A program made the position numbers and the translations under genes. Positions 1 to 64,000 of a stretch of 64,000 nt of DNA are shown here, one piece after another. The stretch comes from Gloeobacter morelensis MG652769 (GTDB lineage Bacteria; Cyanobacteriota; Cyanobacteriia; Gloeobacterales; Gloeobacteraceae), in assembly GCF_021018745.1 (NCBI RefSeq), contig NZ_CP063845.1, positions 4,092,001 through 4,156,000 on the forward strand. Reading direction: 5' to 3'. A model generated the notes under the pieces. It saw only the letters and a list, made by a program, of their open reading frames with translations, was not told the DNA's origin and made no database searches. Position 1 is the stretch's first letter. The number at the start of each line of letters is the position of its first letter.

Positions 1-355
1 AGCGCAACTCGATGGTTTTCTCACCTACGACAATCCGCTCGGCGCGCAGTTCGTCCGGTTCGCTCCGGTGCGCGTAGCCTTCGACACGCACGCCCATGCC
101 CGGCTGCAGATCCGCCTTCGGCAGTCCCCGGTTTTCCATGCGGGCGGGCGGAGCGAGGACCGCGAGCCAGACTTTTTCGGCGGTCTGCAGTTGGATGGTC
201 ACGTGGGGCGATTCGTAGCGCACCGACTGCACCTTACCGCTGACATTGAGCGTCTCGGCACTGTTGTAGTTGCTCCAGCCGTGGTGGGCAAATGCGCCCG
301 GCGCTCCGGCCAGGGCCGTCAGGGCCGCTAAGATCACAACCGTTCGCCTGGTCAT
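1..355 (-). CDS. DUF6152 family secreted protein (partial)
   Basis: Begins at ATG 355-353 and runs off the left edge of the window; 118 codons are visible. The first 23 residues form a typical signal peptide (MTRR followed by a hydrophobic Ala/Leu stretch ending AFA). The mature part starts HHGWSNY, the hallmark of DUF6152 (small exported beta proteins of unknown function), and continues with KVQSVRYESPHVTIQL and a segment ending VVGEKTIELR. Family assignment is from motif memory; function is unknown. Export to periplasm or thylakoid lumen is inferred from the signal peptide. Confidence 0.75.
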   Translation of the reverse strand, partial: MTRRTVVILAALTALAGAPGAFAHHGWSNYNSAETLNVSGKVQSVRYESPHVTIQLQTAEKVWLAVLAPPARMENRGLPKADLQPGMGVRVEGYAHRSEPDELRAERIVVGEKTIELR

Positions 356-462
356 GGTTTTCTCCTAGGTTGGACCGACACCGTCAATGTGACGGCCCCC
401 GGTCTGCGGAGGTGCCCGGCGGTGGGCGGTAGGTGGTCTGAGCGTCGTACACTAAGAAGACT

Positions 463-1371
463 ATGACTGCGTCCAGCTTTCAGATTGCCCTGCTTAAGGT
501 GTTGATTGCCGTCGGTTGGTCGGACGGTGTGTTGACCGATGCCGAGCGTCGGCTCATCGGCCGGTGGATGGGCGAATTTTATGCCAGCGAGCAGCAGCGC
601 AATTACTTGCAGTACTACCTGGAGCAGCCCACCACCCGCCAGCAGGCGGAGGATTTTAGTAAGGGGCTCATCGAGGCGGTCCACAGCGGGCGTGAGCGCG
701 AGGAAGCGCTTACCAAGCTTCAGCAACTCGCCGCTGCCGACGAGCACCTTGACGAGGCGGAGCGCTTGTTTCTGGGGCGCGTGCGGGATCTTTTCGAGAG
801 TACCGGCGAGCTGGGTTTATTTGCCAACCGTCTGCGCGGCTTTTTTTCGGCGCGGCCCTTCGCCGGCGGCCGTTCGAGCGACGCGCTTCTGGCGGCGCTG
901 GAGGCGGAACTGGTGAAACTTTGGCGCGAGCGCGACTACCCGAGCGACCCCTACGTGGCTGCCTTCAAAGCCGGTGAACCGCCCACCCCCGAGCAGCGCT
1001 CACTTTTGTTCGTCGGTGCTCTGGCTGGATGCACCTGGGGGGAACTCAAACGCGAGATGCCTGACCCGCTCCCGTGCATCCGCCGCTGCCTGCGTCTGGG
1101 CGAGCCGCAGACGCGCTTTGTCACCCAGACGCTGGTTGACCCTTACGTGCAAAGCCTCGATCGCTCGCGGCTGGTGCGTGGGGTCGAAAACTACGCCGAG
1201 CGCCCGCTGGCGCTGGGATTGGTGGACATGCTTTTTTGCCTGGCGGCGGCCGACGGGTTCATCAGCGACGCCGAGACAGAAACCATCCGGGGGGTGGCCC
1301 TCGGGCTCAAAGTCACCCACCGCATGTTCATCGGCAGCAAATTGCGCTTCAGCGGCGAACAATCTGGATAG
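463..1371 (+). CDS. TerB-like (tellurite resistance/DjlA N-domain-like) cytosolic protein
   Basis: 302 residues with no signal peptide or membrane segment. Three acidic TerB-like segments are visible: VGWSDGVLTDAERRLI near residue 17, AAADEHLDEAERLFLGRV near 90 and AAADGFISDAETETIRGVA near 260. Each follows the (A/S)-D-G-x-(I/L)-(S/T)-D-x-E pattern of TerB/DjlA helical domains, which are thought to sense stress or bind metals. The ATG at 463 follows an AAGAAG ribosome-binding site. It stands alone and converges on the PhoD-like gene; a hairpin lies between the two stops. The specific role is unknown. Confidence 0.65.
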   Translation: MTASSFQIALLKVLIAVGWSDGVLTDAERRLIGRWMGEFYASEQQRNYLQYYLEQPTTRQQAEDFSKGLIEAVHSGREREEALTKLQQLAAADEHLDEAERLFLGRVRDLFESTGELGLFANRLRGFFSARPFAGGRSSDALLAALEAELVKLWRERDYPSDPYVAAFKAGEPPTPEQRSLLFVGALAGCTWGELKREMPDPLPCIRRCLRLGEPQTRFVTQTLVDPYVQSLDRSRLVRGVENYAERPLALGLVDMLFCLAAADGFISDAETETIRGVALGLKVTHRMFIGSKLRFSGEQSG

Positions 1372-1376
1372 GTGTC

Positions 1377-1411
1377 AGGTACCAGGACGCACTTACTGAC
1401 GCCTGGCACCT
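1377..1411. terminator. Hairpin between convergent genes, part of a dispersed repeat
   Basis: AGGTACCAGG (1377-1386) pairs with CCTGGCACCT (1402-1411) with one A-C mismatch and a 15-nt loop. It sits between the stop of the TerB-like gene and the stop of the PhoD-like gene, so it may end transcription from either side, but there is no T-run. The block also shares CTTACTGACGCCTG with the end of purQ and GGTGTCAGGT with the region before egtC. Confidence 0.4.
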
Positions 1412-1420
1412 CAGACCTTG

Positions 1421-2983
1421 TTACACGGGACTGAGCATCTTCTCGTAGGCTACTTCGCCGGTGATCTTGTAGATACGGGCGGTCAAGGCGCCGCGCGCGT
1501 CGATGTCGATAGCGCCGAAGTACTGGTTGTTCGGGGGCGGCAGGTTGGGCTCCGCCGGAAGGACATTGAATTCGTAGCGCGGGCCGAAGCTCCCATCGAG
1601 GGGAAGGTCGCTGGCAGGACCGAAGGCCCCGGCGTGGATAGGACCGATCACAAATTCCCAGAAAGGATTGAAGTCCTGGTAGACCGCCCGGGCGGGATCG
1701 TAGTAGATGGCGGCCGGAAAGTGCACATCAGCAGTGATCCACACGACGTTGCGGATGTCCTCGTCTTTGATGAACTTGAGCAAATCGGCCAGTTCCTGTT
1801 CGCGGCCGAGCACCTGGCTGTTGTTCTGTGACCAGGCGTCGTAGTCGCCCTCGCCGCCGGTGACGATCGACAGCGGGTCGTGGGTGGCGATCACCTTCCA
1901 GGTAGAGCGCGAGGCTTTCAGACGCTCCTTGAGCCACTGCAATTGCTCAGGACCCAGCATGGCGAGCAACTCCGGCTGGGTGTTCCTGTCGTTGCCACCC
2001 CGGAAGGAGCGCTCGTCGAGCAAGAACATCTCCATCAGCTTCCCCCAGCCGTAGGCGCGGTAGATGCGCCCACCCCGGATCGGGTTGTACTCGAAGAACG
2101 CCTGGCGCGCACGCTCTGCCAGCGCATCCGCGCCGATGCCGTTGTACGGCTCGGCGGTGAGCACCTCGCCCGGATACCAGTTGTTGGTGACTTCGTGGTC
2201 GTCCCACTGCACGTAGATGGGGGTCTGGGCTAAAAAGGCCCGAAATTTTTCGTCGCCCAGGTTGTACTTCCAGTTCTCGCGAAACTGATCGAGGCTGACT
2301 GCCACGAAGTCCTTGGGCGGGTCGTTGATCCAGGTGCCGCCCCCGACGACGGCGGGGATCTCCTGGGTGGGCGGGCAGGCGTTGTCGGAGTAGACCATGT
2401 CGCCGCAGAAGATGGCAAAGTCGGGCTTGAGGGGACGAATCACATCGAAGATCACGTAGCCGCCTTTGACCGTGCGACCGTCCACCGTCGCAATCTCCAG
2501 CTCGGGGTTGCGGCCCCAGCCCTGACCGCACATATCGGCCACCCAGATAAAGCGCAAAGGAGCGGCATTCTCGGCGCGCGGCGCGGTCCGGAAGCGACCC
2601 GTGGCCCGCGGTCGGGAAGGCGGCAGGACCGGTTTGCCCGTCGGCACGAAGCGCACCTGGTAGTAGTACTCGGTCCCGGGCTGCAATCCCGCCAGATCGA
2701 GGCTGCCGGTGTAGTCGGTGGCAGCACTCACCAGCGGGCCGCGGCGGGTCTGCACCCGCTCGAAGCGCGGCGAGGTCGAAAAATCGACCACCAGACGCGC
2801 ATCGCTCTGGCCGCGCGCCCAGACCACCGCGCGCGTCGGGGTGACATCGCCCACCTGGGCGCCGTAGGAGGGCGCTTCCGCCGCCACCGTGGCGGTGCCG
2901 CGCCAGGAGCCCATCAGTACGGCCGATGCGCTCAAGGTGGTGCTGAGGGCCAAAAAGGTTCGTCTTGAAAGTAACTTTGCCAT
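1421..2983 (-). CDS. PhoD-like alkaline phosphatase D family protein
   Basis: 520 residues from the ATG at 2983. That ATG is preceded by GGAG at the right distance, so it is preferred to the GTG seven codons upstream. The N-terminus has a Tat-type signal (LLSRRTFLALS), as in PhoD enzymes, which carry their metal cofactor through the Tat system. An N-terminal Fn3-like PhoD domain (DVTPTRAVVWARG, TEYYYQVRF) is followed by the metallophosphoesterase core: FIWVADMCGQGW, FAIFCGDMVYSD near residue 194, WDDHEVTNNW near 260, IATHDPLS and WITADVHFPAA near 407. It probably hydrolyses phosphodiesters or phospholipids outside the cytoplasm to scavenge phosphate. Confidence 0.88.
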   Translation of the reverse strand: MAKLLSRRTFLALSTTLSASAVLMGSWRGTATVAAEAPSYGAQVGDVTPTRAVVWARGQSDARLVVDFSTSPRFERVQTRRGPLVSAATDYTGSLDLAGLQPGTEYYYQVRFVPTGKPVLPPSRPRATGRFRTAPRAENAAPLRFIWVADMCGQGWGRNPELEIATVDGRTVKGGYVIFDVIRPLKPDFAIFCGDMVYSDNACPPTQEIPAVVGGGTWINDPPKDFVAVSLDQFRENWKYNLGDEKFRAFLAQTPIYVQWDDHEVTNNWYPGEVLTAEPYNGIGADALAERARQAFFEYNPIRGGRIYRAYGWGKLMEMFLLDERSFRGGNDRNTQPELLAMLGPEQLQWLKERLKASRSTWKVIATHDPLSIVTGGEGDYDAWSQNNSQVLGREQELADLLKFIKDEDIRNVVWITADVHFPAAIYYDPARAVYQDFNPFWEFVIGPIHAGAFGPASDLPLDGSFGPRYEFNVLPAEPNLPPPNNQYFGAIDIDARGALTARIYKITGEVAYEKMLSPV

Positions 2984-3155
2984 TCGCCACGTGCTCCGAT
3001 CCACAGCGTGCCGAGTGTAGAGGTTCGAAGTAAACCTTTTGCTAAGACCAGCTTGTCGGGACTTTAATCCGCGCTGCCCGGCCGGTTATATCGGGATAAT
3101 TTTTGCAAGATCGTGCCGGAGCAGGGCAGGGGAGCGCGGGTGCCCCCATCCGGGA

Positions 3156-4304
3156 TCACTGGGCCGGGCCGAGGCCGGGATCCGACCGGTAGATGACGTT
3201 CGGCCGGAGGGCCGAGTAGTAGATATAGGGGCCGTTGGCGGTAAAGAAAACCTCCGGATCTTTGCGCACCTTCACAGACGGATCGCTGACTTGCTTATAA
3301 AACGGCACCTCCGGGTCGATGCCCGCCATCCAGACGTCGGTCGGGATGGTCGTACTTTTTTGGTCGTCGCTGGTCGAGGTGGTCATGATCAAATAGGACT
3401 TGCCGTTGTGCACAAAAGGTTCGGGCGACCAGAGGTAATTGCCCACCGAAGGCGGCTTGACGGTGTTGATCCGGGTCCAGGCTCCATCGACTTTGCGGTA
3501 TACGCCAATGCTTGTTTCGTCGATGAGGGCAAGAAAGATGTATTCATTGTTATACTCCGGAGCTTTCCACATAAAGACGTGGGCTTTGTCTCCGGCGTCA
3601 AAGGTCAGTTGCTCCAGTTCGCCAGTCTCGACGTTGTAGAAAAAGGCCTGCCGGTTGGTACTTTTGGCGCGCTGGGGCAAGACGATGGCGGGCAATCCTT
3701 CCACCCAACGCCCCCCCGGCGGGATCGAACCGGGAATCTCCGCTTCGCTGTCCGGTTGATCGAGATAGCGCCATTCGACGACCTGCTTGCCCGCAGCGTC
3801 GCGGCCTACGTAGGAAATGCGCGGCTTCGGGTCGAAGCGATCGAGGCTGCCGTAGGGACCGTAGCGGGTACTCGCTTTTTGCAGCAGTGCCCCTTCCCAG
3901 GTATCGCCGGTCTGGCGGCCCCGGGCAATGGCAAAGCGCCCGTTGTTGTCGTATTTGGTATAGACAATCTGGGGGCCGGAGCTGGTGTAGACCCACTCCG
4001 GGCCATTGCCCACTTCAAGGATGGAGACTGCACCAGTATCGACCAGGATGGCTTTGCCGTTGGGGGGCAGAAAGTCTCCGGTCTGCGGATCGACGTTTCC
4101 GAGCCAGACGTTGCCCTGGCCGTCGACCCAGGTAAAGCGTCCAAAGTACTGATCAAACTCCGGATCGGCTATCCCCTCGCTCGGATCGGAGACCAGGACA
4201 TCCTCAGGTGCAGTCTGGGCGGCGGCCTGCGGTGGAAGCTGGGTGCTTCCGGCAATTGTCAGCGCAAATGCTAGCAATGTTGCAAATTTAATAGTGTCTT
4301 GCAT
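3156..4304 (-). CDS. Secreted protein of unknown function
   Basis: 382 residues. Residues 1 to about 29 form a signal peptide ending PPQAAAQ. The rest is rich in short beta-type segments with repeated W, D and G turns (FTWVDGQGNVWLG, GPQIVYTKYDNNG, EWRYLDQPDS, YIFLALIDETSIGVYRK, YLWSPEPFVHNGKSYLIM). This resembles a TolB/GH43-like beta-propeller fold, but no family signature was recognised. It lies downstream of a TnpB insertion and on the same strand as the PhoD-like gene, 172 bp upstream of that gene's start. A glycan- or phosphate-related role would be guesswork. Confidence 0.7.
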   Translation of the reverse strand: MQDTIKFATLLAFALTIAGSTQLPPQAAAQTAPEDVLVSDPSEGIADPEFDQYFGRFTWVDGQGNVWLGNVDPQTGDFLPPNGKAILVDTGAVSILEVGNGPEWVYTSSGPQIVYTKYDNNGRFAIARGRQTGDTWEGALLQKASTRYGPYGSLDRFDPKPRISYVGRDAAGKQVVEWRYLDQPDSEAEIPGSIPPGGRWVEGLPAIVLPQRAKSTNRQAFFYNVETGELEQLTFDAGDKAHVFMWKAPEYNNEYIFLALIDETSIGVYRKVDGAWTRINTVKPPSVGNYLWSPEPFVHNGKSYLIMTTSTSDDQKSTTIPTDVWMAGIDPEVPFYKQVSDPSVKVRKDPEVFFTANGPYIYYSALRPNVIYRSDPGLGPAQ

Positions 4305-4512
4305 CTTGAATACTCACCAATATGGAAGGGCCTTAAGGCACGGAATCGCAACGAAGGGTACCCGTTCAGCGTACACACGTTCTTTGTCTACACAGCCGAC
4401 CCAAGGAACCTATCACAACCGCTATTCTTCTGACTAGACCGGCTGGACAGAGGCAACAGACTGGTGGCTGCATCTGCGCAAACACTCACACGATGCCTTA
4501 CATGGCTTCAAA
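4305..4512. other. Intergenic stretch before the accessory block
   Basis: About 210 bp upstream of the secreted-protein gene. No convincing reading frame, tRNA or terminator was found. It may hold that gene's promoter on the minus strand. Confidence 0.4.
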
Positions 4513-4556
4513 GCTGCTAGCGAGATTCGAACTCGCGACCTTCCCCTTACCAAGGC
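4513..4556 (-). pseudogene. 3' fragment of a tRNA-Thr(GGT)
   Basis: On the minus strand this reads the anticodon loop (TTGGTAA), a TpsiC arm and the acceptor 3' strand (CTAGCAGC). It aligns with the 3' half of the intact tRNA-Thr(GGT) at 8072-8143, in the same orientation and with about eight differences. The D arm and the 5' acceptor strand are missing, and the anticodon stem contains a G-G mispair, so it cannot be a working tRNA. It is best read as the distal direct repeat left by integration at the tRNA 3' end, or as a decayed tRNA copy. Confidence 0.65.
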
Positions 4557-4631
4557 AAAACTTGAGTCTAAAAACAAAATGTGCACTTTTGCCACTGAAC
4601 ACTTGCCATTTTTTGGGCAATCTGAGACCAT

Positions 4632-5819
4632 ATGTCCATGATGAGCTCATCTCTCTCCCTCAAGCTTCCCTTCATGCGGCTCAACGAGTCGAAGCGGCGG
4701 GAGTTTGCGCGGATGGAGCGGCTCAACACCGATGTGGCCAATCAGTTGCTGCGACAGCCGAGGAGTGAACGCTCCACACTCACCAGCAAAGATTTCAGCC
4801 ACATCGAACTTGGTTCCGCCTGGATTAACCAGACGATCCGTAACGCCAACGCCCGTACCGGTGTCAAGCGCTTTAAGCGCCTGCCGCTGGAGACGAACAA
4901 TCAGAATTGGACGCTCCATAAAGTGGGCGACACCTATTCTGTAAGTTTCGCTCTGTTACGCGGGCGGGTGAAAAGGATCCCCCTTGAAGTTCACCAAAGC
5001 AAATATGGTTCATTGCTGGAGGGCCTGCTTTCAGGAGCTGTCCGACGCGGAACGCTCAAACTGTGGCAGTCTCGCCGAGGAATCTGGTACGTGGTCATTG
5101 GCATCTCCATGGAAGTTCCGGAGGTGCAGCCTATTCAAAATTGGATAGGGGTTGACCGCGGGCAGAACCATCTGGCCGTCGCCAGTCTCCCCGGTGGCAT
5201 GGCCAGATTCTGGACGTTCGGCTGGGTAAAGCAGGTCCGTAGACACTATGCTAACAAGCGGAGCAAACTGGCCAAAGCAGGAAAACACAACACCATCCGC
5301 CGTCTAGGTAACAAAGAACAGCGCATCATCCGACATATCAACCACATCATCAGCAGACAAATCGTTCAAATGGCCAGAGATTTTGGCTGCGGTTTACGCC
5401 TCGAAGATCTCTCGGGCATCCAAGGCCGAATCGGCCAGCGTAGTCGTGGGCGTTCCGATCCCGGCAAGAATCGGACGTTTTGGCCTTATTTGCAACTGGA
5501 ATACTGTCTGCTTTACAAGGCACGCCTTGCAGGAGTGCCAGTGGAAAAAGTACCGGCTTACTTTACCAGTGCAACCTGCTGCAAATGCGGAGCGCTCGGT
5601 GAGCGTTGTCGGCACAGGTTTGTTTGTCAGCGATGTGGTCTCCAGGGCCAGAGCGATTGGGTTGCCAGTCAAAACATCGGCAACTGGGTTGGTCTGGCCT
5701 GTCCGATCGGGCTTCAGAAAGCGGAGCTTGTAATGAGTTCAGCCGTTCGATCGGTCGGGGCGTATGGCACACCCCCAAGCCGGGTAAGCGAACCTGGGTC
5801 TCCAGGCTCAAGGGAGTAA
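4632..5819 (+). CDS. tnpB: IS200/IS605-type TnpB (RNA-guided nuclease/transposase accessory protein)
   Basis: 395 residues. The split RuvC-like catalytic residues are in place: D175 in NWIGVDRGQNHL, E258 in GLRLEDLSGIQ and D342 in QSDWVASQNIGNW. A zinc finger lies between the last two (CCKCG near 316, CQRCG near 332). TnpB proteins use an RNA made from the element's right end to cut DNA. No TnpA (Y1 transposase) gene is adjacent, so this is an IS1341-type stand-alone copy needing TnpA in trans. All catalytic residues look intact. The ATG at 4632 is assumed; the next in-frame Met codons are at 4638 and 4641. Confidence 0.88.
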   Translation: MSMMSSSLSLKLPFMRLNESKRREFARMERLNTDVANQLLRQPRSERSTLTSKDFSHIELGSAWINQTIRNANARTGVKRFKRLPLETNNQNWTLHKVGDTYSVSFALLRGRVKRIPLEVHQSKYGSLLEGLLSGAVRRGTLKLWQSRRGIWYVVIGISMEVPEVQPIQNWIGVDRGQNHLAVASLPGGMARFWTFGWVKQVRRHYANKRSKLAKAGKHNTIRRLGNKEQRIIRHINHIISRQIVQMARDFGCGLRLEDLSGIQGRIGQRSRGRSDPGKNRTFWPYLQLEYCLLYKARLAGVPVEKVPAYFTSATCCKCGALGERCRHRFVCQRCGLQGQSDWVASQNIGNWVGLACPIGLQKAELVMSSAVRSVGAYGTPPSRVSEPGSPGSRE

Positions 5820-5917
5820 GAACCGGAATCTGCAGGTGAAGGTCGTGAAGTGCCTACAAAAGTGTGCTTCGTGGGCGTTAATCTGCGGAATGCCAACAAG
5901 GGGATGCGCTTCAAGTA
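5820..5917 (+). other. Right end of the TnpB element, possible guide-RNA (omega/reRNA) region
   Basis: The roughly 100 bp after the tnpB stop has no gene. In IS605-type elements the 3' end of tnpB and the following bases form the omega RNA scaffold, with the guide taken from beyond the element's end. The position fits, but neither the right-end boundary nor an RNA fold was established. Confidence 0.3.
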
Positions 5918-6025
5918 GTGGATTTATCTGTGGCAGCAAAGATTTTTTGTCCCTTGTCTTTAGAAAGACTTTGTGCTAAGTTTATGCGCATTCATTTTGC
6001 AAACCAAGACAGGATTTCAATTTTT

Positions 6026-6763
6026 ATGCAAGAAGAACTTGAAACCCAAGTTGATGACGATCAAGTCAGCCTAACTGAGGAGGATGAAGTTATACCATTT
6101 AAGTATTCTATCGCTAGCTATGGTGCTGACTACACAGTCGATGGTTTAGTTAAACGGATGGCTTCGGGCGATGTTTATGTGCCCACGTTTCAACGGGGAT
6201 ATATTTGGAATATCAAACAAGCCTCACGTTTTATCGAGTCTCTTCTTCTTGGCCTTCCTGTGCCGGGAATTTTTTTATCAAGAGAAGAAGTTTCGAAGAA
6301 ATTGCTGGTGATTGATGGCCAACAAAGGTTGAGGACTTTGCAATACTTTTACGAAGGAATATTTCACCATACCAAGAAACAGTTTGCCTTGCAAGGTGTA
6401 CAGAAACGCTTCGAGGGCAAAACCTACAAAACGCTCTCCGAAGAGGATCGCAGGCAGTTAGATGACTCAGTGATCCATGCAACGATAATAAAGCAAGAAG
6501 AACCTTCAGAAGACGATAGTAGTATTTACTATATATTTGAAAGAATTAACACTGGGGGGACGTTGCTTCAGCCCCAAGAAATTCGATCTTGTATTTATCA
6601 TGGTCCATTTAATGAGTTGCTAGGTAAGCTGAATCAAAATTCAGCATGGCGATCGATATATGGGCCAATCAGTAAAAACATGAGGGATCAAGAACTGATT
6701 CTAAGATTTCTCGCGCTCAACTTTGACTTGTATAACTATGAAGAGCCGATGTTCAAGGGGTGA
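6026..6763 (+). CDS. DUF262 domain protein, truncated by IS insertion
   Basis: 245 residues from the ATG at 6026 (earlier GTG and ATG codons exist at 5918 and 5984). It shows the DUF262 core: VPTFQRGYIWNIKQASRFIE, LLGLPVPGIFL, LLVIDGQQRLRTLQYF and FERINTGGTLLQPQEIR. DUF262 is the ParB/sulfiredoxin-fold domain found in GmrSD-like restriction enzymes and other DNA-defence proteins. The frame ends at a TGA formed inside the left inverted repeat of the IS4-type element, so the C-terminus is lost. Base composition is clearly more AT-rich than the surrounding genes, indicating transfer. Confidence 0.75.
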   Translation: MQEELETQVDDDQVSLTEEDEVIPFKYSIASYGADYTVDGLVKRMASGDVYVPTFQRGYIWNIKQASRFIESLLLGLPVPGIFLSREEVSKKLLVIDGQQRLRTLQYFYEGIFHHTKKQFALQGVQKRFEGKTYKTLSEEDRRQLDDSVIHATIIKQEEPSEDDSSIYYIFERINTGGTLLQPQEIRSCIYHGPFNELLGKLNQNSAWRSIYGPISKNMRDQELILRFLALNFDLYNYEEPMFKG

Positions 6764-6819
6764 CAGAGTAGCTCACAAACCGGACTGGACAAGCATTCCA
6801 GGCATCGCTACATAGGAAA

Positions 6820-6847
6820 ATGGACTTGGGATGTCGCCCAAGTCCAT
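6820..6847 (+). promoter_or_regulatory. Hairpin over the transposase start codon
   Basis: ATGGACTTGGG (6820-6830) and CCCAAGTCCAT (6837-6847) form a perfect 11-bp stem with a 6-nt loop. The stem contains the first candidate ATG. Several insertion sequences use such a structure to block translation from mRNAs started outside the element; that role here is inferred. Confidence 0.55.
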
Positions 6848-8010
6848 CCAAAAAAACAATGATGCCTGCATTCTACCAGACCTTCTTCGCACACCTGCTC
6901 ACTGCGCGACAGTCTCTGTTTTTGCATTTGCTTGTCGCCACTTTGCAAACCCACAAACAGCTCGCCTTGGGCAAACTCTCCCAGGCACTGCCGCTGCCGA
7001 TCACTGCCGACAGTCGCAAGCGCGCTCTCCAACGCTTTCTCACCCTCGACAAACTCAATATTTTCGAGGCTTGGTTCCCATTGGTTTTGTACCTGGTACT
7101 GACCCACTTTTCCAAGACAACCACACTCAAACTGGCGATCGACCGCACCGACTGGTGGCACTACAACGTGCTGACAGTGGCCCTGGTGTGGCATAGACAT
7201 GCCTTGCCACTCAATTGGACCTTGCTCGACCATCCTGGCAACAGTAACCTCGAAGACCAACAACTGTTACTCTCACCGGTTCTGTCTCTACTTTCTGCCT
7301 ATCGCGTCGTGGTGTTGGGGGACAGAGAGTTTTGCAGTGTCAAGCTGGCCAATTGGTTGCGCAGTCGAAAGGCCGGCTTTTGCTTGAGATTAAAAATCAG
7401 TGAATATATTCGACAACAAGGTGCAGACTTTCGCTCGCTAAAGTCTTTGGAACTACAACCTGGAATGTCGATGTTTCTTGGCGGAGTGCGCGTCACCAAA
7501 AATCGTAAAAACAAGGGATTCGAGCCGTTCAATATTGCTTGTATCTGGAAACGAAAAATCCGGAATATGCAACCGGGTGAAGGCTGGTATATTTTGACAG
7601 ACCGGCCAAAGTTACACGAAGCACTTGAGCTGTATGCTGACCGTTGGGGAATCGAAGTTTGGCACAAAGACGTCAAATCCTGTGGCTACCATCTTGAAGA
7701 AGTACGCGTCAGTCAGGAACGGATGATGCGGGTACTGTTGTTAGCATCGATTGCCTGGAGTGCAGCGATGCTCAACGGTCTGCAACTGGAGCGAATAGGG
7801 GTGGACAAGTACACCGGCAGGGTTCAAGAAAAGCAGCGACGCTTGCGGCGTCACAGCCCTTTTCGGGTTGGCCAGTACGCTTGGCACTGGGCACAGGCGG
7901 TGCTGGGTTTGGGTGACTGGCTCGACAATTTGATAGACACCTGTAGGAACAAAGCCCGGGACTATCGACGCGGGTTGCGGGCTGCAAGGTTGATGCTGAG
8001 CGTCACGTAG
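6820..8010 (+). CDS. IS4-family transposase
   Basis: 396 residues if the ATG at 6820 is used; an ATG pair at 6859 is an alternative start. The DDE triad is visible: D108 in LAIDRTDWW, D168 in VVVLGDREF and E279 within the IS4 signature Y272-x2-R275-x3-E279-x6-K286 (YADRWGIEVWHKDVK). The protein is full length with no frameshift, so the element may still be mobile. The first start codon lies inside a perfect 11-bp hairpin, which suggests translational control against read-through transcripts. Confidence 0.92.
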   Translation: MDLGCRPSPSKKTMMPAFYQTFFAHLLTARQSLFLHLLVATLQTHKQLALGKLSQALPLPITADSRKRALQRFLTLDKLNIFEAWFPLVLYLVLTHFSKTTTLKLAIDRTDWWHYNVLTVALVWHRHALPLNWTLLDHPGNSNLEDQQLLLSPVLSLLSAYRVVVLGDREFCSVKLANWLRSRKAGFCLRLKISEYIRQQGADFRSLKSLELQPGMSMFLGGVRVTKNRKNKGFEPFNIACIWKRKIRNMQPGEGWYILTDRPKLHEALELYADRWGIEVWHKDVKSCGYHLEEVRVSQERMMRVLLLASIAWSAAMLNGLQLERIGVDKYTGRVQEKQRRLRRHSPFRVGQYAWHWAQAVLGLGDWLDNLIDTCRNKARDYRRGLRAARLMLSVT

Positions 8011-8071
8011 CCTTGTCTGTCACCCCTTGAAGGGTTATCGAATTGATTGAAGATTTGTGCGAAAAATAGAA

Positions 8072-8143
8072 AGCTGCTGGCGAGGATTGAACTCGCGGCC
8101 TTGCCCTTACCAAGGGCACGCTCTACCACTGAGCTACAGCAGC
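8072..8143 (-). tRNA. tRNA-Thr(GGT)
   Basis: On the minus strand the cloverleaf is complete: acceptor GCTGCTG paired with CAGCAGC, a D arm with AGCTCAGTGGTAGAGC, anticodon stem TGCCC/GGGCA with loop TTGGTAA (anticodon GGT), and T arm GCGAG TTCAATC CTCGC. CCA is not encoded. The 3' end faces the accessory block, and a partial copy lies at 4513-4556. Confidence 0.95.
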
Positions 8144-8154
8144 ATGGATAAATG

Positions 8155-8236
8155 TGGGCCGGGTTGGATTTGAACCAACGTAGGCAGAGCCAACGGATTT
8201 ACAGTCCGTCTCCTTTAACCACTCGGACACCGACCC
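8155..8236 (-). tRNA. tRNA-Tyr(GTA)
   Basis: Minus-strand class II tRNA with a long variable arm. Acceptor GGGTCGG pairs with CCGGCCC, the anticodon region is GGACTGTAAATCC (anticodon GTA), and the T arm contains GGTTCAAATCC. It precedes tRNA-Thr by 11 bp in the transcription direction, so the two are probably cotranscribed. Confidence 0.95.
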
Positions 8237-8305
8237 ATCTTTCGGCTTCAACAGGCTAACATACGCCCCCCGGTGGGTTGCCAGGGGGTAAGCCAAGAAA
8301 ATTGC

Positions 8306-8518
8306 TCAAACGCCTTCGTTGCCTCGCCGTCGCTCAAGGCTGCGCAGGAGATCTGCCATGAACTGCTCTTCCTCACCGTCGCGGTACACCCGACTCCAGG
8401 TCCGCTCCTTGCGCGAACGCTCCATGTAGACGTGAAAAGCGTCGTCGTCGTCGCGGTGCTCAAGGATGTAGCGTTTGAACTCTTTGAGGGGCAGGCTTTG
8501 GATGTCAGGTTTTTCCAT
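8306..8518 (-). CDS. DUF6887 family small protein
   Basis: 70 residues, highly charged (KEFKRYILEHRDDDDAFHVY, then ERSRKERTW). The EFKRYILEHRDDDxAF pattern matches DUF6887, a small cyanobacterial family nearly always encoded next to DUF6888. The start is 2 nt after the DUF6888 stop, so the two are translationally coupled. Function is unknown; the size and pairing recall toxin-antitoxin or adaptor modules, but this is only a resemblance. Confidence 0.75.
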   Translation of the reverse strand: MEKPDIQSLPLKEFKRYILEHRDDDDAFHVYMERSRKERTWSRVYRDGEEEQFMADLLRSLERRRGNEGV

Positions 8519-8520
8519 CG

Positions 8521-8694
8521 CTAGAAGCTCCAGGACCCGTCAGGGTAGATTTCAATCTCAATTTCTGCGCCCGCAAGGATGACCACAAAGCGGGTACGCC
8601 CGTCCAGTCTAACCAGCTCGATAGAACGATAAAACCGGGTAAGGCTGCAGGCGAGGATGTAAGTCTTGATCAGCTGCTGGAGAGTAGGTTGCAT
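8521..8694 (-). CDS. DUF6888 family small protein
   Basis: 57 residues starting at ATG 8694-8692. It reads MQPTLQQLIKTYILAC at the start and ends VVILAGAEIEIEIYPDGSWSF-like; the AGxEIEIxIxPDGSWxF ending is the DUF6888 signature. It lies directly upstream of the DUF6887 gene, as this pair does in other cyanobacteria. No biochemical role is known. Confidence 0.75.
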   Translation of the reverse strand: MQPTLQQLIKTYILACSLTRFYRSIELVRLDGRTRFVVILAGAEIEIEIYPDGSWSF

Positions 8695-8718
8695 CGCTGT
8701 ACATCCTGGCTAGCACAA

Positions 8719-9369
8719 TCAAACATCCGTCGAAACATCGTCCCACTCTTGTTCAAGGTGACAGGTGAGCCAGTTGAGGGCGTAGTGGCGCTCGTAGACG
8801 ATGCTCGCATCGAGGTCGCCGGGCGGGTCTTCGCCCCTCAGACGCGCGTCGACGGCCGCCCAGTGGCAGCGGTAGGTCAGATCCGCCGCGTCGAGAATTT
8901 CTCCCGCCGGACGCAGCGCGGCCATTTCGACAAACGCTTCTACCGGAGTGCGCCAGGCGATCAAAGTGACGCGCTCGATGTCGCAGATAACCCCTGGCCA
9001 GCCCAAATTTTCGAGGTGCCCCAGCGCCCAGAGCAGTACCCACAGGCTCTCGTAGCGCCAGACGAACTGGAGCCGGTCCTGCTCGTCGGGTTCAGGGTCC
9101 AACAAAAAAGTTTGCTCCTCGCGGGTGGCGGCCATCCAGAGGCTGCGCTCCTCGAGAAACTGGATGGCGGCTGCCTGGTCCAACCCCTCGGCGCGGGCGG
9201 CTACAGCAAACAGTGCCAGGGCGCGTTCGGCCACCTCCCAAGCCGGGCGCAGACGCACCGTCTGCTCGTCGGGCAGGGGGGGCAACTCGGCATCGACAGC
9301 GATCCCCCGCCGATGGAGCAGCTGCTCCGAACGGGTTTTGCGGGCCTGGGCGGGCTGGAAGATCATCAT
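8719..9369 (-). CDS. DUF4272 domain protein
   Basis: 216 residues, no signal peptide. The segments RSEQLLHRRGIAVDAELPPL, EVAERALALFAVAARAEG, FLEERSLWMAATREEQTFL and WRYESLWVLLWALGHLE match DUF4272, a soluble helical family of unknown function. It is divergent from the inositol monophosphatase gene 74 bp away. Its stop lies 24 bp upstream of the DUF6888 start on the same strand, so the three genes may form one transcript. Confidence 0.75.
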   Translation of the reverse strand: MMIFQPAQARKTRSEQLLHRRGIAVDAELPPLPDEQTVRLRPAWEVAERALALFAVAARAEGLDQAAAIQFLEERSLWMAATREEQTFLLDPEPDEQDRLQFVWRYESLWVLLWALGHLENLGWPGVICDIERVTLIAWRTPVEAFVEMAALRPAGEILDAADLTYRCHWAAVDARLRGEDPPGDLDASIVYERHYALNWLTCHLEQEWDDVSTDV

Positions 9370-9443
9370 GGCGGCTGGGCGCGACGGGCTGTACGGTTCC
9401 AGCCTCTGCGGTTAGCCTGAGGGAAGGCAAAAGGAGGCGGCCG

Positions 9444-10247
9444 ATGGAGCGGTTTTTGGATATCGCCTGTGTGGCGGCGCGGACGGCGGGGGCGGTGCTG
9501 TTGGGCTATCTGGGCAAGCTCGCGGATTTCGACGAGAAGACCCCCGGCAATCTGGTCACCGAGGCCGATCGCGCTGCGGAGGCGGTGATCCTCGCCACCC
9601 TCAAGCGCCACTACCCCGACCACGGCATCCTCGCGGAGGAATCGGGGCTGGCCGGTATCGAGGACAGCCCCTTTTTGTGGGCCGTGGATCCGTTGGATGG
9701 CACGACGAATTTTGCTCACCGCTATCCGGTTTTTTGCGTGTCGATCGGCCTGCTCATCGACGGCACCCCGGTGGTGGGAGTGGTCTACGACCCGGTGTCA
9801 GGCGAACTGTTCTCGGCCGCGCGGGGATTGGGAGCCTTTTGCAACCACCGGCCGATCGGCGTGTCGACTACCGAAAGGCTGGATCGCAGCTTGCTTGCCA
9901 CCGGGTTCGCCTACGACCGGCGCGAGACGCCCGACAACAACTACGCCGAATTTTGTCAGTTCACCCACCTTACCCAGGGGGTGCGCCGGGGCGGCTCAGC
10001 GGCGCTGGATCTGGCCTACGTGGCGGCAGGGCGCTTCGACGGCTTCTGGGAGCGGGGCCTCTCGCCCTGGGACATGGTGGCCGGGATCGTGTTGGTGAGG
10101 GAGGCGGGCGGTACGGTGAGCGCCTACGACGGCTCGCCGCTGGATCTGCGCTCCGGCCGGGTGCTCGCCACCAACGGCGCGCTGCACGCGGCGATGGTCG
10201 AGCAACTCGGCCGGGTCCAACCGCTGACTACCGCATTTCCGGTGTAA
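9444..10247 (+). CDS. suhB: Inositol monophosphatase family phosphatase
   Basis: 267 residues. The start is fixed by a perfect AAGGAGG at 9431-9437. The metal-binding motifs are all present: GNLVTEADRAAE, ILAEESG, WAVDPLDGTTNFAH and the C-terminal SPWDMVAGIVLVREAGG. The enzyme should hydrolyse inositol-1-phosphate or a similar sugar phosphate with Mg2+; in cyanobacteria some homologues act on histidinol phosphate or fructose bisphosphate. It lies next to hisC, with which it overlaps tail to tail by 20 bp, so a histidinol-phosphatase role is possible but not shown by the sequence. Confidence 0.88.
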   Translation: MERFLDIACVAARTAGAVLLGYLGKLADFDEKTPGNLVTEADRAAEAVILATLKRHYPDHGILAEESGLAGIEDSPFLWAVDPLDGTTNFAHRYPVFCVSIGLLIDGTPVVGVVYDPVSGELFSAARGLGAFCNHRPIGVSTTERLDRSLLATGFAYDRRETPDNNYAEFCQFTHLTQGVRRGGSAALDLAYVAAGRFDGFWERGLSPWDMVAGIVLVREAGGTVSAYDGSPLDLRSGRVLATNGALHAAMVEQLGRVQPLTTAFPV

Positions 10248-11286
10248 AGAGCGCCGCGACATTGGCGATGAGTCGGTCGTTCTGCTCGGGGGTACCCACG
10301 GTGATGCGCAGACCACCGGCCGCGCTGCGCACCAGCGAGCCGCGCCCGGCCAGGGCAACCCGCACCGCCTCGGGATCGGCGGTGCGCGGCCGGACAAACA
10401 AAAAATTGGCGTCGCTCGGAAATAGCTCGATCTGCTCGAAGTCGGCCAGAAAGCGCTCGATACGTCGACGCTCCGCCAGGATCTCAGGAACGGCCGCAAG
10501 GAGCACATCGCGATGTTCGAGGGCAGCAAAAGCGGCCAGCTGCGACAGACCCGGCAGATTGTAGGGCAGGCGCACCTTTTCGAGGACTGCGGCAATCTCG
10601 GGGTTAGCGAGGGCGTAACCCACCCGGAAGTTGGCGAGGCGAAAGGCTTTGGAAAACGTGCGCAAGATGACCAGATTCGGCCACTCCCACAGCAAAGGTA
10701 CCGCGCTGAAGCGGCTAAATTCGTAGTAGGCCTCGTCGAGAACCACCAGCACCGGCAGGGATCCGAGGCGCTCGCTGGTCTCGTCAGAAAGCAGGTTGCC
10801 GGTCGGGCTGTTGGGATTGGCCAGAAACAACACCCGGGTGCCGTTTGCCTGGATGGCGGCCTCCAGAGCGTCCGCATCGACGCCGTAATCGGCTGTACGC
10901 GCGACGCCGACGTAGGGTACCGCCAGGGTCTCAGCCAAGATGCGGTACATCGAGAAGGTAGGTTCGGCGCTTGCCACCGTCCCCCGATCACCCAGGCAAG
11001 TCGCTGTGATGAGCGAGCGAATCAACTCGTCCGAGCCGTTGCCGACGCAGACCATGTCCGAGGTGACCCCGCAGTACTCGGCGATGGCTGCCTTGAGGGC
11101 CAACGGATCGCCCTCCGGATAGCGGTTCGTTCGCACGCCCTGCTCCAGCAAAAAGGCGAGCTTGTTCTTGAGCCACTCCGGCAAATCGTGGGGCAGTTCG
11201 TTGGCATCGAGCTTGTCGGCCTCAGGAAAGTGGGGCGTGTGGTAAGCCTGCAACCGGTCCAGATCAGGGCGTAGATAGGGTTGCAT
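10228..11286 (-). CDS. hisC: Histidinol-phosphate aminotransferase
   Basis: 352 residues. The ATG at 11286 has an AGGAGG site just upstream and shares its A with the hisD stop (TGATG), so translation is coupled. A PLP aminotransferase fold is seen: GNGSDELIRSLI, ANPNSPTGNLL, LVVLDEAYYEF and the Schiff-base lysine in LRTFSKAFRLANFRVGYA. It converts imidazole acetol phosphate to histidinol phosphate with glutamate. Being cotranscribed with hisD supports the specificity. Confidence 0.93.
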   Translation of the reverse strand: MQPYLRPDLDRLQAYHTPHFPEADKLDANELPHDLPEWLKNKLAFLLEQGVRTNRYPEGDPLALKAAIAEYCGVTSDMVCVGNGSDELIRSLITATCLGDRGTVASAEPTFSMYRILAETLAVPYVGVARTADYGVDADALEAAIQANGTRVLFLANPNSPTGNLLSDETSERLGSLPVLVVLDEAYYEFSRFSAVPLLWEWPNLVILRTFSKAFRLANFRVGYALANPEIAAVLEKVRLPYNLPGLSQLAAFAALEHRDVLLAAVPEILAERRRIERFLADFEQIELFPSDANFLFVRPRTADPEAVRVALAGRGSLVRSAAGGLRITVGTPEQNDRLIANVAALFTPEMR

Positions 11287-12626
11287 CACTCCTCCTGTTG
11301 CTGCTGTTGAGTTGGGGAGTGCGGGTTTTCGTACTGTTGCAACCGCAGGCGCACCGAATCGCCGTGGGAAGGCAATCCCTCGGCAGCAGTCAACGCATCG
11401 ATCGCTTCTCCCACCTCGGCCAGGGCCTGGGGGGTGTACTGCACCAGGCTGGAGCACTTCTGGAAGGTTTCGACCCCGACTCCCGAGGCGTAGCGCGCCG
11501 TGCCGGAGGTGGGCAGAATGTGGCTGGGTCCAGCCAGATAGTCGCCCACCGCTTCCGGGGTGGCGTGGCCTAAAAAGATTGCCCCGGCGTGGCGCACCTT
11601 TTCGAGCAACTCCCAGGGATCTTCGACCTCCAGTTCGAGGTGCTCGGGGGCAAACAGGTTCGACAGGGCCGCCGCCTCGGCCAGATCGGCGGTGACAATC
11701 ACCAGACCGTAGTTGGCGAGGGATTTTTCGGTGAGCGTGCGGCGCGGGTGGTTTTCGAGTTGGCGGTCGACCGCCTCGATGGTGCGCTCGGCCAGGCGGC
11801 CGTCGGGGGTGATCAAGATGGCCGAGGCGAGCGAGTCGTGCTCGGCCTGGGCGAGCATGTCCGCCGCCAGGAACACCGGATTGGCGGTGCTGTCGGCGAT
11901 GATGAGCACCTCGGACGGACCGGCCAGCGAGTCGATGCCCACTTCGCCGTAAACCAGTTTTTTGGCCAGGGTGACGTAGATATTGCCGGGGCCGGCGATG
12001 ACGCTCACCGGGGCGATCGTGCGCGTACCGTAGGTGAGGGCTCCGATCGCCTGGGCGCCGCCGATGCGGTAAATTTCGTGCACCCCCGATTCCTGGGCGG
12101 CCACCAGCACTGCCGGGTTGATCTTGCCCTCGGGGTTGGGCGGGGTGACCAGCACGATGCGGGGAACTCCCGCCACCACTGCCGGGATAGCGCTCATCAG
12201 CACCGAACTGGGATAACTCGCCCGCCCGCCCGGAATGTAGAGCCCGGCCGCATCGACGGGCGTGTAGCGCCGACCCAGCACAATTCCGCGATCTTGAAAT
12301 TGTACCCAGGATTTGCAGATGCGCTCGCGGTGAAATTGCTCGATGCGCTGCTTGGCGAGGCGAATCGCCTTGAGCAGACTGGTGGAGACCCGCTGATAGG
12401 CGGCGTCCAGTTCGGTGGCGCCCACCACCAGATCCCCTGGGGCAAGGCCCACCTGATCAAATTCGAGGGTGTAGCGCAACAGCGCTTCGTCCCCCTGGCG
12501 GCGAACGTTCTGCAGGATTTCGCGGACGGTCGCTTCTTTGTGTTGCACCTGCTCGGAGTGCGTTCGCGCGGCAATCCGCTTGATTTCGGTTTGCGCTTCG
12601 GACAACTGGGTGATCAGTCGCAACAT
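11286..12626 (-). CDS. hisD: Histidinol dehydrogenase
   Basis: 446 residues from the ATG at 12626. The frame is open for 71 more codons upstream, but the usual family length (about 430) supports this start. Typical motifs: [68 protein letters not shown] and [20 protein letters not shown]. It oxidises histidinol to histidine in two NAD-dependent steps using a zinc site. It is first in the hisD-hisC pair and divergent from purQ. Confidence 0.95.
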
Positions 12627-12777
12627 ACGCTTTGCTTCAGGGGTGCGCTGCCAACCAGTCTCGCTGATCTGCCCGGCATCATCAAGGCCAGATACCGGCA
12701 GGTTCCAGTTGCTGCGCCTGCTCCAGCCTTCGAGAGTCCGGATCTGGCACAATGGTCGCGTATCCCTGAGGCCTGCC

Positions 12778-13485
<708 letters not shown>

Positions 13486-13493
13486 CGCCTGAT

Positions 13494-15683
13494 CTACGGC
13501 ACCTGCACTTCGAGGGTTTCTCCTTCGGGGATCGCCGCTTCAAAACGGCCGTCGCGGGCGAGCACGACGATAAATTGCGGCTGAATGCCCGAACTCATCT
13601 CCAGATCTTCCCAGGGCACGGCCAATTCGAGGCACTCCTGCACAGCGAAGCGGGTGGAGGTGGGCACATCGTGCCAACGGTCATACTCGCCCGCCGCCTT
13701 CAATTGGCAGTGGCGGTGCTGCAGGTGCAACTCCAGGCCGTGGCGAAACTGGTAGCTGGCCGTTCCCTGCGCCGGGCGCTCCCTGAGCGGCACGGCACTG
13801 TTGTGGTGGACCTGGTGGGGGTAGTACCAGTAGAGGTGCACCGCTTGGGGCCGCTCGCCGCCGAAGTCGAGGCGCAGATAAAAATGGCGGTGATCGGCGC
13901 CGTACCAGACGCGCTGGACACTGGCCGACCGGTGCATCGTACCGCGCGCCCCGCCCACCTCGTAACAACCGGCCTCGCTCCACTCCTGCTCGAAGCCGTA
14001 GCCGGTAATCTGCGGTTGGATGAAGGCCCTGGGCACCCGGCTTCCGGGCGAATCGTGGCGCTCCAGGGGCGAGCGGAGGGCCTTGGGGATCGCTTCGCCG
14101 AGCGAGACGTACAGCGCCTGCAGATGCTCGCGAAAGAGTTGATCGAACAAAGCGTCCTGGGCGGAGCTGTGGCCGTAGCCGAACCACCAGAACCAGTCGG
14201 ACCCTTCCGCCGCCCAGAGCGCCTCCCAGGAGGCCTCGCTGGCGCGCGGGTGGCCTTCGATCACCTGGCGGGCCTGGGCGAGCAGTTCCCAGGCGCGGTT
14301 TTTGACCGGATCGCCTATCCAGGTGGTGAAATCGGCGTTGATCCACGAGCCGCTGTGGAGGCGCTCGAGCGGGATCGAACGCTCGGCACCGAAGCGGTCG
14401 AGGTATTCGCTGACGGTGACGAGTTTGATCGAGCGGTGGCGCGAGAGGCGGGAGTAGAGCGCTTCGAGGAAGGGTTTGCCGTCCTGGTTGTAGTACTCCC
14501 AGCAGTTCTCGCCGTCGAGGGCTACCGTCACCAGGTGCGGCCCGGGGGCTTTCTGGGTCTTGATGAGGCGGCTGATAGCCTCCAGTTGTTCGATAAAGTC
14601 GCGGGCAGCCTCCTCCGCCGGGCGGCCGGCGTACTCGAAGCCGATCAAATCCGACAGGCGATTGTCGCGAAAGACCATCGAGACCGGTCCGGCGGGCGTC
14701 TCCACCAGATAGGGCCGGTAGAGCAAGTCCGGCGCCTGGACGTGGCCGTAGTTGTCGCGGTTGAAAAAGTGGTCGATCGAACAGCCGAGCACGCCCTCGT
14801 CGGAGACCAGCCACTTGAAACCGGCCTTCACCACCTCAGGCAGGACCGCCGGGCTCACCGACTCCTCCGAAGGCCACAGCCCGCGCGGATCGCAGTCGAA
14901 GCGGGTCTGATAATTTTCTTTGCCCTTGAGCAGTTGCGTGCGCACATCCTGGGGCCAGTGGAAGCGCGAGCGCGGCAGCGCCATCTGGGGCCGTGCCGCC
15001 CGGCCGCTGTCGGTGTTGGCGAGCAAAGGCAAAATCGGGTGGGTGTAGGGGGTGGTCGTCACCTCGATCTGCCCGCGCTCCTGCATGATTTTGTGCTGGC
15101 CGACGATGCGGCTCATGATCTCGCGCTGTTTGGCGTAGATGGCCTCGCGATCGGCGAGGGTGAAGCCGCTGTCCCGGGCAATCCAGGAGCGCACCTGCGG
15201 GTCTTCTTCCTGAAAAATCGGGTCGAACCAGCAGAGGTTATGCCAGGCGAGCAAATCTTCGTACTCCGCCGCCTGCCAGTGCTCCAGGCACCAGTTGGTA
15301 CCGTGCTGCTGGCGCATCTCCAATAGTTGGCTGTAGCGGGGGTAAGGATAGATGAGATTTTCCCAGTTGGCGTCGAAGAACCGCTCGATGACGAAGCGCC
15401 GGTCGCCGGCGGTGAGTGCCGCCACCGGTTTGAGCAGCACCTCCAGCCACGGATCCATGGCCGTCCCGGCGATATAGTCTTCGATCTGCATCAACAGCGA
15501 CGGCACCAGGTTAAAGGTCTGGTGCAGCTTCGGATAGCGCTCGAGCATCAAAGCCAGATCCAGATAATCCTTGGTGCCGTGCAGCCGCACCCAGGGCATC
15601 AGGTAGCGGCCCGAGAGGGCACTTCTGTAGAGCGGTTGGTGCTGGTGCCAGATAAAGGCCACGTAAAGAGGATGGCTTGTCAC
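13494..15683 (-). CDS. Glycoside hydrolase family 57 protein
   Basis: 729 residues starting at a GTG. The GH57 N-terminus is clear (YVAFIWHQHQPLYR, WVRLHGTKDYLDLALML, FNLVPSLLMQIEDY). The catalytic region has GLWPSEESVSPAVLPE (nucleophile Glu) and LVTVALDGENCWEYYNQDG (acid/base Asp region). A C-terminal beta-rich domain follows after about residue 550. GH57 enzymes are alpha-amylases, amylopullulanases or 4-alpha-glucanotransferases; substrate cannot be decided here. There is no signal peptide, so it probably acts on cytosolic glycogen. Confidence 0.9.
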   Translation of the reverse strand: MTSHPLYVAFIWHQHQPLYRSALSGRYLMPWVRLHGTKDYLDLALMLERYPKLHQTFNLVPSLLMQIEDYIAGTAMDPWLEVLLKPVAALTAGDRRFVIERFFDANWENLIYPYPRYSQLLEMRQQHGTNWCLEHWQAAEYEDLLAWHNLCWFDPIFQEEDPQVRSWIARDSGFTLADREAIYAKQREIMSRIVGQHKIMQERGQIEVTTTPYTHPILPLLANTDSGRAARPQMALPRSRFHWPQDVRTQLLKGKENYQTRFDCDPRGLWPSEESVSPAVLPEVVKAGFKWLVSDEGVLGCSIDHFFNRDNYGHVQAPDLLYRPYLVETPAGPVSMVFRDNRLSDLIGFEYAGRPAEEAARDFIEQLEAISRLIKTQKAPGPHLVTVALDGENCWEYYNQDGKPFLEALYSRLSRHRSIKLVTVSEYLDRFGAERSIPLERLHSGSWINADFTTWIGDPVKNRAWELLAQARQVIEGHPRASEASWEALWAAEGSDWFWWFGYGHSSAQDALFDQLFREHLQALYVSLGEAIPKALRSPLERHDSPGSRVPRAFIQPQITGYGFEQEWSEAGCYEVGGARGTMHRSASVQRVWYGADHRHFYLRLDFGGERPQAVHLYWYYPHQVHHNSAVPLRERPAQGTASYQFRHGLELHLQHRHCQLKAAGEYDRWHDVPTSTRFAVQECLELAVPWEDLEMSSGIQPQFIVVLARDGRFEAAIPEGETLEVQVP

Positions 15684-15761
15684 AAAGACCCCTGCCCAAA
15701 ATTTCTTTCAGGGTATCAAGGGGATCACAAAAAAGGTGTCGGCGGACAAGCCGAAACGCCC

Positions 15762-16796
15762 TCAGGCTTCCTCCGCTTCAGGCGGCAGTTCCCCTTCGTA
15801 TTGCTCTTCGGGCAGTGGCTCTTCGGCAGCTTCCATACCAGGCTCCGCCTGGGCTACTGCCTCCTCGGAGACCTCCGGCGCCACTTCGCCTTGGGCTAGT
15901 TCGGAAGCGTCCGGCTCCACTTCGCTATCGGTGAGGTTGCCCCAGAGATCCTGCGCCCCTTCCACCATGCCCGAGCCGACTTCGCCGAAGAAACCGGTGA
16001 CCTCGTTTAAGGTTTCGCCGGGATTTTCGACCCACTCGGCGGCCCCTTCGCCGATGGCCGAGCCGACGGCGACGGTCGTATCGACGGCAAAATCGGCGGC
16101 ACGCGTCCAGGTCTCGCCGGTAAATAGCCCGGTGAGGTTGTTACCAATGTTGCCCATGCCTTCGGACAGATCCGTCGTCACCTCGCCCCAGCCCTCTGCT
16201 AGAGCGTCACCGGCATTGCCCAGTCCCTGGCCGATGTCAGCGAATCCACCGCCAAAGTCGCCCTCGGCAAAATTGTCCGCCGACGCAAAAACACCATCGG
16301 CCGTATCGTAGGCACTCTCCAGCACGCCGCCGCCGCCGTGCAGTACCGCCTCGGTCAGTTCCCCCTCGGAAAAACCGTCCGCTACCGCGTAGGCGAGCAT
16401 GGCGTTGGAGGCCAGACTGGCACCGCCGGAGGCCGTCTCAGCCGTCACTGCCTTAGCGGCAAGATCGTCTGCCTGGCCGGTCATTGCTGCGATTTGCTGC
16501 TGGGTATAGGCGATCCCTTCGTCGTAGATCTGCGCGGTTTGTTGTGCCGCTTCGTCGCTAAATTCGGCGGCCTTGTAGGCGACTTGCTGAGGGCCTTCGA
16601 CATTCAACCGGTCCACAAAATCAATCTCACTGCCTCTTTCCCACAGAATATTTTCCGCCTGATCGGCAAGATCGGCGCTGTAAGCCCCCAGTTGTTCTGA
16701 GGCGGCGCCCAGTCCTTTAGATCCCGCCACCGCTGCAGGAACCGTTGCTCCTGCCAGTCCATTCTCCTCTTCGCGCTCCGTCTGCTGGTTTGACAT
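15762..16796 (-). CDS. Acidic, Ala/Gly-rich repetitive protein of unknown function
   Basis: 344 residues, strongly acidic and nearly without basic residues. The central part (about 130-270) repeats short amphipathic units with G, A, D, W and E, such as GFADIGQGLGNAGDALAEGW, GEVTTDLSEGMGNIGNNLTG and NEVTGFFGEVGSGMVEGAQD. The tail from about 290 is Glu/Pro/Ala-rich (VSEEAVAQAEPGMEAAEEPL). No signal peptide or membrane helix is present. No family was recognised. It may be largely disordered or adopt a helical-repeat form; a stress-protection or secreted-scaffold role is speculation. Confidence 0.7.
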   Translation of the reverse strand: MSNQQTEREEENGLAGATVPAAVAGSKGLGAASEQLGAYSADLADQAENILWERGSEIDFVDRLNVEGPQQVAYKAAEFSDEAAQQTAQIYDEGIAYTQQQIAAMTGQADDLAAKAVTAETASGGASLASNAMLAYAVADGFSEGELTEAVLHGGGGVLESAYDTADGVFASADNFAEGDFGGGFADIGQGLGNAGDALAEGWGEVTTDLSEGMGNIGNNLTGLFTGETWTRAADFAVDTTVAVGSAIGEGAAEWVENPGETLNEVTGFFGEVGSGMVEGAQDLWGNLTDSEVEPDASELAQGEVAPEVSEEAVAQAEPGMEAAEEPLPEEQYEGELPPEAEEA

Positions 16797-16836
16797 GGCC
16801 GGTCCATCTCCGTGCTTCCACTCCTCTGTAGGGACG

Positions 16837-16881
16837 AAGCCAAAGGCTCCCCTTCCCGGCCGAAAAGGGAGCCTTTGGCTT
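16837..16881. terminator. 15-bp perfect hairpin after the nitroreductase gene
   Basis: AAGCCAAAGGCTCCC (16837-16851) and GGGAGCCTTTGGCTT (16867-16881) form a perfect 15-bp stem with a 15-nt loop. It lies 5 bp beyond the nitroreductase stop and 40 bp before the start of the acidic protein. There is no T-tract on either side, so it may be a weak terminator or an mRNA stability structure. Confidence 0.5.
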
Positions 16882-16886
16882 TATCG

Positions 16887-17543
16887 CTACGGCTGGTACG
16901 GAGTTTCCAGCGTTTCGCTAAACACGTTGTGCTCAAAGGGCAACCGGCCGGGATTCGGGCGCGGTTCGGCGGCGTACCCGACCGGCACCACCACGGCAAT
17001 GGCGATATTTGGATCGTCCGCAGCACCGATCACCGCTTTGACCTGCTCTTCCACCCAGCCGTTCATAAAGCAGGTTGAAAGCCCGAAGCTCTCGGCAGCC
17101 AGCACCAGATGAGTGGCGGCGATCATCGCATCTTTGACGGCGTACTCGCGGTTTTTCTCGCCCAGGGCCTGTTGAAACTGGGGAACCGCCCCGCGCAGAT
17201 ATGCAGCGAAACCTTCGCTCCAGCCGTTGACCAGCCCCTGCTCGATAATCGGCTCAATTCCGTCGCGCCACGAGTAGGGACTGGCAGCGAACACAAAGGT
17301 CACCGGCGCTTCGACGATTTGCTTCTGGTTGAAGGCAGCGGCGCTGAGGGCAGCTTTTTGCGCTTCCGAGCGCACCAGCACGATGCGCCAGTCCTGCAAA
17401 TTCCAGCTACTGGGAGCGGCGACGGTCAGTTCGATCAGTTGCCTGAGCACCTCTGGGGCGATCGGATCGCGTGTGAAATTTTTAATGGACCGGCGCTGAC
17501 GGATGGCCGTGGGCACGTCGAGCGGCTTGATAGCAGTCTCCAT
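16887..17543 (-). CDS. Nitroreductase family FMN-dependent protein
   Basis: 218 residues; the start is supported by GAGGAG just upstream. FMN-binding features include AIRQRRSIKNFTRDPI at the N-terminus, LTVAAPSSWNLQDWRIVLVR, and a C-terminal FGLSTCFMNGW plus VVVPVGYAAEPRPNPGRLP. These enzymes reduce nitro compounds, quinones or flavins with NAD(P)H. It is a single gene followed by a strong hairpin. Substrate unknown. Confidence 0.88.
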   Translation of the reverse strand: METAIKPLDVPTAIRQRRSIKNFTRDPIAPEVLRQLIELTVAAPSSWNLQDWRIVLVRSEAQKAALSAAAFNQKQIVEAPVTFVFAASPYSWRDGIEPIIEQGLVNGWSEGFAAYLRGAVPQFQQALGEKNREYAVKDAMIAATHLVLAAESFGLSTCFMNGWVEEQVKAVIGAADDPNIAIAVVVPVGYAAEPRPNPGRLPFEHNVFSETLETPYQP

Positions 17544-17820
17544 AGGCTCCTCGGGGTGTTGTCAGTTTTAGAATTGTCCCATACAGTCACATACCGGGCC
17601 ATTGACTGGAGTCAATTTCCAGCTATGCCATATGGCTGAGGCGCCCCGAGCGGCAGCTTTTTGCTTTGCATCTTTGACTTGATGTGGGCCGGGATGACCT
17701 CAAAGCCACAATTTTCAACCCGGTACTCGACTCAGGCGGGGTGGTCGCGCCGGTATTCGTGAAAGCGCTCACCCAGAGGGTGCGTCCTCAAACAGGAGGG
17801 AGTGGCCCATTTACTGCATG
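17544..17820. other. Intergenic region without a recognised gene
   Basis: 277 bp between the nitroreductase start and the SDR stop. Short open frames exist on the plus strand but none has a supported start or a recognisable product. The nitroreductase promoter should be here. Confidence 0.4.
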
Positions 17821-18567
17821 CTAGATTCTCCATCCACCAGAAACATCAATTACTTGACCGGTAATCCAACGAGATTCAGCAGAAGCCAGAAACTCAACCA
17901 CATCTACCACATCGTCGATCTGTCCCACACGTTTGAGGGCAGTGGCTGATTCTAGCTCCTGGCGGAATGCTGCATCCTGCAAGAGTTGCGCACGAAAATT
18001 TGCTTCGATGACACCTGGAGCAACCGCATTGACGCGAATTGCGCGATGGCCGAGTGCCACAGCCCAATGCCGCACAAGGCAATCTACGGCTGCCTTCGTC
18101 GCCGAAAAATAGGCAAAATCCGGGCTAAAAATTTTCTGGGTCGCTGCTACCGAGAGTGTGACGATAACTCCGCCATCGCTCATGTGCGGTGCAAGCCGAC
18201 TGACAAGTTCAAAAGGAGCAATCAGATTGACCGTCGTCATGGCCTGAATCGTTGTCAGTTCTGTCTGTCCTAGAGGGCTGGCGGCTGCAATTGCCGCGTT
18301 GCTGATCAATATATCGAGCTGACGACCTGCCAGAAGCTCAATCACCTGATTTGCGAGTGTTTCGCAAGCTCTGAGCTCTCGCAGATCAACCTGGACGACA
18401 GCGCCGCTTCCACCAGATTGAACTACTTTTTCTAAAGCCTGCTCAGCACCGGCAAGGCTTGAAGCACAGTGAAAGATAACAAAGTTTTGGCTATTCCCCA
18501 GGCGTTCGGCGATTCTGCGTCCGATGTCTCTTCCTGCTCCTGTCACGAAAATCGTTTGATTTGTCAT
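17821..18567 (-). CDS. Short-chain dehydrogenase/reductase (SDR)
   Basis: 248 residues, a classical SDR. It shows the NAD(P) motif FVTGAGRDIGRRIAERLG, the NAA-type strand LISNAAIAAAS, the catalytic YFSATKAAVDCL (Tyr-x3-Lys) and the ending GQVIDVSGGWRI. It is divergent from an HxlR regulator 73 bp away. A TACT-N6-AGTA palindrome lies 2 bp upstream of its start, so redox or electrophile control by that regulator is likely. The substrate is unknown; such pairs often reduce quinones or aldehydes. Confidence 0.92.
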   Translation of the reverse strand: MTNQTIFVTGAGRDIGRRIAERLGNSQNFVIFHCASSLAGAEQALEKVVQSGGSGAVVQVDLRELRACETLANQVIELLAGRQLDILISNAAIAAASPLGQTELTTIQAMTTVNLIAPFELVSRLAPHMSDGGVIVTLSVAATQKIFSPDFAYFSATKAAVDCLVRHWAVALGHRAIRVNAVAPGVIEANFRAQLLQDAAFRQELESATALKRVGQIDDVVDVVEFLASAESRWITGQVIDVSGGWRI

Positions 18568-18569
18568 GG

Positions 18570-18583
18570 TACTTGTACGAGTA
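18570..18583. promoter_or_regulatory. Putative HxlR-family operator
   Basis: TACTTGTACGAGTA has inverted half sites TACT and AGTA separated by 6 bp. It resembles the TACT-N7-AGTA sites of YodB-type HxlR regulators. It lies in the 73-bp gap between the SDR and HxlR genes and almost touches the SDR start codon. Function is inferred from position and pattern. Confidence 0.5.
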
Positions 18584-18640
18584 TTACTGCACCGATAGGA
18601 TAATCAGTGACACAGAAAAAGTCTACGGAGAAAAAACACC

Positions 18641-18967
18641 GTGACCGTTCCTCGCAAAACGCTTCCGCAGTGTCCTGTCGAGTGTTGTATCGCAGCAATT
18701 TCCGGCCGATGGAAGGCAATGATTATTTGGCGTTTACTGGAGAGACCTCTGCGATACTCGGAGATGTCACAGAGGATTCCAGAGATGACTGAACGAGTGC
18801 TATCTCAAGTGTTAAAGGAATTAGAAAATGATGGAATAGTAGAGCGGTCGAGTCAGAAAGCTTGGCAGCTAACTGCCCTGGGGCAAGCTCTTAAACCAAG
18901 TTTGAATTCGATGTTTACCTGGGGACAACTGGCCCAGGGTGTGAGTCCAAGACCGCTTGCAAAGTAG
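18641..18967 (+). CDS. HxlR family transcriptional regulator
   Basis: 108 residues starting at GTG 18641 with GGAG upstream. The winged-helix HxlR pattern is present: LPQCPVECCIAAISGRWKAM, LLERPLRYSEMSQRIPEMTE, RVLSQVLKELENDGIVER and WQLTALGQALKPS. The conserved N-terminal cysteine (C11, followed by C15 and C16) is the redox-sensing position in YodB/HypR-type members. It probably controls the divergent SDR gene and itself. Confidence 0.92.
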   Translation: MTVPRKTLPQCPVECCIAAISGRWKAMIIWRLLERPLRYSEMSQRIPEMTERVLSQVLKELENDGIVERSSQKAWQLTALGQALKPSLNSMFTWGQLAQGVSPRPLAK

Positions 18968-18989
18968 CAGGAATTGAGCATTAGCTCTC

Positions 18990-19238
18990 GTGGGCATCTA
19001 TGCACTGTGGTCCAGCTTTCCCCACTGCGTCATCGCCAAGAGCAACGGCGTGAACATTCTGAAGGCAGGGCTCAAAAGTAGCCAGGGGAACCGGGGGACT
19101 TCTACGCCTGGGGAGAGAACGGCTTCTATGGCAAAAGAGTCATTCGCTGCAACAAGTTGGCTTGTAAAAACAGGAATCCTCGCGCTTCCTTCACTGGGGA
19201 GTGTCAAAACCGCTGCCAACCCAGCGGTGCATAGCTGA
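18990..19238 (+). pseudogene. Possible C-terminal remnant of a TnpB gene
   Basis: The reading frame contains NGVNILKAGLKSSQGNRGTS followed by TPGERTAS. This resembles the end of cyanobacterial TnpB proteins, where the last RuvC motif is followed by an NIL-x-x-GL segment. Nothing upstream matches the rest of TnpB and the catalytic Asp is absent. It is a weak match and may be chance. Confidence 0.3.
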
Positions 19239-20157
19239 AGGCAAATAAGCCCGGGTGTAATATTTCAGCTAGAATCTCGAGCGAATCGACCAATCGCGGC
19301 CCCGGCCGGTTGAAATACTGATTGCCGTCTACCAGAAAGACTTCGCCCCGGCGCACAGCACTGAGCGAGGACCATTGCGGTTGACTTTCGGCAAGATCGG
19401 CAACCGCCTTGCGGGTGGCGGCCAGGTTGTAGCCGCAGGGCATAAAGATAATCACCTCCGGATCAGCAGCTGCCAGGGCCGCCCATTCCAGCCAGGGGGA
19501 GTGCTTGCCGGTCGTACCGAAAAGATTCACCCCGCCTGCCCTCTCCACCAGTTCGGGCACCCAGTTGCCCGCCGCCATCAGCGGCTCGGTCCACTCGATG
19601 CAGGCTACCCGGCGACCGGTGCCTGCCGATTGCGCTTTCTCGCTGCACGCTCTTACCCGCGCCTGCAGCGATTGGATGACGTGTTCGGAAGGTACACCCA
19701 GGGCCGCTCCCACCCGCGCAATGTCCTCCCAAAGATCGCTGAGCACGTTCGGCTGCAGCGAGAGGATATGGGGCTGCCCACCCGTCAGGCCCGCCACCGC
19801 CGCCTCGACTTCGGACAGACTCACAGCACAGACTTCGCACTGGGCCTGGGTGAGGATGTGGGTAGGCGCCAGTTGCTCAAGCATGGCCAGATCCACTTCG
19901 TAGACGCTCAGGGCGGTGGCGAGCAGGGCGCTTACCCGCTCGTGCACCTCACGGCTGGTGCCTATCGGATCAAATTTGGGCCGGGTGCAGACGGGAAGCA
20001 AACGCACCGATTCAGGATAGTCGCACTCGTGGGAGCGGCCTACTAGCCGGGAAGCGAGCCCCAGCACCGCGACGATCTCAGTGGCGCTGGGTATCAATGT
20101 TACAATCCGGTGTTCAAGGTCAGGTGATGGAGAGCCCAGAGGCGATGCTGCAGTCAT
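19204..20157 (-). CDS. Cobalamin/corrinoid-binding (BtuF-like) periplasmic-type protein
   Basis: 317 residues of the TroA/BtuF-type helical backbone family: IVTLIPSATEIVAVLGLASR, LVGRSHECDYPES, LVERAGGVNLFGTTGKHSPW, EVIIFMPCGYNL and GEVFLVDGNQYFNRPGPRLV. The SATEI and CDYP motifs are typical of the cobalamin-binding protein group. Unlike BtuF it has no signal peptide, so it may act in the cytoplasm. Its 5' end overlaps the divergent GT39-type gene; both starts cannot be fully certain. Confidence 0.82.
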   Translation of the reverse strand: MTAASPLGSPSPDLEHRIVTLIPSATEIVAVLGLASRLVGRSHECDYPESVRLLPVCTRPKFDPIGTSREVHERVSALLATALSVYEVDLAMLEQLAPTHILTQAQCEVCAVSLSEVEAAVAGLTGGQPHILSLQPNVLSDLWEDIARVGAALGVPSEHVIQSLQARVRACSEKAQSAGTGRRVACIEWTEPLMAAGNWVPELVERAGGVNLFGTTGKHSPWLEWAALAAADPEVIIFMPCGYNLAATRKAVADLAESQPQWSSLSAVRRGEVFLVDGNQYFNRPGPRLVDSLEILAEILHPGLFAFSYAPLGWQRF

Positions 20158-21767
20158 CGAAGCGCGCTCCTTCCTTTGCGGATGTGCTTACCAGCTTAGG
20201 TCTGATGGTCTACACCGCGCCGCTGCTGCTGCTGCACGCCGGCCGCCAGAGCCTCATCGGCACCGACGAGGGCTACTACGCCCAGATGGCGCGCGGGATG
20301 ATCCGCAGCGGCCAGTGGCTCGCCCCGAGCTTTCTGGGCGAACCCTGGTTCGAGAAGCCGCCCCTCAATCCCTGGCTGATCGCCGCCAGCTTTCAGACGT
20401 TCGGCATTAGCGAATGGAGCGCCAGGCTGCCGAGTGTGATTGCCGGGGTGGTGGGAGTCTTGCTCACCTACTGGATTGGCCGGAAGCTGGTAGGGCCGCG
20501 CCGGGCGCTACTCGGGGCACTGGTGCTGCCCACGATGTACCTGTGGTTCTTCTACGGGCGCGTGGCCGTCACCGACGTTATCCTTACCACCCTCGAACTG
20601 GCGGGCCTGGGCTGTCTGCTGCTGGCGGTCCGGCCCGGTTGGAGAGCGCTCGCCGCCGGGTGGGGTATCGCCATCGGCCTCGGATTGCTCCTTAAGACGA
20701 CAATGATTCTGCTTCCGGCCGTCGCCACCTTGCCGTGGCTCATTTGGCGCAACCGCGAGCACCGTCTGCTCACCAACCCGTATCTTTATGCCGGACTGGC
20801 GGCCGGGGTGGGCCTATTCGGCTCCTGGTACGCGACGGCCACAAACGTCTACGGCGCGCTCGTCTACGAACAGCTGTTCGGGCATCTATTCAAGCTCGGC
20901 AACAAAGAATTTCACCCGGTGGGGCCGTTCTACTATTTCTGGAACTTACCAGCCAATACCTTCCCGTGGACCTTCCTGGCCCTGGGCGGAGTCTGGGCGC
21001 TCCAGCGGGAAAAAAAGGCGCTGTTGCTGCTCTGGAGTTACCCGCTGATGTTGCTGTCGCTGTTGCAGCTGTTTTCGACCAAAGAACCGTACTACTTGAT
21101 CCAGGCCTGCCCGTTTATTGCCCTGCTGGCCGGGGTGTGGATCGACCATTGTTGGCAGCGCAGGCGGGAGTACTCCCTGGCCGCCACCAGCTTCCTGGTG
21201 GGACTGGTGGGTTTATTGCTGGTCATTGCGACCCCACTGCTTGCCTTCAACCCCACCTGGGTAGACGGGGTGCAGCTGTATTTGCCGCTGGGGCTGGCTC
21301 TGGGGATTCTCTGGCTGGGGGTACCGGTCTTCTTCCAGGTTCGACGCAGCCTGCCCGCTTCCCAGACGCTCTGGACAGTTTCGCTCATCGGCGGACCCTA
21401 CTTCGCCCTGCTGCTTGCGGTCCTCACCACTTTTTTGGGTGACTTTTATCCCGACTTCAAAGCCTTTTGCCAGCAGCGCCTGGCCAGCTACATCGATCCG
21501 AACGCTCCAATTGCTATGGTTTACGAAAAGAATGGCGAGCGGGTCTCAGAATTTATCGCCCTGACGTTCTACACTCCCAACCCGAGCGTGCAACTCGATG
21601 CGGCTGGGGTGAGCGCAGACGATACCCAGCGCCACTGGTGGCTCTCCCCCGAATCGCGCCAATTGCTCGACAAGTCGGGCTTCGCCTACAAACTACTGGC
21701 GGAAGTCTTCGGCTGGACTCTCGCCAGGCGTCCTGTACAAGAACGGAGCATAGGAGAACCGGGTTGA
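20127..21767 (+). CDS. GT39/ArnT-like membrane glycosyltransferase
   Basis: 546 residues from the ATG at 20127 (preceded by AAGGTCAGGTG; an ATG at 20097 is also in frame). The first lumenal loop has the acidic motif GTDEGYYAQMARGMIRSGQW and the ArnT-like WFEKPPLNPW. About ten to twelve membrane helices follow. The family moves a sugar from a polyprenyl-phosphate donor onto a lipid or protein outside the cytoplasm. It overlaps the corrinoid-binding gene at the 5' end and the next SDR at the 3' end. Confidence 0.88.
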   Translation: MESPEAMLQSSKRAPSFADVLTSLGLMVYTAPLLLLHAGRQSLIGTDEGYYAQMARGMIRSGQWLAPSFLGEPWFEKPPLNPWLIAASFQTFGISEWSARLPSVIAGVVGVLLTYWIGRKLVGPRRALLGALVLPTMYLWFFYGRVAVTDVILTTLELAGLGCLLLAVRPGWRALAAGWGIAIGLGLLLKTTMILLPAVATLPWLIWRNREHRLLTNPYLYAGLAAGVGLFGSWYATATNVYGALVYEQLFGHLFKLGNKEFHPVGPFYYFWNLPANTFPWTFLALGGVWALQREKKALLLLWSYPLMLLSLLQLFSTKEPYYLIQACPFIALLAGVWIDHCWQRRREYSLAATSFLVGLVGLLLVIATPLLAFNPTWVDGVQLYLPLGLALGILWLGVPVFFQVRRSLPASQTLWTVSLIGGPYFALLLAVLTTFLGDFYPDFKAFCQQRLASYIDPNAPIAMVYEKNGERVSEFIALTFYTPNPSVQLDAAGVSADDTQRHWWLSPESRQLLDKSGFAYKLLAEVFGWTLARRPVQERSIGEPG

Positions 21768-22477
21768 ATAGCAAAAAGGTTGTCATCGTGACAGCAGCCA
21801 GCCGTGGTATCGGGGCTGGGTGCGCAAGGGAATTGGCAGCGCATGGCCATACCGTGTCTTTGATCGCACGCTCGCCGCAGGTTCTGGATTTGGCCGACGA
21901 GTTGGGCGGCTTTGGCGTGCAGGGCTCGATTGCTAATTGGCAGGACTTACGACATTGTGTTCAAGAAACACTGGACAAATACGGTCGAATTGATGGGGTG
22001 GTCAATAGTTTTGGCGACCCTCCACGCCCCGATTTACTCGATATCACCGACGAAATGTGGTTAGAAAACTTCGAAATGCTGTTCTTGAGTGTTGTGCGCA
22101 TGGCGCGACTGGTCACAGAACCGATGCGCCGACAGGGTGGGGGAGCCATCGTGAACATCTCGGCGTGCGATTCGCAAGAACCGGACCTGGCCACGCCCTT
22201 CAGTGGCACACTGCGTGCCGCAATGGAAGGCTTTACAAAGATGTACGCAAAACGCTACAGAGCGGACCGGATCCGCATGAACTCCATCGCCCCTTTCTTT
22301 GTCGCCGACAGCATGGAAGAACTGGAAGGATGGGTGGTTCCTACCGAGCTGATGTGGGGCCGCCCAGCAACCTATAGTGAACTGGCAGAAGCGGTGATTT
22401 TTCTTCTTTCAGACAATGCAAAGTTTGTCACTGGAACCACCCTCAAGGTTGACGAAGCGCGTTCGGCCGCGCTTTGA
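21764..22477 (+). CDS. Atypical SDR-fold protein lacking the usual Tyr/Lys
   Basis: 237 residues. The start is the TTG at 21764, overlapping the glycosyltransferase stop (TTGA) and preceded by GGAGAACC. The N-terminus has the cofactor motif VTAASRGIGAGCARELAAHG. A serine strand follows (IVNISACDSQEP). Where SDRs have Tyr-x3-Lys this protein reads TPFSGTLRAAMEG, so Tyr is Phe and Lys is Leu. It ends TGTTLKVDEARSAAL. It may bind NAD(P) without normal SDR chemistry. Coupling to the GT39-type gene suggests a shared glycan pathway. Confidence 0.85.
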   Translation: MNSKKVVIVTAASRGIGAGCARELAAHGHTVSLIARSPQVLDLADELGGFGVQGSIANWQDLRHCVQETLDKYGRIDGVVNSFGDPPRPDLLDITDEMWLENFEMLFLSVVRMARLVTEPMRRQGGGAIVNISACDSQEPDLATPFSGTLRAAMEGFTKMYAKRYRADRIRMNSIAPFFVADSMEELEGWVVPTELMWGRPATYSELAEAVIFLLSDNAKFVTGTTLKVDEARSAAL

Positions 22478-22573
22478 ACTGCCCTTGATCCGTCAGATCT
22501 GGATGTAACGTTGATTTTTCGTAGGCTGAAACGCCGTGTTTTTGTTGAAAAGTCCCCATATGAAAGCTCAGGG

Positions 22574-22996
22574 TTATCTTGAATTTCTTGGCTGGATGTC
22601 AAAAGTTGCTTGCGAGCGGTAAAAGCAGACATCGAACTCCATAAAGAAGTTGACCTGACCCAAAAGCACCGGTACTTGCTCCGCCCGCGTCCAGGCAAAC
22701 GCCAGCCTGACGGCTTCAAATTGTCCAATGGTGGCGGATATGATTAGTGGACGGGCTTCGAGCCTGGCGAGATTGCCAGTTAGTCGCAGTGGCGGTTCCT
22801 GGGCCTCCCAAGCCGCCCCTAACCCAAGACCGCAATGATAAGGTAAGACATTCACCGCAGCACCTGTATCGAGCAGGCCCACAGTCTCTATCGATTGGTC
22901 TTGATAACTCAATACAACGGGCAGTAGAGGTAACAGGCTCGCTTCTCCCAACTCGCGATTTGCAGCCGAGAAGGAAAATCGCTGAGTCTCACTCAT
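22574..22996 (-). CDS. Retropepsin-like aspartyl protease domain protein
   Basis: 140 residues from the ATG at 22996. The single active-site motif is VGLLDTGAAVNVLPY near residues 40-54, as in retroviral-type aspartyl proteases that work as dimers. Flanking strands (LLPLLPVVLSYQDQSIE, PLIISATIGQF, VPVLLGQVNFFMEFDVCF) fit the fold, including the second-half LGQVNFF. The start overlaps the end of the preceding small gene by 8 bp, so the two are coupled. Activity and target are unknown. Confidence 0.75.
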   Translation of the reverse strand: MSETQRFSFSAANRELGEASLLPLLPVVLSYQDQSIETVGLLDTGAAVNVLPYHCGLGLGAAWEAQEPPLRLTGNLARLEARPLIISATIGQFEAVRLAFAWTRAEQVPVLLGQVNFFMEFDVCFYRSQATFDIQPRNSR

Positions 22997-23204
22997 CGGA
23001 GCGGGTGCCGTCCAGTTTGAGCAATGCAAGCAAAGTGCCTGCCGCCTCGAAAGCTTCGTGGGGTGACCACACCGAGTACTCCGTTGCATCCAAGCGCCCG
23101 GAGGCCTCTTCCTTCGACAGCTCCTGCAGGAGAAACTGCATCGCACGCAGCTTATCTGATCGGTCAAGAGCCTGCAAAGCAGGCAGTAACTCGCTCAGTG
23201 CCAT
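22989..23204 (-). CDS. Small protein coupled to the aspartyl-protease gene
   Basis: 71 residues. It reads MALSELLPALQALDRSDKLR, then LQELSKEEAS and YSVWSPHEAFEAAGTLLALL. Similar short proteins with a LLxxLxxLxRxDKxxxMQFLL start and a VWSPxxxFEAA middle precede retropepsin-like genes in other cyanobacteria (from memory). It is probably mostly helical. The order and overlap suggest an adaptor or antitoxin-like partner, but this has not been shown. Confidence 0.7.
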   Translation of the reverse strand: MALSELLPALQALDRSDKLRAMQFLLQELSKEEASGRLDATEYSVWSPHEAFEAAGTLLALLKLDGTRSDE

Positions 23205-23288
23205 GGGATCGACTCTTGACTAGACTCGGGTTACCGCCACAATATCACTGCTGCACTCTCGCCCGCGGTATCCGCAAACAGGCACGGA

Positions 23289-24341
23289 CTACGAGTTCTC
23301 GATGCCCTCGAGGTATTCGCGCACGCGCTGGAGCCGTTGGGGGTGGCGCAGTTTGCGTAGCGCCCGCGCTTCAATCTGGCGGATGCGCTCGCGGGTGAGG
23401 CCAAATTGCTGGCCGACTTCATCGAGCGTGCGCGAACGGCCGTCGATAAGCCCGTAGCGCAACCGGAGCACGTCGCGCTCGCGGGGTGTGAGCGTCTGCA
23501 GCAGCGATTCGAGATCCTGGCTCATCAGATCGCGCACCACGCCGTGCTCAGGCTCGTTGCCCTTCGCCTGGATAAGATCGCCCAGGGCGGTATCTTCCTC
23601 GCGGCCGACCGGGGTCTCCAAAGAGACCGGCAACTGGATGGCCTTGCGCACAAAGCGCAGTTGATCGGCGTCCATCTCGACGGCCTCGGCAATCTCGTCT
23701 TCCGAGGGCGAGCGGCCTAACTGCTGGGAGAGCTGGCGGGTGGCCTTTTTGATCCGGTTGACCTTCTCGACGATGTGCACCGGCAGACGGATCGTGCGCG
23801 CCTGCATGGCGATCGCCCGGGTGATCCCCTGGCGAATCCACCAGGTCGCATAGGTCGAAAATTTGAAGCCGCGGGTGTAATCGAATTTTTCAGCGGCGCG
23901 GATCAAGCCAAGGGTCCCTTCCTGAATGAGATCGAGCAGGTGCAGGCCCCGGCCCTGATATTTTTTGGCCACTGAGACCACCAGGCGCAAATTCGCTTTG
24001 ACCAGGTGGGCCTTGGCGCGCTCGCCCTCGCGCACGATCGTGGACCACTGCTGGGCGGTGAGATTGGCGGCCTCCAGCCACGACTCGGCAGCGACGGCCT
24101 GAAATTTGCTGCGCTTTTCTTCGAGGGTCAGCCAGGTGGCAATGCGGCGGGCCAGTTCGATTTCTTCGGCAGGCTTCAGCAGCGCCACCCGGCCGATTTC
24201 CTGCAGATACAGCCGCACCAGATCGTCGGTGCTGCCGCGGACGACGGCAAATTCCTCGGGAGCGAGGATCTGGGCCTCCGCTTCCGCCTCTACCTGCACT
24301 TCGTCGGACCAGATGTCGTCGCTCGGCATCGGCTGTCTCAT
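23289..24341 (-). CDS. RNA polymerase sigma-70 factor, group 1/2 (RpoD-like)
   Basis: 350 residues with regions 1.2 to 4.2 intact. Visible are DDLVRLYLQEIGRVALL (1.2), LVKANLRLVVSVAKKY and GTLGLIRAAEKFDY (2.1-2.2), FKFSTYATWWIRQGITRAI (2.3-2.4), LPVHIVEKVNRIKKATRQL (3) and LDEVGQQFGLTRERIRQIEA (4.2). A long acidic region 1.1 is absent. It could be the principal SigA or a group 2 factor (SigB/C/D type); the sequence alone does not settle this. It is last in the birA-to-sigma run. Confidence 0.93.
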   Translation of the reverse strand: MRQPMPSDDIWSDEVQVEAEAEAQILAPEEFAVVRGSTDDLVRLYLQEIGRVALLKPAEEIELARRIATWLTLEEKRSKFQAVAAESWLEAANLTAQQWSTIVREGERAKAHLVKANLRLVVSVAKKYQGRGLHLLDLIQEGTLGLIRAAEKFDYTRGFKFSTYATWWIRQGITRAIAMQARTIRLPVHIVEKVNRIKKATRQLSQQLGRSPSEDEIAEAVEMDADQLRFVRKAIQLPVSLETPVGREEDTALGDLIQAKGNEPEHGVVRDLMSQDLESLLQTLTPRERDVLRLRYGLIDGRSRTLDEVGQQFGLTRERIRQIEARALRKLRHPQRLQRVREYLEGIENS

Positions 24342-24432
24342 CCCCTTTCACACTGCAAGAAGTGCGATTACACCCCAGTATGGGGTAGAGAGGATCGGGG
24401 CCAGGTTTGTTTAACGTTTTCTTTAGCTGGTG

Positions 24433-24470
24433 ACTCCACCGCCCGGTAGGCATCCGCGCAGCGGTGGAGT
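24433..24470. terminator. Hairpin between htrA and the sigma factor gene
   Basis: ACTCCACCGC (24433-24442) and GCGGTGGAGT (24461-24470) form a perfect 10-bp stem in the 150-bp gap. No T-run follows on the minus strand, so it may attenuate rather than stop read-through from htrA into the sigma gene. Confidence 0.4.
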
Positions 24471-24491
24471 TGTCCTGACGGCGTAAACGAC

Positions 24492-25733
24492 TTAGCTGAG
24501 TGGTGTCTGACTCAATTCCACCGTGCGCACTTCAAAAGTCGAGAGCTTGCTGTTGCGTTGGACACTGACCGAGACGGTGTCGCCTACCTTGCGCACTCCA
24601 ATCAGTTCCTGCACCTGCCTGGCCTCGAAAACCGCTTTGCCGTCGACTTCGACAATAATGTCGTCGGCGCGCAACCCGGCTGTGGCGGCGGGAGAGCCTT
24701 TGATTACCTCGCGGATCCAGACGCCTTTTTCGGCCTGGGGCAGCTTGGCGACGTCGGGGTTCTCTTTGAGTTCGCGCAGCAGTTCGGGAGTAATGCTCAC
24801 CATCGAGATGCCGATGTACGGGCGAATCACCCGACCGTCCCTCAGCAAACTCGCCGTGATCTCTTTGACTTTGTTGATCGGGATGGCGAAACCGATGCCC
24901 TGGCCGTCGGCGCGAATGGCCGTGTTGATGCCCACCACCTGACCGTAGATGTTGACTAGCGGGCCGCCGGAGTTGCCCGGATTGATGGCGGCGTCGGTCT
25001 GGATAAAGTCGAGCCGCCGGTCCTCGCGCACCCCGACTTCGTTGCTGGAGCGCTTGAGGGCACTAATGATGCCGGCGGTAACGGTGTGATCGAGGCCCAG
25101 CGGATTACCCACGGCAATCACCCACTCACCGGCGCGCAACCTGTCCGAGTCGCCCAACGGGGCGGTGGGCAAGTCGATGCCCGCGTCGATTTTGATTACG
25201 GCAATGTCGGTGAGCGGGTCGGCACCGATCACCTTGCCGGTGGTTTTGCGCCCGTCCCCCAGGGTGACGTAGACTTTGTCGGCCTTTTCGACGACATGGG
25301 CGTTGGTGACCACGGTGCCGTCGCCGCTCAGGATAAAGCCCGAACCCGCTCCCTGCTCCAGGCGGGGCATGCCGCCCCGGCGCGGTGTGAATTCGGGAAA
25401 AAATTGCTCCAGCGGCGTGCGGGCACCCACCTCGCGCACCCGCTCGGTGTTGATGCGCACCACGGCTGGAGAAGCCTTCTCGGCCGCATCGGCGATGAAG
25501 TTGGGACCCAAGAAAGTCGTGGCCGCCGATGCCCGCTCCGGGCCTTCGGCGCTCGATAGAGCCGGAAGCGGCACCGAATCGCTGCTGGTCAGGCTCGCCT
25601 GTGGGGCCGGCGCCGCCGCCAGGGGAACACCCACCACCTGGCGCACCGCAAAAGTACCCAGCGTAAAGCTGCCGCCCGCCACCGCTCCGACAACAGTAAG
25701 CTGTACAAGTCTTTCTTTCCAATGGCTCAGCAT
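24492..25733 (-). CDS. HtrA/Deg serine protease with PDZ domain
   Basis: 413 residues from the ATG at 25733; 19 more codons are open upstream. An N-terminal hydrophobic segment (LTVVGAVAGGSFTLGTFAV) anchors or exports it. The trypsin-like triad is His in VVTNAHVVEKADKV, Asp in LTDIAVIKIDAG and Ser in INPGNSGGPLVN. One PDZ domain follows (ATAGLRADDIIVEVDGKAV). Cyanobacteria have HtrA, HhoA and HhoB of this shape; it degrades damaged proteins in the periplasm or at membranes. Which of the three it is cannot be told. Confidence 0.93.
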   Translation of the reverse strand: MLSHWKERLVQLTVVGAVAGGSFTLGTFAVRQVVGVPLAAAPAPQASLTSSDSVPLPALSSAEGPERASAATTFLGPNFIADAAEKASPAVVRINTERVREVGARTPLEQFFPEFTPRRGGMPRLEQGAGSGFILSGDGTVVTNAHVVEKADKVYVTLGDGRKTTGKVIGADPLTDIAVIKIDAGIDLPTAPLGDSDRLRAGEWVIAVGNPLGLDHTVTAGIISALKRSSNEVGVREDRRLDFIQTDAAINPGNSGGPLVNIYGQVVGINTAIRADGQGIGFAIPINKVKEITASLLRDGRVIRPYIGISMVSITPELLRELKENPDVAKLPQAEKGVWIREVIKGSPAATAGLRADDIIVEVDGKAVFEARQVQELIGVRKVGDTVSVSVQRNSKLSTFEVRTVELSQTPLS

Positions 25734-25827
25734 ACTTTCAGCAATCCTCGTAAGTTCGCAGACAAACTCGCTCAATGGCCATCCTAGCACCGCGTCCGGG
25801 GGCCGCTCGCACTCGCAATTCCAGACG

Positions 25828-26463
25828 TCAACGGCGCGGGCGCTGTTCCAGCTGGAGATGCTGTACCACCCGCCGCAGGACGCCGTTGATGAAGCGAACG
25901 GCGGTGTCTGTGCTGTATTTTTTGGCTAGCTCGACGGCCTCGTCGATGGCGACGCGCAAGGGAACACTCTTCAATTCCACCATTTCCACCAGCGCCAGAC
26001 GCAGAATGTCGCGGTCGATGCGCGTGAGCCGTTCGACTTGCCAACCTTCCATACAGGTGTCCAACAGCTTGTCGAGATTGTCCCCCTCGCGCACAAAGGC
26101 ACCGAGCAGCTCGAAGGCATAGGCGCGCACCTGCAACTCGTCCGCCAGGCGCACGAACTCCGGCAACTCCAGCGAGGCGCCCACCCGGTTGATCGCCTGC
26201 TCGGCCAGGGCGATCGCCGCCGCCACCTCGCGGCGGGCCGCCTCGACGGTGGGGGCCGTCAGTTCGCTCGCCTCCAGGCGGTTGTGGCCCTGGCGCAGCT
26301 CGGTACAGGCCCTTTGGAGGCTCTCGTTGGCCTCCTCGCGCAGCGTGCGCACCGAGGCGAGCACCAGTTCTTCGAGGTTTTTTGCCTGCAGTCGCGAACG
26401 ATCGGCGGGCATCTGACCGATGCTCATCAAGGCGAGTTCGCGGGCGATGCGGCGGGCTTGCAT
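25828..26463 (-). CDS. nusB: Transcription antitermination factor NusB
   Basis: 211 residues, the longer cyanobacterial form. The N-terminus ARRIARELALMSIGQMPAD is the RNA-binding arginine-rich segment. The C-terminal half has RLTRIDRDILRLALVEMVEL, VPLRVAIDEAVELAKKYSTD and AVRFINGVLRRV, the classical NusB core. It binds boxA RNA with NusE (S10) for rRNA antitermination. It is 27 bp downstream of rlmH in the same run. Confidence 0.95.
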   Translation of the reverse strand: MQARRIARELALMSIGQMPADRSRLQAKNLEELVLASVRTLREEANESLQRACTELRQGHNRLEASELTAPTVEAARREVAAAIALAEQAINRVGASLELPEFVRLADELQVRAYAFELLGAFVREGDNLDKLLDTCMEGWQVERLTRIDRDILRLALVEMVELKSVPLRVAIDEAVELAKKYSTDTAVRFINGVLRRVVQHLQLEQRPRR

Positions 26464-26490
26464 GGCGACAGGGGTAACGGCCTATCTATC

Positions 26491-26946
26491 TTAGCCATGG
26501 TGGTAAGGGTGCCCAGCCAGGATGGTGGCGGCGCGGTAGAGCTGCTCCAGCACGATCACCCGCGCCAGTTCGTGGGGAAAGGTCAGCTTCGAGAGCGACC
26601 AGACCGTCTGCGCCCGCTCCCGAACGATTGGGGCGACTCCGTGGCTTGAGCCGACGATAAAGACCGGCTCCTGCAGAGCATGGCTTTCGAGCCAATCGGC
26701 CAATTCGACGCTGGTAAATTGCCTGCCGCCGCTATCGAGCAAGACTGCGTGCTCGCCGGGGCGCAGCAGGGCCAGCAAAGCCTGGCCCTCCTTGAGCAGG
26801 CCCGCCTGGCTGTCGGCGATGCGGGCGTCGCGCACTTCCACCAGTTCCAGGCGGGCATAGGCCGCCAGCCGCCGGGCGTACTCTGCACAGGCGCGCTCGT
26901 AGGATTGCTCGCGCAGCCGTCCGACCGCGATCAGCTTGATCCTCAC
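26491..26946 (-). CDS. rlmH: 23S rRNA pseudouridine-1915 N3-methyltransferase RlmH
   Basis: 151 residues starting at a GTG that overlaps the birA stop as GTGA. The SPOUT fold is seen in MRIKLIAVGRLREQSYERAC, LLDSGGRQFTSVELADWL, FIVGSSHGVAPIVRERAQ and the knot region LSKLTFPHELARVIVLEQLY, ending ILAGHPYHHG. It methylates m3-pseudouridine 1915 on 70S ribosomes. Translational coupling to birA is likely. Confidence 0.95.
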   Translation of the reverse strand: MRIKLIAVGRLREQSYERACAEYARRLAAYARLELVEVRDARIADSQAGLLKEGQALLALLRPGEHAVLLDSGGRQFTSVELADWLESHALQEPVFIVGSSHGVAPIVRERAQTVWSLSKLTFPHELARVIVLEQLYRAATILAGHPYHHG

Positions 26947-27719
26947 CGTGCATAGCCCAGCCGCAATTCGCTAGGCATGACCAGCGTCTCGCCGCCGTCT
27001 AAAAACAACACCCGCAGCGCCCCACGCTCGTCGATGCCGATGATCCGACCCTGGCCGTCGTGGCCGGGCACCTCCACCGCCTGACCCAGATTGACCAGAT
27101 AGCGTTCGTAGCCGCTCACGATGCGCTCGATACCGCGCTGACGCCAGAGCTGATAGCTCTCCTCCAGCCCCAAAAGCACCGCCGCCGCCACCGGCGCCAG
27201 GTCGAGATCTCGTCGCGAGAGCGGCTTGAGGCGGGCCGCCTCGGCGGGCACCGGGTTGTCCCAGTTGATGCCCATACCCACCACCGCCCCCGCGAGCCGG
27301 TCGCCCTGGATGCGGGTCTCAGTGAGGATGCCGCCGACTTTGGCAAGGCGCCCACCCTGCTCGATAACCAGGTCGTTGGGCCACTTGAGGCGCACATCGG
27401 CCCCGGTGAGGCGGGCAAGGCTCTGGGCAACGCCAAAAGCTGCCACCAACGTCAATTGAAAGATATCGGCAAGCATCAGTTGCGGCCTGAGGATCACCGA
27501 CAGGTACAGCCCTCCGGGGAGCGATTCCCACTGGCGACCATTGCTGCCGCGCCCGCCGGTCTGTTGCTCGGCGAGGATGGTCGTGCCCTCGGGAGCGCCC
27601 TCGCGCAAAAACTCCATCGCCAGGCGATTGGTCGAATCGATCCGCTCGTACAGATGAAACCCGTGGCCGAGAGTTTCTGTCTTTAAGTGCAGTTGAAATT
27701 TGCGCTTATCCAGGATCAT
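26943..27719 (-). CDS. birA: Biotin-[acetyl-CoA-carboxylase] ligase
   Basis: 258 residues without the N-terminal repressor HTH, so a ligase only. Typical motifs: STNRLAMEFLREGAPEGTTI, AEQQTGGRGSNGRQWES (biotinyl-AMP loop), GGLYLSVILRPQ, LKWPNDLVIEQGGRLAKVGG and VGMGINWDNPVP. It activates biotin and attaches it to the BCCP subunit of acetyl-CoA carboxylase. It heads the birA-rlmH-nusB run. Confidence 0.94.
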   Translation of the reverse strand: MILDKRKFQLHLKTETLGHGFHLYERIDSTNRLAMEFLREGAPEGTTILAEQQTGGRGSNGRQWESLPGGLYLSVILRPQLMLADIFQLTLVAAFGVAQSLARLTGADVRLKWPNDLVIEQGGRLAKVGGILTETRIQGDRLAGAVVGMGINWDNPVPAEAARLKPLSRRDLDLAPVAAAVLLGLEESYQLWRQRGIERIVSGYERYLVNLGQAVEVPGHDGQGRIIGIDERGALRVLFLDGGETLVMPSELRLGYAR

Positions 27720-27755
27720 TGAGATAGGGGTAAGTCTTATTTTTGGGGCGTAGCA

Positions 27756-28535
27756 ATGCTGTTTACCGAAGCAGCCAAGACAGGAATAGCGTTCATTTTA
27801 GCAGCGACTTTGCTGGGCGGCGGTTTTGCCAACCCGGCCCGGGCACAGGGTCTGGAGGGTCTGCTCAACGGCGCCTTGCAGTATTTTGCCCTCGACAACC
27901 TCTCCGATACCCAGGAGGCCGCCTACGGTCGGCGCATCCACGAACAGCTGGTGCGCCAGGGCAAAGTGCGCCTTTCGCGCGACCGGCGCCTTGTGGCTCG
28001 GGTTACCAACATGGGCCGCCGACTGGCCCGCACCAGCGGGCGGCCGCAGCTGCCCTATCGCTTTTTTGTGGTGAACGACCGCAGTGTCAACGCCTTCACG
28101 ACCATGGGCGGCTATGTCTATGTCAATGCCGGTCTGGCAAAAGGTGTGCGCAGCGACGCCGAACTGGCCGGGGTAATGGCCCACGAAATTGGTCATCTGG
28201 TGGCCCGCCACGCCATCAACCAGATGCGCCAGGCGGCTGTCACCCAGGGCATCGCCGGTGCCCTGGGTCAAAACGACAACCTGCTGGTCAGTCTGGGTGT
28301 GAGCCTCTACCAGCGCGGCTACTCGCGCGACGACGAGTACGAAGCGGATGCCCTCGGCGTACGCAACCTCGCCCGGGCAGGCTATCCCGCCAACGGGCTG
28401 CCGGATTTTTTAAGGCGTCTGCAGGGCGGTGGCGGCAGTGCTGAGTTTTTGAGCACCCATCCTGCTTCGGCCAACCGCGTGCAGCGGCTTGAGGAGATCA
28501 TCCGCACCGAGGGGTTGCCCATGCGCCGCCGCTGA
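27756..28535 (+). CDS. M48 family metalloprotease
   Basis: 259 residues. A signal peptide covers about the first 30 residues. The zinc site is HEIGH at 143-147 with a third ligand Glu near 196 in DDEYEADALGVRNLARAGY. The domain is the M48/BepA-LoiP type, VNAFTTMGGYVYVNAGL being characteristic. It should act on misfolded outer-membrane or periplasmic proteins. It is divergent from birA by 36 bp. Confidence 0.92.
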   Translation: MLFTEAAKTGIAFILAATLLGGGFANPARAQGLEGLLNGALQYFALDNLSDTQEAAYGRRIHEQLVRQGKVRLSRDRRLVARVTNMGRRLARTSGRPQLPYRFFVVNDRSVNAFTTMGGYVYVNAGLAKGVRSDAELAGVMAHEIGHLVARHAINQMRQAAVTQGIAGALGQNDNLLVSLGVSLYQRGYSRDDEYEADALGVRNLARAGYPANGLPDFLRRLQGGGGSAEFLSTHPASANRVQRLEEIIRTEGLPMRRR

Positions 28536-28663
28536 TCCCCGATTTCGGAGCGGTCGTAGCGACGGAGGCAGTTTCGCTGCACAATGAATGATGGCCTGGA
28601 CAGCGGTTCATCCCTCGCGCTGCCTCCTGCCGCCTGCCGCTCGATGTCCGATATTTCTGTTTG

Positions 28664-29599
28664 ATGAACAACTTCAGCCTGGACCAAATACGCATCTTCC
28701 GGGCAATCGCCCAGCACGGCAGCTTCAAAAGGGCGGCAGAATCGCTCTATATCTCCCAACCGGCGGTCTCACTACAGGTCCAAAACCTCGAAGCCGCCCT
28801 CGGGATGCCGCTGTTTGACCGCTCCGGCCGCAAGGCGGAGCTCACCGAGGCAGGACGGATTTTTCTCGATTATGCCCACCGTATCCTGGCACTGTGCGAC
28901 GAATCGCGGCGGGCGATTACCGATTTGCAAAACCTCAAAGGCGGCACGCTGGTGATCGGGGCCTCGCAGACTACCGGCACCTACTTGATTCCGCGGCTTA
29001 TCGGCGAGTTTCATCGCCGCTATCCTGAAGTGGGCGTGCAGCTCCATGTGATGTCCACCCGGCGCACCGCCTACGGAGTTGCCGAGGGCCGCCTCGATCT
29101 GGGGATCATCGGCGGCGAGGTGCCCTTGGAGTTGCAGGGCAGGCTCGCTGTCGAAGTGTACGCCGAGGACGAACTGGCCCTGGTGGTGCCGGGTTTTCAC
29201 CCGCTCGCAGGCACGGAGGTGATCCGCCGCGAAGATCTCTACGGACTCAAGTTCATCGCCCTCGATCCTGAATCGACGACCCGGCGCGTACTCGACGGCG
29301 TGCTGCGCCGCTTCGACATCGATGTCGAAAGCCTCAGCATCGAGATGGAACTGAGCAGCATCGAGGCCATCAAAGCGGCGGTCCAGGCGGGATTGGGCGT
29401 GGCGTTCCTCTCGGCGACAGCGATCGAAAAAGAGCTGCAACTGGGGGTATTGCACCGGTTGAACGTCGAAGGGCTGGTATTGCGCCGCCCGCTAACCCTG
29501 CTGACCCACCCGCAGCGCTACGAATCGCGTGCCAGCCGCGTCTTTCGCGAGCAGATTCTCACCAACTTCGCCCGCAGCGAGGCGCTCGCCCCATCGTAA
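28664..29599 (+). CDS. rbcR: LysR-type regulator of RuBisCO operon type (RbcR)
   Basis: 311 residues. The HTH is FRAIAQHGSFKRAAESLYIS QPAVS (about residues 12-36). The rest closely follows cyanobacterial RbcR/CbbR: FDRSGRKAELTEAGRIFLDY, GGTLVIGASQTTGTYLIPRL, LDLGIIGGEVPLEL and AEDELALVVPGFHPLA. In other cyanobacteria RbcR activates rbcLXS. No RuBisCO genes are in the window, so it acts at a distance. A strong terminator follows the stop. Confidence 0.88.
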   Translation: MNNFSLDQIRIFRAIAQHGSFKRAAESLYISQPAVSLQVQNLEAALGMPLFDRSGRKAELTEAGRIFLDYAHRILALCDESRRAITDLQNLKGGTLVIGASQTTGTYLIPRLIGEFHRRYPEVGVQLHVMSTRRTAYGVAEGRLDLGIIGGEVPLELQGRLAVEVYAEDELALVVPGFHPLAGTEVIRREDLYGLKFIALDPESTTRRVLDGVLRRFDIDVESLSIEMELSSIEAIKAAVQAGLGVAFLSATAIEKELQLGVLHRLNVEGLVLRRPLTLLTHPQRYESRASRVFREQILTNFARSEALAPS

Positions 29600-29605
29600 G
29601 TTGCC

Positions 29606-29645
29606 AAAAAAGGGGCGGGATGTTCGCTTCATCCCGCCCCTTTTT
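29606..29645. terminator. Bidirectional Rho-independent terminator
   Basis: The stem AAAAAGGGGCGGGATG pairs with CATCCCGCCCCTTTTT around a 7-nt loop. The A- and T-runs sit at the stem ends, so it can stop rbcR on the plus strand and the small secreted protein gene on the minus strand. Confidence 0.93.
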
Positions 29646-29677
29646 GGTGATATCGGTTTGGATGGGACTAACCCTGA

Positions 29678-29989
29678 TTAGTGGCAGACCTCGGTCGCCA
29701 GGACAGCGGCAGTGGCCGCGTAGGGCGTGGAATCGCTGTAGTTTTCGGTGGCGCGGGGGCCGTTGCCGTCGTTGGCCGGGTAGAATTTCGGATTTTCGAT
29801 GCACCGCAGGGCATCTTCAGAAACAGCGTTTCCAGAGAGCAACTCCGCTTTCGGGGAGGAGCCGGCAAAAGTGATGCTGCCGGGGATGCGGTCGGATTGG
29901 GCCTGGAGCACTTCTTTTTCGACGGCAAGGGCCGGGACGGACAGGGCCACAAGGGCGAGGGCGGCGAGAACGGCGGTGGGACGAATCAT
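29678..29989 (-). CDS. Small secreted protein of unknown function
   Basis: 103 residues from the ATG at 29989, chosen because AGGAG lies 9 bp upstream; another ATG six bases earlier is too close to that site. A signal peptide (IRPTAVLAALALVALSVPAL) is followed by a short mature part with PGSITFAGSSPKAEL and CIENPKFYPANDGNGPRATE. Two cysteines in the mature region could pair. No family was recognised. Confidence 0.65.
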   Translation of the reverse strand: MIRPTAVLAALALVALSVPALAVEKEVLQAQSDRIPGSITFAGSSPKAELLSGNAVSEDALRCIENPKFYPANDGNGPRATENYSDSTPYAATAAVLATEVCH

Positions 29990-30470
29990 GGCGGTCATCT
30001 CCTGTGCTGAAAGGCTGTTTGCGTTTGCGCTTTGGAGTGAGCACTCATCGCTCACATCTTCACAATCCTGGAGGGCGATGAGGGATGTGTGAAGTTTTGA
30101 TGAGATAGTTCTCACAAGACTTTATATTTCGGGGTGTGCGGCGGGTGGCGCCGCGAGTCTGTCGAATAGCACCTCCAGCTGGTCGTCGCGGCCCTGCAGC
30201 CGTTCGCCGTCGACCTCGACTCTCGCCTACAGGGGCGGATGGACGAGGCGAAAGACCTGCTGGAGAAGGATCCCGACCTTCAGCACTTCGCCAGTCCACT
30301 TGTGGTGCTGGGCGGCTGTAGCCCGCTCGCCGTCCGCCCCAGCCGGATATCCGGGTGATTTGTGCCGCTTTGTCGCGCTACGCTTGGGGGGCGTCCAGAG
30401 GCGGAATCGATCCCCATCGCAACCGCACGGCCGTACCCCAAAACCGGCCCAAGCGTGAGAGGCAGTTCCA
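29990..30470. other. Long intergenic region with a coding-like remnant
   Basis: 481 bp before kefF. It should hold promoters for kefF and, on the minus strand, for the small secreted protein. On the plus strand a stop-free stretch from 30170 to 30358 reads protein-like (MDEAKDLLEKDPDLQHFASP from the ATG at 30239) but has no ribosome-binding site and no recognised family; it may be a gene relic. Confidence 0.35.
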
Positions 30471-31106
30471 ATGGCCCGCACCCACCGAGTGTTAATTCTA
30501 TTTGCCCACCCGGCACTGGAAAAATCGCGGATGAATCGACGGCTGATTCAAGCCGTTCAAGGCATGGACTCCGTCACTATTCGTGACCTGTACGAGTCGT
30601 ATCCCAACTTCTATATCGACGTCAAACATGAGCAGGAGTTGCTGCTCGCCCATGACATCATCGTCTTTCAGCATCCCTTTTACTGGTACAGCAGCCCGGC
30701 CATTCTCAAAGAATGGCAGGATTTGGTACTGGAGTACGGCTTTGCCTACGGGCACGAGGGCACTGCTTTGCGGGGCAAAAAGTTTTTAAGTGCGATCACC
30801 ACCGGCGGCGGCGAACAGGCCTATGGCCGCGAGGGGCACAACTACTTCACCATCCGCGAGTTGCTGGCTCCTTTTGAGCAGACGGCCCGCCTGTGCGGCA
30901 TGGAGTATCTGCCCCCGTTCGTCATCCAGGGCACGCACCAGTTGCGCGAGAAGCAGCAAATCGCCAATCACGTCGAGGACTACCGCAAGGCGATTGCAGC
31001 ATTGCGCGACGATGCGATCGACTGGGAGCGCCTCCGGCAAAGCCACCACTTCAACCACGACCTTGCCCAGCTGCTCCCGGCCCAGGAGGTCGCCAACCGT
31101 GTCTAA
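30471..31106 (+). CDS. kefF: KefF-type NAD(P)H oxidoreductase, potassium-efflux accessory
   Basis: 211 residues of the flavodoxin-like NQO/MdaB family: RVLILFAHPALEKSRMNRRL, IVFQHPFYWYSSPAILKEW, VLEYGFAYGHEGTALRGKKF and ITTGGGEQAYGREGHNYFT. The FYWYSSPAxLKEWxDxVLExGFAYG block is diagnostic of KefF/YabF/YheR. It overlaps the antiporter gene by 8 bp, as expected for a partner that activates the channel and reduces quinones. Confidence 0.92.
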   Translation: MARTHRVLILFAHPALEKSRMNRRLIQAVQGMDSVTIRDLYESYPNFYIDVKHEQELLLAHDIIVFQHPFYWYSSPAILKEWQDLVLEYGFAYGHEGTALRGKKFLSAITTGGGEQAYGREGHNYFTIRELLAPFEQTARLCGMEYLPPFVIQGTHQLREKQQIANHVEDYRKAIAALRDDAIDWERLRQSHHFNHDLAQLLPAQEVANRV

Positions 31107-33003
31107 CGAAAACTTCTTCTTTCAAGCATTCATTTATCTGGCTGCCGCCGTGATCTCGGTGCCGATTGCCAAGCGCCTCGGGCTCGGCTCGGTGTTGGGC
31201 TACCTGCTCGCCGGGGTGGTTATCGGCCCGTTCGTCCTTGGCCTGGTCGGCCAGGAGGGAGAAGACGTCATGCACTTCGCCGAATTCGGCGTCGTGATGA
31301 TGCTCTTTCTGGTCGGTCTGGAGTTGCAGCCCTCACTGCTGTGGCGTCTGCGGGTGCCGATCCTGGGCATGGGCGGGCTGCAGGTGATCGGGACGGCTCT
31401 GGTGGCGGGGTCGATTGCTCTGGTATTCGGTTTGTCCTGGCAAATGTCCCTGGCGGTCGGCCTTATCCTGGCGATGTCCTCGACGGCCATTGTACTGCAG
31501 ACGCTCAACGAAAAAGGGGTAATGAAGAGCGAGGCTGGACAGTCGGCCTTTTCGGTCCTGCTGTTTCAAGACATTGCTGTGATCCCGATCCTGGCCTTGC
31601 TGCCGCTGCTGGCCACCGGCAAGGCTACCGAGGTGAGCCTGCAGGCCGCCGCGGGCGATCTGATTTTTGTCGCCGCCGGGGGAGCCTCCGGCCCTACGGC
31701 TGGTCTGCCCGCCTGGCAGCAGGCGCTGTTGGTGATTGCCCTGTTGGGCGGCATCGTGTTGGTGGGTAGATTTTTGATGCAACCGGTTTTTCGCTTTATT
31801 GCTTCGACCCGCCTGCGCGAAATTTTCACCGCCACGGCGCTCCTGCTGGTGGTGGGTGTGGCCCTTGCGGTGCAGGCAGTCGGTCTTTCACCCGCCCTCG
31901 GTACCTTTGTGGCCGGGGTGGTGCTTGCCGAAAACGAGTACCGCCACGAACTGGAAACCGACATCGAACCATTCAAGGGTCTGCTGCTCGGCCTGTTCTT
32001 TATCGCCGTGGGGGCGAGCATCAACTTCAATTTGCTCTTCGAGCAACCGCTGCTGATTCTTGGTCTAGTGATTGGCCTTGCGGTGGCGAAGTTTTCGGTG
32101 CTGCTGGCGCTCGGCCAATTCTTTCGTTTGCAGCTGAGCCAGAGTTTTTTGTTCGCCTTTGCCCTGGCGCAGGGGGGCGAATTTGCCTTCGTGCTCTTTT
32201 CTTTTGCCACCCAAAACCGGGTGCTCACCCCTGAGGTAGCCGAACCGCTCGTGGCGGTGGTGGCGCTGTCGATGGTGATGACGCCGCTGTTGATGATCCT
32301 GCACGACCGGGTGGTGCAGCCGCGCTTTGTCTTGACGGAGCCCGAGCGCGAACCGGACGCCATCGACGAGAACGAAAACCCGGTAATTATCGCCGGTTTC
32401 GGCCGCTTCGGACAGATTGTCGGCCGCCTGTTGATGGCCAACGGCTGCAAAGTGACCATCCTCGAAGTCGATCCCAGCCAGATAGACATGCTGCGCCGCT
32501 TCGGCTTCAAGCTCTTTTACGGCGACGCCACCCGCATCGATCTGCTGCACGCGGCCGGGGCGGAGCAGGCGAAGCTGCTGGTGATCGCCATCGACGATCA
32601 CGAAAAATCGCTGGAGATAGTCGACCAGGTGCGCAAGCATTTTGCGCACCTGAAGATCCTCGCTCGGGCCATCGACCGCCGCCACGCCTACGAACTCATC
32701 CGGCGCAAAGTCGATGTGGTCGAACGCGAGACGTTCGGCTCCGCCGTGGAGATGGGTGTCGGGGCTTTGAAATTGCTGGGCGAGCGCTCCTACCGGGCGC
32801 AACGGATCGCAAGCACCTTCAAAGCCAACGACGAAAAGATGCTCTACGAGATGGCCGAACTGCAGGAAGAAGAAAGGCTCGTGGCGGTCCGCTCGCGCCG
32901 ACAGGCCGAGGAACTGGAGCGGGTGCTGCGGGCGGAGGATCGCGAACTGACCCACGACGTCGAGCGCGCCTGGGATGTGTCGGACTTGCGCAAAGAAGCT
33001 TAG
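31099..33003 (+). CDS. kefC: KefB/KefC-type potassium/proton antiporter with TrkA-N domain
   Basis: 634 residues. The GTG at 31099 is preceded by AGGAGG inside the end of kefF. The CPA2 membrane domain covers about residues 1-390 (GLGSVLGYLLAGVVIGPFVL, FGVVMMLFLVGLELQPSLLW, SSTAIVLQTLNEKGVMKSEA, FQDIAVIPILALLPLLA). A TrkA-N nucleotide domain follows (VIIAGFGRFGQIVGRLLMAN). Glutathione adducts open KefC-type systems to acidify the cell during electrophile stress. Pairing with KefF supports that role. Confidence 0.94.
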   Translation: MSNENFFFQAFIYLAAAVISVPIAKRLGLGSVLGYLLAGVVIGPFVLGLVGQEGEDVMHFAEFGVVMMLFLVGLELQPSLLWRLRVPILGMGGLQVIGTALVAGSIALVFGLSWQMSLAVGLILAMSSTAIVLQTLNEKGVMKSEAGQSAFSVLLFQDIAVIPILALLPLLATGKATEVSLQAAAGDLIFVAAGGASGPTAGLPAWQQALLVIALLGGIVLVGRFLMQPVFRFIASTRLREIFTATALLLVVGVALAVQAVGLSPALGTFVAGVVLAENEYRHELETDIEPFKGLLLGLFFIAVGASINFNLLFEQPLLILGLVIGLAVAKFSVLLALGQFFRLQLSQSFLFAFALAQGGEFAFVLFSFATQNRVLTPEVAEPLVAVVALSMVMTPLLMILHDRVVQPRFVLTEPEREPDAIDENENPVIIAGFGRFGQIVGRLLMANGCKVTILEVDPSQIDMLRRFGFKLFYGDATRIDLLHAAGAEQAKLLVIAIDDHEKSLEIVDQVRKHFAHLKILARAIDRRHAYELIRRKVDVVERETFGSAVEMGVGALKLLGERSYRAQRIASTFKANDEKMLYEMAELQEEERLVAVRSRRQAEELERVLRAEDRELTHDVERAWDVSDLRKEA

Positions 33004-33415
33004 ATCAGACCGCGGATTTCCGGTTCGCTCAAGGGTTTTTCGAGCTTCGCATACTCGCGGCAGACTCCTTGGAGCCATAAAGCTGCAGAAAGTTAAACCT
33101 TCCGCCATAACCCTGCCGAGCGTAGGTTCGGCCTGACGGCTTCATTGCAGGGGCGTCGGTTGCGACACCGATACAACAGCATCAATATGCTGCGCACTTT
33201 CTCCGGGCTGATCCCTTCTTCGCGGGCAATCTGTTCGAGGCTTGACGGAGCAGTATTGATCTACGAAAGAGAGCATCCTATGGGGTTCTCCTGGAGTAGT
33301 CATGACTGCAAAGCCCTCCAGCAAGAGGTTTGCAGCCATCACTGTACCCAGTTTGACAGATCAGCGATAAATCGGTTTACCGCTTACTCTCAACATACAA
33401 GGGGTAGTCAGTACG
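33004..33415. other. Intergenic region with gene remnants
   Basis: 412 bp between kefC and the PRC-barrel gene stop. Apart from the HTH-like fragment at 33093-33260 no reading frame is convincing. No terminator with a T-run was seen. Confidence 0.4.
33093..33260 (-). pseudogene. HTH-like gene fragment
   Basis: A 55-codon stop-to-stop stretch reads SSLEQIAREEGISPEKVRSI and LMLLYRCRNRRPC. The first part looks like a helix-turn-helix of a resolvase or regulator. There is no start codon and a stop lies just upstream, so it is read as a broken remnant. Parent family not identified. Confidence 0.3.
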
Positions 33416-34207
33416 CTAGAGCCCCAACGCGGGGGTACCTTCGCCGGGCCGCTCTTCGTCGGCGCTGTGCATGATCCGCACCACCTGCTGGTCGCGCAGG
33501 TAGTACTCCTCGCCGGTCCTGACGAGCGCGTCAAGCGACACCAGCACGTCGTGGCCGCGGCCGAATAGACTGAAGAAGCCACCGGGCTGGGCATCGCCGC
33601 CGTAGCGGATCTTCAGCAGCTTCGGCTCGCCGGTGGACAGGTCGCAGTAGACCTCTTCGATAGTGCCGAACTGTTCGTTGTTGCCCGGTTCGTACAGGCG
33701 ATGGCCCTTGAGGTCCGTGATCTTGCCCTGGTGCGCATCGACGGTGTTGCTGGTCACCCGGCGCCCGCCGTAGTCGCCCACGTTGCCGGCGAAATTGCCG
33801 CCCGGCAGACCGGTGCCGCCGCCAATCGCTTCTTTGACACCCGTGCCCGGGCCCTCGGCGTAGCCGTAGGGAGGAGCAAGGATGCCTTCGAGAAAGGCCT
33901 GGCCGTCGCCGGGAACGAGGCGACCTTGCATTTTCGTCTCGTCTTTAGGCATGTCCAGAAAGAAGCGGCCGTCGCTGCGGGCGGTCAATTTGCCTACGGG
34001 CACCAGAAATTCTTTGCTGCCCAATCCCAGGAAGCCGCCGCCGAGGTTGGCTTCCAGGTAGATATCGTTGGCATCGTTGACGTTCACGAAGACTTTGTCG
34101 ACACTGCCGAGCTTCTCGTCGTCGGCGTTGATCAGGCTTTGATTGTCGAAACGCTCGGCGATGGCCGAATCGCCGTATGTACTATCATCGGCTCTAATGA
34201 AAAGCAT
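33416..34207 (-). CDS. Protein with two PRC-barrel domains
   Basis: 263 residues. PRC-barrel-like halves are seen at about 20-95 (INADDEKLGSVDKVFVNVND, GSKEFLVPVGKLTARSDG) and 160-240 (ITDLKGHRLYEPGNNEQFG, TIEEVYCDLSTGEPKLLKIR, HDVLVSLDALV). A Gly-rich linker (GPGTGVKEAIGGGTGLPGGN) joins them. PRC-barrels bind proteins, RNA or photosynthetic reaction centres; some bacterial ones respond to stress. No signal peptide. Divergent from the Nudix gene. Confidence 0.75.
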   Translation of the reverse strand: MLFIRADDSTYGDSAIAERFDNQSLINADDEKLGSVDKVFVNVNDANDIYLEANLGGGFLGLGSKEFLVPVGKLTARSDGRFFLDMPKDETKMQGRLVPGDGQAFLEGILAPPYGYAEGPGTGVKEAIGGGTGLPGGNFAGNVGDYGGRRVTSNTVDAHQGKITDLKGHRLYEPGNNEQFGTIEEVYCDLSTGEPKLLKIRYGGDAQPGGFFSLFGRGHDVLVSLDALVRTGEEYYLRDQQVVRIMHSADEERPGEGTPALGL

Positions 34208-34372
34208 CGCTTGTCCCCTTGGTTTTCTAAGTCAGGTCGTCGGACGCGAATCGCTGGATGTCGGTGCCGACTTGACTTGAGAATAGCTGGGGAAATTCTC
34301 TTTGAGCTTCCCTCCCAGGGCAGACTTCGGGAGTTGTTAGACTGGAGCCCGAAAAGCTTCTGTGGGGGTCAT

Positions 34373-34852
34373 TTGGTTGGGACTGCCGCAAAACCGGGCC
34401 GAATCTCGACGTTCTGGTACATCGCCCGCACCGTACTCGGTCTATTGTTCAGCCGACCGCTGGTCGGTGTGCGCGCCATTCCCCGTTTGCCCGACGGGCG
34501 GTTGGTGCTGGTCAAGCAGCACCGAGGCGGTTGGGTTTTGCCTGGAGGACTGATCGACACCAACGAAAAAGTGCAGACGGCGCTTGTGCGCGAGGTGCTC
34601 GAAGAGTGCGGCCTTCGGGTACTCGGCTTTGGACGTCTCACGGGGGTCTACTCCGATCCGAAGCGCGACCCGCGCTTCCATAGCCTGTGTATCGTCATGG
34701 AAGTGTTCGTCGAAGGCGAGATGCGCCCGCGCGATGTGATGGAAATCGAACGGGCGGCAGCTTTTGCCCTCGAAGCACTTCCTGAAGGGTTGACCGGCGA
34801 CTGCCGCGAGCAAATCGAACATTATCTGGCTGGTGCCGTCGTGGTGGATTAA
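34373..34852 (+). CDS. Nudix hydrolase
   Basis: About 159 residues if the TTG at 34373 (after GTGGGGGT) is the start; no ATG is available before the conserved region. The Nudix box GLIDTNEKVQTALVREVLEE followed by CGL is complete (G-x5-E-x7-R-E-x2-E-E-x-G). Family members hydrolyse nucleoside diphosphate derivatives; substrate unknown. A hydrophobic N-terminus (ARTVLGLLFSRPLVGV) precedes the domain. The DUF423 gene follows within 8 bp. Confidence 0.82.
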   Translation: MVGTAAKPGRISTFWYIARTVLGLLFSRPLVGVRAIPRLPDGRLVLVKQHRGGWVLPGGLIDTNEKVQTALVREVLEECGLRVLGFGRLTGVYSDPKRDPRFHSLCIVMEVFVEGEMRPRDVMEIERAAAFALEALPEGLTGDCREQIEHYLAGAVVVD

Positions 34853-34859
34853 TGTGCCG

Positions 34860-35237
34860 ATGTTTCGCCTCTTTTTGACCACCGCCGCCGTGTTTGGGGG
34901 GTTGGCCGTCGCCCTCGGGGCCTTTGGCGCCCACGCCCTGCGCGAAAGGCTCGATGCGCAGGCCATCGAAATTTTCGAGACCGCCGCGCGCTACCAGATC
35001 CTCCACGCCCTGGCCCTCGGGCTGGTGGCGGTCCTGGCGGAGCGGTTCAACCCGCCCTCGCCGCTGCTGTTGGCGAGTGGTACGGCGTTTATCGCCGGGA
35101 TTTTGATCTTCTCCGGCAGCCTGTACGCTCTGAGTATCAGCGGCATCCGCATCCTGGGGGCCATCACCCCCTTCGGCGGTGCCGCTTTAATTGCCGGCTG
35201 GATCTGCCTGGCCCTGTTCAGTGCCAATTTGAAGTGA
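34860..35237 (+). CDS. DUF423 small membrane protein
   Basis: 125 residues with four predicted membrane helices. The family pattern is clear: LFLTTAAVFGGLAVALGAFG AHALRERL, ETAARYQILHALALGLVA, GILIFSGSLYALSISGIRIL and GAITPFGGAALIAGWICLAL. DUF423 (YgdD/YwdK) proteins have no firm function. The gene is 7 bp after the Nudix stop, so both are on one transcript. Confidence 0.9.
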   Translation: MFRLFLTTAAVFGGLAVALGAFGAHALRERLDAQAIEIFETAARYQILHALALGLVAVLAERFNPPSPLLLASGTAFIAGILIFSGSLYALSISGIRILGAITPFGGAALIAGWICLALFSANLK

Positions 35238-35273
35238 CCGCGCTGAATGACTGACACCTGACACCGGAAAGCT
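35238..35273. repeat. Short tandem TGACACC-type repeat
   Basis: The 36-bp gap contains GACTGACACCTGACACCGG, i.e. two TGACACC units. The reverse complement GGTGTCAGGT also occurs at 1371-1380. It belongs to a dispersed intergenic repeat noted near 1.4 and 13.5 kb. Confidence 0.45.
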
Positions 35274-36071
35274 ATGTGCCGCCTACTTGCCTACCAGGGA
35301 CCACCTGTCGCCCTTGCCGAACTCATCGAAAAACCCGAACATTCGCTTTGCGTGCAGAGCTACCAGCCCAGGGAAATGACCTCCGGCCTGCTCAACGCCG
35401 ACGGCTTCGGCTTCGGCTGGTACGACCCGGCGCGCGACGGTTTGCCTTTTCGTTTTCGCAGCATCCAGCCTATCTGGACTGACGCCAATCTCGGATCCCT
35501 TGGCCGCTACGTTCGTGCAGGCTGCATCCTGGCCAACGTCCGCAGCGCTACCCCTGGACTTGCCGTGGATCTGAGCAACTGTCAGCCGTTTGCCTTCGAG
35601 CGCATCCTGGGGCTGCACAACGGCTTTATCCAAAACTTTCGCCAGACCCTGTACCGTTCAATCCGCGACAGCCTGGACGACCCGTACTACAAAGCGATCG
35701 ACGGGAGCACCGACTCGGAGCACATCTTCGCTTTCGTACTCAACACCTGGGATCGCCGGGGCGGCAGCCTCGAAGAGGCCCTGGCCGAATCGATCCGCAC
35801 CCTGGCGCTATGGGCTGCCAAAGCATCCGTCTCGGTGTCTTTGAACTTGATCTTCGCCGACGGCGAGCGGCTGGTGGCCTCGCGCTACGCCAACCGCCCG
35901 GAGGTGCCGACGTTGTACTGGCTGGGGAACGATCTTGCTTTCCCGGCAGCGACGATCGTCGCTTCAGAGCCGCTGTTTGCTTCTGAACAATGGCAAAGCC
36001 TCGCGCCCGGAAGCATTCTCATTGTCGAAGCCGACTCGACGGTAAGGGCACAATCTATCGAGATGTCGTAG
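35274..36071 (+). CDS. egtC: Class II glutamine amidotransferase, EgtC-type
   Basis: 265 residues. The N-terminal nucleophile C2 follows the initiator Met (MCRLLAYQGPPVALAELIE). Typical features: LNADGFGFGWYDP, ILANVRSATPGLAVDLSNCQ PF, LGLHNGFIQNF and GSTDSEHIFAFVLNTW. This matches EgtC, which removes glutamate from gamma-glutamyl-hercynylcysteine sulfoxide in ergothioneine synthesis. The other egt genes are not in the window, so the pathway assignment is by family only. Confidence 0.82.
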   Translation: MCRLLAYQGPPVALAELIEKPEHSLCVQSYQPREMTSGLLNADGFGFGWYDPARDGLPFRFRSIQPIWTDANLGSLGRYVRAGCILANVRSATPGLAVDLSNCQPFAFERILGLHNGFIQNFRQTLYRSIRDSLDDPYYKAIDGSTDSEHIFAFVLNTWDRRGGSLEEALAESIRTLALWAAKASVSVSLNLIFADGERLVASRYANRPEVPTLYWLGNDLAFPAATIVASEPLFASEQWQSLAPGSILIVEADSTVRAQSIEMS

Positions 36072-36131
36072 AGTTTCTCGATAAACGGCGTAGCGGATTG
36101 GGAGGCAATGGCGGAGCTGAGACATGGCGTT

Positions 36132-36644
36132 TTAACAACGCAAGTTCACTACCAATTCCTGCGTGCCGTAATAAAGGCAAGTCAGGCTACCCACCAGATA
36201 GACGAACCAGGTGAGAAAAAAGCCCACAGCCCGGCCCGGTGAGGGGCCGTAAGCGGCAATCAATCCGTAGCCGTGGGCGACGCGGGCAAGGGTGAGCGCA
36301 CCGCCAAGGAGCCACACCAGCCAACTTTGGGCCTGCATCAATTCCAGGGCCACGACGAACAGCAGCCCGATAGGCACGTACTCCGCGAAGTTTCCGTGGG
36401 CGCGCACTTTGCGCTGCAAGGCGGCCGGATCGGGCGTTTGAGTGTCCAGGTACTTCGCTGTGAACCGCTCCACCAAGGCCGCCCAGAGGTTCGGCTCCAC
36501 CAGCGGATCGCCTTGCTCGACAATGTCCCGCTTCGACTCGCCGTGCCAGATGCGGGTGCGGGTGCGCTCGGCGGCGGCGAGATAGGACAGCACCAGCGCA
36601 ATCAGGCCGTGCAGGCCGATAAACAGTGCCGAAATGGGGATCAT
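36132..36644 (-). CDS. MAPEG family membrane protein
   Basis: 170 residues, four membrane helices. The MAPEG pattern is visible: HGESKRDIVEQGDPLVEPNL in the first loop, QRKVRAHGNFAEYVPIGLLF and TLARVAHGYGLIAAYGPSPG. The RxHxNxxE motif is shared with microsomal glutathione transferases. Its role in bacteria is unclear, possibly glutathione-dependent detoxification of membrane lipids. It stands alone. Confidence 0.9.
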   Translation of the reverse strand: MIPISALFIGLHGLIALVLSYLAAAERTRTRIWHGESKRDIVEQGDPLVEPNLWAALVERFTAKYLDTQTPDPAALQRKVRAHGNFAEYVPIGLLFVVALELMQAQSWLVWLLGGALTLARVAHGYGLIAAYGPSPGRAVGFFLTWFVYLVGSLTCLYYGTQELVVNLRC

Positions 36645-36737
36645 AGTATCCCGGGGCAGGTGATATGGACGGGGCTACTCTAGCGGGTGCACCGCCTGGC
36701 TGTCGCATAGAATCTTGCGCGTACCAGCAACTTCTTG

Positions 36738-37640
36738 CTAGTGCGTCTGAAAAGTTCTTGGCGCTACGCCCACCAGCTGCCGGAAATGGCGGCTGAGGTG
36801 GCTCTGGCTTGAAAAGCCGCAGCGAAAGGCAACATCGGCAATCGTAGCTTCCGGTTGTTGCAACAGTCGCTTCGCCCGCTCCACCCGTCTGCGGATCACG
36901 CACTGGTGAGGGGTTATACCCGTCGCCTGCTTGAACAGTCGGCAGAAATGATACGGGCTCAATCCGGCTTGCCCGGCAAGTTCGCTCAGCCGAAGCGGTT
37001 CTTCCAGATGCGCATCAATGTAGTCAATGACTCGCCGCAATCTCCTTTTGGATAGGCCGCCCAGGTAATCCGACACCGATGTCCGGGCGGTGGAGTACCG
37101 GCGAATCAGTCTGAGCGCGAGCGCTGTAGCCAGCGCTTCGCCCAGGAGCCTGTCCGCCCCGCCGCTTGTTGCCAGTTCCGCCCTGAGCGCCAGGCCGATG
37201 TGCTCGATGACGGCGTCGCGCACCTGAAAGCAATCGACAAGCTGCAAAGTATCGGGATTGGCCAGTTCGTTTTGCAGAGCTACCCTTTCCAGCAAGACCG
37301 GTGCCAGACTCAGGTGCAAGCCGTCGGTGGCGTCCTCGATGCACCATTCCCCAGGCAGACCGGCAGGCATGATCACGATGTCGCCGACTGTTTCGTAGCC
37401 CCGGTGGATACGTCCGTCCCGCTTTTGCACCACACCGCCGGGAGGGCCGATGCGGATACCCACAAAGTGGGTCAAAAGCGCTGGGCTTTCCAGAATGCAG
37501 GCGGGTTTGCGGCGCTGCTCGACTGCGATGATGCCGTCCCAGGCACTGCCTTTGCTGGTCAAAGCCGCCGGGTACAAAGTCAGCCGCTCATCGAGAAACT
37601 CGGACGGATCGACCAGGGGAGTGAGAGAACGTTTCGCCAT
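36738..37640 (-). CDS. AraC-family transcriptional regulator
   Basis: 300 residues. The C-terminal double HTH is complete: VIDYIDAHLEEPLRLSELAG, AGLSPYHFCRLFKQATGITP, RVERAKRLLQQPEATIADVA and FRCGFSSQSHLSRHFRQLVG. The N-terminal sensing region (VVQKRDGRIHRGYETVGDIV) is cupin-like and ligand is unknown. It is divergent from the toxin-antitoxin pair and upstream of the MAPEG gene on the same strand, a possible target. Confidence 0.92.
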   Translation of the reverse strand: MAKRSLTPLVDPSEFLDERLTLYPAALTSKGSAWDGIIAVEQRRKPACILESPALLTHFVGIRIGPPGGVVQKRDGRIHRGYETVGDIVIMPAGLPGEWCIEDATDGLHLSLAPVLLERVALQNELANPDTLQLVDCFQVRDAVIEHIGLALRAELATSGGADRLLGEALATALALRLIRRYSTARTSVSDYLGGLSKRRLRRVIDYIDAHLEEPLRLSELAGQAGLSPYHFCRLFKQATGITPHQCVIRRRVERAKRLLQQPEATIADVAFRCGFSSQSHLSRHFRQLVGVAPRTFQTH

Positions 37641-37747
37641 GGCAATGCGGTTTGCAACAGCAATCGGATGCTCCAGTTTATCGGTAAGTGCCGGTGGTCA
37701 GCCGGGCAACGAATGTCTCCACCGCCGGAAAGGCACCGAGTTAAAAT

Positions 37748-37764
37748 CTGACTAGTTTAGTCAG
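37748..37764. promoter_or_regulatory. Palindromic operator of the toxin-antitoxin operon
   Basis: CTGACTA-GTT-TAGTCAG is a perfect 7-bp inverted repeat with a 3-bp spacer, 9 bp upstream of the antitoxin start codon. The place and form fit autoregulation by the Phd/YefM antitoxin. Confidence 0.6.
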
Positions 37765-37773
37765 GATCTGGCG

Positions 37774-38091
37774 ATGAAAAAACCGAGTGCCCGCAAAAAG
37801 CCTGCCCCTGGTACTGGAGTGGTGTTGGGAGGAGCCTATCGCCGCTGGCGTCTGGAGGAGGCGAAGGCTCGCTTCAGCGAGGTGGTCCGTCAGGCCCGGG
37901 CGATCGGCCCGCAGGTGGTGACACTGCACGGGCAGGAAGCGGTAGTGGTGCTGTCGGTGGAGGAGTTTGCCCGCCTGCAGGGGGGTACTGCTTGCCAGAG
38001 CCTGCATGGGTTTTTGTCGACCTCTCCGCTTGCGGAACTGAAATTTGGCCAGCAAAGCTTCCTGACTCCCGTGCGCGATGTCGAGCTGTGA
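37774..38091 (+). CDS. Phd/YefM-type antitoxin
   Basis: 105 residues. The Phd core is WRLEEAKARFSEVVRQARAI then PQVVTLHGQEAVVVLSVEEF. The N-terminus has an extra basic stretch (MKKPSARKKPAPGTG). The C-terminal tail (SLHGFLSTSPLAELKF) should wrap the toxin. The stop overlaps the toxin start as GTGA, ensuring coupled translation. Confidence 0.92.
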   Translation: MKKPSARKKPAPGTGVVLGGAYRRWRLEEAKARFSEVVRQARAIGPQVVTLHGQEAVVVLSVEEFARLQGGTACQSLHGFLSTSPLAELKFGQQSFLTPVRDVEL

Positions 38092-38519
38092 ACGGGTTTT
38101 TGCTAGATACCAACGTGATTTCGGAGTTGCGCAAGCCCCAATGTCATCCGGGTGTGCAGGCCTGGTCGGATCTGCAGCCAGCGGGAGTGTTGTACCTCAG
38201 TGCAGTGACCATCGCCGAGATCCGCTTTGGCATCGAGCAGCTACCCGACCCGTCTCGCCAGGCGGTTTTGATGCTGTGGCTCAATGAGCATCTGCGCCGG
38301 TGGTTTGCCGGCCGCATTCTGGAGGTGGATGAAGAGGTGATTCTGGAGTGGCGCCGGATGGTGGGTCGGGGTCGTGCAGTCGGCCACACCTTCAGCCAGC
38401 CGGACCTGTTCATTGCGGCGACCGCCTCGGTACATGGCCTGTGTGTGGCAACGCGCAACGTCCGGGACTTTCAGATTGCCCAGGTGGCCGTCTATGACCC
38501 CTGGAGTCATCTGCTCTGA
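38088..38519 (+). CDS. PIN-domain toxin (VapC/FitB-like)
   Basis: 143 residues starting at GTG 38088. PIN acidic residues are present: D7 in FLLDTNVISELRK, Glu in VTIAEIRFGIEQL, and Asp in SQPDLFIAATASVHGL followed by VATRNVRDF. PIN toxins are Mg2+-dependent RNases that cleave tRNA or other RNA. The Phd-type partner makes this a phd/vapC-like (fitAB-like) type II module. Confidence 0.93.
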   Translation: MNGFLLDTNVISELRKPQCHPGVQAWSDLQPAGVLYLSAVTIAEIRFGIEQLPDPSRQAVLMLWLNEHLRRWFAGRILEVDEEVILEWRRMVGRGRAVGHTFSQPDLFIAATASVHGLCVATRNVRDFQIAQVAVYDPWSHLL

Positions 38520-38530
38520 TAACCCTGAAG

Positions 38531-39343
38531 CTACCGGGGAGCACCAGTGGCCAGCCGGGCGATAAACTCCTCCACCGCCTGCGCCACCAGATGCGGCACT
38601 TCGATCATCGGGAAGTGGCTTTGGGCGGGCAGTTTCTGGACCTGGAACCAGGGATGGGCGGTGGCGAAATTCTGCTGGCTTTCCAGATACTGCGCGTCTT
38701 CCGGCTGAGCGTACAGGTGCACTGCAGGCACCGGCGGGGTGAGCGCGGCCAGGGCCATCAGCGGAGAGTGCGCTTCACAGTAGGCAGCGTCGATCTCACG
38801 GCCGGCCCGCGCCCACATCTCGAAGCCGTAGTGGCCCATATCCCGGTGGATAAAGCCCCGAACTGCAGGATCGGCCACCCCTTTGCTCCAGAGCGCAAAT
38901 AGCTGGTCGCGGGTCTGCTGCCAGCGCCCCGGATCTTGCAGGCCCTGCAGGGCGTCCAGAAATGGCGGCGGTGCCTCCAAGACGATCCAATCAAGCAGTA
39001 CGATCCCCGGCACCCGCGTCCCCAACGCGCGGCGCAGTTCGATGGCCACCCAACCAGCGTGCGAAAGGCTCAAAGGAATCACCTGCCGCGCACCGCTGGC
39101 CTCCACCAGGGCCAGGGCATCGGCGAGCAGGTCCGCTGTGGAAAAATCACTGTTCACTGAAGGGGCCTCGCCGTGGCCCCGCAATTCCAGGGTAAGAACG
39201 CGCCTGTGCTTACCAATTTCTTCGCCAAGGGCGTCGAAAGCGGAGCGGCTGACGCACCAGCCGGGCAGCAGAAGCACCGCCGGTTCACCCTGACCCCAGT
39301 CGTCGAAGTAGATGCTGGTGGTGCGCTCGTCGATTTTGGACAT
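38531..39343 (-). CDS. Alpha/beta hydrolase resembling cofactor-free 2,4-dioxygenases (HOD/QDO)
   Basis: 270 residues. The fold shows VLLLPGWCVSRSAFDALGEE and LTLELRGHGEAP. The nucleophile elbow is LSHAGWVAIELRRAL (S94), followed by GIVLLDWIVLEAPPPFLDAL with D118, and His near 244 in AQSHFPMIEVPH. The SHxGWVxxEL plus LDW arrangement recalls Hod and Qdo, which cleave quinolones with O2 and no cofactor. An ordinary esterase is the alternative. It is a single gene. Confidence 0.82.
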   Translation of the reverse strand: MSKIDERTTSIYFDDWGQGEPAVLLLPGWCVSRSAFDALGEEIGKHRRVLTLELRGHGEAPSVNSDFSTADLLADALALVEASGARQVIPLSLSHAGWVAIELRRALGTRVPGIVLLDWIVLEAPPPFLDALQGLQDPGRWQQTRDQLFALWSKGVADPAVRGFIHRDMGHYGFEMWARAGREIDAAYCEAHSPLMALAALTPPVPAVHLYAQPEDAQYLESQQNFATAHPWFQVQKLPAQSHFPMIEVPHLVAQAVEEFIARLATGAPR

Positions 39344-39465
39344 CTTTGCCTCCGTGCATGCGCCAGCATGCGGTTGATTCCAGTGTGCCCGGGCTGAGCG
39401 ATGCGCTCAAACACTCGACGGGTCAATCAAGGAAAAGCGGTAGTTATGGGGCTTTATTTCCCTCG
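39344..39465. other. Intergenic region upstream of the HOD-like gene
   Basis: About 120 bp. It contains a GCATGC-GCCA-GCATGC inverted repeat near 39356-39371, just upstream of the HOD-like start on the minus strand, which could be a regulator site. Base composition becomes AT-rich toward the next gene. Confidence 0.3.
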
Positions 39466-40845
39466 TCACTTTTTTGAGAATGAAAGTATTATGTTTGTCA
39501 ACTCAGTGGTTTTAAACCGTACAGCGATAAGTACGAGTGGGATGAAAATTGCCAATTGATCGAGTACGCCACGCGCAGGCTCTCCGAATTGCGCGTATAT
39601 GCCAAATGTTTTCAACACAAACCACAAGATCGGAGTCGTCAATATGCCCAGTATGGATAGAAACTGTTTTCCAAAGTTTGTAACTCGATCAAGGAACGAT
39701 GTTCTCGATTCCGCTGGATCTTCTTCTGGCAATTTGCCAATTTGAGCAGTGAGTAATAGCTCTATAATGCTTGAAAAATATATTTTTAAATTTCCCGGAG
39801 TTTCTCTTTCAGGACGCTCTAGCCACAACTTTTTATTGTGGATTGCTGCTGCTTTTCGCTTATACCAACTTAAATCATCCGATTTGTTTTGCTTGCGAAG
39901 CTGAGTTTCCATAATGCTTTTGCTTTTGTTTAACTCTCGAACTAAGCTCATTCTAAATTCTGGATTATTCCAACTATATTCCCATGAAGCCGAATTGGAA
40001 AGTTCCAGCTTCCTCAAAGTGGACACCCAAATATTGAGCAGTACGGCTTCAGGGAGTTTTGCTTCTTTGTTTGGCAGCAGAAAAATCAAAGTGAATAAAA
40101 TAAAATACAATGCCGCCACGGCTGCATTGCTGCTGAATTGGAATCCTGCGGCAGCAGCAACGACGGTTGTGTCCATCAACTTCACTGACCATAATATAGA
40201 AAAGAGTACAGCAACACCAAGAGAAGCCAAGAATGGTTCCAACACCCCAGTGTAAATAATTTTTGCTTCATGATCTTGCTTGAAAGGAATCAACTTTTCG
40301 GTTTGCATGATGGCAGAACAACATAAACCCAGCAAAAGTAAGTATCCAGCCGTAAAGCAAAACTTTTCCGTGGTTGTCATGTCAAGCCTTTGAAAGGTTG
40401 TCACAGCAAATCCGGCTACAGCAGACGTCATGATTAGGATTAGACTTGCTATTTTCAACGGGAATAACTGGAGTCGCTTTTTGATCACTAGTGCTACCAG
40501 CAATTTTGTATGTTTTTTAATCAGTGATTGGCCTGCGATTCTGGTTGAGTAGGGCAAAGTCTCAAGGTGATCAAACAGGTCTCTCTGCTCCTTCCCCAAA
40601 CGCAATTCTTCTTTAGCAACAGTCCTCCCTAAGTACCGCAAGCCAAAGATGCTGTAAATGCTTTTTTCCATGAAGTGGATGCCTTGCCACTTTTGCCACC
40701 ATGGTGTATCAGCCGTTGGGAGATCTTCGGCACTTCGGCGTAATGCTTGTCCGTCGCTTTGCTGAGAGGGCACCCTCTGCTCGTCATGCTTTGTAGGCTT
40801 CTGAACCGTATCTCGTGTTTCCGGGCTAAGAAGTTGTTCGTCCAT
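39466..40845 (-). CDS. AT-rich multi-pass membrane protein of unknown function
   Basis: 459 residues. The N-terminal ~60 residues are hydrophilic. About six membrane segments follow, for example LKIASLILIMTSAVAGFAVT, CFTAGYLLLLGLCCSAIM, FLASLGVAVLFSILWSV, AALYFILFTLIFLLPN, LGILTTPILWFVLKTFGI and LAIFIPLVLIAVRF, with a long soluble loop at about 275-385. Base composition is much lower in GC than neighbours. No family was recognised. It sits next to an IS630 element, so transfer with or beside it is likely. Confidence 0.7.
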   Translation of the reverse strand: MDEQLLSPETRDTVQKPTKHDEQRVPSQQSDGQALRRSAEDLPTADTPWWQKWQGIHFMEKSIYSIFGLRYLGRTVAKEELRLGKEQRDLFDHLETLPYSTRIAGQSLIKKHTKLLVALVIKKRLQLFPLKIASLILIMTSAVAGFAVTTFQRLDMTTTEKFCFTAGYLLLLGLCCSAIMQTEKLIPFKQDHEAKIIYTGVLEPFLASLGVAVLFSILWSVKLMDTTVVAAAAGFQFSSNAAVAALYFILFTLIFLLPNKEAKLPEAVLLNIWVSTLRKLELSNSASWEYSWNNPEFRMSLVRELNKSKSIMETQLRKQNKSDDLSWYKRKAAAIHNKKLWLERPERETPGNLKIYFSSIIELLLTAQIGKLPEEDPAESRTSFLDRVTNFGKQFLSILGILTTPILWFVLKTFGIYAQFGEPARGVLDQLAIFIPLVLIAVRFKTTELTNIILSFSKK

Positions 40846-40861
40846 AAGTAGGCTTACTGGA

Positions 40862-41515
40862 TTAAAGCAAATATCGCTTGACTGAGTGCCCTTTCTTTGC
40901 GAAGCGGTTCTCTATCGCCTCCACGAGTGCTTTTTCTAGAGCAGATTCTTCAGTAAAGCTTTTTCCTCTCAGTTCATCGTACTTCAAATGTAGCCACTCG
41001 CCCTCAATAAGGTTCTGCTGGGGGCTGTACGGTGCGATAAAAAACATGTGCAACCCTTGCCTATGCCACAACCTCCAGTGCTTCTGGATTTTCTTGCTTT
41101 TGTGAATCGATGCATTGTCCTGAACGATCACGGTCGGCTGGCCCGTCGCCAGAAAATGTCTCCAGGCTTCCCGTGCCTCCTGCTCCATAATCTTCAGATA
41201 TTCCTCACTCGTAAAGTTCTTCTTGATCAGGGCATATTTGAAATCTTTGCTCGGTTCCCAAATACCCAAGATGCTCTGACGTTTCGCCGCTTCTTTGGGT
41301 TGCTTAATGTGCTTTTGCCGGCCAATCTTCATCCAGGTGTAGTTGACTGTGCTTTCCCCGTCTTTTCCCGTCTCATCCAGATACTTTAATCGGATGAAAC
41401 CATCTTCTGCCGACGCTTTGAGCTCGTCGAGCTGTTTTTGCCTCTCCTGCCGGAGCTTTGGATCCGCTCCACCAGGACTTTTGCGTGTGCGTTTCCAGAC
41501 GTAGCCATTTTTTTT
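40862..41515 (-). CDS. IS630 transposase, C-terminal catalytic part (orfB frame)
   Basis: This frame is entered by a -1 shift at the A8 tract (41508-41515) and is open for 218 codons including the stop. It supplies KNGYVWKRTRKSPGGADPK, the first catalytic Asp in LKYLDETGKDG, the second in VIVQDNASIHKSKKIQ and the Glu in NLIEGEWLHLKYDELRG, i.e. the DDE triad of IS630/Tc1 type. A shorter product could begin at the ATG at 41332 but would lack the first Asp. The element appears intact apart from needing the frameshift. Confidence 0.88.
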   Translation of the reverse strand, partial: KKNGYVWKRTRKSPGGADPKLRQERQKQLDELKASAEDGFIRLKYLDETGKDGESTVNYTWMKIGRQKHIKQPKEAAKRQSILGIWEPSKDFKYALIKKNFTSEEYLKIMEQEAREAWRHFLATGQPTVIVQDNASIHKSKKIQKHWRLWHRQGLHMFFIAPYSPQQNLIEGEWLHLKYDELRGKSFTEESALEKALVEAIENRFAKKGHSVKRYLL

Positions 41516-41904
41516 AGCGCCCTGCGCAGCGGCACCGCGGACATACTGACCCCGCGCTCCGCCAAAAGCAACTCGGACAACTGCCGAGCGTTGTACGTTT
41601 GCTCGTCTTCGAGAATGCGCTTCTCAAGACAGGCCAAGTCCTCTTGCGTGCATCTTGATTTCCCGCCACGACCGGGAGCTTCATAAAGACCTTCAATGCC
41701 ACCATCCCACCAACGCTGAAACGTCTCACGTATCGTCTGCTGATGGCAATGGAAGAATTCTGCGATGCGAGGTACCGTCCAATCTCTTGCGGACAATCTG
41801 AGGGCTTCAGCCCGCTGTCGAACCCGAGACGGTACCGTACTGTTCTGAGAAAGTGCGAGCAAGGCCAGGTCTTCATCGGCAGAGAGATGGATCTTATGAG
41901 GCAT
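41386..41904 (-). CDS. IS630 transposase, N-terminal DNA-binding part (orfA)
   Basis: 172 residues if read without shifting. The helix-turn-helix region is SVRQRAEALRLSARDW-like (SRVRQRAEALRLSARDWTVP) followed by RIAEFFHCHQQTIRETFQRW and LYEAPGRGGKSRCTQEDLAC. After ALKK the frame continues past an A8 run into a non-conserved tail (ATSGNAHAKVLVE). The useful product is the fusion with orfB of about 347 residues. Confidence 0.88.
   Translation of the reverse strand: MPHKIHLSADEDLALLALSQNSTVPSRVRQRAEALRLSARDWTVPRIAEFFHCHQQTIRETFQRWWDGGIEGLYEAPGRGGKSRCTQEDLACLEKRILEDEQTYNARQLSELLLAERGVSMSAVPLRRALKKMATSGNAHAKVLVERIQSSGRRGKNSSTSSKRRQKMVSSD
41508..41515 (-). promoter_or_regulatory. A8 slippery site for transposase frameshifting
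   Basis: On the minus strand the codons CTA AAA AAA ATG contain eight consecutive A. A -1 shift gives AAA AAA AAT GGC and joins orfA to the orfB catalytic frame exactly where IS630 proteins continue (KNGYVWKR). A-runs of this length permit ribosomal or transcriptional slippage. Confidence 0.75.
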
Positions 41905-42155
41905 AGTCTGAAAGATGCGGCATCCTCAGTATATTCAGTTTTTCCCTATCTCCCTACTTAGCAAGCCTCCTTCTGCTTCAAGCACAAAAAAATCTGAATC
42001 TCTAACTCCACTATAGTGAGAAAAATAGACTTTAACGGAAAAAATTGCCACGCATTGTGCGAAAAAGCAAAATGCAAGAAAATAGTGGCTCACGAAGTAA
42101 GTTCGGGCAAAAGCGCCTGTTCGTGAGGTACACCGGAGCAGAAGGGCACAACAAC
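41905..42155. other. AT-rich intergenic region between IS630 and the XRE-ImmA gene
   Basis: 251 bp. It should hold one IS630 end and the promoter of the XRE-ImmA gene. IS ends could not be fixed because no matching inverted repeat was found beyond the transposase stop. Confidence 0.35.
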
Positions 42156-43412
42156 ATGGGATTGAACGCGGTGCAGTTGGGCGAGCGCTTGCGGGTCGCG
42201 CGGGAGAGGCGTGGCTTGAGCCAGCAGGCTGTCGGTGATGTCCTGGGGTTACCACGCACGGCTGTAACCAACATGGAAACCGGCAAGCGGGCTGTCTCTA
42301 CGCTGGAACTCACGCGACTTGCCAAGATGTACGACCAGTCGGTGACTTTTTTCCTGATAGATCGGACGGACGAGGAAGATCTTGCCACAGTCCTGTTCCG
42401 TGTTGTGCCAGAATTTGCTGAGGACAGCCTTCTCAGACAGGCTGTCGAGCGCACCCTCGATCTTTGCCAAGAGGGTGTCGGCTTGCGGCGCCTGCTCCGC
42501 TACGAGCAAGAGGACACCCTGCCCAACTACGGCTTGCGGATGCACACCGCCGGTGAGGCTGTCTCCCAAGGTGTGTGGGCAGCCCAGGTAGAGCGGCAAC
42601 GGCTTGGATTGGGCAACGCGCCGGTTGCCGACATTGCCGAGTTGATTGCCGAGCAGGGCGTGTGGATAGCCGTTACCGAGTTGCCCGATTCGCTGTCGGG
42701 CCTGTACCTTCATCACGCATCCATCGGTCTTGCCATCCTGGTCAATGGCGCTCACCCCTTTGCCCGTAGGCGCTTTTCCTATGCGCACGAGTACGCCCAT
42801 GCATTGTTGGACCGCTCCTTAACCGTTCAGCCGACGCGCAAAGAAAATATCTCCGAACTGGTGGAAAAGCGGGCAAATGCCTTTGCCGCAGCATTCTTGA
42901 TGCCCGCAGAAGGTGTGACCGACATGCTGCACAGGTTTCACAAAGGGCATCCCAGTCGTTCGGCTCAGACGGTCTTCGACGCGGCAACCGGTGGGGTGAT
43001 GGAAGCAGAGATCCGACCCCGGCCGGGTACGCAGACCATCACCTTTCAAGACATCGCCGCCATTGCCCGTCACTTTCAGGTCAGCTACGAGGCTACCGCC
43101 TGGAGGCTCAGGAGCCTGGGCCACATTGGCGCTTCCGAGTGCAGTGCGCTCATTGAACAAAAGGACCACAGCAGGCGCTACATGCGCCTGCTCGGCTCGC
43201 CGGAAGAACTGACCGAAAGCCTGACCCACGCACCGGAAACGCCAAGTAGGCAACCCGCCGGTGAACAGTTGCGTCACCAATTGGCCCGGCTTGCTATCGA
43301 AGCGTACCGACAGGAGGAAATTTCTCGGGGCCGCCTTCAGGAACTGGCCCAGAAACTCGGCGTAGCTTCAGAAGAACTTCTCGATCTCGCCGAAGCGACC
43401 CGTGCGCATTGA
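42156..43412 (+). CDS. XRE regulator fused to ImmA/IrrE metallopeptidase
   Basis: 418 residues from the ATG at 42156; 37 further codons are open upstream but AT-rich and unconserved. Residues 8-60 are an XRE HTH (LRVARERRGLSQQAVGDVLG, LPRTAVTNMETGKRAVSTLE). Residues about 155-260 are the ImmA/IrrE zinc peptidase with FSYAHEYAHALLDR (HEYAH at 211-215) and KRANAFAAAFLMP. A further helical C-terminus follows. Such proteins cleave repressors to induce mobile elements or stress genes. It lies beside the IS630. Confidence 0.9.
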   Translation: MGLNAVQLGERLRVARERRGLSQQAVGDVLGLPRTAVTNMETGKRAVSTLELTRLAKMYDQSVTFFLIDRTDEEDLATVLFRVVPEFAEDSLLRQAVERTLDLCQEGVGLRRLLRYEQEDTLPNYGLRMHTAGEAVSQGVWAAQVERQRLGLGNAPVADIAELIAEQGVWIAVTELPDSLSGLYLHHASIGLAILVNGAHPFARRRFSYAHEYAHALLDRSLTVQPTRKENISELVEKRANAFAAAFLMPAEGVTDMLHRFHKGHPSRSAQTVFDAATGGVMEAEIRPRPGTQTITFQDIAAIARHFQVSYEATAWRLRSLGHIGASECSALIEQKDHSRRYMRLLGSPEELTESLTHAPETPSRQPAGEQLRHQLARLAIEAYRQEEISRGRLQELAQKLGVASEELLDLAEATRAH

Positions 43413-43689
43413 TATCGAATCTGCGTAGACTAAATCGGCCGCATTCCCAGAAATACTCCTTGGCGCAGACGCCACGCAAAGCTTCCACACACTGGAAAGC
43501 TCTGCCCATCCCACCCACACAGTCTCCTGCCCACCGAGCCCATAAGTCCGGGGGGTGTCGGGGGGGTGGCACCCCCGCGAGGCGGGGAGGGGGAGAGCGC
43601 GAGAGGGGCACCCGAAGGGGGTGCCGCCTCTCGCCCACCCGCTCTCGTGCAAAACCAAAAAGCCCCAGAAAGCCGCTTCAGAGCACCCC
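43413..43689. other. GC-rich intergenic region with strong inverted repeats
   Basis: 277 bp after the XRE-ImmA gene. No gene was recognised. It contains a run of G- and C-tracts (GGGGGGTGGCACCCCCG near 43561) and the long compound hairpin at 43593-43646. Confidence 0.5.
43593..43646. other. Long compound hairpin, possible structured RNA or repeat
   Basis: Three nested stems pair in order: GAGAGC (43593-43598) with GCTCTC (43641-43646), GCGAGAGG (43599-43606) with CCTCTCGC (43627-43634), and GGCACCC (43607-43613) with GGGTGCC (43619-43625). That is 21 base pairs with one bulged G and a 6-nt bulge. No T-run follows, so a plain terminator is unlikely. Confidence 0.5.
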
Positions 43690-44730
43690 TTAGACTACCG
43701 TCTGCGGAAGCCGAGGGCGAATCACCTGAGCGCTGAAATGCTCCATCTCCTCGCGCTGAGGGCTCATCTGCAACAGCAACAGATCCACGCCTGCATCAGC
43801 GAAGCGGTCAATCTGCTCGCTCACCTGCTCGGGCGTTCCGACCAGCCCCGTGCGCAGGCCGCGGTTGGAGACCGAATATTCTTCAATCGACATGCGCTGT
43901 TCCAGTTGAGTGCCGGATAGCCACTGCTGGTAGTTGGCAAAGCCCGCGGCCGATTGGCGCACATCGGTGATCCGCGCCAGCTCTGCCTGCGCTTCGCGCT
44001 CGGAATCTCGCACGATCGCGTAACCCGCCACCCCGAAAGTCATGGGAGGTAATCCCAACTTTTCGCGCCGGGCAGACATATCGGCAATCTTGGCTGCCAC
44101 CCGCTCGGGCGGATCGCCGTGCATCAAATAGGCGTCGCACTTGCGGGCAATCAAATCCTTGGCCGCCTCCGATTCACCCCCGGCATAGATCGTAGGACGA
44201 GGTCTGCAGACGGGTTTGGGTTGCAGGACGTTGTTCTCCACGCGGTAGTAGCGGCCCGAGTAGGAGAAGTGATCCTGACTCCAGGCACCGTCGACCACCT
44301 CTAGCCACTCGGCGGTGCGGGCGTAGCGGTCGTCATGCTGCTCGAAGTGCACGCCGTACATCTTCGCTTCGTCGGCCCACCAGGAGGAGACGACGTTGAG
44401 CGACAGCCGTCCGCTTGCAATCTGGTCGATGTTGGCCGCCTGTTTGGCAAGCAAAGCCGGCAGGTGAAAAGTCGGCCGCACCGCCACCATGATCTCCAGC
44501 CGCTCGGTCACCGCCGCGAGGGCTGCCGCCGTCGACCAGGCGTCCAGGGCCGGGGCGTCGATGCCCTTGATGTCGTTGAGATTCAGTTCGGCCACCAGCG
44601 TCAGATCGAAGCCGAGTCCCTCGCTGCGGCAGGCCAGATCCCGCACGTAGGGCCAGTCGGCTGTCATGTTCTCATCCTCGATGTTGCGCAGCCAGCCGCC
44701 GAAGACCGGCAGCCAGTAGCCGAAGCGCAT
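43690..44730 (-). CDS. LLM-class flavin-dependent monooxygenase, SfnG/SsuD-like
   Basis: 346 residues from the ATG at 44730. The start MRFGYWLPVFGGWLRNIEDE and the stretches GFDLTLVAELNLNDIKGIDA, MVAVRPTFHLPALLAKQAAN and GRLSLNVVSSWWADEAKMYG match FMNH2-dependent dimethylsulfone (SfnG) and alkanesulfonate monooxygenases. The Cys or His active pocket (YLMHGDPPERV, IYAGGESEAAKDL) is present. It needs a flavin reductase from elsewhere. It starts 4 bp after the ATP-grasp stop, so the two are cotranscribed. Confidence 0.85.
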   Translation of the reverse strand: MRFGYWLPVFGGWLRNIEDENMTADWPYVRDLACRSEGLGFDLTLVAELNLNDIKGIDAPALDAWSTAAALAAVTERLEIMVAVRPTFHLPALLAKQAANIDQIASGRLSLNVVSSWWADEAKMYGVHFEQHDDRYARTAEWLEVVDGAWSQDHFSYSGRYYRVENNVLQPKPVCRPRPTIYAGGESEAAKDLIARKCDAYLMHGDPPERVAAKIADMSARREKLGLPPMTFGVAGYAIVRDSEREAQAELARITDVRQSAAGFANYQQWLSGTQLEQRMSIEEYSVSNRGLRTGLVGTPEQVSEQIDRFADAGVDLLLLQMSPQREEMEHFSAQVIRPRLPQTVV

Positions 44731-44734
44731 CTTT

Positions 44735-45745
44735 TTAGTGCCCAAAGCCCGCCTCCCGCTCCAGAAAATCGACCAGCCGGACAAAGGGGTCGAAACCGAC
44801 CACCCGCTTGCCGTCAGAAACAAAGTTCGACAGAGCGTTGATGTCGTAGTAATAAATCCGTCCGTCCCGGTCGTCCACGAGGTACTCGACACCGCCCACC
44901 TCGATCCCCGCCGCGGCCACAATCCGCTCGACATCGGCAATCACGCTTTGCGGCGGTTCGTAGCCTTCTACCCGCAAGCCCGCCTTGGGCGCTTCCACCG
45001 GGCAGGCAATATCCAGCGACTCCCCGCCGGTGGTCCGGCAGATATCCGCCGGGCACAGATCAAATGTTTCGCCCGTGAGATGCACGCGGATAGCGTAAAG
45101 AAACTTGCCTCCCACTACCTCCACCCGGGTGATAAAGCTGCCCCGGGCCGGAACAAATTCCTGCACCAGCGCAACGCTATCGAGACCCAGATCGAGGGCG
45201 TCCGCGCGAGCCGCCTCGGCCAGTTGCTCGGGCGCGTCGAAGCGGGTCACCCCGGCGCCGCTGCCGCCGACGTTCGGCTTGACCACCACCGGAAAACGCA
45301 GCCCCACCGCCGCCCGGGGGGCGTCTGCGGCCCGGCAAAAGACGTGGGCGTGGGGAAAAGGCAGACCCAGAGCGCGCAGCAGCGACAGTTGCAGCGCCTT
45401 GGAGATTTCGTGGCGAAAGGCGCGTTCGCCGTTGACTACCCGCAAACCCTGCCCTTCGAGGTGGGCCAGCCAGCCCAGGGTGTAGTGGATGTGGTGGCCG
45501 CCGCCGCGGCGGTAGGCCGACGGGCTCATCCGGTTAAATACCAGGCCTACCCCCCGCTCCGCCGCCAGGTTGGCCGGATCGTAAAAGCGGGCCTCGGCGG
45601 GCATTTTGAGATAGGGGGTTCCGCGGCGCTCCAGTTCGGCAAACAGCGGCTCGAACCAGCGAGGGTGCTCGTAGTAGACGGCGATCGGCCCCCGGGCACC
45701 AGGCACCTGGGTGGGCAACGATCCGGCGGCGGGTGAAACGGTCAC
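44735..45745 (-). CDS. RimK-like ATP-grasp ligase
   Basis: 336 residues starting at a GTG. The ATP-grasp pattern is RFPVVVKPNVGGSGAGVTRF (phosphate loop), SVALVQEFVPARGSFITRVE, and the metal-binding end GGVEYLVDDRDGRIYYYDIN followed by ALSNFV. The N-terminal part (AVYYEHPRWFEPLFAELERR) resembles RimK/glutathione synthetase-type preATP-grasp. It should form an amide bond between a carboxylate and an amine; substrates are unknown. It sits between an epoxide hydrolase-like gene and an LLM monooxygenase. Confidence 0.88.
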   Translation of the reverse strand: MTVSPAAGSLPTQVPGARGPIAVYYEHPRWFEPLFAELERRGTPYLKMPAEARFYDPANLAAERGVGLVFNRMSPSAYRRGGGHHIHYTLGWLAHLEGQGLRVVNGERAFRHEISKALQLSLLRALGLPFPHAHVFCRAADAPRAAVGLRFPVVVKPNVGGSGAGVTRFDAPEQLAEAARADALDLGLDSVALVQEFVPARGSFITRVEVVGGKFLYAIRVHLTGETFDLCPADICRTTGGESLDIACPVEAPKAGLRVEGYEPPQSVIADVERIVAAAGIEVGGVEYLVDDRDGRIYYYDINALSNFVSDGKRVVGFDPFVRLVDFLEREAGFGH

Positions 45746-45769
45746 GCGGGCCTCCCCAAACGGCTGGAC

Positions 45770-46645
45770 TCAATCGAAGATAGCCTGACGCCCGGGTTGG
45801 GTGAGAAAGGGCACCAGCCGCTGATTGACCCCGGTCGGATCTTCCTGGTGTACCCAGTGGCTGCAATCGGGCAACCGTTCGACCTGCAACGGCCCGCTCA
45901 CGAAGCGCTCCAGGTTGCGGGTGAGACGAGTCTCGAGGGCAAAATCGCGCTCTCCCCAGAGGAGCAAAGTCGGGCAGGCGACCGGTCGGTTGTAGGTTTC
46001 GGGTGGCGGTGGGGAACTGAGGGCACTGCGGTAGTACTGCAGTGCGCAGGTCATTGCCCCGGGCATCGCCGCTGCCTGCTTGTAGCGGCGAATCTCCGCG
46101 TCGCTGAAGCTGCCGGGGCGCACCTCGGCGTGGCGAAAGGCCGCCTCGATAAAGTCGTAATCATTGAGCTCAATGAGCCGCTCCGGCAGCCAGGGCATTT
46201 GAAAAAACAGGATGTACCAGCTTTTGAATAACTGCTGGGGGTTGGAGCGCAATTCTTCGGCGAAGCGCAGCGGGTGGGGGGCGTTGAGGATCACCAGATT
46301 CGTGCACATCGCCGGGTAACGATGGGCAAAGACCCAGGCGATCGTCCCACCCCAGTCGTGTCCCACCACGATCGCTGCACGGGCTCCCAAAGCCAGGATC
46401 AATTCGCGCACGTCATCGCTGAGACTTAGCAGGTCGTAGCCGTCCGCGGGTTTGTCGGTGAGGTGATAACCGCGCAGGTCGAGGGCCACCACCCGAAAGT
46501 GTTCGCCAAGCGCCGGAATCTGGTGGCGCCAGGAGTACCAGAAATCAGGAAACCCGTGCAGCAAGAGCACCAGGGGAGCGTCGCGCATGCCCTGCTGCGC
46601 GTAGTGAAAGCGGATGCCGTTGGCTTCGATAAAGGCGTGGTGCAT
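45770..46645 (-). CDS. Epoxide hydrolase-like alpha/beta hydrolase
   Basis: 291 residues from the ATG at 46645, 8 bp after glgC. The fold is clear: VLLLHGFPDFWYSWRHQIPA (oxyanion HGFP), LDLRGYHLTDKP, and VVGHDWGGTIAWVFAHRYPA with Asp as nucleophile, typical of epoxide hydrolases and dehalogenases. The acid and base are in LLLWGERDFALE and PDCSHWVHQEDP. Substrate unknown. It is the second gene of a four-gene run. Confidence 0.9.
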   Translation of the reverse strand: MHHAFIEANGIRFHYAQQGMRDAPLVLLLHGFPDFWYSWRHQIPALGEHFRVVALDLRGYHLTDKPADGYDLLSLSDDVRELILALGARAAIVVGHDWGGTIAWVFAHRYPAMCTNLVILNAPHPLRFAEELRSNPQQLFKSWYILFFQMPWLPERLIELNDYDFIEAAFRHAEVRPGSFSDAEIRRYKQAAAMPGAMTCALQYYRSALSSPPPPETYNRPVACPTLLLWGERDFALETRLTRNLERFVSGPLQVERLPDCSHWVHQEDPTGVNQRLVPFLTQPGRQAIFD

Positions 46646-46653
46646 GGGGCAAA

Positions 46654-47940
46654 TTAAATGACAGTCCCGTCGGGGATGACGGTGTCCTTGGGGACGATGA
46701 CGATGCCGTTGCGGATGTAGAAGCCCCGCTCGGGGTGGTCCGCCGAGTCGGGCCGCTCCTTGTTGAGGATGCGCACGTCGTTGCCGATGCGGGCGTTCTT
46801 GTCGATGATCGCCTTTTGCAGCACGCAGCGCTCGCCGATCCCGACCGGTGGCAGGCCGCGGCGCAGCGACTCCTCGCGCTGAATGGGCGTCTCGTAAAAA
46901 TCGGCTCCCATCAGCAGCGAATCTTCGATGCGTACCCCCGATTCGATGCGCGAGCGCAGACCCAATACCGAGTGGAAGATGCGCGCTTGCTTGATGATGC
47001 AGCCCTCGGTGATGATCGATTCGGCTATCTGGCAGTCGATGAGCTTGCTGGGGGGCAAATAGCGCGGCCGGGTATAAATCGGCGCCGGGTGGTAGAAGCT
47101 GAAGGGCGGCGCATTCTGGCTGGTGAGGGCCAGATTCGCCTTGTAGAACGCCTCGATGGTCCCGATATCTTCCCAATAATCGTCGAACAGGTACGCCTGC
47201 ACGTTGTAATCGTCGAGGCAGGCGGGCAGGATTTCTTTGCCGAAGTCGGTGCGGCTCGGGTCGTCGCGCAACAGCTTGAGCATCACCTCGTGGCGAAAGA
47301 CGTAGATGCCCATCGAGGCGATGAACGGGCGGCGCTCCGCCTCTTCGGGCGTGAGCCCCAGGGTGGTGGTATCGACGCGCATGCGCTCAAGCTCAGTGCC
47401 TTTCGGTTTTTCGGTAAACTGCACCACCCGGCCGTCGGCATCGGTCTTGATTAGTCCAAAGTCACTCGCGCGCTCAAGGTCGCAGGGCAACACGGCAATC
47501 GTCACATCGGCGTTGGTCTCGCGGTGGCGGCGGACGAACTTGCTGTAATCCATCCGGTAGAGGTGATCGCCCGAAAGAATCAAATATTCGGTCGAGCCGC
47601 TCGGTTCAAGCAGCCACAGGTACTGGCGCACCGCGTCGGCGGTGCCTTGAAACCAGTTGGGGTTCTCGTCGGTCTGCTCAGCAGCCAGGATCTCACAAAA
47701 GCCGTCGCTGAAGCGAGAAAACTGGTAGGTCTGCGAAACGTGGCGGTTCAGGGAGGCGGAATTGAACTGCGTGAGGATGTAGATGTGCTGGATGCCCGAA
47801 TTGATGCAGTTGCTGACTGGAATGTCGATGAGGCGGTACTTGCCGCCGATGGGCACCGCCGGTTTGGCCCGGCGCTTGGTCAGTGGATACAGGCGGGTGC
47901 CGCGCCCACCCCCTAATATGATCGCCGTCACCTGCCGCAT
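46654..47940 (-). CDS. glgC: Glucose-1-phosphate adenylyltransferase (ADP-glucose pyrophosphorylase)
   Basis: 428 residues. The ATG at 47940 is preceded by GGGAGATC; an upstream extension in the same frame is not conserved. Signature motifs: [90 protein letters not shown] and the C-terminal left-handed beta helix ending [20 protein letters not shown]. It makes ADP-glucose for glycogen and is usually activated by 3-phosphoglycerate. It heads a run with three unrelated-looking enzymes. Confidence 0.96.
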
Positions 47941-48006
47941 GATCTCCCGCCTCCCTGCCGCGTCACCTATTAGAGTAAACCGGCCGGTGGGACTATAGGA
48001 CATCAA

Positions 48007-48186
48007 TTAACGCTTGCGGCCCGCCGCCCAAAGCCACAGCGCCACGAGGGCCGCCGGGGCTGCGATGGGCAACCACACTGTCAGTGGGTCCGGTTGCCGG
48101 ATCCAGACGGGCAGGACATACTTGACCAGGACGGAAAGGGCAGCGGCTAAAAATAGCATGCCTCCCAGCAGGCGCCATTCCTGCAC
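48007..48186 (-). CDS. Small membrane protein (59 aa)
   Basis: Starts at GTG 48186-48184 with AGGAGG 5 bp upstream, the best start in an otherwise longer open frame. It has two hydrophobic segments, LLGGMLFLAAALSVLVKYVL and WLPIAAPAALVALWLWAAGR, and ends GRKR. No family was recognised. It is divergent from the TPR gene, whose start is only 28 bp away, so they share a promoter region. Confidence 0.6.
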   Translation of the reverse strand: MQEWRLLGGMLFLAAALSVLVKYVLPVWIRQPDPLTVWLPIAAPAALVALWLWAAGRKR

Positions 48187-48214
48187 ACGCACCTCCTCTG
48201 GATTTGAGCGGACT

Positions 48215-48877
48215 ATGACCACCAACAACCGCAAAATCTTGCTTCTGGGCATTGCGATCGTGGGCACCCTGGGTTTTGCGGGTCCCCTCCTTTTTACGCT
48301 CATTTCGATTTTTTCTGGAGCCGAGCAGGCCCCGGCCCCGGTCGCCACCTCCCAGAACCAGCCCGATCCAGCCCGCACCGCCCAGGAAATCGCCGGTTAT
48401 CAAAAGATTCTTGAGCGCGAACCGAACAATCCCAACGCCCTCAGCAATCTCGCCTCTCTCTATTTGCAGCAGTTTCAGTTCGACAAGGCGATTCCGCTGG
48501 TGGAGCGGCTGGCCAATGCCCAGCCGGAAAATCCGAACGTCCGCCTGCAACTGGCCCAGCTCTACCAGGTGACCGGCAAGGCCGACAAAGCCGGGCAAAC
48601 CTACGACAAAGTGCTGGCCACCGACAAAAACAATGTCGGCGCCCTGATCGGCAAGGGGGATTTGCTGCTGGCCAAGGGCAACAAGGCCGACGCCCAGAAG
48701 CTCTACACCCAGGCCGAAAAAGCCGCCCCCGAAGAGGGTAAAGAGCGGGTGCGCGAGTACGTCAAAAATCGCCTCAATCCGCCCAAGCCACCCGCTCCCG
48801 CTCCTGGTGCCAAACCCGAAGCAAAACCATTCGCCCCGGCGGGCAAGCCCGACAAAGCTGCCCCCCAGGCACCTTAG
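48215..48877 (+). CDS. Membrane-anchored TPR protein
   Basis: 220 residues. One N-terminal membrane helix (ILLLGIAIVGTLGFAGPLLF) is followed by about three TPR units: ILEREPNNPNALSNLASLYL, LANAQPENPNVRLQLAQLYQ, and LATDKNNVGALIGKGDLLLA. The tail is Pro/Ala/Lys-rich. TPRs mediate protein contacts, probably on the outer face of the membrane. Its stop overlaps the convergent rhomboid gene by 4 bp. Confidence 0.82.
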   Translation: MTTNNRKILLLGIAIVGTLGFAGPLLFTLISIFSGAEQAPAPVATSQNQPDPARTAQEIAGYQKILEREPNNPNALSNLASLYLQQFQFDKAIPLVERLANAQPENPNVRLQLAQLYQVTGKADKAGQTYDKVLATDKNNVGALIGKGDLLLAKGNKADAQKLYTQAEKAAPEEGKERVREYVKNRLNPPKPPAPAPGAKPEAKPFAPAGKPDKAAPQAP

Positions 48878-49587
48878 CGCCGCTGGTAAGGGTCCGTTTC
48901 GCGCGCGAAGACGCGCACCAGCACCAGACCCGCCACAAACCCGGCGGCGTGGGCGAAGTAGGCGACCCCGCCTTCCTCCATATCCGGGACGTTGCTGGTG
49001 TTGACCGTGGCGAGGGTGCTCAAAAACTGCTGCAAAAACCAGATGCCGATAAACCAGACGGCCGGCAGTTTGAAAGGGATAGGAATAAATCCGAGCGGAA
49101 AAATGCCCTGGACCGGGGCGCGCGGAAACATGACGATGTAGGCTCCGAGCACCCCGGCAATCGCCCCGCTCGCCCCGAGGGAAGCGATCTTGGAGCCGGA
49201 CTCTAGAAAGGTCTGCGCCAGAATCGAGACTACGCCGCAGATCAAATAGAACGCCAGATAACCGAAGTGGCCCATGCGCTCCTCGACGTTGTCGCCGAAG
49301 ATCCACAGATAGAGCATGTTGCCCGCCAGGTGCAAAATGCCGCCGTGCAGGAACATCGCCGTCACCAGCGGCGCAAGCAGGCCGACTGCCCCCAAATCCC
49401 CTTGAAAGATGGCGCCCAGGGCCGGCACGATCGCCGCCGGCACCGCTGCGTACTGGTTAATAAAAATTTCAAGCTGCTTTTCGCCCAGCGAAATTTCGTA
49501 GATAAAAACTGCGATACAGGTAACGATCAAGCCGTAGTTGACCCAGGGGATGCGGTACCCCCGATTTTCATCCCACAGTGGGACCAT
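48874..49587 (-). CDS. Rhomboid-family intramembrane serine protease
   Basis: 237 residues, about six membrane helices. Catalytic Ser is S140 in SLGASGAIAGVLGAY and His is H213 in YFAHAAGFVAG; the oxyanion residues are H86 and N90 in MFLHGGILHLAGNMLYLWIF. The ERMGHFGYL loop is typical. It cleaves transmembrane substrates, none identified here. Confidence 0.93.
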   Translation of the reverse strand: MVPLWDENRGYRIPWVNYGLIVTCIAVFIYEISLGEKQLEIFINQYAAVPAAIVPALGAIFQGDLGAVGLLAPLVTAMFLHGGILHLAGNMLYLWIFGDNVEERMGHFGYLAFYLICGVVSILAQTFLESGSKIASLGASGAIAGVLGAYIVMFPRAPVQGIFPLGFIPIPFKLPAVWFIGIWFLQQFLSTLATVNTSNVPDMEEGGVAYFAHAAGFVAGLVLVRVFARETDPYQRR

Positions 49588-49764
49588 GGCACCCGCAGCG
49601 ATAGCAATGGCTGTATTCTACCGCCCACCCGAAAAACGCCGCATCCGCCACCGGAGGTGCGGGAATTACGCCAATCGGGCGGGGGAGGACCGCACCCGGG
49701 CGCCCGGCGGCGGCGGGTACGGTAAGAGGAGATTTAAGGCGCGAGATGCCCGTAAGGAGAAGTC

Positions 49765-51681
<1,917 letters not shown>

Positions 51682-51702
51682 GTTGAACTTCTTGTGGGTA
51701 TT

Positions 51703-51734
51703 CCGCGCAGAGCGTGCTCTGCGCGGTTTTTTTT
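51703..51734 (+). terminator. Rho-independent terminator of dnaK
   Basis: CCGCGCAGAG and CTCTGCGCGG form a perfect 10-bp stem with a 4-nt CGTG loop, followed by eight T. It lies 22 bp after the dnaK stop. Confidence 0.95.
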
Positions 51735-51780
51735 ATCTGTGCTACGATGCGCCACGAAAGGCAGGGTGCATATCGGCGGC

Positions 51781-52311
51781 ATGGCACTTATCGACCCGCA
51801 GGGCAGGCTTTTTGGCAAGATCAACGTCATCGACGCGGTGGTGGTGGCCGCTGTGATCCTGGCGCTGTTTGCGTTTTTGCTCTCGCGGGGCGGCAGCCAG
51901 GCGCAAATTGCCACCCAGGGTGGCGAGCAGCCGGTGGAGGTGGACATGCTTATCCGCTCGCTGAGCATCGGCGATCCGAATGTCTTCCCGGTGGGTAAGC
52001 CCACCTCGGTGATTATCCGCAACCAACCGGCCGGGGAACTGACCATCCGGCGGGTGCGGGTGATTCCCCATCTGGTGCCGGTGGTGATAGGCTCCGAAAT
52101 CCGCAATATCCAAGATCCCGGCGATCCCTACGGCCGGGACTACGTGGTCACCCTCGCGGGCGATGCGAGCGCCACCGGCGACGGCCTGGTGATCGGCCGG
52201 GTGAAGGCCAAGATCGGTACTCCTATCGAAATCGAAGGTTTCAAATACATCCTGCGCGGCAGTATTGTCGATGTCCGACAGCTCGAAAAGCCTTCCGAGC
52301 AAGCTTTGTAG
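51781..52311 (+). CDS. DUF4330 domain protein
   Basis: 176 residues from the ATG at 51781; earlier in-frame codons overlap the dnaK terminator and are unlikely. It starts MALIDPQGRLFGKINVIDAV then a membrane helix (VVAAVILALFAFLL). A beta-rich DUF4330 domain follows (QPVEVDMLIRSLSIGDPNVF, VIIRNQPAGELTIRRVRVIP, PIEIEGFKYILRGSIVDVRQ). DUF4330 is a mainly cyanobacterial family of unknown function. It sits between dnaK and dnaJ. Confidence 0.85.
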   Translation: MALIDPQGRLFGKINVIDAVVVAAVILALFAFLLSRGGSQAQIATQGGEQPVEVDMLIRSLSIGDPNVFPVGKPTSVIIRNQPAGELTIRRVRVIPHLVPVVIGSEIRNIQDPGDPYGRDYVVTLAGDASATGDGLVIGRVKAKIGTPIEIEGFKYILRGSIVDVRQLEKPSEQAL

Positions 52312-52410
52312 AGGGCTCAGCTTTCCTGGGAAGGCTTGCGGGTCCTCCGGGCGGTAGAGATACTAGACTATGTAAGGATTTCCTAAGCAGCCGGGGTCCG
52401 CTCAACCAGC

Positions 52411-53562
52411 ATGGCCAGAGATTTATACGAAACCCTCAACGTCAGCCGCGACGCCTCCAAAGAGGACATCAAGCGGGCCTACCGCAAGCTGGCCCGCCAG
52501 TACCACCCGGATGTCAACAAAGACGCCGGGGCGGAGGACATGTTCAAAGAGCTCTCGCGCGCCTACGAGGTGCTCTCCGACGACGAGCAGCGGGCGCGCT
52601 ACGACCGCTTCGGAGAGGCTGGTCTCAACGGCGGCGTGGGCGGCGGCCCGGGGGATTTTGCGGGGGCGGCGGGCTTCGGCGATATCAGCGATATTTTCGA
52701 GAGTTTCTTTGGCGGCTTCGCCGGGGCGGGCACCGGCGGCCGGCGCGCCACCCGGCCGGGCGGACCCACCCGCGGCGACGATCTGCGCTACGACATGGTG
52801 CTCGAATTTCAGGAGGCCATCTTCGGCGGCGAAAAAGAGATCACCATCAATCATCTGGTGACCTGCGAGACCTGCCGCGGCTCCGGCTCCAAGCCCGGCT
52901 CCGGTCCTACGACTTGCCGCAACTGCGGCGGCCAGGGCCAGATCCGCCAGGCGCGGCGTACCCCCTTTGGGCTGTTTACCCAGGTGGCGGCCTGCCCCAA
53001 CTGCCAGGGCACAGGCGAGGTGATCGAGAGCCCCTGCCAGGCCTGCAGCGGGCGCGGGCGCAACCAGAAGCAGACCACCATCAAGATCACCATCCCCGCC
53101 GGGGTGGACGCCGGGTCGCGTCTGCGGGTGCAGGGCGAGGGCGACGCCGGGATGCGCGGTGGCCCGCCGGGGGACCTGTTCATCTACGTGAGCGTGCGCA
53201 ACCACCCGGTCTTCCGCCGCGAAGGGCAAGACATCTATTCGATCGCCGAAATTTCTTATCTGCAGGCTGTGCTGGGCTCGCAGATGTCGGTGGAGACCGT
53301 CGACGGTCCGCAGACGGTGGTGGTGCCGCCCGGTACGCAGCCCGAGACGGTACTCACCCTCGACGGCAAGGGCGCGCCGCGCATCGGCAATCCCACCCGC
53401 CGCGGCAACCACTATCTGCAGCTCAAGGTGGTCATCCCCACCAAACTGGGCGCCGAGGAGCGCGAACTGCTCACCAAGCTCGCCAAGGCCCGCGGCGAAA
53501 AAGTCTCCAAAAAAGAGGGGCTCGAAGGCCTGATCGACAGCATCGGCAACCTGTTTCACTAA
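52411..53562 (+). CDS. dnaJ: Chaperone protein DnaJ
   Basis: 383 residues. The J domain has HPD at 32-34 ([13 protein letters not shown]). A Gly/Phe region follows ([18 protein letters not shown]). The four zinc-binding repeats are [24 protein letters not shown] and CQACSGRG. The C-terminal domain is complete ([20 protein letters not shown]). It stimulates DnaK ATPase and delivers substrates. Confidence 0.97.
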
Positions 53563-53571
53563 GGCGCACCG

Positions 53572-54603
53572 ATGGGTACCACCGGCACGGTCCTGGCCCA
53601 GGAAGCCAACTTCTACCGTGTCCGGCTCGACGACGGTCTGGGGATGGTGCTGTGCACCCGCCGCGCCCGGCTCAAAAAAACCGGTCAATCGGTGCTGGTG
53701 GGTGACCGGGTGGAGGTGGCCGAGATCGACTCCGCGAGCGGCCGGGGGGTGATCGCCGCCACCTGCGCGCGCCGTTCGGTGCTCTCCAAGCCGCCCATCG
53801 CCAACTGCACAGGCGTGCTGGTGGTCTTTGCCCTGTCGGAGCCAACTTACGATCCGGCTTTGCTGAGCCGTTTTTTGGTCCATATCGAAGCGGAGAAGCT
53901 GGGGACCATCGTCTGCCTCAACAAAATCGACGAAGTGCCCTCCGAGGCGGTGGACGGTGCCGCTGCCGCTGTGGGCGGTTGGGGGTACGCCGTGCGTCCG
54001 GTGAGCGCGCGCACCGGTGCGGGCATCGAAGCGTTGCGCGCCGAACTGGCGGGTATGTACGTGCTCGCAGGCCCCTCCGGTGCCGGCAAATCGAGTTTGC
54101 TCAACCACCTGCACCCCGGTCTTGCGTTGCGCGTGGGGGACATCTCCGCCCGCCTCGGCCGCGGGCGGCATACCACCCGCCATGTCGAGCTGTTTGCCCT
54201 GAACGCGGAGGCGTTGGTGGCGGACGCCCCCGGATTTAATCAACTGGAACTCACCCTGGCTCCGGAACGGCTTGCCGGTTATTTTCCAGAATTTCGGCCT
54301 TACCTGGGCCGTTGCCAGTTTCGCAACTGTCTGCACCGCGACGAGCCGGGTTGTGCGGTGCGCGAGGCCCACCTGGAGCGCTATGGGATTTACCGGGAGT
54401 TTCTGGCCGAGGTACTCGTCAGCGCCCAGAAACAGCGGCGAACGGCCGAACCGGAGGAGGCTATCCGCCTGCGCGGCGGGCTACGGCGCGGCAAGGCTGT
54501 CGCAGTCCCGCGCCTGGAGGAGCAATTGCGCGAGACCTCGCGGCGCACCGCCCGCCAACAACTCGGCCGCTTTGATGAAACGGCCGCAGACGAAGCGGAT
54601 TAA
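53572..54603 (+). CDS. rsgA: Ribosome small subunit-dependent GTPase RsgA
   Basis: 343 residues, 9 bp after dnaJ. An OB-fold starts the protein (GDRVEVAEIDSASGRGVIAA). The GTPase is circularly permuted: NKID (G4) at 117-120 precedes the P-loop GPSGAGKSSLLNHL at 167-180; the switch region is RGRHTTRHVELF. A zinc-binding end is CQFRNCLHRDEPGCAVREAH. It checks late 30S maturation. Confidence 0.96.
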   Translation: MGTTGTVLAQEANFYRVRLDDGLGMVLCTRRARLKKTGQSVLVGDRVEVAEIDSASGRGVIAATCARRSVLSKPPIANCTGVLVVFALSEPTYDPALLSRFLVHIEAEKLGTIVCLNKIDEVPSEAVDGAAAAVGGWGYAVRPVSARTGAGIEALRAELAGMYVLAGPSGAGKSSLLNHLHPGLALRVGDISARLGRGRHTTRHVELFALNAEALVADAPGFNQLELTLAPERLAGYFPEFRPYLGRCQFRNCLHRDEPGCAVREAHLERYGIYREFLAEVLVSAQKQRRTAEPEEAIRLRGGLRRGKAVAVPRLEEQLRETSRRTARQQLGRFDETAADEAD

Positions 54604-55196
54604 ATGCCGCTGTAGCGCTCCTCGGCAAACGGTTCGCCCCGGCGGTGGTAGCCGTTTACTTCCCAGAAGCCCAGTTGCTCCTGTTCGGTAAATTCGAGGC
54701 CGTTAATCCACTTGGCGCTCTTCCAGGCGTAAAGGTGGGGCACCACCAGCCGCAGCGGTCCGCCGTGCTCGGTCGGTAGCGCTTCGCCAAATAGCTCGCA
54801 GGCAAAGAAATTTTCTTCGCGCGCAAAATCTTCGATGGCGATGTTGGTGGTATAGCCGCCGTAGCAGTGGGCGAGGACATGCTTGGCTTTGGGATCGATT
54901 TCGACGAGTTTGAGAAAATCGGTGACCCGGATCCCGGTCCACTGCACGTCGAGCTTGCTCCAGCGCGTCACACAGTGAAAATCGGCGGTGAACTGGCTTT
55001 TGGGCATGGCCATAAAGTCGTCCCAATTGAAGACTTTTTCTTTTGCCAGTCCCCAGACTTTGAAGCGCCACACAAACGAGGCCATGTCCGGCGTGCGACC
55101 GTAGGTCAGCACCGGAAATCCGTTGGTCAGATACTGTCCGGGGGGCACGCGGTCGTTGCGCTCCGCGTCGGGCTTATTGAAAAACTTGCCAAGCAT
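54600..55196 (-). CDS. Sulfite oxidase-like molybdopterin oxidoreductase
   Basis: 198 residues, the short family without heme or dimerisation domains. FHCVTRWSKLDVQWTGIRV holds the Mo-coordinating Cys. Other features: VFNWDDFMAMP, LAHCYGGYTTNIAIEDFARE, LPTEHGGPLRLVVPHLYAWK and KWINGLEFTEQEQLGFWEVN. No Tat signal is seen, so it is likely cytoplasmic. Substrate unknown; MsrP-like and YedY-like proteins repair Met sulfoxide. It overlaps the convergent rsgA end by 4 bp. Confidence 0.9.
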   Translation of the reverse strand: MLGKFFNKPDAERNDRVPPGQYLTNGFPVLTYGRTPDMASFVWRFKVWGLAKEKVFNWDDFMAMPKSQFTADFHCVTRWSKLDVQWTGIRVTDFLKLVEIDPKAKHVLAHCYGGYTTNIAIEDFAREENFFACELFGEALPTEHGGPLRLVVPHLYAWKSAKWINGLEFTEQEQLGFWEVNGYHRRGEPFAEERYSGI

Positions 55197-55226
55197 GTCC
55201 AGTCCGCCGAGGTGTCCAACGCCATT

Positions 55227-55892
55227 TTACCGGCGTTCCCCCGGAACCAGACAGCCGTTGCCCTCGGCCAAACGCATCACCCAGTCGCTGGCCCGACCGG
55301 CCACAGTGCCCCAGCGTCCCTCGCGCACTTCGCCCTGGGGGGCGAGGGCCTGGCCGACCCCGACAGCGGTCGCCCCGGCGGCCAGGTAGTCTAGATAGTC
55401 ATCCTCGCCGATGCCCCCGGTGGGCAGCAGCGGCAGGTCGGGAAACGGCCCGCGCAGTGCCTTTAAGTAGGCAAGCCCTCCCACCTGGGCGACCGGAAAT
55501 ACCTTGATCAGGTCCGCTCCTGCCTGCCAGGCCCCCACGATCTCATTCGGGGTGAGGGCGCCGCCGATGGCGAGCGCGCCCAGTTGGTGGGCGGTGGCGA
55601 TAATTTCCGGGTCCGTGTGGGGACTGACGATAAAGTGTGCCCCCCATCCGATCGCCCGGCGGGCCGCCTCGGGGGTCATGACGGTGCCACAGCCGACCAA
55701 CACCTCGCCGCCCGAGCCGCGCAACTCACCCACCACCTGCTCGGCGCCGGGGGTGGTAAGGGTCACCTCCACCAACCGGAAGCCGCCGGTGACCACCGCC
55801 CGGCCGATGGCCAGGGCGGCCGGGGCCGAGTCGGCGCGCACGATGGCAAGCAGACGGTGCTCAATAAAGCGGTGGCATAGGGCGTGGGACAC
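55227..55892 (-). CDS. eda: KDPG/KHG aldolase
   Basis: 221 residues, TIM barrel. Catalytic Glu is E42 (RLVEVTLTTPGA) and Schiff-base Lys is K130 (AGADLIKVFPVAQVGG). Other family stretches: VLVGCGTVMTPEAARRAIGW, GAHFIVSPHTDPEIIATA and LLPTGGIGEDDYLDYLAAGA. It cleaves 2-keto-3-deoxy-6-phosphogluconate in the Entner-Doudoroff route, which operates in cyanobacteria. The edd gene is not nearby. It is immediately upstream of the molybdopterin gene on the same strand (30 bp). Confidence 0.92.
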   Translation of the reverse strand: MSHALCHRFIEHRLLAIVRADSAPAALAIGRAVVTGGFRLVEVTLTTPGAEQVVGELRGSGGEVLVGCGTVMTPEAARRAIGWGAHFIVSPHTDPEIIATAHQLGALAIGGALTPNEIVGAWQAGADLIKVFPVAQVGGLAYLKALRGPFPDLPLLPTGGIGEDDYLDYLAAGATAVGVGQALAPQGEVREGRWGTVAGRASDWVMRLAEGNGCLVPGERR

Positions 55893-56021
55893 GCGCGTGA
55901 CGCTTTCGGGCGATCAGCCTCCCAGCATAGCGGATCCGCCTGCGCCCACAAGGGGATCAACCACAACGGCCCGGCCTGGATACACTGATGAAGAACGTTG
56001 AATTTCTTTACAAAACCAACC

Positions 56022-56423
56022 ATGTCCGGCTCCCTCTTTCTTTATTACTGCCTGGCGGCAGCGGCGGCTCTGGTCTACGTTCCTTTTGTCCTGGTCGCCC
56101 TTGGCCGCCTGCAGGTGGGGTACGATTACGCCGCCCCGCGCGCGATGTTCGACAAGCTTCCTCCTTACGCCCAGCGCGCTACCTGGGCACACCAGAACGC
56201 CTTTGAAGGATTTGCGCTTTATACCGCCGCGGTGCTGATGGTACTGGTAAGCGGCCGAAACGGTGAATGGGCCAACACGCTGGCCGTGGCCTATCTGGCC
56301 TTTCGGGCCGGACACGGACTTTTCTACATCGCCAATTTGCCCTGGTTGCGCTCTGGGATGTGGATACTTGCTATGACCTGTATCGCAGGACTGATGGCCA
56401 TCCCTCTGGGTGTGCTTGGATAA
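56022..56423 (+). CDS. MAPEG family membrane protein
   Basis: 133 residues from the ATG at 56022. Four helices; the MAPEG block is PPYAQRATWAHQNAFEGFAL, with the R-x-x-x-A-H-x-N-x-x-E pattern. It also has LAVAYLAFRAGHGLFYIANL. The family includes glutathione-dependent membrane enzymes; function unknown here. It is 34 bp before the fasciclin gene and probably cotranscribed. Confidence 0.88.
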   Translation: MSGSLFLYYCLAAAAALVYVPFVLVALGRLQVGYDYAAPRAMFDKLPPYAQRATWAHQNAFEGFALYTAAVLMVLVSGRNGEWANTLAVAYLAFRAGHGLFYIANLPWLRSGMWILAMTCIAGLMAIPLGVLG

Positions 56424-56456
56424 TCTGAGTTGAGCCACATAGTGAGGAGTCTATCC

Positions 56457-57119
56457 ATGCGAATCCACCTGCTGTCACAGTCGCGAGTCGTCGCCCTCTG
56501 TGCCCATTTGGGTATGGGCCTGGCGCTAGTGATACCGCCTGGTGCCGTCGCTTCCAGTGCGACCTCTGCTGATGCAGTCCCGGCACCGCAGGCCGACTCC
56601 GTCTCCGCCCAGCGACTCGCCCAGGCCAAAATAGATATTGTCGATACATTGGTGGCCAATGGTTCGTTCACGACGCTGGTGCAGTTGGTCAAGCAGGTAG
56701 GCATCGTCGAAGACTTGCGAGGCTTCGGACGGTTTACGGTCTTTGCACCGGACGACAATGCTTTTGCTGCTGTCCCGCCCGACGTGCTCCAGATTCTCAA
56801 AAGCGACAGCGCTCTGTTAGCCAAGGTGCTCACCTACCACGTCGTCTCGGACACTGCCCCCTTTCTGGCGGCCCAACTGCGCGACTCGAAGCCTCTGCGC
56901 ACCCTGGAGCGCTCGGAGTTGAAATTTGCCGCCCGCGACGGCGGCTTGTACGTCAACAACGCCCGGGTACTACAGGCGGACATCATGGCCACCAACGGCG
57001 TCATTCACAAAATCGACAAAGTGCTCGTCCCCGAGGCCGTGATGGCCGAAATTCGCAAGCGCCAGCAGATGATGATGCCGGTGCCTTCGGTGCCGTCTCC
57101 CATGTCCGTGCCGAAGTGA
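56457..57119 (+). CDS. Secreted fasciclin (FAS1) domain protein
   Basis: 220 residues from the ATG at 56457, preceded by GAGGAG. A signal peptide covers about 1-35. The FAS1 domain is DTLVANGSFTTLVQLVKQVG, FGRFTVFAPDDNAFAAVPPD (the H1 motif), VLTYHVV and NGVIHKIDKVLVP (the H2 motif). The tail is Met/Pro-rich (KRQQMMMPVPSVPSPMSVPK). FAS1 proteins are cell-surface adhesion or matrix proteins. Confidence 0.93.
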   Translation: MRIHLLSQSRVVALCAHLGMGLALVIPPGAVASSATSADAVPAPQADSVSAQRLAQAKIDIVDTLVANGSFTTLVQLVKQVGIVEDLRGFGRFTVFAPDDNAFAAVPPDVLQILKSDSALLAKVLTYHVVSDTAPFLAAQLRDSKPLRTLERSELKFAARDGGLYVNNARVLQADIMATNGVIHKIDKVLVPEAVMAEIRKRQQMMMPVPSVPSPMSVPK

Positions 57120-57147
57120 GCCGTGCCTGGCGGCGGCTGAAGGGCTG

Positions 57148-58011
57148 TCAATCTCCGCCGCCCGCCACCCAGAGCTGAATAGCCGTAACCAGGAGTACCC
57201 CCACCAGCAGCACGGCGGCGGCGGCGGCCGATAGGCCAAAGTTGAACAGGCCGAAGGCCTGCTCCCAAACGTAGTAGACCAAAATATTTGTGGTGCCGAG
57301 CGGGCCGCCGCCGGTCATCACGTAGACCGGCTCAAAGCTCCTGAAAGTAAAAATGACCGTCGTGATCGTGGCGAACACAAGCGTCGGCCGGATGCCTGGC
57401 AGGGTGATAAACCACAACTGCTGCCAGCCGTTCGCACCGTCGAGTTCGGCCGCCTCGTAGCGGTTCTTGGGCACCGCGCCCAGGCCCGCCAGAAAAATGA
57501 CGACATTGAAGCCGATTTGCTTCCAGGTGGCGACGAAGATGAGCACCGGCATGGCCCAGGTGGGACTGGAAAGCCAACTGACCGGCGAAGCGCCCAGCCA
57601 AACGATGAGCGCATTCACCCAGCCTTGCGGGTGGAAGAGCCAGCGGAAAGCTACCCCCGCCGCTACCAGCGAGATGATCGTAGGCAGAAAGTAGGCGGAA
57701 CGCAGCAGTCCCTGCAAAGGTACCGCGCGAGTGAGCACTACCGCCACCAGGAGCGCCAGCGCCACGCTCGGAATCGCCGAACCGGCGGTAAATACGATCG
57801 TATTGGCCAGCACCTGCAGGAAGCTCTCACTGCCCCACAGCCGCTCGAAATTGGCGGTGCCCACGAAGAGTGGGTCGCGCAGCGAGCCGTCGGTGAAGCT
57901 GAGACCGACCAGGTAGGTCACAGGCCAAAGTACGAACAGGCCCAACAGCAGCAGGGCCGGCAAAAGGTATAGCCAGGCGCTTAAGGTGTCGAAAGGTCGG
58001 CCTCTGGGCAT
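57148..58011 (-). CDS. ABC transporter permease, sugar (UgpA/MalF) type
   Basis: 287 residues from the ATG at 58011. Six membrane helices. The EAA loop that contacts the ATPase is YEAAELDGANGWQQLWFITL PGIRP. The first helices and periplasmic loop (LLGLFVLWPVTYLVGLSFTD) are of the carbohydrate CUT1 group. No second permease, binding protein or ATPase gene is adjacent, so partners must be elsewhere. Confidence 0.9.
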   Translation of the reverse strand: MPRGRPFDTLSAWLYLLPALLLLGLFVLWPVTYLVGLSFTDGSLRDPLFVGTANFERLWGSESFLQVLANTIVFTAGSAIPSVALALLVAVVLTRAVPLQGLLRSAYFLPTIISLVAAGVAFRWLFHPQGWVNALIVWLGASPVSWLSSPTWAMPVLIFVATWKQIGFNVVIFLAGLGAVPKNRYEAAELDGANGWQQLWFITLPGIRPTLVFATITTVIFTFRSFEPVYVMTGGGPLGTTNILVYYVWEQAFGLFNFGLSAAAAAVLLVGVLLVTAIQLWVAGGGD

Positions 58012-58048
58012 GGATACTCGGTACACGACTTTGCAAAATACACCGAGT

Positions 58049-58624
58049 CTAGCGGCTGCGAAATTCTTCGATCGAAAACAACGCCTCGAAGGGATAGCCG
58101 CGCCCGGCATAGAGCGCTCCGCCGCCCTGGTGGCGGTCGACAAGGGCCAGGATCTTGACAACTTTCAAGCCTGCCTCCTCGGCTTTTTCGACTGCCTGCA
58201 AGCCGCTCGCGCCGGTGGTCACTACATCGTCCACGATCACGACCGGTGTGCCCGCCGCCAGGCTCGGCCCTTCAATCCACTGCTGGGAGCCGTGTTTTTT
58301 GATTTCCTTGCGGACGATAAAGGCTCCCACACCGCCTCGGGGATGGCGCAGGGCCGAAACGACGGCCACCGCCGTGACAATCGGATCGGCACCGAGGGTC
58401 AGCCCGCCAATCGCTGCCGCACCTTCAGGCAGCCTTTGGTAGAGCAGCGAGCCTGCGAGCAGGGCACCCAGTGGATGGAGCGTCGCTTTTTTGCTGTCGA
58501 TGTAATAGCTGCTCAGCTGACCGGAGGAGAGCTTGAAGTCGCCCTCGCGGTAGCAGAGCGTGCGCATCAACTCCAACAGCTCGCTGCGCTGCCTGGCAAA
58601 ATCCCAGTCGAGGGGCGAGGGCAT
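58049..58624 (-). CDS. pyrE: Orotate phosphoribosyltransferase
   Basis: 191 residues from the ATG at 58624; the frame is open for 17 more codons. PRPP-binding motif VVIVDDVVTTGASGLQAVEK is complete. The N-terminal part has LCYREGDFKLSSGQLSSYYI DSKKATLHP and IGGLTLGADPIVTAVAV. It makes orotidine monophosphate in pyrimidine synthesis. It is divergent from the rpoC1 region. Confidence 0.94.
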   Translation of the reverse strand: MPSPLDWDFARQRSELLELMRTLCYREGDFKLSSGQLSSYYIDSKKATLHPLGALLAGSLLYQRLPEGAAAIGGLTLGADPIVTAVAVVSALRHPRGGVGAFIVRKEIKKHGSQQWIEGPSLAAGTPVVIVDDVVTTGASGLQAVEKAEEAGLKVVKILALVDRHQGGGALYAGRGYPFEALFSIEEFRSR

Positions 58625-58941
58625 CGGCGTGCATATCACGAAACAGAGCGCATCTAGCGTAGCAGCTGTTGACACTCAGCCGTTGCGCGACTTACATTAG
58701 ATATCCAGCTTTCCTAATAGAAGGGAACGTATGCCCTGTTTGCTCGGCCATCCTTCGCTTTGTTCTTACTCTACCTGCCATGAGTCTCAGAGTAAATCAG
58801 TCGGGAGTAAGCTTCGCAGGCGCCGGGGTTCGGTGATTGGCATTCGTGCATAAGGTTTAATCCAAAGCCGGTGTGGGGTGCCTCTAGCTTTCGGCTGGGC
58901 TCCTTGTCTCCGGCAGCGCATTGATTCGGGAGTAGAAGCTC
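58625..58941 (+). promoter_or_regulatory. Leader/promoter region of the rpoC1-rpoC2 operon
   Basis: 317 bp with no gene. A sigma-70-like promoter is TTGACA at 58669-58674 and TACATT at 58693-58698 (18-bp spacer). It would leave an untranslated leader of about 235 nt before rpoC1. No terminator or known riboswitch was recognised. The pyrE promoter should lie on the other strand. Confidence 0.55.
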
Positions 58942-60768
<1,827 letters not shown>

Positions 60769-60782
60769 CGAAGGGAAAAGCC

Positions 60783-63700
60783 ATGACGCAAGAACCGAAA
60801 CCCAAGTTCATCAACCGCAAAGTCGACAAGAAGGGTCTGGGCAAGCTCATCTCCTGGGCTTTTTCCCATTACGGCACGGCGCGCACGGCGCTTTTGGCGG
60901 ACAACCTCAAAAACCTCGGCTTCCGCTTCGCTACGCGCGGGGCGGTGTCAATCTCCGTCGAAGACCTGCAGGTGCCCGACAGCAAAGTCAACATTCTCGA
61001 GACCGCCGAGCGCGAGATCCAGCGCGCTGAGGAACGCTTTACCCGCGGTGAGATCACCGAGGTGGAGCGCTTTCAAAAAGTGATCGACACCTGGGCGGGG
61101 GCCACCCAAGAACTCACCGAGGGGGTCAAAGAGAACTTCCAGGAGCGCAACCCCCTCAACTCGGTGGGCATGATGGCTTTTTCGGGGGCGCGCGGCAACC
61201 TCTCGCAGGTGCGCCAGCTGGTGGGGATGCGCGGTCTGATGGCCAACCCGCAAGGTGAAATCATCGACCTGCCCATCAAGGCCAACTTCCGCGAGGGCCT
61301 GAACGTCACCGAGTACATCATCTCCTCCTACGGCGCGCGCAAGGGTCTGGTCGACACGGCCCTGCGCACCGCCGACTCGGGCTACCTTACCCGCCGCCTG
61401 GTGGATGTCTCACAAGATGTGATCGTGCGCGAGGAAGACTGCACCACCCAGCGGGGCATTTTCCTGGGCAGCCTCAGAGACGGCGACAAGATGATCGTCT
61501 CGCTGGAGGAACGGCTAGTAGGTCGCGTCGCCGGCCGCGACGTCGTTCATCCGGTCACAGGCGAAGTGCTCGCCCCGCGCAATACCCAGTTCGACTACGA
61601 TTCGGCTGCGCGCATCGCCCGCTCGGGGGTCGATGCGGTGATGGTCCGTTCGCCCTTGACCTGTGAAGCCAACCGCTCGGTCTGCCGCATGTGCTACGGC
61701 TGGTCGCTCGCCCACTCCCACCTGGTCGACATCGGCGAGGCGGTGGGGATCATCGCCGCCCAGTCGATCGGGGAACCCGGCACCCAGCTGACCATGCGCA
61801 CCTTCCACACCGGCGGGGTATTTACAGGTGAGGTGGCCAAGCCGCTCAAGGCGCCCTTCGACGGCAAAATCAAGTTCTCAAGCGCCCTCAAGGCTCGGCC
61901 GATGCGCACCCGCCACGGCGACGACGCCTATCAGGCGGACCAGGCCGGCACAATGTCCCTCGAAGGGGCCGACGGCAAAAAAGAGACCGTCACGATCACC
62001 CCCGGCTCACTTTTGCTGGTGCGCGACGGCCAGCGCATCGAGGCGGGCACGATGTACGCGGAGCTGGCCCTGGTCGGCAAGACCGCCCGTAAGAGCACCG
62101 AAAAAGCGCAAAAAGAAGTCTTCTCGGATCTGGCCGGGGAGATCAAGTTTGCCGACCTGGTGCCTGAGGTCAAGACCGACCGCCAGGGCAACGAGACCCA
62201 GTATGCAAGCCGACTGGGCCTTTTGTGGGTGCTCTCCGGCGAAGTCTACAACCTGCCGCCGGGGGCGGAGACCGCCCTGGAGCGCGGCGAAAAAGTCGAG
62301 CAGGGGGGGGTGATCGCCGAGACGCGGCTGATCACCGAGCACGGCGGCGGTGTGCGCCTCAAAGAACAAGACGCCAAGGGCGGGCGCGAGGTCGAGATCA
62401 TCACCGCCTCGGTGCTGCTCGACAAGGCCGTCGTCCACGAGGAGAAGTCCCAGGGTCGCGAGCACTATACCCTGGAGACCGACAACGGCCAGGTCTTTGC
62501 CCTCAAAGTCTCGCCCGGCACCAAGGTTAACAATGGCCAGGTGGTGGCCGAGCGGGTCGACGATCGCTATATGACCAAATCCGGCGGCCTCATCAAGTAC
62601 TCCGAAGGGGTGGAGGTGGCCAAGGCCCGCGGCAAGCAGGGTTATGAGGTGCTCAAAGGCGGTACGCTGCTGTGGATTCCGGAGGAGACCCACGAGGTCA
62701 ACAAGGACATCTCACTGCTTGAAGTCGAAGACGGTCAGTATGTCGAAGCGGGCGTGCAGGTGGTCAAGGACATCTACTGCCTCACCTCCGGCGTGGTCTC
62801 GATTGCCCAGCGCAACGACATCCTGCGCGAGGTGGTGATCAAGCCCGGCGAACTGCACCTGCTCGATGCGCCCAGCGACCTCAAAGTCGCCCACGAGTCC
62901 TTCGCCTATCCGGGCACCGAGGTCATCCCCGGGGTGGTGACCACCGACTTGCGCTATGTCGAGCAGGTGGAGACTCCTGAGGGGCTCGCGGTGTTGCTCA
63001 GACCGGTCGAGGAGTTCCCGGTCCCCGACGAGCCGGACGCCCCCAGCCAGGAGGCTTCGCAGCAGGCGGGCAGCTCGATTCGCCTGCGGGGGGTGCAGCG
63101 CATCCCTTACCGCGACGGCGACCGCGTCAAGGCGATCGACGGTATCGAGCTACTGAAGACCCAGCTGGTGCTGGAGATCACCGATCAGGCAGCTCAGTTG
63201 GCCGCTGACATCGAATTTGTCCCCGACGAAAAAGATCCGTCGATGGTGCGGCTGCAACTGGTGATTTTGGAGACGCTGCTCATTCGCCGGGACGTAGCGG
63301 CAGACTTGCTGCACGGTTCCACTTTGACCCACATCCTGGTCAAAGACGGCGATCGCATCGGGCCGGGGGCAATCATCGCCCGCACCGAGATCCTCGCCAA
63401 GCAGGCCGGTACCGTGCGCGGCATCTCCCGGGTCGGCCAGACCGTGCGGCGCATTTTGCTGGTCACCCAGAGCGATCTGGTGAGCGTGCCGGTCGAGGGC
63501 GCCCCCACGGTCAAACCCGGCGATCTGTTGCGCGCCGGTGACAAACTGGCAAAGGATTTTGCCTCTCCCGAATCCGGCCAGGTGGTACTGGCGGAATCCG
63601 GGCGGGTGATCGTGCGCATCGGCCGACCCTACCTGGTCTCCGGCGGTGCGATTTTGCTGGTGGTTGACGGCGATCTCATCCAGCGCGGTGACAACCTGGC

Positions 63701-64000
63701 GCTGCTGGTGTTCGAGCGGGCCAAGACCGGCGACATCATCCAGGGTCTGCCGCGCGTCGAGGAGCTGCTCGAAGGGCGCAAACCCAAGGAGATGTGCGTG
63801 CTGGTGGAGCGCCCCGGCAAGGTGCAGATCACCCAGATGCCCGACGAATCTTATCAGGTGAGCGTCGTCGAGGATGACGGCGGGGTGACCAACTATCCGA
63901 TCGCCGGCCAGAGCCTGGTGGTGGTAGACGGCCAGCAGGTACAGACGGGCGAGTCGATCACCGACGGCCCGGCCAACCCCCACGACATCCTGCGCATCTT
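60783..64000 (+). CDS. rpoC2: RNA polymerase beta' subunit RpoC2 (partial, right edge)
   Basis: Starts at ATG 60783 with AAGGGA upstream and is open to the window end (about 1072 codons). It begins [20 protein letters not shown]. The region around the bridge helix is [40 protein letters not shown], and the trigger-loop start [20 protein letters not shown]. The zinc-binding cysteines are in [10 protein letters not shown] and [15 protein letters not shown]. The long cyanobacterial insertion in the trigger loop follows. It completes the split beta'. Confidence 0.98.

Follow-up and report, generated by a model that had tools for sequence, protein, structure and literature searches.

The most stable hairpin in the window, the 64,000-nucleotide stretch of the Gloeobacter morelensis MG652769 genome analysed here (contig NZ_CP063845.1, positions 4,092,001 to 4,156,000), lies within an insert that is probably a copy of a non-autonomous mobile element of the MITE type, some 260–350 bp long, with inverted ends and insertion at TA. 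The hairpin would then be explained as transposon-derived, and not as a private regulatory RNA.

Results

The strongest hairpin of the window

Folding assigns 21 pairs to the compound hairpin at 43593–43646 (plus strand), with 7 pairs in the inner, 8 in the middle and 6 in the outer stem. Its stability is −39.9 kcal/mol (z = −5.5), and none of 200 dinucleotide shuffles folded as well. This is exactly the 54-nt hairpin of 21 pairs that the preliminary description had reported as far more ordered than other gaps, and indeed none of 10,658 54-nt windows, sampled in steps of 6 bases, equalled it. Taken over all 166 nt, the region stands out less than the hairpin alone, both on the plus strand (z = −2.2, 2 of 200 shuffles as good) and on the minus strand (z = −1.4, 21 of 200). 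The G/C inverted repeats reported ahead of the hairpin correspond to a second hairpin region at 43555–43583, which is also present in the family described below.

As regards the extent of the hairpin, the inner and middle stems (43599–43634) are family-wide, but the outer stem GAGAGC/GCTCTC (43593–43598 with 43641–43646) is peculiar to the window copy: at least six of seven outer pairs are possible in 13 of 80 copies, compared with 16% of control stretches. The interval originally noted, 43560–43650, does hold a real structure but is too narrow, and we widen it to 43412–43674. By eye, no T-run follows the G+C stem on either strand, as already noted from the sequence, and an intrinsic terminator was rejected on this ground. 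The second most stable 54-nt stretch sampled, at window 29604–29646, combines a hairpin with an A-run and a T-run and has, by eye, the look of an intrinsic terminator.

The second hairpin folds stably throughout the family, as might be expected of an independent non-coding RNA gene, be it a small RNA or riboswitch-like. We consider such a gene very unlikely, given that the 54-nt hairpin folds almost equally on both strands and that dozens of similar copies are found at unrelated loci. Rfam recognised two tRNAs alone in the window, and no Rfam family reached its gathering score for the element region; a permissive search of the region gave one match, MIR164, at E = 0.33.

A repeat family shared with two relatives

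A 221-base query located the element at at least 40 places in the host genome (G000), the query itself included, the other 39 being 80–94% identical. The 16-base core GAGAGCGCGAGAGGGG, at up to one mismatch, has 49 matches in the host, 45 in G001 and 32 in G002, both of them relatives from the same genus, and no match in any of G003, G004, G005 and G007. The further genomic copies that the preliminary description had envisaged for a mobile repeat are thus present, and a single, unconserved copy, which it had set against its own proposal, is contradicted. Since the reversed string resembles the core, a reversed-pattern control (34, 22, 17 and 1 matches in G000, G001, G002 and G003, respectively) provides no clean background, and these matches are probably mostly the same elements. 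In a BLAST survey the repeat was present in 3 of 20 genomes, host included. An exact 26-base pattern, scanned against 84,980 species genomes, hit six contigs, all from the MAG 'Aphanocapsa lilacina HA4352-LM1', a genome that probably has 32 core matches; the exact scan is therefore insensitive and a weak test of absence elsewhere, and records near the host genome may be missing from it. Plasmid records and phage records gave no match to the element.

In an alignment of 79 copies from G000 and G001, conservation is highest in a core of about 90 bp, and the flanking arms are variable. In the window copy, the GC-rich core (AGTCC...CCTCTCG) occupies 43545–43633 and the left arm leading up to it 43461–43544, both on the plus strand.

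Two host copies, L010 and L011 (G000:C1:4452302 and 3138516), each belong to a 560-bp unit that comprises the core and a short downstream reading frame and is 99.5% identical between the two places; L010 keeps the full left end and L011 begins within the arm. Among the core matches of G000–G002, seven pairs lie less than 2 kb apart, all in inverted orientation: C1:1863969/1865772, 2235526/2237335 and 4920263/134 (across the record ends) in G000, C1:259908/261575 and 1148222/1150162 in G001, and C42:1898/3280 and C79:4987/6755 in G002. Some of these loci are common to several genomes, so that fewer than seven of the cases are independent.

Two backbones with inverted ends and a duplicated TA

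The family has two backbones, A (TATCGAATCCG) and B (TAGAGCRGG), which differ in their ends and share one GC-rich two-hairpin core. A-type ends read TATCGAATCCGCGT ... CACCCGGATTCGATA and B-type ends TAGAGCAGGTGTCAGG ... CAACTGAAAACCGCTCTA, with the terminal inverted repeats TATCGAATCCG / CGGATTCGATA for A and GAGCRGGTGTCAGG / CAACTGAAAACCGCTC for B. At up to two mismatches, the A left end TATCGAATCTGCGT was recognised in six of 80 copies (L009, L010, L019, L024, L030 and L095) and the inverted A right end CACCCGGATTCGATA in another set of six (L010, L011, L015, L021, L030 and L045), with both ends in two copies. The B left end was found at up to three mismatches in 18 of 80 copies, 17 of which belong to the 59 copies typed B; the B right end was found in 12 copies and both B ends in six. 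L095 and L024 have mixed ends, A on the left and B on the right. Of the 80 copies, 31 have one or both ends in recognisable form, as compared with none of 79 control stretches for any of the ends, and the boundaries of the other 49 copies, which have no end within the limits used, rest on alignment. There are also short elements that have B ends left and right but no core (L129, 98 bp; L138; and L140, with one base changed), and L135 (G000:C1:3458824–3458867) apparently consists of two short coreless B-type elements back to back.

The only clean empty site found is that of the B-type copy L026. The site is filled in G000 and empty in G001 (GTCATGCTCTAATAG) and G003 (GTCATGCTCTAATAC), each of which has one TA. 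The filled site reads GTCATGCTTTA, then 348 bp, then TAATAG, and has two TA; the insert, with its inverted ends GAGCRGGTGTCAGG...CAACTGAAAACCGCTC, thus lies between duplicated TA, although this one site would also fit a longer duplication, GCTCTA, if one mismatch is allowed. In G002 this place is filled as well, with the element divided between two contigs. For the A-type copy L010, the flanks of which lie apart in G001, a clean empty site could not be found. L092 did not provide a second one either, with G002 also filled and the G000 flanks 0.9 Mb apart. The flanks of this G001 copy map to G000:C1:2680022–2680603 and 3577607–3577981, with the break near the element, and their separation may reflect recombination between copies. 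At 348 bp (L026) or 263 bp (window), the element is too short for a transposase gene.

No clean insertion at the window locus

The insert in the window is 263 bp long (43412–43674, plus strand) and aligns over its full length with L030 at 79% identity. It starts with the A-type left terminal sequence TATCGAATCTGCGT at 43413–43426, the end matched in the six copies named above; L030 continues for about another 50 bp before it reaches its right end, so the window copy is an A-type element whose right end is missing. Both flanks match G001, up to 43405 on the left and from 43675 on the right, and the insert has no counterpart there. In the same interval, following the XRE-ImmA gene, G001 has an intact 200-codon ORF (L119:960–1562). 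In the window genome this ORF survives only as a stretch like its 3' end (43675–43736, plus strand), which means that, at the element, roughly 0.5 kb present in the relatives is lacking. G002 keeps the same 3'-end stretch, next to a gene that by eye is transposase-like. As an insertion, the window copy is thus not clean; the deletion may have accompanied the insertion or followed it, and we infer, rather than observe, the sequence of events at this locus.

The two genes next to the copy are convergent and face it with their 3' ends; Pfam confirmed them as HTH + Peptidase_M78 (XRE-ImmA) and Bac_luciferase. The 200-codon ORF of G001, which corresponds in position to window 43406–43736, looks PIN-like by motif reading; Pfam and PDB searches gave no support for a PIN-domain protein. 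By its position alone, it could possibly be a toxin–antitoxin partner.

The partner transposase

A TA-targeting transposase presumably moves the element in trans, and its class would be the IS630/Tc1-mariner type or the IS427 branch of IS5, which we take to be the candidates. PF13358 has nine equal-scoring matches in G000. No inward-facing pair of matching ends was present at 28 PF13358 and 13 PF13340 loci, where only single weak end matches were seen (e.g. at L144, L157 and L193), and the four Y1 loci were likewise devoid of such a pair. The window itself contains an IS630-like transposase in two frames (HTH, DDE_3) at 40862–41904; its DDE part lies about 2.1 kb upstream of the element, and no pair of matching ends was seen there. 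Composite transposons between close inverted copies were considered and rejected, the ORFs within L025, L089 and L050 including no obvious transposase by eye. L131, L132 and L140 had resembled IS ends on account of the IS30-like ORFs (named by eye) carried by L132; this candidate was also dropped, as the part these loci have in common is only about 100 bp.

Many extragenic GC-rich imperfect palindromes, together with four Y1_Tnp matches in G000, are what one would look for in a REP/REPIN-type element mobilised by a hairpin-recognising Y1 (RAYT) transposase. Of the REP-like mobile repeat suggested in the preliminary description, mobility is borne out by the 49 core matches and the copies in two relatives, but the likeness to REP is not, in view of the length of about 260–350 bp, the inverted ends and TA duplication, and the failure of the copies to track Y1/RAYT genes. 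PF01797 matches number 4, 0, 0 and 2 in G000, G001, G002 and G003, against 49, 45, 32 and 0 core matches, a distribution that rules out a RAYT link. Inverted ends and a duplicated TA do not suit such an element either, and point to a MITE instead of a RAYT-linked REP; by eye, the 79-copy consensus has neither GTAG nor CGTC at the hairpin foot. We therefore regard a REP/RAYT origin as extremely improbable, and retain the MITE-type element as our reading.

Gene context and pairing of the core

A different proposal is that the core serves the host as a two-way transcription barrier or a stabiliser of mRNA 3' ends, dispersed by an old transposon and since kept by selection. We judge it unlikely, and the evidence bearing on it is of two kinds. 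The first is gene context. When genes were called with a codon-usage model trained on the window, none of 80 copies overlapped one by more than 60 bp, and among the 64 copies with scorable neighbours, 40 lie between convergent, 21 between co-oriented and 3 between divergent genes; a further 16 copies are not scorable, and copies at shared loci are not independent. These numbers suit a barrier or stabiliser. However, when the same caller was applied to control gaps of 60 bp or longer, convergent neighbours flanked 4 of the 24 within the window and 20 of the 43 from the other loci retrieved, which are transposon-rich and come from several genomes; with controls this uneven, the size of the convergent bias is uncertain, and harmless insertions are also expected between 3' ends. 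The lack of a T-run likewise speaks against a barrier or stabiliser.

The second kind of evidence is pairing, which was counted for a two-hairpin structure over 63 distinct core sequences with 500 shuffles. Of 1,663 cells 96.8% are paired, versus 44–62% in slid versions, over which the counted structure is favoured by having been drawn from single-sequence folds. Hairpin region one (43555–43583), a 13-pair helix, has 94.6% of its cells paired and two pairs changed on both sides; the GCGAGGC variant of the window copy breaks some of its pairs. In hairpin two (43599–43634), 98.6% of the cells are paired, and of its 14 counted pairs 10 are invariant and one (A-T to C-G) has changed on both sides. 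Two-sidedly changed cells number 36, as against 14.4 (sd 2.2) in the shuffles, which are uncorrected for relatedness, and the covariation score is above all 500 of them. Changes stand out most clearly at a C-G/G-C pair of hairpin one and at the A-T/C-G pair in the inner stem of hairpin two. On the other side, pairs with two-sided change number 3 where 2.1 are expected (97 of 500 shuffles as high), further pair types 11 versus 10.5 (257 of 500), and the RNAalifold covariation term is only −0.11, with a first helix that differs. Covariance in relatives, proposed earlier as a check, thus gives a divided answer: three measures exceed all shuffles and two do not, and the evidence for selected pairing is mixed. 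Furthermore, conversion between copies could move both arms of a stem together, which weakens the pairing as an argument for a host-useful barrier.

Arms follow descent and cores hardly do

Many copies are old: 18 of 40 G000 copies examined have a same-locus copy in G001, a persistence that would also fit a barrier or stabiliser kept by selection. Most of the 18 same-locus pairs were established by two flanks, L043/L116 by one flank; L032/L086 are in opposite orientation. L032 and L086 represent one locus by both flanks (G000 and G001), in which the element is reversed.

Across the 18 partner pairs, arm identity is 0.853, compared with 0.741 for non-partners, whereas core identity is 0.916 compared with 0.906, a small difference that none of 2000 shuffles reached. 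The contrast between arm and core is the same for all 19 pairs (arm 0.842/0.739, core 0.914/0.904) and for the 16 two-flank collinear pairs (arm 0.864/0.744, core 0.923/0.911), and it persists with gaps ignored. The true partner ranked first of 18 for 4 of 18 copies by core and for 9 of 18 by arm. Of five discrete core markers, none was shared between partners significantly more often than between shuffled pairs (best marker: 101 of 2000 shuffles as high). The arms, including the left arm of the window copy, follow descent; the cores hardly do.

That the cores have nearly lost the descent signal kept by the arms suggests exchange between copies, i.e. gene conversion, as the simplest reading of these sequence patterns. 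A small core descent signal remains, which counts against exchange, and the G000 cores are no more alike within their genome: core likeness is 0.946 within G001, 0.890 within G000 and 0.906 between the two, and we rejected the idea that cores are homogenised within each genome, which holds for G001 and not for G000. Repeated mutation of a slippery G-rich core could instead have produced the pattern.

The inner-stem pair illustrates the difference between the genomes. Of 39 readable G000 copies, 13 have C-G, 22 have A-T and 4 are mixed; all 39 readable G001 copies have A-T, as do 13 of the 14 G002 copies examined, the other being mixed. C-G is thus seen in 13 of 39 G000 copies and in none of the relatives' copies examined. 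One could picture the two-hairpin core as a separately selected unit housed in two MITE backbones, gene-converted among about fifty gene boundaries as the lineage's two-way transcription or topology boundary, with the inner-stem C-G allele now spreading; we offer this as a speculation, and an unlikely one.

Discussion

In this study we have traced the window's strongest hairpin to a dispersed repeat that is short and lacks a transposase gene, has terminal inverted repeats, duplicates TA (at one B-type site) and occurs in many dispersed copies, all of them properties by which MITEs are recognised. In the mechanism that we propose, the element, bounded by inverted terminal repeats and with no recognised gene inside, would insert at TA; the A and B backbones would each carry the one GC-rich two-hairpin core, and cores would be exchanged between copies by gene conversion. 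The element would have no essential role in the host.

The family is old, with loci common to two species of a deep-branching cyanobacterial genus, and its cores, hardly tracking descent, make it a usable system for the study of exchange between dispersed bacterial repeats. At the window locus, the element occupies a position at which a relative carries an additional ORF next to the XRE-ImmA gene.

PMC3733652 does not mention Gloeobacter. The family is absent from the titles and abstract openings listed in our searches of the literature on Gloeobacter repeats, cyanobacterial MITEs, MITE conversion and small dispersed repeats. While this kind of element is well known, the family itself seems to be undescribed, though an earlier description may be contained in Elhai et al. 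2008 (PMC2527708), which, going by its title, reportedly deals with very small multi-copy mobile repeats of cyanobacteria.

Among known systems, the element is similar to the prokaryotic MITEs (Nezha of Anabaena, NEMIS, ERIC and RUP), which are likewise short and non-coding, with terminal inverted repeats, target duplication, many dispersed copies and strong predicted folding. Some of these features, and those of REP sequences, are general background. In contrast to REP sequences of 20–40 bp, the Gloeobacter unit is several times longer, has inverted ends and a TA duplication, and is unlinked to Y1 transposases. It does share with the REP/BIME/REPIN and RAYT systems the character of extragenic GC-rich palindromes in many copies, as described in part in PMC3733652; some of the MITE features are given there and in the review PMC10969869, according to which MITEs are typically AT-rich. 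Unlike such MITEs, the Gloeobacter element has a very GC-rich core, which is found in two backbones that differ in their ends and in which descent can hardly be followed.
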